From the IMG/VR virus record IMGVR_UViG_3300020445_000075, positions 1-23,899 of that record: DNA of 23,899 bases. The stretch is one strand, 5' to 3'. Of this stretch, positions 1 through 23,899 are shown piece after piece; the stretch's first letter is position 1; every line of letters begins with the position of its first letter. Under the pieces are notes generated by a model. It made no database searches, was not told where the DNA came from, and was given only the letters and a program-made list of their open reading frames with translations. The translations under genes were made by a program, and so were the position numbers. This stretch comes from a virus.

Positions 1-373
1 TATGGAACTCCTCAATAGATGCCCTAAGTAAGAGTTGTACATCGTTCGTTGTGTTATCTGCCTCATCAATGATGATGACCTTGGGACCACCCACAAGGGA
101 AACAGTTGATGCAAAGTTTTTGGCTTGATTTCTAACTGTGTCCAGAAACCGTCCTTCATCCGAACCATTAATAACATAATAATCTGCTCCTATTTCTTCA
201 CACAATGCCTTTGCTACTGTGGTCTTACCTATACCTGGTGGACCTGACAGTAATAGATTTGGTATCTTCTTCTGCTCTACAAACTTACGTAGAACAGTCT
301 TGAGATTATCAGGAAGAATACAATCCTCTATCTTACGAGGACGGTACTGTTCACACCATAGAAAATCAGACAT
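1..373 (-). CDS. 44: Clamp loader large subunit gp44 (N-terminal part, cut by window edge)
   Basis: AAA+ ATPase of the T4-type sliding-clamp loader, which with gp62 opens gp45 and places it on primer-template DNA. Reading from the ATG at 373 gives about 124 residues before the window ends. Seen: an N-terminal WCEQYRPRKIEDCILP segment typical of clamp loaders, a Walker A GPPGIGKT near residue 45, and a Walker B IIIDEAD near residue 100. The start overlaps the stop of the upstream oxygenase gene by 8 bases, which suggests translational coupling. The gene lies two places after the clamp gene gp45, as expected for the replication module. The C-terminal domains are outside the window. Identification is firm from the motifs and context. 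Confidence 0.93.
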   Translation of the reverse strand, partial: MSDFLWCEQYRPRKIEDCILPDNLKTVLRKFVEQKKIPNLLLSGPPGIGKTTVAKALCEEIGADYYVINGSDEGRFLDTVRNQAKNFASTVSLVGGPKVIIIDEADNTTNDVQLLLRASIEEFH

Positions 374-935
374 AGAGAGTCTCAGGGGATTGCATAATAT
401 TAAATGAGAATATAATTCTATCCTCAGCAGCAGCGTGTGGTAACGACTGGTGCATAACTTGTGATGGGAAGAAGATTATATCACCCTCTTCACATTTTGG
501 AATAGTCTCATCAATGAATCCAGACCAAGGGTCAGGAAATGGTGAGAAGAAACAAGTTGGTTTGTGTGCTCTACCCAACTGTGCATAGAACACTGCTGAG
601 TAACCTATCACACCGTGAGTATGTACAGGGTGCATCTGATTAGCACCATACTTCTGACACCAAGAACTCATTACAGTGGCACCAGGATTATCATCAGCAA
701 AGAAGTCCAGTGGACCTTGAAGGATCTCCATTAGATCCATATGATATGGTGGTTGCTCACCTTGAGCAAAGTACCTGAAGTAATCACTATAACAATGATC
801 TAATTGACACTCAGGATCCTGCCAGTTAACAAGTGACAAGAAATCCCTCTTCACATCCTGCCACTCAGGTACGTGTGCAATTACACAGGGTAGTCTGAAT
901 AGGTCTTGCTTGAGGGATATCATTGTTGGTTTCAT
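366..935 (-). CDS. 2OG-Fe(II) oxygenase-like protein A
   Basis: Probable 2-oxoglutarate/Fe(II)-dependent dioxygenase of the double-stranded beta-helix fold (189 aa); substrate unknown. Seen: candidate iron ligands in HTHG (H105, H107), a beta-rich stretch, then GDIIFFPSQVMHQ with the distal histidine H162, followed by EDRIIFSFNI with R173 as the likely 2-oxoglutarate carboxylate anchor. This order matches the small oxygenase-like proteins common in cyanomyoviruses (PF13759-like). The start overlaps the gp45 stop as ATGA and the end overlaps the gp44 start by 8 bases, so the gene is wedged between clamp and clamp loader. The motif family is well supported. Whether it acts on nucleic acid, protein or a metabolite cannot be told from sequence. 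Confidence 0.8.
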   Translation of the reverse strand: MKPTMISLKQDLFRLPCVIAHVPEWQDVKRDFLSLVNWQDPECQLDHCYSDYFRYFAQGEQPPYHMDLMEILQGPLDFFADDNPGATVMSSWCQKYGANQMHPVHTHGVIGYSAVFYAQLGRAHKPTCFFSPFPDPWSGFIDETIPKCEEGDIIFFPSQVMHQSLPHAAAEDRIIFSFNIMQSPETLYV

Positions 936-1612
936 TTTGTATCTGGTTCAAGTGCAATGTAATACTCTACATTGTTTGCTGCTGATACAAAGTGACTCAC
1001 CTTATTCTTGGCAACACTAACTGCATAATCACCTGGTAGAATCTTAAGATTCTCTACCTTAAAACAGTAACAGAAGTCTGTAGTACCATTGTGCTTACCA
1101 ACTGGAACTGAATATGTATTTGATGTTTCGTTCTTCTTATCACATACCTGTAACCTAATCTCATCACCCTTGTTATACAAGCATAGGTCAGGAACCTGAT
1201 AAACACTTGCTGCTCTAATAAGATCCTGTAACGTATCAGTCTTTAAACTAAATTCTACATCCACCTCTGGCATTTGGATACCCTTATCAGGTACCTGCTG
1301 AATCATAGAAGGGTCAGAATAGTAGAACGTTCCTCTTGAGTTAGAGGTTTCGTCTGTTGTGATAAGTTTCGTCTTGTCTGTGAAATCGAAGACTGGACTC
1401 TCAAAGAGTGAGAGAGTAGATAAGAAATTACCGAGGTCATAAATGGCAATCTCTTGAGGGAAGTTTTCGCTGACAAGAGCAGAAGCAAAGATGTTCTTGT
1501 TGACAGATAATGTCCTGATGCTGTTGCCAGGATCAATAACAATCGACTTGTTGATCGTGGCAAAGTTCTTAAGGAGGTTTTGAGTCTTTTTACTGAGTTT
1601 GACAAGGGACAT
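932..1612 (-). CDS. 45: DNA polymerase sliding clamp gp45
   Basis: Trimeric processivity clamp of the T4-type replisome. In T4 it also couples gp33/gp55 RNA polymerase to DNA as the late-transcription activator. The 226 aa length is nearly that of T4 gp45 (228). Seen: an N-terminal LSKKTQNLLKNFATIN close to the T4 start region, the AIYDLGNFLSTLSLF segment, and a C-terminal YYIALEPD like the end of T4 gp45. The ATG at 1612 lies 18 bases after the stop of the upstream DUF3310 gene, without a clear Shine-Dalgarno. Because gp55 is also encoded in this window, the clamp probably has the double role known from T4; that is inferred from the family. Confidence 0.95.
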   Translation of the reverse strand: MSLVKLSKKTQNLLKNFATINKSIVIDPGNSIRTLSVNKNIFASALVSENFPQEIAIYDLGNFLSTLSLFESPVFDFTDKTKLITTDETSNSRGTFYYSDPSMIQQVPDKGIQMPEVDVEFSLKTDTLQDLIRAASVYQVPDLCLYNKGDEIRLQVCDKKNETSNTYSVPVGKHNGTTDFCYCFKVENLKILPGDYAVSVAKNKVSHFVSAANNVEYYIALEPDTK

Positions 1613-1630
1613 AATGTGGAGTGAGGGTGA

Positions 1631-1945
1631 TCATTTATCATAATCTACTGCGAAAGCAGTAGGAGTTGCAGCATTACGTTTCTCTGCTGCTTCACGCTTA
1701 TCATTGAAGTGTAGCAATAGCATACCATAATGAATGATCTTTATGATATCTTTTCGGGCATTCCCTTTTCTGTCATAGCGTGAAGCATACTTAAGGACAT
1801 TACTCCTACAGAATGCTTCAGCGTCACCAACAGAATCAATGAGATCGAGGGTTTGTACATTACCTACAGAGTAGTGACCCCTGTAAGTTTGCCCGATGTA
1901 GTCTTCGATCTCTTTGAGGATCTCATCCTCGCTGTACTTCCTCAT
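1631..1945 (-). CDS. DUF3310-family protein (SaV-like, nucleotide kinase-like annotation)
   Basis: Small protein (104 aa) of the DUF3310 type found widely in phages, where it is often annotated as nucleotide kinase-like because of T7 gp1.7. The diagnostic block is visible: DAEAFCRSNVLKYASRYDRK followed by KDIIKIIHYGMLLLHF, running about residues 41 to 80. The ATG at 1945 overlaps the stop of the 54-codon gene upstream as ATGA, so the two are probably translationally coupled. The gene directly precedes the clamp gene gp45, placing it among replication genes. Family membership is fairly secure; a role in nucleotide metabolism is known only for distant relatives and is inferred here. Confidence 0.8.
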   Translation of the reverse strand: MRKYSEDEILKEIEDYIGQTYRGHYSVGNVQTLDLIDSVGDAEAFCRSNVLKYASRYDRKGNARKDIIKIIHYGMLLLHFNDKREAAEKRNAATPTAFAVDYDK

Positions 1946-2106
1946 AGTTCATAACCATACTGTTCTCTTAGGACCTTCTTATAAGGTAAACCCAGATCTC
2001 TGAGTTCTCTTACAAGAACTAGTTTGTTGTGTAACGCAGTATCGCCACCCAGTTTAAGGGCGGCGATTACTGTCGATAACTCTTTGTCGTCTACTGGAAG
2101 ATCCAT
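1942..2106 (-). CDS. Small conserved-looking protein, 54 aa, unknown function
   Basis: Starts MDLPVDDKELSTVIAALKLG and ends KKVLREQYGYEL. The protein looks helical and charged, with no membrane segment and no recognised domain. It fills nearly the whole gap between the CobS-like gene (stop at 2123) and the DUF3310 gene. Its stop overlaps the next start as ATGA, and there is no other candidate in the gap. The amphipathic pattern in VIAALKLGGDTALHNKLVLV supports a real protein. No Shine-Dalgarno is evident. Called as a gene on position, overlap style and residue composition; function is not assigned. Confidence 0.72.
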   Translation of the reverse strand: MDLPVDDKELSTVIAALKLGGDTALHNKLVLVRELRDLGLPYKKVLREQYGYEL

Positions 2107-2122
2107 TTGAATTAAGTGTACA

Positions 2123-3193
2123 TCAGTTTGGTTGATCAGTCAAGTCATCCTTATTGAAGTCAGCATCGATCTTATCATATAGTTCTAAGAACGCTTGCTT
2201 AGTCTCATCATCGAAACGATTGATGGAGAACTGGATAGCATCTTCCTTTGAACCAAAGATAGAGTATGCCTTGACAATGTGTACTAAACGACGTGTTGAG
2301 ATTAATTCATCGATACCTCCGTCTGCGAAGGTCTTACGAATGATCTGTGCCCAGTCAGCAAGACGTGAACAGAAGTCTGAATCAGCACATTGCTTGTTCA
2401 GAATCTTAACTTCTGTCACTGGTGTTGGATATTCTTGCTCCAAGGTGATCGCAAATCTCTCAAGGAACGCTTCATTAAGTACATTGGTACCTATGAATCG
2501 TCCATCGTCTGAACCCTTACCCTTTGTGTTTGCAGTGGCAATCACATTGAAGCCAGGTGCTGGTTTCACATACTTACCGATCTTTTTAAGGAAGACACCC
2601 TTACCTTCTAGTACAGACTGTAAGCATAGGATCTTGTTAGAAGCGAGATCAATCTCATCTAGAAGAAGGATAGCTCCCCTTTCCAGTGCTTCGATAACTG
2701 GTCCATTATGCCATACAGTGCTGCCGTCACTAAGACGGAACCCACCAATAAGGTCATCCTCGTCGGTTTCAATTGTAATGTTAACTCTAATCAACTCTCT
2801 ATTTAGAGAACTAGCAGCTTGCTCTACACCAAATGTCTTACCGTTGCCTGAGAGACCCTGAATATACGTTGGGTAGAAAACCTTTGACTTGATAATCTTC
2901 TTAATAGAGTTAAAGTTTCCAAACGGAACATAAGCATCATCCCTAGCAGGAACCAAAGATGCTTTAGGATTTGTTACTTGCTTCTCAAATACTTCACGTG
3001 CTTCTTCAACAGTCAAAGACCAAGTACCTTTACCTGATGGTCTTGCTCCTAGTCTCTTGATTCTATTAACCAGACTTTGATACCTAATACCAAATCCTTG
3101 TGCTGCATCTCTTAATTCTGCGCTTGTAATTTCAGACTTACCTTTAAGGAATGCTTGTAAGTCATCGTGGGAAAGTTTTGTTGGAAAGGTCAT
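2123..3193 (-). CDS. cobS: CobS/MoxR-like AAA+ ATPase
   Basis: AAA+ ATPase (356 aa) of the kind annotated as CobS in cyanophages, after the small ATPase subunit of aerobic cobaltochelatase. Seen: a helical N-terminal region (about 1 to 80), Walker A GLSGNGKT (113 to 120), a MoxR/CobS-type TDEDDLIGGF segment (about 143 to 152), Walker B ILLLDEID (175 to 182), sensor 1 ATANT (219 to 223), an arginine-finger region LNEAFLERF (R246) and a sensor-2-like STRRLVHIV near 300. The next gene upstream encodes a VWA protein with a complete metal site. MoxR/CobS ATPases typically work with VWA partners, so the two likely form one machine. Cobalt chelation itself is not shown by the sequence. The gene has its own intergenic gap after a terminator. 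Confidence 0.85.
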   Translation of the reverse strand: MTFPTKLSHDDLQAFLKGKSEITSAELRDAAQGFGIRYQSLVNRIKRLGARPSGKGTWSLTVEEAREVFEKQVTNPKASLVPARDDAYVPFGNFNSIKKIIKSKVFYPTYIQGLSGNGKTFGVEQAASSLNRELIRVNITIETDEDDLIGGFRLSDGSTVWHNGPVIEALERGAILLLDEIDLASNKILCLQSVLEGKGVFLKKIGKYVKPAPGFNVIATANTKGKGSDDGRFIGTNVLNEAFLERFAITLEQEYPTPVTEVKILNKQCADSDFCSRLADWAQIIRKTFADGGIDELISTRRLVHIVKAYSIFGSKEDAIQFSINRFDDETKQAFLELYDKIDADFNKDDLTDQPN

Positions 3194-3215
3194 AGTGCTT
3201 GTCTTGTATGAATCA

Positions 3216-3224
3216 AGTATAATA
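3216..3224 (-). promoter_or_regulatory. Possible -10-like elements upstream of the CobS-like gene
   Basis: Directly after the T-tract of the terminator that ends the VWA gene, the minus strand reads TATATTATACTTG. This holds overlapping -10-like hexamers (TATTAT at 3219 to 3224, TATACT at 3216 to 3221), 22 to 30 bases before the ATG at 3193. A terminator between two co-oriented genes suggests that the downstream gene needs its own start. No convincing -35 box is present, so this is a weak call. Confidence 0.3.
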
Positions 3225-3225
3225 T

Positions 3226-3249
3226 AAAAAAGGGGGTGATGTACCCCCT
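3226..3249 (-). terminator. Rho-independent terminator after the VWA/HExxH gene
   Basis: On the minus strand AGGGGGT, a 5-base loop ACATC, then ACCCCCT and a run of T. That is a perfect 7-bp stem, G/C-rich in the middle, followed by five further T. It begins 9 bases after the TAA of the VWA gene and lies before the start of the CobS-like gene. This is a standard intrinsic terminator layout. Confidence 0.88.
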
Positions 3250-3258
3250 AGTGTTCAC

Positions 3259-5466
3259 TTATCCAACTGTCTCAGCGAATGATGTGAGCATCTTTTTGTT
3301 GTTCGCTTTGTTCTTGAACATCTTCTTGAATGCTGAACCGATCTGTCCCTTAGTTGCATCCTCTTTAAGATCATCTAATGATGTTTCATCAGATTGTGAT
3401 AATGATGGCATCACATACAACTTGTCATAAGGTGAATCAGTACACTCATAGAACTTCTGCTTTCTAAACTTCCTAACTGCATCCTCATAGTAACCCTTAT
3501 AGAATCCCATAAAGGAGATCAGTCTGAAATACTGCTTGACATCACGTGGTGTTACTAGTCTGAATCCTAATACACTAACTTGTGGTAATGAATCCTTAAG
3601 GTGCTGAAGGAATACATTCAACTGTTGAGTTGGATTATCTTGTCTTGAATATGTTCTTCCAGTCTTACGATCACGTAACTGGCAACGACCATTGAAAGAA
3701 TTGATCCATAACTTCTCTTCACCTATTAGATCTGAATACTTAGCATACAGATGATCCCGACGACAAGCATATTGAGGTGGTGCAGACTCACCATCAGAGA
3801 GAATAGTTAGAGAGATCTTCTCAGCACCAGTCTCCTTTTGGAAAGTTGGGATCACTGACTGCATAGAAGCAACTGCTTCAATCAATGGTGTCCCAGATAG
3901 AGATAGTATTGGTGGGCATCCCATATTGTATACACGTGCATACATCTTAGGTAGATAGCTATTAGTACCAGCATTTCTCCAGAGTGATAATGCAAGACGA
4001 TCCTGTTCCTTCTTACTTGCATCAGATGAGAGCATTTCTAGGAGACCAAATCCCTTATTGAAAGAGATACATCCCGCTTTCTCATCGAACTTATCTGTGG
4101 ATGGCTCGTAGTAATTAGAGAAACCATAAGCACTATTGGTGAAAGCGTAGACCCTGAAAGGGATCTGAACCTTCTGACAGAACCAAGTTAGTTGAAGAAC
4201 CTGCTTCACTGTATCCATTAAGCAATTGCTCATTGAACCTGACCAGTCAAGTAAGAAGATCATACCGTGGTTCTTACCATCAGGGATGACTGTTACCTTC
4301 TTAAAAAGATCCTCGTTGTATCTGTAAGTATGAAGCTTCGTTGTATCGAGAACCCCAGTGCGACTAGTAGTAGCACGAGCATACGCCGAAGCTGATTTCC
4401 TGCACTCAAATTCTTTGACAAGGTAGTTGACCTCCTTTTGTGATTGCTTAAAGAACTCTCTAAACTCTTCTTCAGATCTAAGTATATCACCCTGTTCGTA
4501 ATTGTATCTATGCTGTTCGTGATCATTTGTAGGAGTATCAAGAGTGTATCTTTCTTCAGATACTTTAAGGATCTCTTTCCAAGAGATAACTAACTTCTTA
4601 GTATCAACTTTAGGTATCTCAATATACTCAACCTCATAACCACCAGTCTCTGCATATTCCTTAACCTTCTCTGTGAATGCTTTATCAGTCAATGCTTGGA
4701 ATGGATCACCTGATTCTTCTCCAGCATCTTTGAATGACTCACTAGTATCCTCTGTTACATCACTACCCTCTGCCTCAGTACCATCGTCAGTATCAGCATC
4801 AATTGGTGGAATATCTGATTCTGCATCTTGTGAATCATCACCTAGATCAGGATTTGATTGACCTTGTGGTTGTGGTAACTCAAAAGAAGTGTCACCTTCT
4901 CCTTCAGACTCTTCTTTGTCTTGCTCATACTGCTCTTTCATATAATCATAGATCTCAACAGCAAGTGCTTCAACTTCTTCGAAGGTCTCACATTGACCAA
5001 CCTTCTCTACATACTCCTGCTCCTCATCAGTGAATGGGATGAAACGAAAGTTACCAACCTTATACTGTAGGTTGATCTTATCAATCAAAGAAAACTTATT
5101 AATATTATCTTGTACATCAAAGAAATCCTCTCCATCTAACTCCTTATAACCTGCATAGAAAGTCTTTGGAAGACCTTGGTATCTACGCTTCATCAACTTC
5201 TCTATACGTGCATCCTCTATAACGTTAAGGAATGACTGAGGAACCTTACCATACTCCCACTCTCTTGGAGTGTATAGAGCGTGTCCTACTTCGTGTGATA
5301 CGAGCATATCATATACGTTCTCAGATGCCTTATCCCAGATGGGAAGAGTAAGTACCCTACGCTCTACATCGAACTGAGCAGTCTCGCACTTGCGATGCTC
5401 AACTATTAGATCCTCAGTAGCAAGTAGTTTTGCTAGGGTTCCTTTGACTTCTCTGTTGACGGTCAT
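3259..5466 (-). CDS. VWA-domain protein with N-terminal HExxH metallopeptidase-like motif (CobT/NorD-like; cyanophage 'peptidase')
   Basis: Large protein (735 aa) in three parts. The N-terminal part carries HEVGH (58 to 62) followed by NVIEDARIE (81 to 89), the layout of a gluzincin-type zinc site with E84 as possible third ligand. Residues about 180 to 260 are an acidic Asp/Glu/Ser-rich linker. The C-terminal half is a VWA domain with a complete MIDAS: DWSGS (D407, S409, S411), T526 in SGTPLIEA, and D558 in LSDGES. The next gene is a CobS/MoxR-like AAA+ ATPase, the usual partner of CobT/NorD-like VWA proteins. The ATG at 5466 has GAGGAAATGA upstream. Cyanophage relatives are usually annotated as peptidase; catalysis and substrate are unproven. 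A terminator follows. Confidence 0.8.
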   Translation of the reverse strand: MTVNREVKGTLAKLLATEDLIVEHRKCETAQFDVERRVLTLPIWDKASENVYDMLVSHEVGHALYTPREWEYGKVPQSFLNVIEDARIEKLMKRRYQGLPKTFYAGYKELDGEDFFDVQDNINKFSLIDKINLQYKVGNFRFIPFTDEEQEYVEKVGQCETFEEVEALAVEIYDYMKEQYEQDKEESEGEGDTSFELPQPQGQSNPDLGDDSQDAESDIPPIDADTDDGTEAEGSDVTEDTSESFKDAGEESGDPFQALTDKAFTEKVKEYAETGGYEVEYIEIPKVDTKKLVISWKEILKVSEERYTLDTPTNDHEQHRYNYEQGDILRSEEEFREFFKQSQKEVNYLVKEFECRKSASAYARATTSRTGVLDTTKLHTYRYNEDLFKKVTVIPDGKNHGMIFLLDWSGSMSNCLMDTVKQVLQLTWFCQKVQIPFRVYAFTNSAYGFSNYYEPSTDKFDEKAGCISFNKGFGLLEMLSSDASKKEQDRLALSLWRNAGTNSYLPKMYARVYNMGCPPILSLSGTPLIEAVASMQSVIPTFQKETGAEKISLTILSDGESAPPQYACRRDHLYAKYSDLIGEEKLWINSFNGRCQLRDRKTGRTYSRQDNPTQQLNVFLQHLKDSLPQVSVLGFRLVTPRDVKQYFRLISFMGFYKGYYEDAVRKFRKQKFYECTDSPYDKLYVMPSLSQSDETSLDDLKEDATKGQIGSAFKKMFKNKANNKKMLTSFAETVG

Positions 5467-5635
5467 TCATTTCCTCGTGTATGTACATATAATAATACGA
5501 AACCCCTCGCTTGGAGGGGTTGAGTAGACGCTTTATCAACTGTCTGCGTCGCTCTCTAGCAGAACGCAATGCCTGTGGTTTAAGTTTTCGTTTCGGTGGC
5601 TTCCCCGAATTGTGTTGCCAGTTTGGAGTGGTCAT
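5414..5635 (-). CDS. Small basic protein, 73 aa, unknown function
   Basis: Starts MTTPNWQHNSGKPPKRKLKP and is very rich in Arg and Lys in its first two thirds (for example RSARERRRQLIKRLL), which suggests nucleic-acid binding. The ATG overlaps the stop of the upstream oxygenase gene as ATGA, the join used by most neighbours, so initiation here is plausible. Two oddities: the end overlaps the VWA gene by 53 bases, and the codons for NPSKRGV form a perfect 8-bp hairpin. The last 20 or so residues could therefore be incidental, with the selected part being the basic N-terminal region. No family was recognised. Confidence 0.6.
   Translation of the reverse strand: MTTPNWQHNSGKPPKRKLKPQALRSARERRRQLIKRLLNPSKRGVSYYYMYIHEEMNDRQQRSQRNPSKTTCY
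5501..5521 (-). other. Perfect 8-bp stem-loop inside the small basic gene, ahead of the VWA gene
   Basis: The minus strand reads AACCCCTC, loop CAAGC, then GAGGGGTT: an uninterrupted 8-bp stem 35 bases upstream of the VWA start. It is followed by TCGTATTATTATATG, AT-rich but without a true T-run, so it is at best a weak terminator. It could be an attenuator, an RNA processing site or a structure regulating the next gene. The same sequence encodes residues of the overlapping small protein. Confidence 0.5.
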
Positions 5636-6174
5636 TTTGCATTGAAGGCTACTGATACTCTAGGAGTATCTATAAGGTTCTTTTCAGTTTTATGTTCTAA
5701 CCAAGATGGGAATAGTATCAAAGTCCTTGGTGTAGCAGGGAAGTGACGACCTTCCTCTGTACCCCAGAGACACATCTTAGAATAAGGATTGGGATTGATG
5801 AATACGATCCCACCCATATCAGGAACACAGTCCTGATGATAGTATACACCAGACACTGAGAAACCAGCGTGGGTGTGTGCAATTTGGAAACTGTCCTTCG
5901 GTCCCCTATTCAACCAGGACTGCGCTATCGTGACTATAGGATCAATACTCGCTAATGACTTTTCACAGAACGCTCTCAACCGTGGCAAATTATATTTCTG
6001 AAACAACTGGAGATCGTTCATCCCTGTATGTGACCCATAGAGAATTTCTTCCTTGGCACCTACACTCAGGTGAGATAGGATGTCTGGATCATCAGGAATT
6101 CCATCGATCTCCTCGTCAATAATAGGATCATCGTGAACGAACACGTGTAAGTGCGTGGGGAAAAGTTCGACCAT
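5632..6174 (-). CDS. 2OG-Fe(II) oxygenase-like protein B
   Basis: Second small dioxygenase-like protein (180 aa from the ATG at 6174). Seen: AHTHAGFSVSGVYYHQ with H100 and H102 as candidate iron ligands, a FINPNP segment, TLILFPSWLEH with distal H161, and PRVSVAFN with R172. This is a close fit to the PF13759-type oxygenases. The frame is open further upstream to 6249, but that would overlap the 55-codon gene by 67 bases; the ATG at 6174 follows an AAGGAG about 14 bases away and leaves an 8-base gap. A GTG at 6186 is an alternative start. The end joins the basic small gene by an ATGA overlap. Substrate unknown. Confidence 0.82.
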   Translation of the reverse strand: MVELFPTHLHVFVHDDPIIDEEIDGIPDDPDILSHLSVGAKEEILYGSHTGMNDLQLFQKYNLPRLRAFCEKSLASIDPIVTIAQSWLNRGPKDSFQIAHTHAGFSVSGVYYHQDCVPDMGGIVFINPNPYSKMCLWGTEEGRHFPATPRTLILFPSWLEHKTEKNLIDTPRVSVAFNAK

Positions 6175-6182
6175 AAAATCGA

Positions 6183-6350
6183 TCACTTCTCCTTGGAACG
6201 ATTGATCAGAGATATGAATTTGTCGTTGGCAAACGTGCCACCTAGACAAACATCAATCTCGTCACCATCCTTCCAGTTCTCAGTACCATCCTTCTTGGTA
6301 TGTGCTAGTGCCTCAGTGAGGTCATCAATAATCTTTTGGGTAATTTTCAT
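6183..6350 (-). CDS. Small acidic/charged protein, 55 aa, unknown function
   Basis: Starts MKITQKIIDDLTEALAHTKK, includes DEIDVCLGGTFANDKFISL and ends NRSKEK. It is a soluble, charged protein with no recognised domain. The ATG overlaps the stop of the membrane-protein gene as ATGA, and the frame fills the gap to oxygenase B. The sequence context of its last codons, AAGGAGAAG, also supplies the Shine-Dalgarno for that oxygenase. The balanced, protein-like composition and coupling make a real gene likely; function is unknown. Confidence 0.72.
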   Translation of the reverse strand: MKITQKIIDDLTEALAHTKKDGTENWKDGDEIDVCLGGTFANDKFISLINRSKEK

Positions 6351-6631
6351 CCTTGCCAAATCATATCAGGCATTGCTTGTTGCCCTGGTCTTAATACGAA
6401 CAACAGTATAGCATAGCATACAAACCAAATGATATTAAATATCCACGCTTGTCGATACAAATATTTACGTACTGCCATAGCACGAGCAACCATCTTACGA
6501 TCTTGATCCCACTCTTCATTACTAATCCTTCTTATGATCTGTTCTATAATCACTGCAACAATAGTTCCTATCACTAGAGGATAGAATACAAAGTTTGCAA
6601 ATGACATTATTGAAATTAAAAAAGCCATCAT
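6347..6631 (-). CDS. Small two-helix membrane protein, 94 aa
   Basis: Two hydrophobic segments are clear: about residues 4 to 29 (includes FVFYPLVIGTIVAVII) and 62 to 81 (includes AWIFNIIWFVCYAILLFVL). They are joined by a charged loop rich in Arg, Glu and Asp. This suggests a hairpin in the host inner membrane. The ATG overlaps the stop of oxygenase C as ATGA; a second ATG follows at once. Its own stop overlaps the next small gene the same way. It could be a holin-like or a membrane-remodelling protein, but nothing in the sequence decides this and no lysis gene is adjacent, so no function is assigned. Confidence 0.75.
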   Translation of the reverse strand: MMAFLISIMSFANFVFYPLVIGTIVAVIIEQIIRRISNEEWDQDRKMVARAMAVRKYLYRQAWIFNIIWFVCYAILLFVLRPGQQAMPDMIWQG

Positions 6632-7206
6632 CGGGGTCTCGGTAAATTAGGGAATCGGTCTTGTCTTACATCATCTGGAATGGACATCATAAAACTGACT
6701 GTCCATCGTTCATCTACTTCTTCATTCATTCTTACTTCGTGATCCTGATAACCTGGCCAGAAATATAGATCACCTTCACGTGGTATCTGACAATGTGTTG
6801 TTGGCCAATAAGGTCTTATTCTCCAGAGTGACTCTACTGCGTGTGCAGGATGATAGAGAAAAAGGTCACCAGTGTTGCCAGGTGGAACCTGAAGATAGTA
6901 GGTTCCTGCAACATCAGCCTCGGCGTGGTTGTGACGCATTTGGAAACCGCCCTGTGGATTGATGTTAACCCAACAGTGTGTAACCACGAGTTCAGGATCA
7001 AATAGTTCCTGCTTCTGTAACAAAAGTTCATTAAAGTCAGGATACTCCTTATGTATCTGATCATTAGTATGGATTGTACTGTATCCCGTACCATAGAATT
7101 TGTTTTCCTCACAACAGAATTCATCACGTCTCTCTAATAAAGCCTTACGTAACTTACAATGATCTTGAAACTCATTGTTGCTTGTATAGAATGGTATATC
7201 AAACAT
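6628..7206 (-). CDS. 2OG-Fe(II) oxygenase-like protein C
   Basis: Third dioxygenase-like protein (192 aa). Seen: GGFQMRHNHAEADVAGTYYL with H92 and H94 as candidate iron ligands, GDLFLYHPA, then GDLYFWPGYQDHEV with distal H156 and DERWTVSFMM with R167. The frame is open to 7260, but the ATG at 7206 is preferred: it follows AAGG at a suitable distance, overlaps the gp46 stop by only 8 bases, and begins MFDIPFYTSN without the hydrophobic extension. It differs clearly from A and B outside the motif blocks, so these are diverged family members and not recent duplicates. Substrate unknown. Confidence 0.82.
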   Translation of the reverse strand: MFDIPFYTSNNEFQDHCKLRKALLERRDEFCCEENKFYGTGYSTIHTNDQIHKEYPDFNELLLQKQELFDPELVVTHCWVNINPQGGFQMRHNHAEADVAGTYYLQVPPGNTGDLFLYHPAHAVESLWRIRPYWPTTHCQIPREGDLYFWPGYQDHEVRMNEEVDERWTVSFMMSIPDDVRQDRFPNLPRPR

Positions 7207-8920
7207 CTTCAAACACCTTAGAAAATTCATTAACCTTATCAAACTTGATAGTTCTATCAAACTTGTCTAGGAGTACATCACCCTTGTGAGAGATAATAAA
7301 CATATTAGTATTGGTGGAAGTGATCTCCTTAAGGATCTTAAGCAGTTCTTCAGTCGCTGTATTATCTAGTGAACTATCAAACACTTCATCTAGTATCAAA
7401 AGATTTGTAATGATAGAGTTCTTTAACTTAGCAACGTGCCTCCAAGTAAAGAGTAGTGCTAGGTCAATCTTCTGCTTCTCACCCTCAGAGAATGATGAGT
7501 ATGAGAATCTATCACGGTGACGTGACTTGATTACTTCACTGAACTCTTCATCCAAAGTGAAATTAATATATGTATCCATTGATGTCAGATACTTATTGAT
7601 CCTTTGATTGATGATAGGAATGTACTTAGATATAATTCTTGCCTTAATACCACCATCCTTTAGGAGACCACCAACTAACTTAAAGTCTTGTGCTTCCTTA
7701 TTGACACCTGAACAAGTAGTCTCCTTCTCATCAAACTCATCTTGTAGTTTGGTTAGTAGTTCCTGTTCCCCTTTAATGTCTGGTTGATCACCTAGAGATC
7801 TAATCTGTGTCAGAATATCTGTATTCTGTTTCATCAATTTCTGTTCTTCATTTACCAGACGACGTATTTCAAATTGAAATTCTGTTACGTTAGATGTATC
7901 AGTCCTTAGTTTCTCAATAGTTCTAAGGTTTCTACTGACCTGCTTCTCTAACTCAGATGCTGCATCATTAAGTTCTTGTTCCTTAGAGGTTAAGTTATTA
8001 ATCTTAACCTTTCTAAACTTATCTTCAATATCCTGTGAGCATACAGGACAAGAAGAATTATCTTCGAAGAATTTAATATCCTTATTTACCTTCTCACATC
8101 TAGCATCTATCTTACTCATAATACCAAATGCCTTCTGATACTCTGCTTCCTTAGCAACCAACTTAGTACTAGCATCACTAAGTTTATTAATATTATCTTG
8201 GAACTGTCCTATCTCTTCCTTGAGAGTACACATTCGTTGCTCATTCTCATCAAACCTCTGTTGTTGATGTGCAATACGTTCCTTGTTTACAGTAGTCAGT
8301 TTTGATAGTACCTTCTCCTGTGCTCTAATATTATTAGTTGCCATCTCCAACTCGTGCTTACACTCACGTAACACTGCATTGTTATCCTTCACACGCTCCT
8401 TCAGGAGCATATTCATATAAGAAAATATCTGTATGTCCAGTAGATCCTCAATAACTTCTCTCCTATGAGGAGCACTCAACTGCATAAAGGGAACAAATGT
8501 ACTACTCCCTAGTATAACCACCTGTGTAAATGACTTAAAGTTTAATTTTAATATGCTTTGCTCAAGGTATTTCTGGTAGTCTCTATTAGCAGCATCCTGA
8601 TCTATGAGAGTATCATTACGATACATCTCAAACACACCAGGCTTTATACCACGTACTACCTTATATTCTATCGTACCAATCTTAAATTCTATCTCTACAA
8701 TAGTCTCACGCTCATTAATACTATTAACTAACTGTGACTTTGTGATTTTCCTGAATGGTTTGTTGAATAATCCAAAGCACAAGGCATCCAACATCGTTGA
8801 TTTACCAGCACCGTTCGATCCAATGACTAGAGTGGATACAGTTTTAGTAAAATCGATCTCAGTGAACTGGTTGCCTGTACTTAGAAAATTCTTCCAACGA
8901 ATCTTCTCAAAGGTGATCAT
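7199..8920 (-). CDS. 46: Recombination endonuclease subunit gp46 (Rad50/SbcC-like ATPase)
   Basis: SMC-like ATPase that with gp47 forms the T4 Mre11/Rad50-type nuclease, which resects DNA ends for recombination-dependent replication and degrades host DNA. Length 573 aa, close to T4 gp46 (560). Seen: Walker A GSNGAGKS (34 to 41), a long coiled coil from about 170 to 400 interrupted by the zinc-hook CPVC (291 to 294), ABC signature FSEGEKQ (477 to 483), Walker B LLILDEVF (507 to 514) and a switch histidine in ISHKGD (about 545). The ATG overlaps the stop of the DUF3110-like gene as ATGA. All catalytic elements are intact. Confidence 0.96.
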   Translation of the reverse strand: MITFEKIRWKNFLSTGNQFTEIDFTKTVSTLVIGSNGAGKSTMLDALCFGLFNKPFRKITKSQLVNSINERETIVEIEFKIGTIEYKVVRGIKPGVFEMYRNDTLIDQDAANRDYQKYLEQSILKLNFKSFTQVVILGSSTFVPFMQLSAPHRREVIEDLLDIQIFSYMNMLLKERVKDNNAVLRECKHELEMATNNIRAQEKVLSKLTTVNKERIAHQQQRFDENEQRMCTLKEEIGQFQDNINKLSDASTKLVAKEAEYQKAFGIMSKIDARCEKVNKDIKFFEDNSSCPVCSQDIEDKFRKVKINNLTSKEQELNDAASELEKQVSRNLRTIEKLRTDTSNVTEFQFEIRRLVNEEQKLMKQNTDILTQIRSLGDQPDIKGEQELLTKLQDEFDEKETTCSGVNKEAQDFKLVGGLLKDGGIKARIISKYIPIINQRINKYLTSMDTYINFTLDEEFSEVIKSRHRDRFSYSSFSEGEKQKIDLALLFTWRHVAKLKNSIITNLLILDEVFDSSLDNTATEELLKILKEITSTNTNMFIISHKGDVLLDKFDRTIKFDKVNEFSKVFEDV

Positions 8921-9171
8921 AACGGAGGGATGACAAGATCTTCAGGATTGATGAACGTGTAGTTATAACTGTGAGCAGAACAATTGTTTATAACAATGTC
9001 CTCGTCTACTTCTGTTACCTCTAGGGGACGTTTATAATCAACTGCCTCTAGCATACCATAATAGCGTATCGCATCGTCCTTGTCAACAAATATTTGCACA
9101 ACCTTATTACCAGTCTTATCATCTGTTACAGCATAGACTCCACCAGTTTTTCTATCTAACAAGATGAACAT
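8917..9171 (-). CDS. DUF3110-like protein, 84 aa
   Basis: Between gp47 and gp46. The central part, KDDAIRYYGMLEAVDYKRP, then VTEVDEDIVINNC and a terminal INPEDLVIPP, follows the pattern I know for DUF3110, a small family found mainly in cyanobacteria (DDAxRYxxLLEAQDFP, an acidic EEIxxFC segment, and a PP near the end). The function of that family is not established. The start overlaps the gp47 stop as TAATG and the end overlaps the gp46 start as ATGA, so it is coupled to both nuclease subunits. The similarity is from memory of the family pattern. If right, it points to a cyanobacterial host. Confidence 0.7.
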   Translation of the reverse strand: MFILLDRKTGGVYAVTDDKTGNKVVQIFVDKDDAIRYYGMLEAVDYKRPLEVTEVDEDIVINNCSAHSYNYTFINPEDLVIPPL

Positions 9172-10229
9172 TAAAGATTCAGTGCTTCTGTGTACAACGA
9201 TTTTAGAATCGTAACTACACTCGTCTTATCAATAGAATCCTCTAGGTCTTGTACATATGTTTCTAGGATTGTCATTGTATCCTCTGTCTCCAGAGACTCA
9301 TCAACATCATCCAAGTCTAGTGTTAGATCCTCAATGATCTTGAGGTCAGCAACATTAATATCTTGAAGTGATTTGATGTAGCGATCGAACCATACTTGAT
9401 TGGTTCTCTGTTGTACAATCACTTTAACATACGATCCTTTCAACCTTTCAAAGTCAGGAAGGGTATCATAATCCTTCTGAACATCATCATAATATAACTT
9501 GTTGAAAATAGTATAAGGATTCTTATGAAATTGTAGACGTAATGTATCTGTATTTAGGATATGAAACCCACGATTTAGACCGTAATCATTCCAGTATATT
9601 TGGTTCGGGTTACCAAGATAATTAACGACACCCTTCTTAGACTTATGATGATAATGTCCTGAGCAAACTAGTTCAAATTTATCATAGACGGTAGGATCAT
9701 CACCATTCTCCATAAACCTTCCAGGTATAGCCTCAAATCCTGTTAATTCTAAATGTCCTAAACATACCGTGGCATCTGACTGTTCAATTAAACTATGAGT
9801 TTTTTCACGGTTATCATCACAGATCCAAGGAAGCATCAAAATCTTCTTACCATTAATATTAATATGCCTTGGTTCATCTATAATCTCTATATTATCGTAC
9901 CCACTTAGTAAGTGTTGTGGAGCATTTATCTTAAGAGTGTTCTTGTAATAGATGTCGTGGTTACCGATCAACATATACATCTTGACACCCAACTCCCTGA
10001 TAGGATCAAACCACATCTCTCTAGCAGCTTCAAGACTCAAGAAGTTGATACTCTTTCTCTTGTCAAACGTATCCCCTAGACATAAGACCGTATCGATCTT
10101 GTGCTTACGAATATATGGGAGTACTATAGTAGTATAGAATTCTCTGTACTTCTCTATGAATACCTGATTGTCGTTGCGTACACCAAAATGCTGATCAGTT
10201 ATCAGCAGGACTTTTTTGTTTGATGTCAT
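9171..10229 (-). CDS. 47: Recombination endonuclease subunit gp47 (Mre11/SbcD-like)
   Basis: Metallophosphoesterase nuclease subunit, partner of gp46 (352 aa; T4 gp47 is 339). The ordered phosphoesterase motifs are all present: DQH (D12, H14), GDTFDKR (52 to 58), GNHD (89 to 92), LGHLELTG with H159, and SGHYHH (190 to 195). These ligate the two Mn ions in the Mre11 family. The ATG at 10229 lies inside the end of the preceding gene, a 35-base overlap that is longer than most here; no later in-frame start would keep the first motif. It ends in a TAATG overlap with the DUF3110-like gene. Confidence 0.96.
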   Translation of the reverse strand: MTSNKKVLLITDQHFGVRNDNQVFIEKYREFYTTIVLPYIRKHKIDTVLCLGDTFDKRKSINFLSLEAAREMWFDPIRELGVKMYMLIGNHDIYYKNTLKINAPQHLLSGYDNIEIIDEPRHININGKKILMLPWICDDNREKTHSLIEQSDATVCLGHLELTGFEAIPGRFMENGDDPTVYDKFELVCSGHYHHKSKKGVVNYLGNPNQIYWNDYGLNRGFHILNTDTLRLQFHKNPYTIFNKLYYDDVQKDYDTLPDFERLKGSYVKVIVQQRTNQVWFDRYIKSLQDINVADLKIIEDLTLDLDDVDESLETEDTMTILETYVQDLEDSIDKTSVVTILKSLYTEALNL

Positions 10230-10515
10230 ACTCGATTACAATCTTCTTGGACATTCTACCAGAATGATCGGATGTTGTCCACTCATTCCATTCACCCTTT
10301 AGCAAGGATGCCATTACATTCTTATCTAGACCAGCCATCATCTCACAATTTTCAACTGACTTGCGAACTGATTCTAATCCACCTGGTTTCTTCTTTATAG
10401 TAAAGCCGTGCTTGTCTGTCTCTTCAGACTGTGACTCTACATATGCTGTATCAACCTTCTCTGATGGGTTGGTATAACCGTGCGTTGATGCACCTCTAGC
10501 ATTAAATTCATCCAT
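10195..10515 (-). CDS. Conserved-looking hypothetical protein, 106 aa
   Basis: Soluble, hydrophilic protein between gp55 and gp47. The first half is low in hydrophobics and probably disordered (GASTHGYTNPSEKVDTAYVE). The second half, from about residue 47, is more ordered (GLESVRKSVENCEMMAGLDK and a GEWNEWTTSDHSGRMSKK segment). The start overlaps the gp55 stop as TAATG and the end overlaps gp47 by 35 bases. No domain recognised. Its place directly after the late sigma factor and before the recombination nuclease suggests a role in one of these processes, but that is position only. Confidence 0.75.
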   Translation of the reverse strand: MDEFNARGASTHGYTNPSEKVDTAYVESQSEETDKHGFTIKKKPGGLESVRKSVENCEMMAGLDKNVMASLLKGEWNEWTTSDHSGRMSKKIVIEYDIKQKSPADN

Positions 10516-11000
10516 TAGTATCTAGAGTTCATTTCTATACGAGACTTGATACCACTCAATTCTGCTGATGCTGAAGGATCATCTGAATGGAATACCTGAT
10601 CGAACCCACTCTTCTCTATGATCTTATCCTTTATATCCATCTGTCTTTTCTCTTTAGCAATCCTTCTTAGGAAAGCATAGTATACTATCTGTGTAAAATA
10701 TGCGAAGGGGTTCTTCGACTTTGCTGGATCAAAATTATCTATGTACTGCACACAATTCTCTACTCCATCTGATATCATATCTTCCTTGTACATATAGTTG
10801 ATGAAGTTAGGTCTATATGACAGGTGCGTTGCAATCTTTAGAAAGCAATCTCCTATGTACTCATCTATTCTAGGTTTCTTTGTCTCCCTAATTTTAGAGA
10901 TAGCAACCTTATCCCGATAGTCCACAATTGCCTTTAGGAACTTTTGGTTATCGACATAGTGTTGATTTTTAGTATTCTTCCTCGCCACCATAAATGCCAT
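10515..11000 (-). CDS. 55: Late-transcription sigma factor gp55
   Basis: Small sigma-family protein that directs RNA polymerase to late promoters, with gp33 and the gp45 clamp as partners in T4. Length 161 aa (T4: 185). It aligns by eye with T4 gp55: an N-terminal NQKFLKAIVDYRDK, then YKEDMISDGVENCVQYIDNF, DPAKSKNPFAYFTQIVYYAF and RRIAKEKRQ, the conserved sigma region-2-like core. The C-terminal part is shorter than in T4. ATG at 11000 is used; a second in-frame ATG at 10991 is possible and neither has a good Shine-Dalgarno. A sigma70-like promoter lies just upstream, and its probable targets, the late boxes, are in the virion module of the same window. Confidence 0.93.
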   Translation of the reverse strand: MAFMVARKNTKNQHYVDNQKFLKAIVDYRDKVAISKIRETKKPRIDEYIGDCFLKIATHLSYRPNFINYMYKEDMISDGVENCVQYIDNFDPAKSKNPFAYFTQIVYYAFLRRIAKEKRQMDIKDKIIEKSGFDQVFHSDDPSASAELSGIKSRIEMNSRY

Positions 11001-11025
11001 ATCTATAAGGGAATTTCATAACAAA

Positions 11026-11055
11026 ATTATAGCACAAAAATAGGAAGCTTGACAA
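11026..11055 (-). promoter_or_regulatory. Sigma70-like promoter for gp55
   Basis: On the minus strand, TTGTCA (11050 to 11055), an 18-base spacer, then a perfect TATAAT (11026 to 11031). The -35 differs from consensus at one base. Transcription would start near 11019, leaving a leader of about 20 bases before the gp55 ATG. It lies in one of the few real intergenic gaps of the replication half (11001 to 11105), which holds no other feature that I can see. Confidence 0.75.
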
Positions 11056-11105
11056 GGTGGTGGAATATGAGTAGACTCAACACTGTCAGGGTTGGTTGAA
11101 TAACT

Positions 11106-11555
11106 CTAGCTTCTATCAGAATTAAATAGATCTTCTAACTTTTGTCTGTGCTCATCTACCTTTCCAATGAGACCCATAGCATCATCTGGTTCTATCTCTT
11201 CGGCGGGTTTGACTGGAGGACCGTTCTTCGATCCCATCTCTGCTTTGACAAAATACTTATACATTAAAATTGCTTCAGTACTTAGTGGAGCTATGGTTAG
11301 AATCCTATCTTCAGGAATGATATAGAAATCTTCAGCAGAGAACACCATCCATTTCTTGAGTCCTACTGCAACGGCGCGTCGTCCATCAGCAACAGTCTCA
11401 TTAGCGTGTACCTTAGCAGGATCTTGAATGAAAGCAAGGTGACCACCTTCTTCTTCAGTCACAACGATTCTACCAATGATCTCTTCTCCGTTTAAGAGTT
11501 TGATAACTCCAAAGAATTCTTCATCAGGTCTAATGTAACTTAAGGTTTGGCTCAT
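11106..11555 (-). CDS. Hypothetical protein, 149 aa, possible Sm-like fold
   Basis: Sits between uvsW and gp55. The first 50 or so residues resemble an Sm/LSm-type beta barrel pattern: FFGVIKLLNGEEIIGRIVVT, a turn, then HLAFIQDPAKVH, with a central hydrophobic block KKWMVFSAEDFYIIP. The C-terminal 45 residues are charged and likely flexible or helical. The start overlaps the uvsW stop as ATGA. Sm-like proteins bind RNA, and a place next to a late sigma factor would suit that, but the fold call rests on pattern alone. No catalytic motif seen. Confidence 0.7.
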   Translation of the reverse strand: MSQTLSYIRPDEEFFGVIKLLNGEEIIGRIVVTEEEGGHLAFIQDPAKVHANETVADGRRAVAVGLKKWMVFSAEDFYIIPEDRILTIAPLSTEAILMYKYFVKAEMGSKNGPPVKPAEEIEPDDAMGLIGKVDEHRQKLEDLFNSDRS

Positions 11556-13018
11556 TCGTTGTCTCCTAAATTGATCTCAGTGATGGAATAGTTAAACTTC
11601 TCGTCTTGGTATTGACGTATCCGTTCAGTCAAATGATTCAGAGTAAAATTCCTAAAGCGACCATTGCTAATATCATCAGCGAAATCATACAGAGTAGCAC
11701 GACTTTTAGAATCGTGCTTCCTTAAAGCACGTCCTATTGATTGTAGGTTACGTACTCTAGATTTAGTTGGTGATGCAAAGATAACATTATGTAAGTTCTT
11801 TATATTGATACCAGTGCTAAAGGTACCGTACGAAGCAAGTATGATTGAATCAGATGATGTCTCACATATTTGGCGTACTTCTTCACGTTCATTGGTTGGT
11901 ACACCGCCGTGAATGTAAAACAATTGTTTTGTTTTGTTACCACTATTTAGCAGATCCCATAAGACATCACCGTGTTTCTCTATGTAATTGAAGAGAATAA
12001 GCGTGTTACCATTGAGGTCTCTCGCTAGTCCTGTGATAATTTTGTTCCGTTTCCTATGTCCAATTATATAATTAATCTCATCCTGATAGGTATCAAATCC
12101 AATATAATTATGCTTACATACAAGAATGTTTATCTTGAGTTCACTTAAGTACTCTGCCTTCTGTAGGTCTGCTGTCCTTACACTTCTCTCTACGGGACCA
12201 AACAATCCCTCTAATACTAGTTGGTTACATTGAAGACCATCGAGAGTACCAGTAAGACCCACACGGTGTTTAGCATTAAAGCACTTAGAAAGTATACCCG
12301 TGAGACTCTTCGCCTTGTATAAGTGTGCCTCATCACCAATCACCGCATCGAAACGTTTGAAGTATGACTTGTCCTCTTTATAGATGGACTGCCACGTACT
12401 AATTATAACTGGTGACTCTGTATACTTTTCTTTACCACCATAGATCTGATCTACTGTACCTTCACAATAGAATCCATAGGATTGAAAGTCTTTATATAAT
12501 TGTTCAACTAATGATGTAGTTGGTACAATAATTAATACTTCAAGATTTCTCTTGAGATACCAACGCATCAAACAATATATTATAAGTGATTTCCCTGATC
12601 CAGTAGGGCTGAGTATGAGTCTGCGATATCGTAGAAGTGCTGAATAAACTGCTTTGAGTTGGTAATCTCTGATCTTGACAGGCAAAGCCAAAGATCTAAC
12701 AAAACCAGCAATTGTCTGCGGTGATACATTTCCATCTGTTTCTCCTGGTGTTCCAAAGTTTTCGTTATCATTGATGGAGTAATCGTACCCCATCTTCTCT
12801 AACCACTCAACCAGATAATTAAACAGACCAACATACAGCTCACCAGTACCAGGTGAGTATAGTCTGATCTTCCCATCCCATCTCTTGTACCTACGTTGTC
12901 TCTGAAGAAACTGTGCTTCAGGAACTTCGAAAGTAAAATATTCGGATAACTCGTGATGGATGTGTTGCTCAGTACCTATCCTAAGATAGACATCATTCTT
13001 TTTTTCAATAGAAGTCAT
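11552..13018 (-). CDS. uvsW: Helicase UvsW
   Basis: Superfamily 2 helicase that in T4 unwinds R-loops and regresses or migrates DNA branches, shutting off origin replication and promoting recombination-dependent replication. Length 488 aa (T4 about 500). Seen: motif Q region IRDYQLKAVYSAL, Walker A PTGSGKS (138 to 144), motif Ib ISTWQS, DEAH box GDEAHLY (about 228 to 234), motif III GLTGTL (about 254 to 259), and motif VI QSIGRALRK near residue 425. An N-terminal domain of about 110 residues precedes the helicase core, as in T4. The start overlaps the uvsY stop as TGATG, so the pair is coupled. Confidence 0.95.
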   Translation of the reverse strand: MTSIEKKNDVYLRIGTEQHIHHELSEYFTFEVPEAQFLQRQRRYKRWDGKIRLYSPGTGELYVGLFNYLVEWLEKMGYDYSINDNENFGTPGETDGNVSPQTIAGFVRSLALPVKIRDYQLKAVYSALLRYRRLILSPTGSGKSLIIYCLMRWYLKRNLEVLIIVPTTSLVEQLYKDFQSYGFYCEGTVDQIYGGKEKYTESPVIISTWQSIYKEDKSYFKRFDAVIGDEAHLYKAKSLTGILSKCFNAKHRVGLTGTLDGLQCNQLVLEGLFGPVERSVRTADLQKAEYLSELKINILVCKHNYIGFDTYQDEINYIIGHRKRNKIITGLARDLNGNTLILFNYIEKHGDVLWDLLNSGNKTKQLFYIHGGVPTNEREEVRQICETSSDSIILASYGTFSTGINIKNLHNVIFASPTKSRVRNLQSIGRALRKHDSKSRATLYDFADDISNGRFRNFTLNHLTERIRQYQDEKFNYSITEINLGDNE

Positions 13019-13440
13019 CAGACTGGGAACTCAAACCTCTTAGCATCAATAGCGTTCTTCACTTGGAAGCCACGGTTATTGATCATCTTAAGTATGTTCT
13101 CTATATACGTGATGCACGTTTCAAAGTAACAGATCTTTAAAGACTGTACTTGTATCTCTTCGTCTGATTCTAGAAATGTATTAATATCACCCTTCAGTAC
13201 TTTAAGGTCAAAGTATTTACCTGATTTATCTGGACCTTTACCATTATAGAATAACCATCTGTCACGTCTGATCCTCTTGAGTTTTTGTCTTTCATCCTCA
13301 AGGATCAATTTATATTTGTTGTAATAGATGTGATACTTCTGGTGTAGTCTAGGTACTACCAGAGATTCCTCACCTAGATTTAACTCATCAAACAGACAGT
13401 CCTTATTCCAAGACTCCTGTAGTTCATCAAGTAATGCCAC
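13018..13440 (-). CDS. uvsY: Recombination mediator UvsY (GTG start)
   Basis: Loads the UvsX recombinase onto gp32-coated single-stranded DNA in T4. From the GTG at 13440 the product is 140 aa (T4: 137) and its start aligns with the T4 start: (M)ALLDELQESWNKD against MRLEDLQEELKKD. The C-terminal ILKMINNRGFQVKNAIDAKR also matches the T4 end region. A strong GGAGGA lies 8 bases upstream of the GTG. The frame is open to an ATG at 13476, but that adds 12 residues with no counterpart in T4 and increases overlap with the preceding gene to 50 bases; with GTG the overlap is 14 bases. UvsW follows at once. Confidence 0.92.
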   Translation of the reverse strand: MALLDELQESWNKDCLFDELNLGEESLVVPRLHQKYHIYYNKYKLILEDERQKLKRIRRDRWLFYNGKGPDKSGKYFDLKVLKGDINTFLESDEEIQVQSLKICYFETCITYIENILKMINNRGFQVKNAIDAKRFEFPV

Positions 13441-13624
13441 CTGTGTGCTCCTCCATAATATCCATAATGTGTTCAAACGTCTTAATGTGATCTATATCAC
13501 TAAGAAGTTTTGCAAGGTTTGAAACCACTAATGGTTTCTCATTAACAGAAGCATATTTCAATGCAGCACGTATGTTACCACTAGCATCATCTAGATGCTC
13601 CACAGTCTGTTTTGATAGAGTCAT
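13427..13624 (-). CDS. Small protein, 65 aa, unknown function
   Basis: Starts MTLSKQTVEHLDDASGNIRA and continues with an amphipathic helical pattern (KPLVVSNLAKLLSDIDHIKT) to an acidic EHIMDIMEEHTGG end. Probably all-helical and soluble. The ATG is three bases after the TAG of the probable gp3 gene, and the end overlaps the uvsY GTG start by 14 bases, giving that gene its Shine-Dalgarno. A short gene in this place fits the usual cyanomyovirus order gp3, small ORF, uvsY. No domain recognised. Confidence 0.78.
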   Translation of the reverse strand: MTLSKQTVEHLDDASGNIRAALKYASVNEKPLVVSNLAKLLSDIDHIKTFEHIMDIMEEHTGGIT

Positions 13625-13627
13625 AAT

Positions 13628-14197
13628 CTATTTCAGGTTAGTTTTACGAGTACCTGACAGTGATTGAATCTCGTATGATGTATAATCAAAAGATACACTC
13701 GACTGGAAATACTCTTGGTCGGTTAGTGTAGCGTCAAATTCTAAAGTACTTAAGGACGTTGGTTTCAAATCCTTGAAGTTCACATTATAAAGTGGTTGGA
13801 AGTTAGAATTTAAAATCGATAGAGTACCATCAGCATACCTGAGATCACCTAGAGACTTACCGTAATTAGTTTTAAGACTCATAGGTTGATTGTCTATGAA
13901 GTCTTGTCTCTCTTTAAAGTTATCTGGTACACCCAATGCTCTCATCCAGTTATGGAGTATAAGATAGTTCTCCATATCTTCATCAATCAAGAAGGTTAAA
14001 GCAAACTCTCCATAGGAGATACTACCTTCTAAGTTGATAGGACGATACATCGTAGGTTGCTCTACGAGGCTAACAGCCATCTCTGGCACGTTAGCGGACT
14101 GTGCAAAGTATGCCACCTTGGGAAACTTTGCCAGTGAAAAACGGAAACCACCTGGTGATAAGAAATTCCTATTTGAGATTTGACTAGTGAAAGACAT
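13628..14197 (-). CDS. 3: Tail completion protein, probable gp3; tube-fold protein related to gp19
   Basis: Structural protein of 189 aa (T4 gp3: 176). By position in cyanomyoviruses (after gp23, before uvsY) this is annotated gp3, which caps the tail tube. Within the window it resembles the tail tube protein gp19: SANVPEMAVSLVEQPTMYRP against AANIPASTVGVVEVPYRGRM, then a similar FALTFLIDEDMENYLILHNW against WTVTVLNDQSFKFRAFFESW, and a C-terminal beta stretch in both. So it has the tube-type fold. An alternative is a tube initiator (gp54-like). A CTAAATA box lies 30 bases upstream of the start, right at the stop of the preceding gene. Confidence 0.7.
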   Translation of the reverse strand: MSFTSQISNRNFLSPGGFRFSLAKFPKVAYFAQSANVPEMAVSLVEQPTMYRPINLEGSISYGEFALTFLIDEDMENYLILHNWMRALGVPDNFKERQDFIDNQPMSLKTNYGKSLGDLRYADGTLSILNSNFQPLYNVNFKDLKPTSLSTLEFDATLTDQEYFQSSVSFDYTSYEIQSLSGTRKTNLK

Positions 14198-14226
14198 TAA
14201 CTATTTTGGTGAGCACCGCCTATCAC

Positions 14227-14234
14227 TATTTAGT
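14227..14234 (-). promoter_or_regulatory. Late promoter box upstream of probable gp3
   Basis: ACTAAATA on the minus strand, one base off the T4-type CTAAATA/NATAAATA pattern shared by other boxes in this window. It overlaps by one base the TGA that ends the 54-codon gene and lies 30 bases before the gp3 ATG. A start about 6 bases downstream would give a leader of roughly 23 bases. Confidence 0.65.
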
Positions 14235-14398
14235 CACATATAGAACTCGTCTAGAATATCCAACGATCTATTGAGATACTTCTCTGCACCTATACATTCC
14301 CATTCTCCCATCTCATTTCTCTTGCATTTATCAGCTAGCTCGATCTTAAGACGTGTTAGCTTTGCAGTCATTGTAACTTTGTCTAGTCTTCCGTTCAT
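14234..14398 (-). CDS. Small charged protein, 54 aa, unknown function
   Basis: Starts MNGRLDKVTMTAKLTRLKIE, contains CKRNEMGEWECIGAEKYLNR and ends LDILDEFYM. It is mostly helical by pattern, with two cysteines (CKRN and WEC). The ATG overlaps the stop of the 59-codon gene upstream as TAATG, and the stop touches the late box for gp3. It lies behind the late promoter and after the capsid terminator, so it is probably made late with gp3. No family recognised. Confidence 0.75.
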   Translation of the reverse strand: MNGRLDKVTMTAKLTRLKIELADKCKRNEMGEWECIGAEKYLNRSLDILDEFYM

Positions 14399-14577
14399 TA
14401 TACGTTACCGAATAAAGATCCTTCTGGCATTATACAGTCTACTGCATTTGGGTGATCGTGTATCCAGGATACGTCTTCTTGAGCAATTCTTCTGGCATCC
14501 CAAGAGTCTTCAGCAGTAATACAAACTTCTTGGTGGTGTCGAGACTGGTCTAAGTACCCTACAGTGTAATGGGTCAT
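14398..14577 (-). CDS. Small protein, 59 aa, unknown function, first gene after the capsid terminator
   Basis: Starts MTHYTVGYLDQSRHHQEVCI and includes EDSWDARRIAQEDVSWIHDH, ending MPEGSLFGNV. The mix of Trp, His and acidic residues is that of a folded soluble protein. The frame stays open into gp23 on the other side, but the ATG at 14577 is the sensible start: AGGA lies about 9 bases upstream and a CTAAATA box 27 bases upstream, both after the gp23 terminator. It joins the next small gene by a TAATG overlap. No family recognised. Confidence 0.75.
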   Translation of the reverse strand: MTHYTVGYLDQSRHHQEVCITAEDSWDARRIAQEDVSWIHDHPNAVDCIMPEGSLFGNV

Positions 14578-14603
14578 TAGCAATGTCCTAATATGAGTGC
14601 AAA

Positions 14604-14611
14604 TATTTAGG
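14604..14611 (-). promoter_or_regulatory. Late promoter box for the small-gene pair after gp23
   Basis: CCTAAATA on the minus strand, followed by TTTG. It sits 11 bases after the T-tract of the gp23 terminator and 27 bases before the ATG at 14577. Terminator followed by a late box makes this a clear transcription restart point. Confidence 0.7.
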
Positions 14612-14621
14612 TCCAGAGCAT

Positions 14622-14648
14622 AAAAAAAGAGACCCCGTAGGGTCTCTT
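14622..14648 (-). terminator. Rho-independent terminator after the major capsid gene
   Basis: The minus strand reads AAGAGACCC, loop TACG, GGGTCTCTT and further T. The stem is 9 perfect base pairs closed by C-G around a UACG tetraloop, a stable type, and the T-run on the minus strand is 7 long. It begins 29 bases after the gp23 stop. This is a textbook intrinsic terminator and separates the capsid transcript from the small genes and gp3. Confidence 0.95.
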
Positions 14649-14659
14649 GGTGTTGAAGT

Positions 14660-14676
14660 AAGAATATAATATTCTT
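14660..14676. repeat. AT-rich perfect palindrome between gp23 stop and its terminator
   Basis: AAGAATAT, one central base, ATATTCTT: two 8-base arms. It lies immediately after the gp23 stop codon and before the terminator hairpin. As RNA it would form a weak A/U hairpin. It may be a processing site or simply AT-rich spacer. Confidence 0.6.
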
Positions 14677-14677
14677 C

Positions 14678-16045
14678 TTACATAAGGTTGTTAACAAGAA
14701 CACGTCTGTAGTAACGGTTAGCGTTAGCAGTAAGTGCGCCTTCACCCTGAGTTGTTCCCTCAGCGAATGGGTTAGCAACAAGACCGTATCTTGTCTTAAA
14801 TCCAATCTTGGGCTGGAAGGTGTCCTGACCAACCGCACGAACCATCTGTAGAGGAACGTATGGGCAGTAGAAGATTCCTGCATCATATGCAGATCCACCT
14901 TTGTAACCACCAACATAGAAGTGAGAATCACTAACGTTAGCAGAGTATGGGTCAACGTAAACCTTGATACGTCCGTTCAGAGTACCAGCAAGTGTGCTGC
15001 TGTTGTCATCAGGAAGTAAGTTACTGTTGCCAGAAAGAGCAGGTGTGTAATCAAGAACGCCAGCCATTGACAATGCAGATGCAACGTCAGCAGAGCAGAT
15101 CAAGATGTTACCTTTTCCACGACGAGTTTCGTGCCCGATCGCGTTCATATCTCTTTCAATCTGGAATAAGAGACCTTTGAATTTCTCAACAGACCATCTA
15201 CCGTTGGAGTCAACGTCGAGGTCGAAGGTTCCAGCAGTTGCAGTGTTGTTCTGAGCACCAGGTCTTGCAACCTTGTATACAGTACGAACAACTTCACGGT
15301 TGATTTCAGCAAGTACCTCAGTTGAGAGGATGTTTGCTAGTTCAGACTCAGCGTCTAAACCGTGAACTGCCTTAAGGTCTTGAGCAAGCTCTAAACTGTA
15401 CTCAGCTTTCAAAGCACGAGACTTCGCAGTCACCGTTACTTTCTCAATGCTGAAGTTCATTTCAGCGAAAGCGTTAGACCCAGTACCTAGAGTCTCAGAC
15501 TCGTCTGTACGCATTCCAGTACCGTTAGTGTATGTACCACTATCGTTAAGAACACCTGGGTTGCTTCCTGCTTGTGCAGAACCTTGTGAACCGAATCCAC
15601 TGGTCTTAGCTGCGTCAGTACCAGCGAACTGTGAGTCTGCTTCATTGAAGAATGACTCAGCACCAGCAGTACGGTTAGTACCATAGCGTGAGCGCATTGC
15701 GAAGATCAGACCTGTAGGACCTGTCATAGGCTGAACACCAGCAATGTCATAAGCAATTAGCTTAGGCATTGAACGGCGAATCAGGCTAATCAATACTGGG
15801 TCGAAACCAGCAGAAGGACCTGTTGCTGTAGCACTAGCACTGAAACCTGCAACGGATGAGGTTGATCCTGTGCTAACTGTTGGAGCTGCTTCTGTAAGCA
15901 CTCCAGCTTCTTCTCTTAAAAACTTTTCTTGGTTTTCGAGCAGGACTGCGGTAACCGCTTTCTTGTAATTGTCTTTGATTGAATCAAGACCATCACAATC
16001 GAGAACGGGGTTCCACTTTTCCTGCAACTGTTCAGAATTGAACAT
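14678..16045 (-). CDS. 23: Major capsid protein gp23
   Basis: HK97-fold capsid subunit of 455 aa (T4: 521). Seen: the N-terminal MFNSEQLQEKWNPVLD, the GLIFAMRSRYG segment (about residue 110), ANILSTEVLAEINREVVRTV, the GRIKVYVDPYS stretch and the C-terminal KIGFKTRYGLVANPF block, all typical of T4-like gp23. A prohead protease site of the T4 type, L50-T51-E52 before A53, suggests that the first 52 residues are removed on maturation; the mature protein would be about 403 aa. AAGGAG lies about 10 bases upstream of the ATG. The gp22 gene precedes and a strong terminator follows. No exact late box was found in the 47-base gap upstream. Confidence 0.97.
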   Translation of the reverse strand: MFNSEQLQEKWNPVLDCDGLDSIKDNYKKAVTAVLLENQEKFLREEAGVLTEAAPTVSTGSTSSVAGFSASATATGPSAGFDPVLISLIRRSMPKLIAYDIAGVQPMTGPTGLIFAMRSRYGTNRTAGAESFFNEADSQFAGTDAAKTSGFGSQGSAQAGSNPGVLNDSGTYTNGTGMRTDESETLGTGSNAFAEMNFSIEKVTVTAKSRALKAEYSLELAQDLKAVHGLDAESELANILSTEVLAEINREVVRTVYKVARPGAQNNTATAGTFDLDVDSNGRWSVEKFKGLLFQIERDMNAIGHETRRGKGNILICSADVASALSMAGVLDYTPALSGNSNLLPDDNSSTLAGTLNGRIKVYVDPYSANVSDSHFYVGGYKGGSAYDAGIFYCPYVPLQMVRAVGQDTFQPKIGFKTRYGLVANPFAEGTTQGEGALTANANRYYRRVLVNNLM

Positions 16046-16092
16046 TGCTTTTTTCTCCTTGGAAAATTTGGTTAATTAATCAATTTAGTCAT

Positions 16093-17088
16093 TTAGGCTT
16101 TGAAACGCTTCAGAGCATCTACGTAACGTGACATAGACTCTGTGATTTCACTGTCCACAACTGGTTGTACGTCTTCTGCAACGGTTTCTACGTCTGCTTT
16201 AGCAGGCTTGCTGGAGAAGTACGACTCCTTCAGAGTTTCTACCTTGCTGCGGAATGACTCTTCATCTTCAAACTCAACCCCTTCAGAAAGACTTGCTAGC
16301 TTCTCCTTTTCAGTAGATGCTAATCCTTCAGAAATCTCGCTCACAATCCCATTCTTAACGAACCCTGCAACATTTGCGTTGAGGACAACGTTCTTTTCAA
16401 TTTGCTCGTTGAGTTTTGCTTCCATTGAATCAAGTTCTGATGCCATACTATGTACGAGATCAGTTTTTTCTTCGGGAACCTCAATGTGGTTCTCGACGAA
16501 TACTTTTTTGAGACCTGCAACAACGTTCTCAGCGATCTCTGCTTTGAGACCAGTTTCAACTGCTAACTTGTTACTGTCTAACCAACCTTGAACGGCATAA
16601 GTAAGATACTCATCTACCTTTTCGGCTAGTTCGGTCTTAACTCCTTCTACCTCTTCAGCGAGTGACTTGGTGTACTCTTCGTGTACTTTCTCAAGTTCCT
16701 CGTTGAGGCGTGAGACGACGGCAGCTTCGAAGATTGTTGCTGCTTTAGTCTTGAACTCTTCGGAGAGTTCTTCTCCCTCTGTGAGGGCGGCAACGTCTTG
16801 AGATACATCTATCTCAATTAAGTTTTCACCGTCAGCATTTTCTGCCTCTACAGACTCAGCCTTCTTGCTGCTTGCAGCAGATGGTTTTGTCTTAGGTGCA
16901 GACGCTTGCGTCTGACTAGGTGTCTTAAGCTTGTTGCTTTCGTCATCAGGCTTAGAGTTCTGAGGTGTAGGTCCACCTAGAACTTCGACTGATCCGAGTG
17001 AAGAACCATCAGCAACGGCACCGTCGAACTTAGCTTCGGTGACCTCTTGGGTTTGTTCTTCAGATGCCTTTACTGTTTCATCCGACAT
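16093..17088 (-). CDS. 22: Prohead core scaffold gp22
   Basis: Scaffolding protein on which the gp23 shell assembles; it is degraded by gp21 on maturation. Length 331 aa (T4: 269). The first 90 or so residues are low-complexity and polar (Ser, Pro, Lys, Glu). The rest is an acidic, Glu/Ala/Val-rich helical region with coiled-coil character (LNEELEKVHEEYTKSLAEEV and similar). Several T4-type cleavage motifs are visible: LTE before G, IFE before A, ISE before G, LSE before G. AAGGAG lies about 8 bases before the ATG and a perfect TATAAATA box 46 bases upstream. The position between gp21 and gp23 confirms the call. Confidence 0.92.
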   Translation of the reverse strand: MSDETVKASEEQTQEVTEAKFDGAVADGSSLGSVEVLGGPTPQNSKPDDESNKLKTPSQTQASAPKTKPSAASSKKAESVEAENADGENLIEIDVSQDVAALTEGEELSEEFKTKAATIFEAAVVSRLNEELEKVHEEYTKSLAEEVEGVKTELAEKVDEYLTYAVQGWLDSNKLAVETGLKAEIAENVVAGLKKVFVENHIEVPEEKTDLVHSMASELDSMEAKLNEQIEKNVVLNANVAGFVKNGIVSEISEGLASTEKEKLASLSEGVEFEDEESFRSKVETLKESYFSSKPAKADVETVAEDVQPVVDSEITESMSRYVDALKRFKA

Positions 17089-17133
17089 TAGTTTGTCTCC
17101 TTAATAAATTCTTACTGGAATTAATCTAAAAAA

Positions 17134-17141
17134 TATTTATA
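17134..17141 (-). promoter_or_regulatory. Late promoter box upstream of gp22
   Basis: TATAAATA on the minus strand, identical to the T4 late promoter consensus, ending 46 bases before the gp22 ATG and starting 3 bases after the gp21 stop. It likely drives gp22 and the capsid gene gp23. Confidence 0.82.
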
Positions 17142-17143
17142 AT

Positions 17144-17797
17144 CTATAGAGAGTTCATAAGTTTTGCGAATGCGGAAACTTTCATCTCTTCGATTACTTT
17201 TGAGTTGGCAGCATTGTCAAATTGCTGCTCAATTGCGCGGAGTTCACGTTCTTTTAGGATCTTTCCTTCCCAAATCCATTCTCTTCCTTCCATTATTCCA
17301 GATACAAAAGCGTCTGGGGCACTGGGATCTGCTACTATATCAGCAGCAGTGGCAAGCATAAAGTCATCAGCGACAACATTTACACCTTCCTTGTTAACTT
17401 TAAGGGATCCTATTCCGCGAGAAGATACCCCTAACTTGACTCCTTCACCTAAAAGACTACGAGCTATATTACCCATTGGGGTATCTAGTATACGTGCTCT
17501 TCCTTTGAAGTTGCTACCTTCTTGTACTAATGAAGTAATAAGGTGAGATACTCTATCAAGGTTGACAGTAGGACCTTCGGGGTGACCCAATTCTCCTAAT
17601 GCTCTGCCTGACTTGATGAATGACTCATTATATTTATTGACTTCTCTAGCTAGAGTTTCCATAGGGTACATCCTTCCATTGCGATTTTTAATTTCGCCTT
17701 GGAGAAACGTTCCTTCGATATACAGATTCTTCTTACCAGTTTTAGTTTGTTCTTCTAAAACTTGTATGTCATCAATCTGTTCCGTTATCAGTCTCAT
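17144..17797 (-). CDS. 21: Prohead core protease gp21
   Basis: Serine protease that matures the prohead by cleaving gp22, gp23 and other core proteins (217 aa; T4: 212). Seen: GRMYP and the helix following, the catalytic-histidine region GELGHPEGPTVNLDRVSHLI (H72), and the serine region GVKLGVSSRGIG (S125/S126), followed by DDFMLATAADIVADPSAPDA. These blocks are those of the T4-type protease family related in fold to herpesvirus assemblins. The start lies 26 bases inside the end of the gp67-like gene. Its target sites are visible in gp22 and gp23 of this window. Confidence 0.94.
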   Translation of the reverse strand: MRLITEQIDDIQVLEEQTKTGKKNLYIEGTFLQGEIKNRNGRMYPMETLAREVNKYNESFIKSGRALGELGHPEGPTVNLDRVSHLITSLVQEGSNFKGRARILDTPMGNIARSLLGEGVKLGVSSRGIGSLKVNKEGVNVVADDFMLATAADIVADPSAPDAFVSGIMEGREWIWEGKILKERELRAIEQQFDNAANSKVIEEMKVSAFAKLMNSL

Positions 17798-17990
17798 TGG
17801 TTGTCTCCTCTGGTTCAGTAGTTACTTCATCTTCGGGTTGGTCTTCCAACCATCCCTTAGCAATATCCTGACGTTTTGCATCTAGTGCATCTTGGGTCAG
17901 GGCCATCATTGCATCATTAACTTCACTACTAAGATCTTTTTTATCAGAAAATAGTTTGTTAATAATTTCAGTTGCTGGAATGCTAGGCAT
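17772..17990 (-). CDS. Probable prohead core protein, gp67-like (72 aa)
   Basis: Lies between portal gp20 and protease gp21, the place of T4 gene 67. It shares the overall design of gp67: a helical N-terminal part (EIINKLFSDKKDLSSEVNDA, then QDALDAKRQDIAKGWL) and a strongly acidic, Thr/Glu/Asp-rich tail. ATG at 17990 is chosen because GAGG lies 8 bases upstream; an in-frame TTG six bases earlier is less likely. A late box 20 bases upstream overlaps the gp20 stop. Sequence similarity to gp67 is not strong enough to be sure, so the name rests on position, size and acidity. Confidence 0.75.
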   Translation of the reverse strand: MPSIPATEIINKLFSDKKDLSSEVNDAMMALTQDALDAKRQDIAKGWLEDQPEDEVTTEPEETTNETDNGTD

Positions 17991-18009
17991 AATCAAGTCC
18001 TCATCTTAT

Positions 18010-18017
18010 TATTTAGA
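18010..18017 (-). promoter_or_regulatory. Late promoter box inside the end of gp20
   Basis: TCTAAATA on the minus strand; its TAA is the stop codon of gp20. It lies 20 bases before the ATG of the gp67-like gene, with GAGG in between. One short sequence therefore serves as stop codon and probable late promoter. Confidence 0.65.
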
Positions 18018-19638
18018 ATTCCCCGCGTTTATAGTCAGCAGGTTCGACTTGTTCTATACCCATAGGCTGCTCTTCCTCAGACATTTCGCCTTCGGCCATA
18101 GCAGGATCTTCTAGTGGCATACCTGTAGCAGGATCAATCGTTGCAGGATCTGGGAGCTTCCCATCCGCAATCTCTTGTTCCATTTGCTCATCAATCTCCT
18201 CCATCTCAGCATCAGTATGTCTTAGTATTTGACGACGGATGTATTCGAGTGAGAAGTAACGGCCAGCATAAGGATCCATTGCAGTGACTAAGTTTAGACG
18301 CTCGGTAAGCATCTCCTTCTCCTTCAGTTCAGCGAAGTAGTTGTCAGCAATGAAGTCATACTGTATATGCTCTGACATATCTTCCCAATCTTCAATTGAG
18401 CAGATACCTTTCAGAACTAATTGTGTCTTAAGTAGGTCGTGGAATAATGAACTGAACTTCTTCCTTAACCTAGTGACAAACTTTTGGAATTTAATTTCGT
18501 CGCGAGTAATCTCAGCAGCACGACCTAAATTAAATGTTGAATCTGATTCCAGACGAGACTCAGGAACATTAAGAGCACGATAAAGTTTCTTCTGGAAATA
18601 CTTTACGTCTTCTAGTTCACCTAGATTCTGTCCACCTGGTAGAGTTGTGATCTCAGTACCTCTGCCACCTTCTCTACGTGGTAGCCAGAAGTCCTCAAGC
18701 ATACTCATAAACTTACGATCATCTCTGATCTCACCAGTGTCAGCATTGTATACTAACTTATTCCTATAGCGAGACATAACCTCTCTGAGGTATTGCTCTG
18801 CTTTTTGCTTAGGAAGATTACCAACATCGATATAGAATATACGACGTTCTGGTGCACGGCTCAAACGATAGATAACCAGCGAGTCTTCAATCATCCTCAG
18901 CTGGTTAAGTGCTTTAATTGCTTTGTGCAAATGTGACATAATCACATTCTTGTTCATATCTTTCAGGCCACTATGGCAGAAAGCGATTGCATCAGGTGCA
19001 ATCTTCATACCAGAAGTCTCCATACCTGCACGCATCCCCTTGGGATTGTACACGTAATACTCAGCAGTCTTAGGTGCTAACTGAGCTTCCATTGTGCGTG
19101 GATCAAGGATCTGTCTATCCTTTGTGTTCTCCATCTCCACGACTTTGCGAATCTTACGAGGATCCACATACCTTAATTCTGTTATACCACCACGAGGGTT
19201 CTTAATATCAATAACCTTATGGTAATATAATTTTCCATCAATATACCAACGTCTGAAAATATCATATGCTGTCTTATCAAAATCCATAAGACGCAGGATG
19301 TTTTTAAACTCTTCCCGAATCTTCTTCTTAATTGCACTACTAACTTTGAGGTTAGATAGTTCTACGTCCACAGGAGTATCATCGATATCTCCAGCGATTG
19401 CTTCATTGACTACATCATCGATTGCTCTGTCACATTCAGGATGAATTGACATAGAGCGATAACGACGGATGAGATCATTCTCATCTTTAAATGTTCCATC
19501 AAGGTCGATAGCAGTTCCAAAGTAACCACCACCTGCGACTGGAGTAGCCGCATCATCTGACTCTTTACGCACGAAAGAAGGGCCAGTTCCCTGACCCTTC
19601 TTGGCTCGTTCAAGAGAATAACCAAAAAGTTGTGACAT
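18013..19638 (-). CDS. 20: Portal protein gp20
   Basis: Dodecameric portal vertex through which DNA is packaged; it also starts prohead assembly (541 aa; T4: 524). Seen: MSQLFGYSLERAKKG start, the SIHPECDRAIDDVVNEAI block near residue 70, WYIDGKLYYHKVIDIKNPRG, ELRYVDPRKIRKV, the SGLKDMNKN and LNQLRMIEDSLVIYRLSRAPERR region, and LPGGQNLGELEDVKYF, all typical of T4-like portals including the region used as a cyanophage diversity marker. The C-terminal 70 residues are acidic and Met/Pro-rich. A GCTAAATA box lies 24 bases upstream; the Shine-Dalgarno is weak. Confidence 0.96.
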   Translation of the reverse strand: MSQLFGYSLERAKKGQGTGPSFVRKESDDAATPVAGGGYFGTAIDLDGTFKDENDLIRRYRSMSIHPECDRAIDDVVNEAIAGDIDDTPVDVELSNLKVSSAIKKKIREEFKNILRLMDFDKTAYDIFRRWYIDGKLYYHKVIDIKNPRGGITELRYVDPRKIRKVVEMENTKDRQILDPRTMEAQLAPKTAEYYVYNPKGMRAGMETSGMKIAPDAIAFCHSGLKDMNKNVIMSHLHKAIKALNQLRMIEDSLVIYRLSRAPERRIFYIDVGNLPKQKAEQYLREVMSRYRNKLVYNADTGEIRDDRKFMSMLEDFWLPRREGGRGTEITTLPGGQNLGELEDVKYFQKKLYRALNVPESRLESDSTFNLGRAAEITRDEIKFQKFVTRLRKKFSSLFHDLLKTQLVLKGICSIEDWEDMSEHIQYDFIADNYFAELKEKEMLTERLNLVTAMDPYAGRYFSLEYIRRQILRHTDAEMEEIDEQMEQEIADGKLPDPATIDPATGMPLEDPAMAEGEMSEEEQPMGIEQVEPADYKRGEF

Positions 19639-19661
19639 CTATCTTTTGTTGTCTGACCTAC

Positions 19662-19669
19662 TATTTAGC
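19662..19669 (-). promoter_or_regulatory. Late promoter box upstream of gp20
   Basis: GCTAAATA on the minus strand, 4 bases after the gp19 stop codon and 24 bases before the gp20 ATG. The core CTAAATA is shared with three other intergenic sites in this window. Confidence 0.68.
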
Positions 19670-19673
19670 GGGT

Positions 19674-20348
19674 TTACGATCCGCTGTTTCCAGTGTTGAT
19701 GTCTGTATCGTAAGTCCAGTACTGAACTTGGAACTCTACAGTATACTCTTCTGGTGTATCATTGTTACCCCAGTCGAGATCAATAGCACTGATATTAGAT
19801 GGCCAAATACCTTCGAACCTATAGGTACGAATGATTTTACCCTTCCTATCCATCTGTCTAACCTTTGCCATTGCTTGATAATCAGCGATGGTGTTAGAGT
19901 TCTGGAAGTTCTGTTGTAGTGCCTGGATGTTTGTTGACCAAGACTCGAAGAATGCTCTGAACTTAAATGACTGGTCGTTAAGTACGGTTACAGTCCAAGG
20001 TTCGAAGCTACGATCTCCAGCGATCTTGAGCATACGTCCACGATAAGGAACCTCAACAACTCCAACAGTAGATGCTGGAATGTTTGCTGCCTTCACAAGG
20101 AAGGTACCGAAAGCAGATGCTTCGGAAGCATTCAGTTGAGATCCACCAGCAGAGTTCTCTGTTCCTTCTGCACTAGATCCAGAGACACCACCTGATTGAG
20201 GTGATACTCCGTCTTGTAATACAGGAGGTGCATAGATTTCGCACTGGAACAGATTGGGACGAGCAAAGTCCCTTACTTGGTCACGGAAGGAGAAAATCGG
20301 GGCTCTTACCGCCGATTGTTCTACCTGTCCTGGTTGTTGTTCTGACAT
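19674..20348 (-). CDS. 19: Tail tube protein gp19
   Basis: Subunit of the inner tail tube (224 aa; T4: 163). Conserved blocks match T4 gp19: DFARPNLFQCEIY (27 to 39; T4 has DFARPNLFQVEI), AGDRSFEPWTVTVLND (T4 AGDRTFDDWTVTVMND), GIWPSNISAIDLDWGNND and the terminal EFQVQYWTYD. The extra length is mostly a Ser/Gly-rich insertion after the first beta strand, about residues 41 to 78, with short extensions at both ends. AAGGAG lies about 8 bases before the ATG. No late box lies in the 30-base gap, so it is probably read with gp18. Confidence 0.95.
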   Translation of the reverse strand: MSEQQPGQVEQSAVRAPIFSFRDQVRDFARPNLFQCEIYAPPVLQDGVSPQSGGVSGSSAEGTENSAGGSQLNASEASAFGTFLVKAANIPASTVGVVEVPYRGRMLKIAGDRSFEPWTVTVLNDQSFKFRAFFESWSTNIQALQQNFQNSNTIADYQAMAKVRQMDRKGKIIRTYRFEGIWPSNISAIDLDWGNNDTPEEYTVEFQVQYWTYDTDINTGNSGS

Positions 20349-20378
20349 TTTTTGTTCTCCTTAATTTGTTCTCTTGAA

Positions 20379-23159
20379 TCAGTTAGTTACTTCAGCGAAA
20401 CTAGAACCTGTTCTAGTTGCAGTGAATGTAAGAGTGATGTAATTGATCGACCTCGTGGGCTTCACGAATATCTCCGCGAAAAATTCACCACGATCAATTG
20501 CTTCAGGTGGGTTGTTGCTACTATCGCAAACAACCAAGAAGTCAACCACACCACGACGTGACTGTACACTACGTAAGAATGGTTCCACAATATTCTTGAA
20601 TGAAGCACGAGTGAACTCGTCATTCAATTCGAATAGTTGTGTCTTTGCTGCTTCTGAGATAGCATCCTCAAGTACCAAGAATAAGCGACGAACGTTAATA
20701 CGATCGAATGCAGATTGGTAAGAAAGTGCAGTCTTGTCACCGAATAGTACGATGCCTTCGCCAGGGAAGGATACTACTGGGTTAATCCTTGCAGCATAGA
20801 GACGGTCTCTGTGATCCTTGAGAGGAGAGTATGCTAATTTAATTGCGTTGCGTAACTGACCTCTGTTAAATCCAGCAGGTGAGAACCAAGCCTCTGAGTT
20901 AAGAGTTGTGCTTAGTGTTAGACCTGCAAGGTCAGCGTTACAAGCGATATAACGATACTTGTCGTTATACTTATCATAGATGTACTTGTAGTTGTTATCA
21001 AACACAGCATAGGAAGTGCTGGATAACTGATCGTAGAAATCAATAGTACGGTTTACTATGACGTTGGTATCGCTCTGTCCGATCACATCAAGACGTGATG
21101 GTGAAACGAATGCCATACAATCTTTACGAGTTGCAGCGATGTCGATGATCTTCTGTGCTTTTGCAACAGTGTCGCTGGTATCAGCCATTGATGGACCCAT
21201 TAGGATGTAGTCAACATCAATAGTCTCCTTGTCAGCAACAAGGTCGAATGCACCAAGGATCTCTCCACGTGCTAAGGAGTAACCATCTGTACCACCTTGT
21301 ATGGCGTACTTAGTAGTTGCACCCTGTGTTGTACCGATGATTTCACGTCCAAGAGGAGTTTCGTTCGTCTTGATCGGAAGTGTCTGCTTGATAAGGTCGA
21401 AAGAAGTTCCGATTCCAGACTGTCCCCAGTCTCCATTAGCAGCACCGTTTACATCGTATACGCTGGAGGTCTCGTGTGAACCCCAGTAGATGTACTGTGA
21501 ATTGTTCTTGATAACATCACGGTAGTAGATTGTTTCTCCTTGTACACCCTTAGCATCTGATGCTTTAGAGAGATAGAGGAACTTCTCAAGAACTGATCCA
21601 GGAGTACCTGTTAGTTTTCCGTCACCATCAAGAATGATGATGTGGATTTGGTCGTTCTTACCACCACGGTCTTGTACCCAAGGTGATGTGGTAGGACGTG
21701 GAGCAACACTTGCCCACTTTTGAGAACCACCGAAATAACGCTCATCGTACTCAGAACGTACAGATGCTACGTTAATGTTTGGTGAACCACCACCGTTATC
21801 ATCTTCTACGGTGTAGTTAGGTTCAAATCTGTTTGCATTTCCATCCTTGATGATTTGCAATTGACGGTTGATAACATCAACCTTTGCTTTGTCTCCAGTC
21901 TTAGCTCCACCAGAAGCAGCAGTCCAGAGTGCAATTACATCACCGACTTCTAATACATCAGAAGATAGTGAGTAATTAATATCAAGTTCAATCTTACGAG
22001 TGATAGGATCATATGCAGTTACTACACCTTGAACAGGAATAGCAACAGGAGATGCTGCATCAGTCTCTGCTCTCCAGAATTCGCCTTGATTAAAATCTCC
22101 AGCGATTGAAGCAGCATCGAGTGTTACAACAATTGTATACTTATAGATCTTAGCAGTTGCGTTTGCAGCACTGTAAGATACATCATTAGTGGTTTCGAAT
22201 TCCCACTCAGCAGTTGTGGGTTGTGCAAGTGATAGAATCTGATCAGGACCAGCGTCTGTTACAACGATGCGAAGTGAGTTACCGTAAGTACCTGGGTGTC
22301 TAGCACCGAACTTCCAAGCGTTAGAACCAGACTCAACGTTGGCTTCATACTCTTCAATGTTACGTATGATTGGTACAGTAACACCAGTAGAAGTCTCTTC
22401 ATTGATGGTTGTCTTAGCAGCAGTAACTGTCAACTTAGTAACTGTCTGACCATCGGTCTGAGCAGCAGCTGTTGTGTTTAGTTCGCCACGAGAAACAGTT
22501 AAGTCATTTCCAGAGATTCCACTAACACGTAGAATTTCATCAGCGATCTTAAGGTAATCGTTAGTCGAGATACCTAAAGCAGCAGCAGAAGTAACTGTCA
22601 AAGTAGTTCCACCAGAAGCAAGGGTTCCACCTTGGTTCATCGTAGTAGAAGTACCAGCGTCTTCAATCAATGTGATTGATGAAGAAGCAGCGTGACTAAC
22701 TGCGGAGGTTGATAGCTGTCCACGTTGAACTGTTAGGTCTAGTGAAGATATCACTGTAACCTTAACGATTTCAGCGTCTATTAAGAGGTAATCGTTAACC
22801 GCTATATCAGCTGCACTAGCAACAGTCAATGTAGTATCACTAGCACTGAAAGTTGTAGAAGTTGTCTGAGCAGTATCAATACCGTTTTTCAACGATGTTG
22901 AATTGGCTCGGATAACCTTAAGCGTACCGCCATATAATAGGAACTGAGCTGCGTTATACCAGTACTCGAAGTTGTAATCGTTTGGTCTACCAAATACAGA
23001 TAGTAACTCCTTCTCAGAAGTAATGTCAACTATCTTATTTACTGGACCCTTTTCAAAGGAACCTACTACCACCGCAACATTATCAAGAGTAGCGTTAGCT
23101 ACTGTAGTGAGATCCTTTTCAAGTACAACAACCCCTGGTGAAAGTTGGGTGGATGCCAT
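20379..23159 (-). CDS. 18: Tail sheath protein gp18
   Basis: Contractile sheath subunit, 926 aa against 659 in T4. The N-terminal part is typical (SPGVVVLEKDLTTVAN, VVVGSFEKGPVNKIVDITSE, FGRPND, YNAAQFLLYGGTLKVIRAN) and so is the C-terminal contractile core (INPVVSFPGEGIVLFGDKTA, SAFDRINVRRLFLVLEDAIS, and a terminal EIFVKPTRSINYITLTFTAT). Much of the extra length lies between about residues 95 and 245 and includes two tandem copies of a 57 to 59 residue beta-rich unit, which would project from the sheath surface. AGGAG lies 9 bases upstream of the ATG, with a CATAAATA box 40 bases upstream. Confidence 0.96.
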   Translation of the reverse strand: MASTQLSPGVVVLEKDLTTVANATLDNVAVVVGSFEKGPVNKIVDITSEKELLSVFGRPNDYNFEYWYNAAQFLLYGGTLKVIRANSTSLKNGIDTAQTTSTTFSASDTTLTVASAADIAVNDYLLIDAEIVKVTVISSLDLTVQRGQLSTSAVSHAASSSITLIEDAGTSTTMNQGGTLASGGTTLTVTSAAALGISTNDYLKIADEILRVSGISGNDLTVSRGELNTTAAAQTDGQTVTKLTVTAAKTTINEETSTGVTVPIIRNIEEYEANVESGSNAWKFGARHPGTYGNSLRIVVTDAGPDQILSLAQPTTAEWEFETTNDVSYSAANATAKIYKYTIVVTLDAASIAGDFNQGEFWRAETDAASPVAIPVQGVVTAYDPITRKIELDINYSLSSDVLEVGDVIALWTAASGGAKTGDKAKVDVINRQLQIIKDGNANRFEPNYTVEDDNGGGSPNINVASVRSEYDERYFGGSQKWASVAPRPTTSPWVQDRGGKNDQIHIIILDGDGKLTGTPGSVLEKFLYLSKASDAKGVQGETIYYRDVIKNNSQYIYWGSHETSSVYDVNGAANGDWGQSGIGTSFDLIKQTLPIKTNETPLGREIIGTTQGATTKYAIQGGTDGYSLARGEILGAFDLVADKETIDVDYILMGPSMADTSDTVAKAQKIIDIAATRKDCMAFVSPSRLDVIGQSDTNVIVNRTIDFYDQLSSTSYAVFDNNYKYIYDKYNDKYRYIACNADLAGLTLSTTLNSEAWFSPAGFNRGQLRNAIKLAYSPLKDHRDRLYAARINPVVSFPGEGIVLFGDKTALSYQSAFDRINVRRLFLVLEDAISEAAKTQLFELNDEFTRASFKNIVEPFLRSVQSRRGVVDFLVVCDSSNNPPEAIDRGEFFAEIFVKPTRSINYITLTFTATRTGSSFAEVTN
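22431..22607 (-). repeat. gp18 internal repeat, second copy
   Basis: Residues about 185 to 243 of the sheath protein: TTLTVTSAAALGISTNDYLK, then IADEILRVSGISGNDLTVSR and GELNTT. It aligns with the first copy with two inserted residues before NDYL. Shared positions are TTLTV, SAA, NDYL, I, EI, V, IS, DLTV, RG, L and T. Confidence 0.85.
22665..22835 (-). repeat. gp18 internal repeat, first copy
   Basis: Residues about 109 to 165 of the sheath protein: TTLTVASAADIAVNDYLLID, then AEIVKVTVISSLDLTVQRG and QLSTSA. About 20 residues separate it from the second copy. The DNA of the copies has diverged, so the duplication is not recent. Confidence 0.85.
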
Positions 23160-23198
23160 TGTTTAATCTCCTGAAAATTCTATCAATTAGTCTCAAAT

Positions 23199-23206
23199 TA
23201 TTTATG
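23199..23206 (-). promoter_or_regulatory. Late promoter box upstream of gp18
   Basis: CATAAATA on the minus strand, one base from the T4 consensus TATAAATA, 12 bases after the terminase stop codon and 40 bases before the gp18 ATG. It likely drives gp18 and gp19. Confidence 0.78.
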
Positions 23207-23218
23207 ACAATGCACTTT

Positions 23219-23899
23219 TCAGCGGTACTCCCACATAAAGGTACGGTCTCCATACTCGTCTGCGTGCCACCTATCTCCCACTTCATCTACGAATGATTCA
23301 TCTTCCTGTCCATCTACAATGAAACCGAATGGAGCCATATCAGCATCGATTGCTTCACGTTGCTCTTCATACATTCTCTTACGAACATCATTGTCGTGGA
23401 GTTCTTTAAAATAATCCTGTACAGACAACCACGCAAACATAACCAGACACATTGCTAGGTCATCGTGACACCCTTCTTCTGCTTGCCAAGACTGACCCTT
23501 CTGAATAAACGTGGTTAGTTCAGCGATGGTATCATAATCATTAATTATTATCTTATCATCTTCTATCAATCCTTTGAGGTTAGAACAACCAACCTTCTTA
23601 ACTGTGGTACTCATCTTGACACCAAGTTGAACCTTACCACCTGAGAATCCTTGACCTACTACCTGACCTGCTCTTCCTCTCATAGCAGCCATTAGTAAAT
23701 TTTCATATTCTAAATCGTACTGAACGATGTCTGCTACCTGTGCACCAACATCATTAACTTCAATTAGTATGTACGCTTCATTATATCCCTTAGCAACTTC
23801 AACAATGATGTCTGGGAAGATGAGGGGTTTAATTGTATTGTTTCTATATTTGGCAACTAATTTATAAGGAATTGTAGTAGTATCAAATACAGTGAAAGC
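23219..23899 (-). CDS. 17: Terminase large subunit gp17 (C-terminal part, cut by window edge)
   Basis: DNA-packaging motor. The frame is open from the window edge through 226 residues to the stop, covering the nuclease domain; the ATPase domain lies outside. Seen: ILIEVNDVGAQVADI, which carries the acidic residue (E47 of this fragment) equivalent to T4 E458, GVKMSTTVKKVGCSNLKGLI, and SWQAEEGCHDDLAMCLVMFA, with the aspartates (D146, D147) in the place of T4 D542. An internal ATG at 23692 is not the true start, because conserved sequence continues upstream of it. The gene precedes gp18 as in T4. Confidence 0.95.
   Translation of the reverse strand, partial: AFTVFDTTTIPYKLVAKYRNNTIKPLIFPDIIVEVAKGYNEAYILIEVNDVGAQVADIVQYDLEYENLLMAAMRGRAGQVVGQGFSGGKVQLGVKMSTTVKKVGCSNLKGLIEDDKIIINDYDTIAELTTFIQKGQSWQAEEGCHDDLAMCLVMFAWLSVQDYFKELHDNDVRKRMYEEQREAIDADMAPFGFIVDGQEDESFVDEVGDRWHADEYGDRTFMWEYR

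Follow-up and report, generated by a model that had tools for sequence, protein, structure and literature searches.

One gene of a two-gene unit in a viral DNA fragment of 23.9 kb encodes a von Willebrand factor A (VWA) protein whose N-terminus carries a strictly conserved site of the zincin type, and this site sets the pair apart from cobaltochelatase. The fragment, referred to below at its full length as the window, contains T4-like genes and its portal gene shares 70% identity with those of cyanophages. The gene pair as such is ordinary: it is known, it is core, and it is wrongly or incompletely named. Among cyanomyoviruses, cobS belongs to the core genes (PMC3037559), and whether it retains a B12 function during infection was stated to be unknown (PMC9983427). 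In the published view, viral CobST hijacks the host CobN and cobT was 'mistakenly annotated as a peptidase' (PMC8651126). The present data suggest that the peptidase label is at least half right. We give about even chances to the pair being an ATP-driven remodelling machine of the MoxR-type AAA+/VWA kind, whose VWA subunit bears an additional N-terminal zincin-like (gluzincin) domain.

The two-gene unit

The features of the unit are the following, all on the minus strand.

2123..3193, minus: AAA+ ATPase of the MoxR/CobS type ('cobS', phrog_249), 356 aa
within 2123..3193, minus: other AAA+ motifs, namely the sensor-1 region ATANT (219-223), NEAFLERF (240-247) and SxRR (299-302)
3225..3249, minus: hairpin resembling an intrinsic terminator, with a T-run, in the spacer that separates the VWA gene from the AAA+ gene (-13.2 kcal/mol, z -2.3)
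3259..5466, minus: VWA partner ('peptidase', phrog_459; 'cobT' of viral cobST), 735 aa
3259..4269, minus: VWA domain, about residues 400-735, from the MIDAS and structural matches
4711..4902, minus: acidic linker, about residues 189-252, predicted to be disordered (pLDDT <50)
4897..5466, minus: putative zincin-like domain, residues 1-190, from the AF2 model, the invariant site and gluzincin matches
5206..5226, minus: NVIEDAR, residues 81-87, with E84 as predicted third metal ligand
5281..5295, minus: HEVGH, residues 58-62
5501..5521, minus: second terminator-like hairpin, lying upstream of the VWA gene

The unit is a MoxR AAA+/VWA pair, in which an ATPase with Walker A and B motifs is encoded beside a VWA protein whose MIDAS is complete. 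A preliminary description of the sequence had recognized a MoxR/CobS-type ATPase beside a VWA partner, and every motif that it named was found at the position given. The ATPase carries its Walker A motif at residues 113-120 (GLSGNGKT) and its Walker B motif at 176-182 (LLLDEID), and matches Pfam AAA_5 (E=1.2e-18). Its named motif residues are invariant in about 31 viral homologues, except for a few in the Walker motifs, and its relatives found by phmmer include the AAA+ domain of Midasin/Rea1. Against the CobS model TIGR01650 it scores 67.8 bits, far below the curated cut-off of 558.55.

Pfam and NCBIfam returned nothing useful for the VWA protein and phmmer found no match to the window protein in the PDB; a family profile reached CobT there (E 1e-17), across the linker and the VWA half. 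The MIDAS is complete, its residues D407, S409, S411, T526 and D558 having all been verified. The best matches of the VWA model are MDN1/Rea1-MIDAS structures (Z 17.3, 16.0 and 15.6), followed by NorD (Z 14.8), with generic VWA domains lower at about Z 13; VIA-align on the full VWA protein covered residues 338-735 only. Foldseek on the VWA half placed NorD at rank 1-2. The fold is of the NorD kind, common to Midasin as well and hence non-exclusive. The window protein matched no PADLOC model at E values up to 1, and a known anti-phage defence system was discarded on this ground.

Given the spacer hairpin, expression of the VWA gene may be separate from that of the AAA+ gene. Comparable hairpins occur in 38 of 87 related spacers, with stem sequences differing among phages, and phage S-CRM01 has an annotated terminator at the equivalent place between the two genes.

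The N-terminal domain of the VWA partner

HEVGH is followed by EDARIE at residues 84-89, as verified, and this conserved HExxH with a downstream glutamate is the sequence signature of a gluzincin. The preliminary motifs are all present, whereas the third-ligand signature given there was imprecise and is better written HExxH-x18-N-x-x-E-D-x-R, with 26 residues from H58 to E84. An AF2 model built on an alignment of 74 sequences (pLDDT 84.5, pTM 0.79) predicts strands at 21-25, 31-33 and 38-42, a helix with HEVGH at 49-65 and a helix with NVIEDAR at 77-95. The top twelve Foldseek matches of this model were all of the metallopeptidase type, selecase/jannalysin, ArdC and BlaR1 at the head and IrrE/PprI also present, with probabilities up to 1.00 and a weak best E of 0.07; these scores partly carry amino-acid signal. 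In VIA-align the leading 21 rows were all zincins, Wss1 and IrrE among them, at weak Z scores of 4.3-5.5. The model, with its weak structural scores, suggests a zincin-like (gluzincin) fold. An FtsH-like single-chain protease was rejected since AAA+ and zincin lie on separate chains, and identity with the prohead protease was rejected since the window has a separate gp21-like gene.

Conservation shows that these motifs are far beyond chance, because their residues are invariant across divergent homologues. The named motif residues of the VWA partner do not vary in 38-49 viral homologues, in which only 49 of the 735 columns are invariant overall; HExxH, N81, E84, D85, R87 and the MIDAS residues are unchanged among them. 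Free loss of HEVGH or of the MIDAS in cyanophages would have spoken against a functional pair, and neither was lost in the viral loci compared. Across 74 aligned N-terminal domains, some with as little as 19% identity, the invariant columns number no more than nine (P42, H58, E59, H62, L64, N81, E84, D85 and G98), and the metallopeptidase-like site, H58, E59, H62, N81, E84 and D85 included, is intact as had been proposed.

Distribution of the pair

The preliminary description held up in recognizing a MoxR/CobS-type pair with an intact site and a partner other than a plain CobT; its cyanophage-centred scope did not, as the pair is also found in phages of SAR11, Rhizobium, Salmonella, Vibrio, Gordonia and Tsukamurella and on plasmids. 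By tblastn the VWA protein was found in 463 phage records, almost all of T4-like cyanophages or pelagiphages, and the AAA+ protein in 540. Remote two-gene relatives are encoded by Ochrobactrum phiOC, Rhizobium phages, Tsukamurella TIN4, Salmonella SSU5 and a Stenotrophomonas phage, and others by Vibrio ICP2, Gordonia, Pseudomonas Nickie-type, Roseobacter CRP-810 and Zobellviridae phages. A search of viral contigs for relatives of the phiOC CobT found none. Nearly 1000 plasmid records carry VWA relatives, mostly phage-plasmid-like replicons of about 110 kb from Klebsiella, E. coli and Acinetobacter, and the VWA gene with an AAA+ neighbour also occurs on IncC-type, Vibrio and Geobacillus plasmids. 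We found no paper on the phage-plasmid or IncC copies. Matches in genome collections gave the overall impression of being mostly viral contigs within assemblies. Gene order is nearly fixed: in 157 related loci with both genes, the two lie on the same strand in 157/157 and the VWA gene comes first in 155/157. Trees built from broader sets of AAA+ and VWA proteins had too little support to place true CobS/CobT.

Of 162 mobile-element proteins that include the N-terminus, from loci mostly not chosen by motif, 161 retain HExxH, a count that includes many close relatives and does not represent 161 independent events. The sole exception is a Stenotrophomonas phage protein with REVST in its place. 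Two proteins from outside this set also lack HExxH, one from a Pseudomonas phage (SEIAK) and one from an Acinetobacter plasmid (QEVAK), and the three form one clade with moderate support (89/90). At least 125 plasmid records are at least 99% identical to the Acinetobacter copy, so that by record count the loss is not rare on plasmids. Since these members have lost HExxH and retained the MIDAS, proteolysis is not needed for the work of the pair in this clade, and the remodelling core is probably its constant part. Remodelling may be the older core function, and the peptidase-like site is probably an ancient, usually retained addition.

Genomic neighbourhood

In most lineages read, genes for replication or recombination are found no more than about 6 kb from the pair: gp45/gp44/gp46/gp47, Pol III alpha/ligase, primase/helicase/polymerase, lambda-exonuclease and SSB/primase. 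In two genomes read nearly or wholly, a by-eye count puts some 30-40% of the sequence at that distance or less from genes of this kind. With several independent lineages set against this rough null, the link to replication is suggestive and no proof, and the surroundings of the pair are a weak pointer to DNA replication or recombination. Three 2OG-Fe(II) oxygenase genes lie on the flanks of the pair in the window, and a peptide deformylase gene is near or adjacent to it in Mosig and phiOC.

Proposed mechanism and alternative functions

In NorQD, ATP drives the rotation of a VWA subunit by an AAA+ hexamer (PMC13036017); the MIDAS of this subunit is essential (PMC9976466), and its N-terminal domain and linker provide a second grip (PMC13036017, PMC9976466). 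The anatomy of NorQD is present in the phage pair, and by analogy a similar scheme may be reasoned. From these features we infer complex formation, metal binding, proteolysis and a target. The AAA+ ring would drive the VWA subunit, the MIDAS would grip an acidic residue of the target protein, and the disordered acidic linker would let both ends move. The tethered zincin domain would bind a metal through H58, H62 and E84; with E59 as base, cleavage would probably follow, either of the target held by the machine or of the machine itself. On this reading the machine, with its built-in metal site of the zincin type, is probably proteolytic, and a part of phage or host DNA replication or recombination is a more likely target than B12 synthesis.

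The pair might instead be a metal-insertion chaperone of the NorQD kind, which would open a target metalloenzyme, such as the phage 2OG-Fe(II) oxygenase, peptide deformylase or ribonucleotide reductase, while the HExxH/E site would hold or deliver the metal with no protease involved. We regard this as a possible but unlikely reading. The VWA fold is that of NorD, genes for the first two of these targets lie near the pair as described above, and a NorD-type plasmid protein encoded beside a NorQ-like gene keeps HAAAH...EDARVE, a metal-type site without the catalytic glutamate. Against it, SSU5, ICP2 and the Gordonia relatives have no oxygenase neighbours, and E59 is invariant wherever H58 and H62 are present; pure metal holding does not require this glutamate, so its retention favours hydrolysis. 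That NorD-type proteins work without it was counted against a protease. The idea of virion assembly or maturation draws on an archaeal virus whose MoxR/VWA pair was named as a tail assembly system (PMC7159879), and on the distance of about 9 kb between the pair and capsid and tail genes in the window. We find it hardly credible: relatives reside on IncC-type conjugative plasmids without a virion, the pair sits with replication genes in other phages, and a gp21-like prohead protease is already encoded in the window (17144-17797, an assignment from size and position). Assembly also proceeds well in T4-like phages that lack the pair.

The remaining alternative is that the pair stands in for CobS/CobT and, with the host CobN, inserts cobalt and raises (pseudo)cobalamin (PMC8651126). 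A Prochlorococcus assembly encodes two CobN/ChlH-family proteins and no CobT, which keeps this function open to cyanophages, and the likeness to CobS (67.8 bits) and the profile match to PDB CobT speak for it. We nevertheless hold it very unlikely. The window protein had no match in NCBIfam or to the CobT models TIGR01651, PF06213 and PF11775 at E values up to 1, whereas the CobT of a Rhizobium cobST operon scores 1110.7 bits to TIGR01651. This genuine CobT, in agreement with PDB CobT, has ...CHDEKMH...FDAVEQARVE and has no HExxH, a motif never lost in the phage family. The window contains no CobN-family gene, and the grounds for a B12 role had been rightly called weak. The VWA gene is present on hundreds of plasmid records of E. 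coli, Klebsiella and Acinetobacter, 229 of them from Escherichia, and the E. coli control genome encodes no CobN-family protein; this rules out CobN-dependent B12 synthesis as the general role. One Pseudomonas phage that carries the pair has an alpha/beta ribonucleotide reductase, a type independent of B12.

A wider proposition, which we consider quite unlikely, is that the pair is an ATP-powered, MIDAS-gated metalloprotease of phages, phage-plasmids and conjugative plasmids, hidden under B12 annotations, which would clear or cut proteins in the DNA replication and recombination of the element or destroy host proteins there. CobT and NorD would then be descendants or cousins with a decayed protease site.

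Implications

The gene cobS serves as a community marker and is routinely included among the B12 genes of viruses. Should the two genes encode a machine for remodelling or proteolysis, claims of viral 'auxiliary B12 metabolism' would be wrong for a large class of cases, and mobile elements would share an ATP-driven machine that is widespread among them. The conserved zincin-type site makes the long-standing question of cyanophage cobS testable, and the phage domain offers a testable origin for the N-terminal domain of NorD, described without obvious homology (PMC9976466).

Comparison with known systems

The window pair is the T4-like cyanophage form of the viral 'cobST' cluster (PMC8651126) of PHROGs 249 and 459; that literature calls the peptidase label an error, while the sequences compared here back a conserved zincin-type site. 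CobS/CobT likewise combine an AAA+ protein with a VWA partner that has an acidic linker, and the EQARVE helix of CobT corresponds to the phage EDARIE; they differ in that CobT lacks HExxH and the phage AAA+ protein falls far under the CobS cut-off.

NorQ/NorD, which insert Fe into cNOR, share with the phage pair the AAA+ protein and VWA partner, the N-terminal domain, the long flexible linker and the MIDAS. The NorD VWA fold resembles that of the phage protein at 12% identity over the structural alignment. The NorD-type protein read has HAAAH in place of HExxH, and the phage pair comes without cNOR, no nor genes being present among the identified genes of the window and the related loci read. 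A phmmer search of the NorD-type N-terminal domain against the PDB gave no NorD match, so the homology between NorD and HAAAH rests on one plasmid protein, its motif order and its VWA half. Judging by the order of the motifs and the place of the domain, an N-terminal helix pair seems to be common to CobT, the NorD-type protein and the phage proteins, whose zincin signature seems complete only in the mobile-element proteins.

Midasin/Rea1 provides the best VWA match and an AAA+ domain related by phmmer, and differs as one giant chain of eukaryotic ribosome assembly without a zincin domain. The minigluzincins (jannalysin, selecase and abylysin) and ArdC/IrrE are the best structural matches of phage residues 1-120, at weak scores, and likewise have HExxH and a glutamate on the next helix; unlike them, the phage domain shares its chain with a VWA domain and has an AAA+ protein as partner.

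Gene neighbourhood of the AAA+/VWA pair

In the window, three 2OG-Fe(II) oxygenase genes surround the pair, and a terminator-like hairpin occupies the spacer separating its two genes:

366-935, first 2OG-Fe(II) oxygenase gene (phrog_81)
3225-3249, terminator-like hairpin
5632-6249, second 2OG-Fe(II) oxygenase gene (phrog_81)
6628-7260, third 2OG-Fe(II) oxygenase gene (phrog_81)

The corresponding place in the relative Mosig likewise carries several 2OG-Fe(II) oxygenase genes. The stem sequence of the hairpin in this spacer differs in related phages.

The spacing of the two genes varies among the related loci, 26 of which show a gap of more than 500 bases; in L026, L029, L036 and L040, inserted DNA of ~2.2-2.7 kb parts the VWA gene from the AAA+ gene. 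The AAA+ gene of Acinetobacter phage YMC13/03/R2096 (L061, 4470-5663) has no VWA gene beside it.

Comparison with plasmid and cellular systems

In the plasmid versions of the pair from IncC-type and Vibrio replicons, the gene lying between those for the AAA+ and VWA proteins encodes a DUF3150 protein (L078, 2236-3501; L081, 2648-3799), possibly a third component. As the Caulobacter vibrioides control genome contains no CobN-family match and a CobT scoring above the cut-off, even cellular CobT may exist without CobN.
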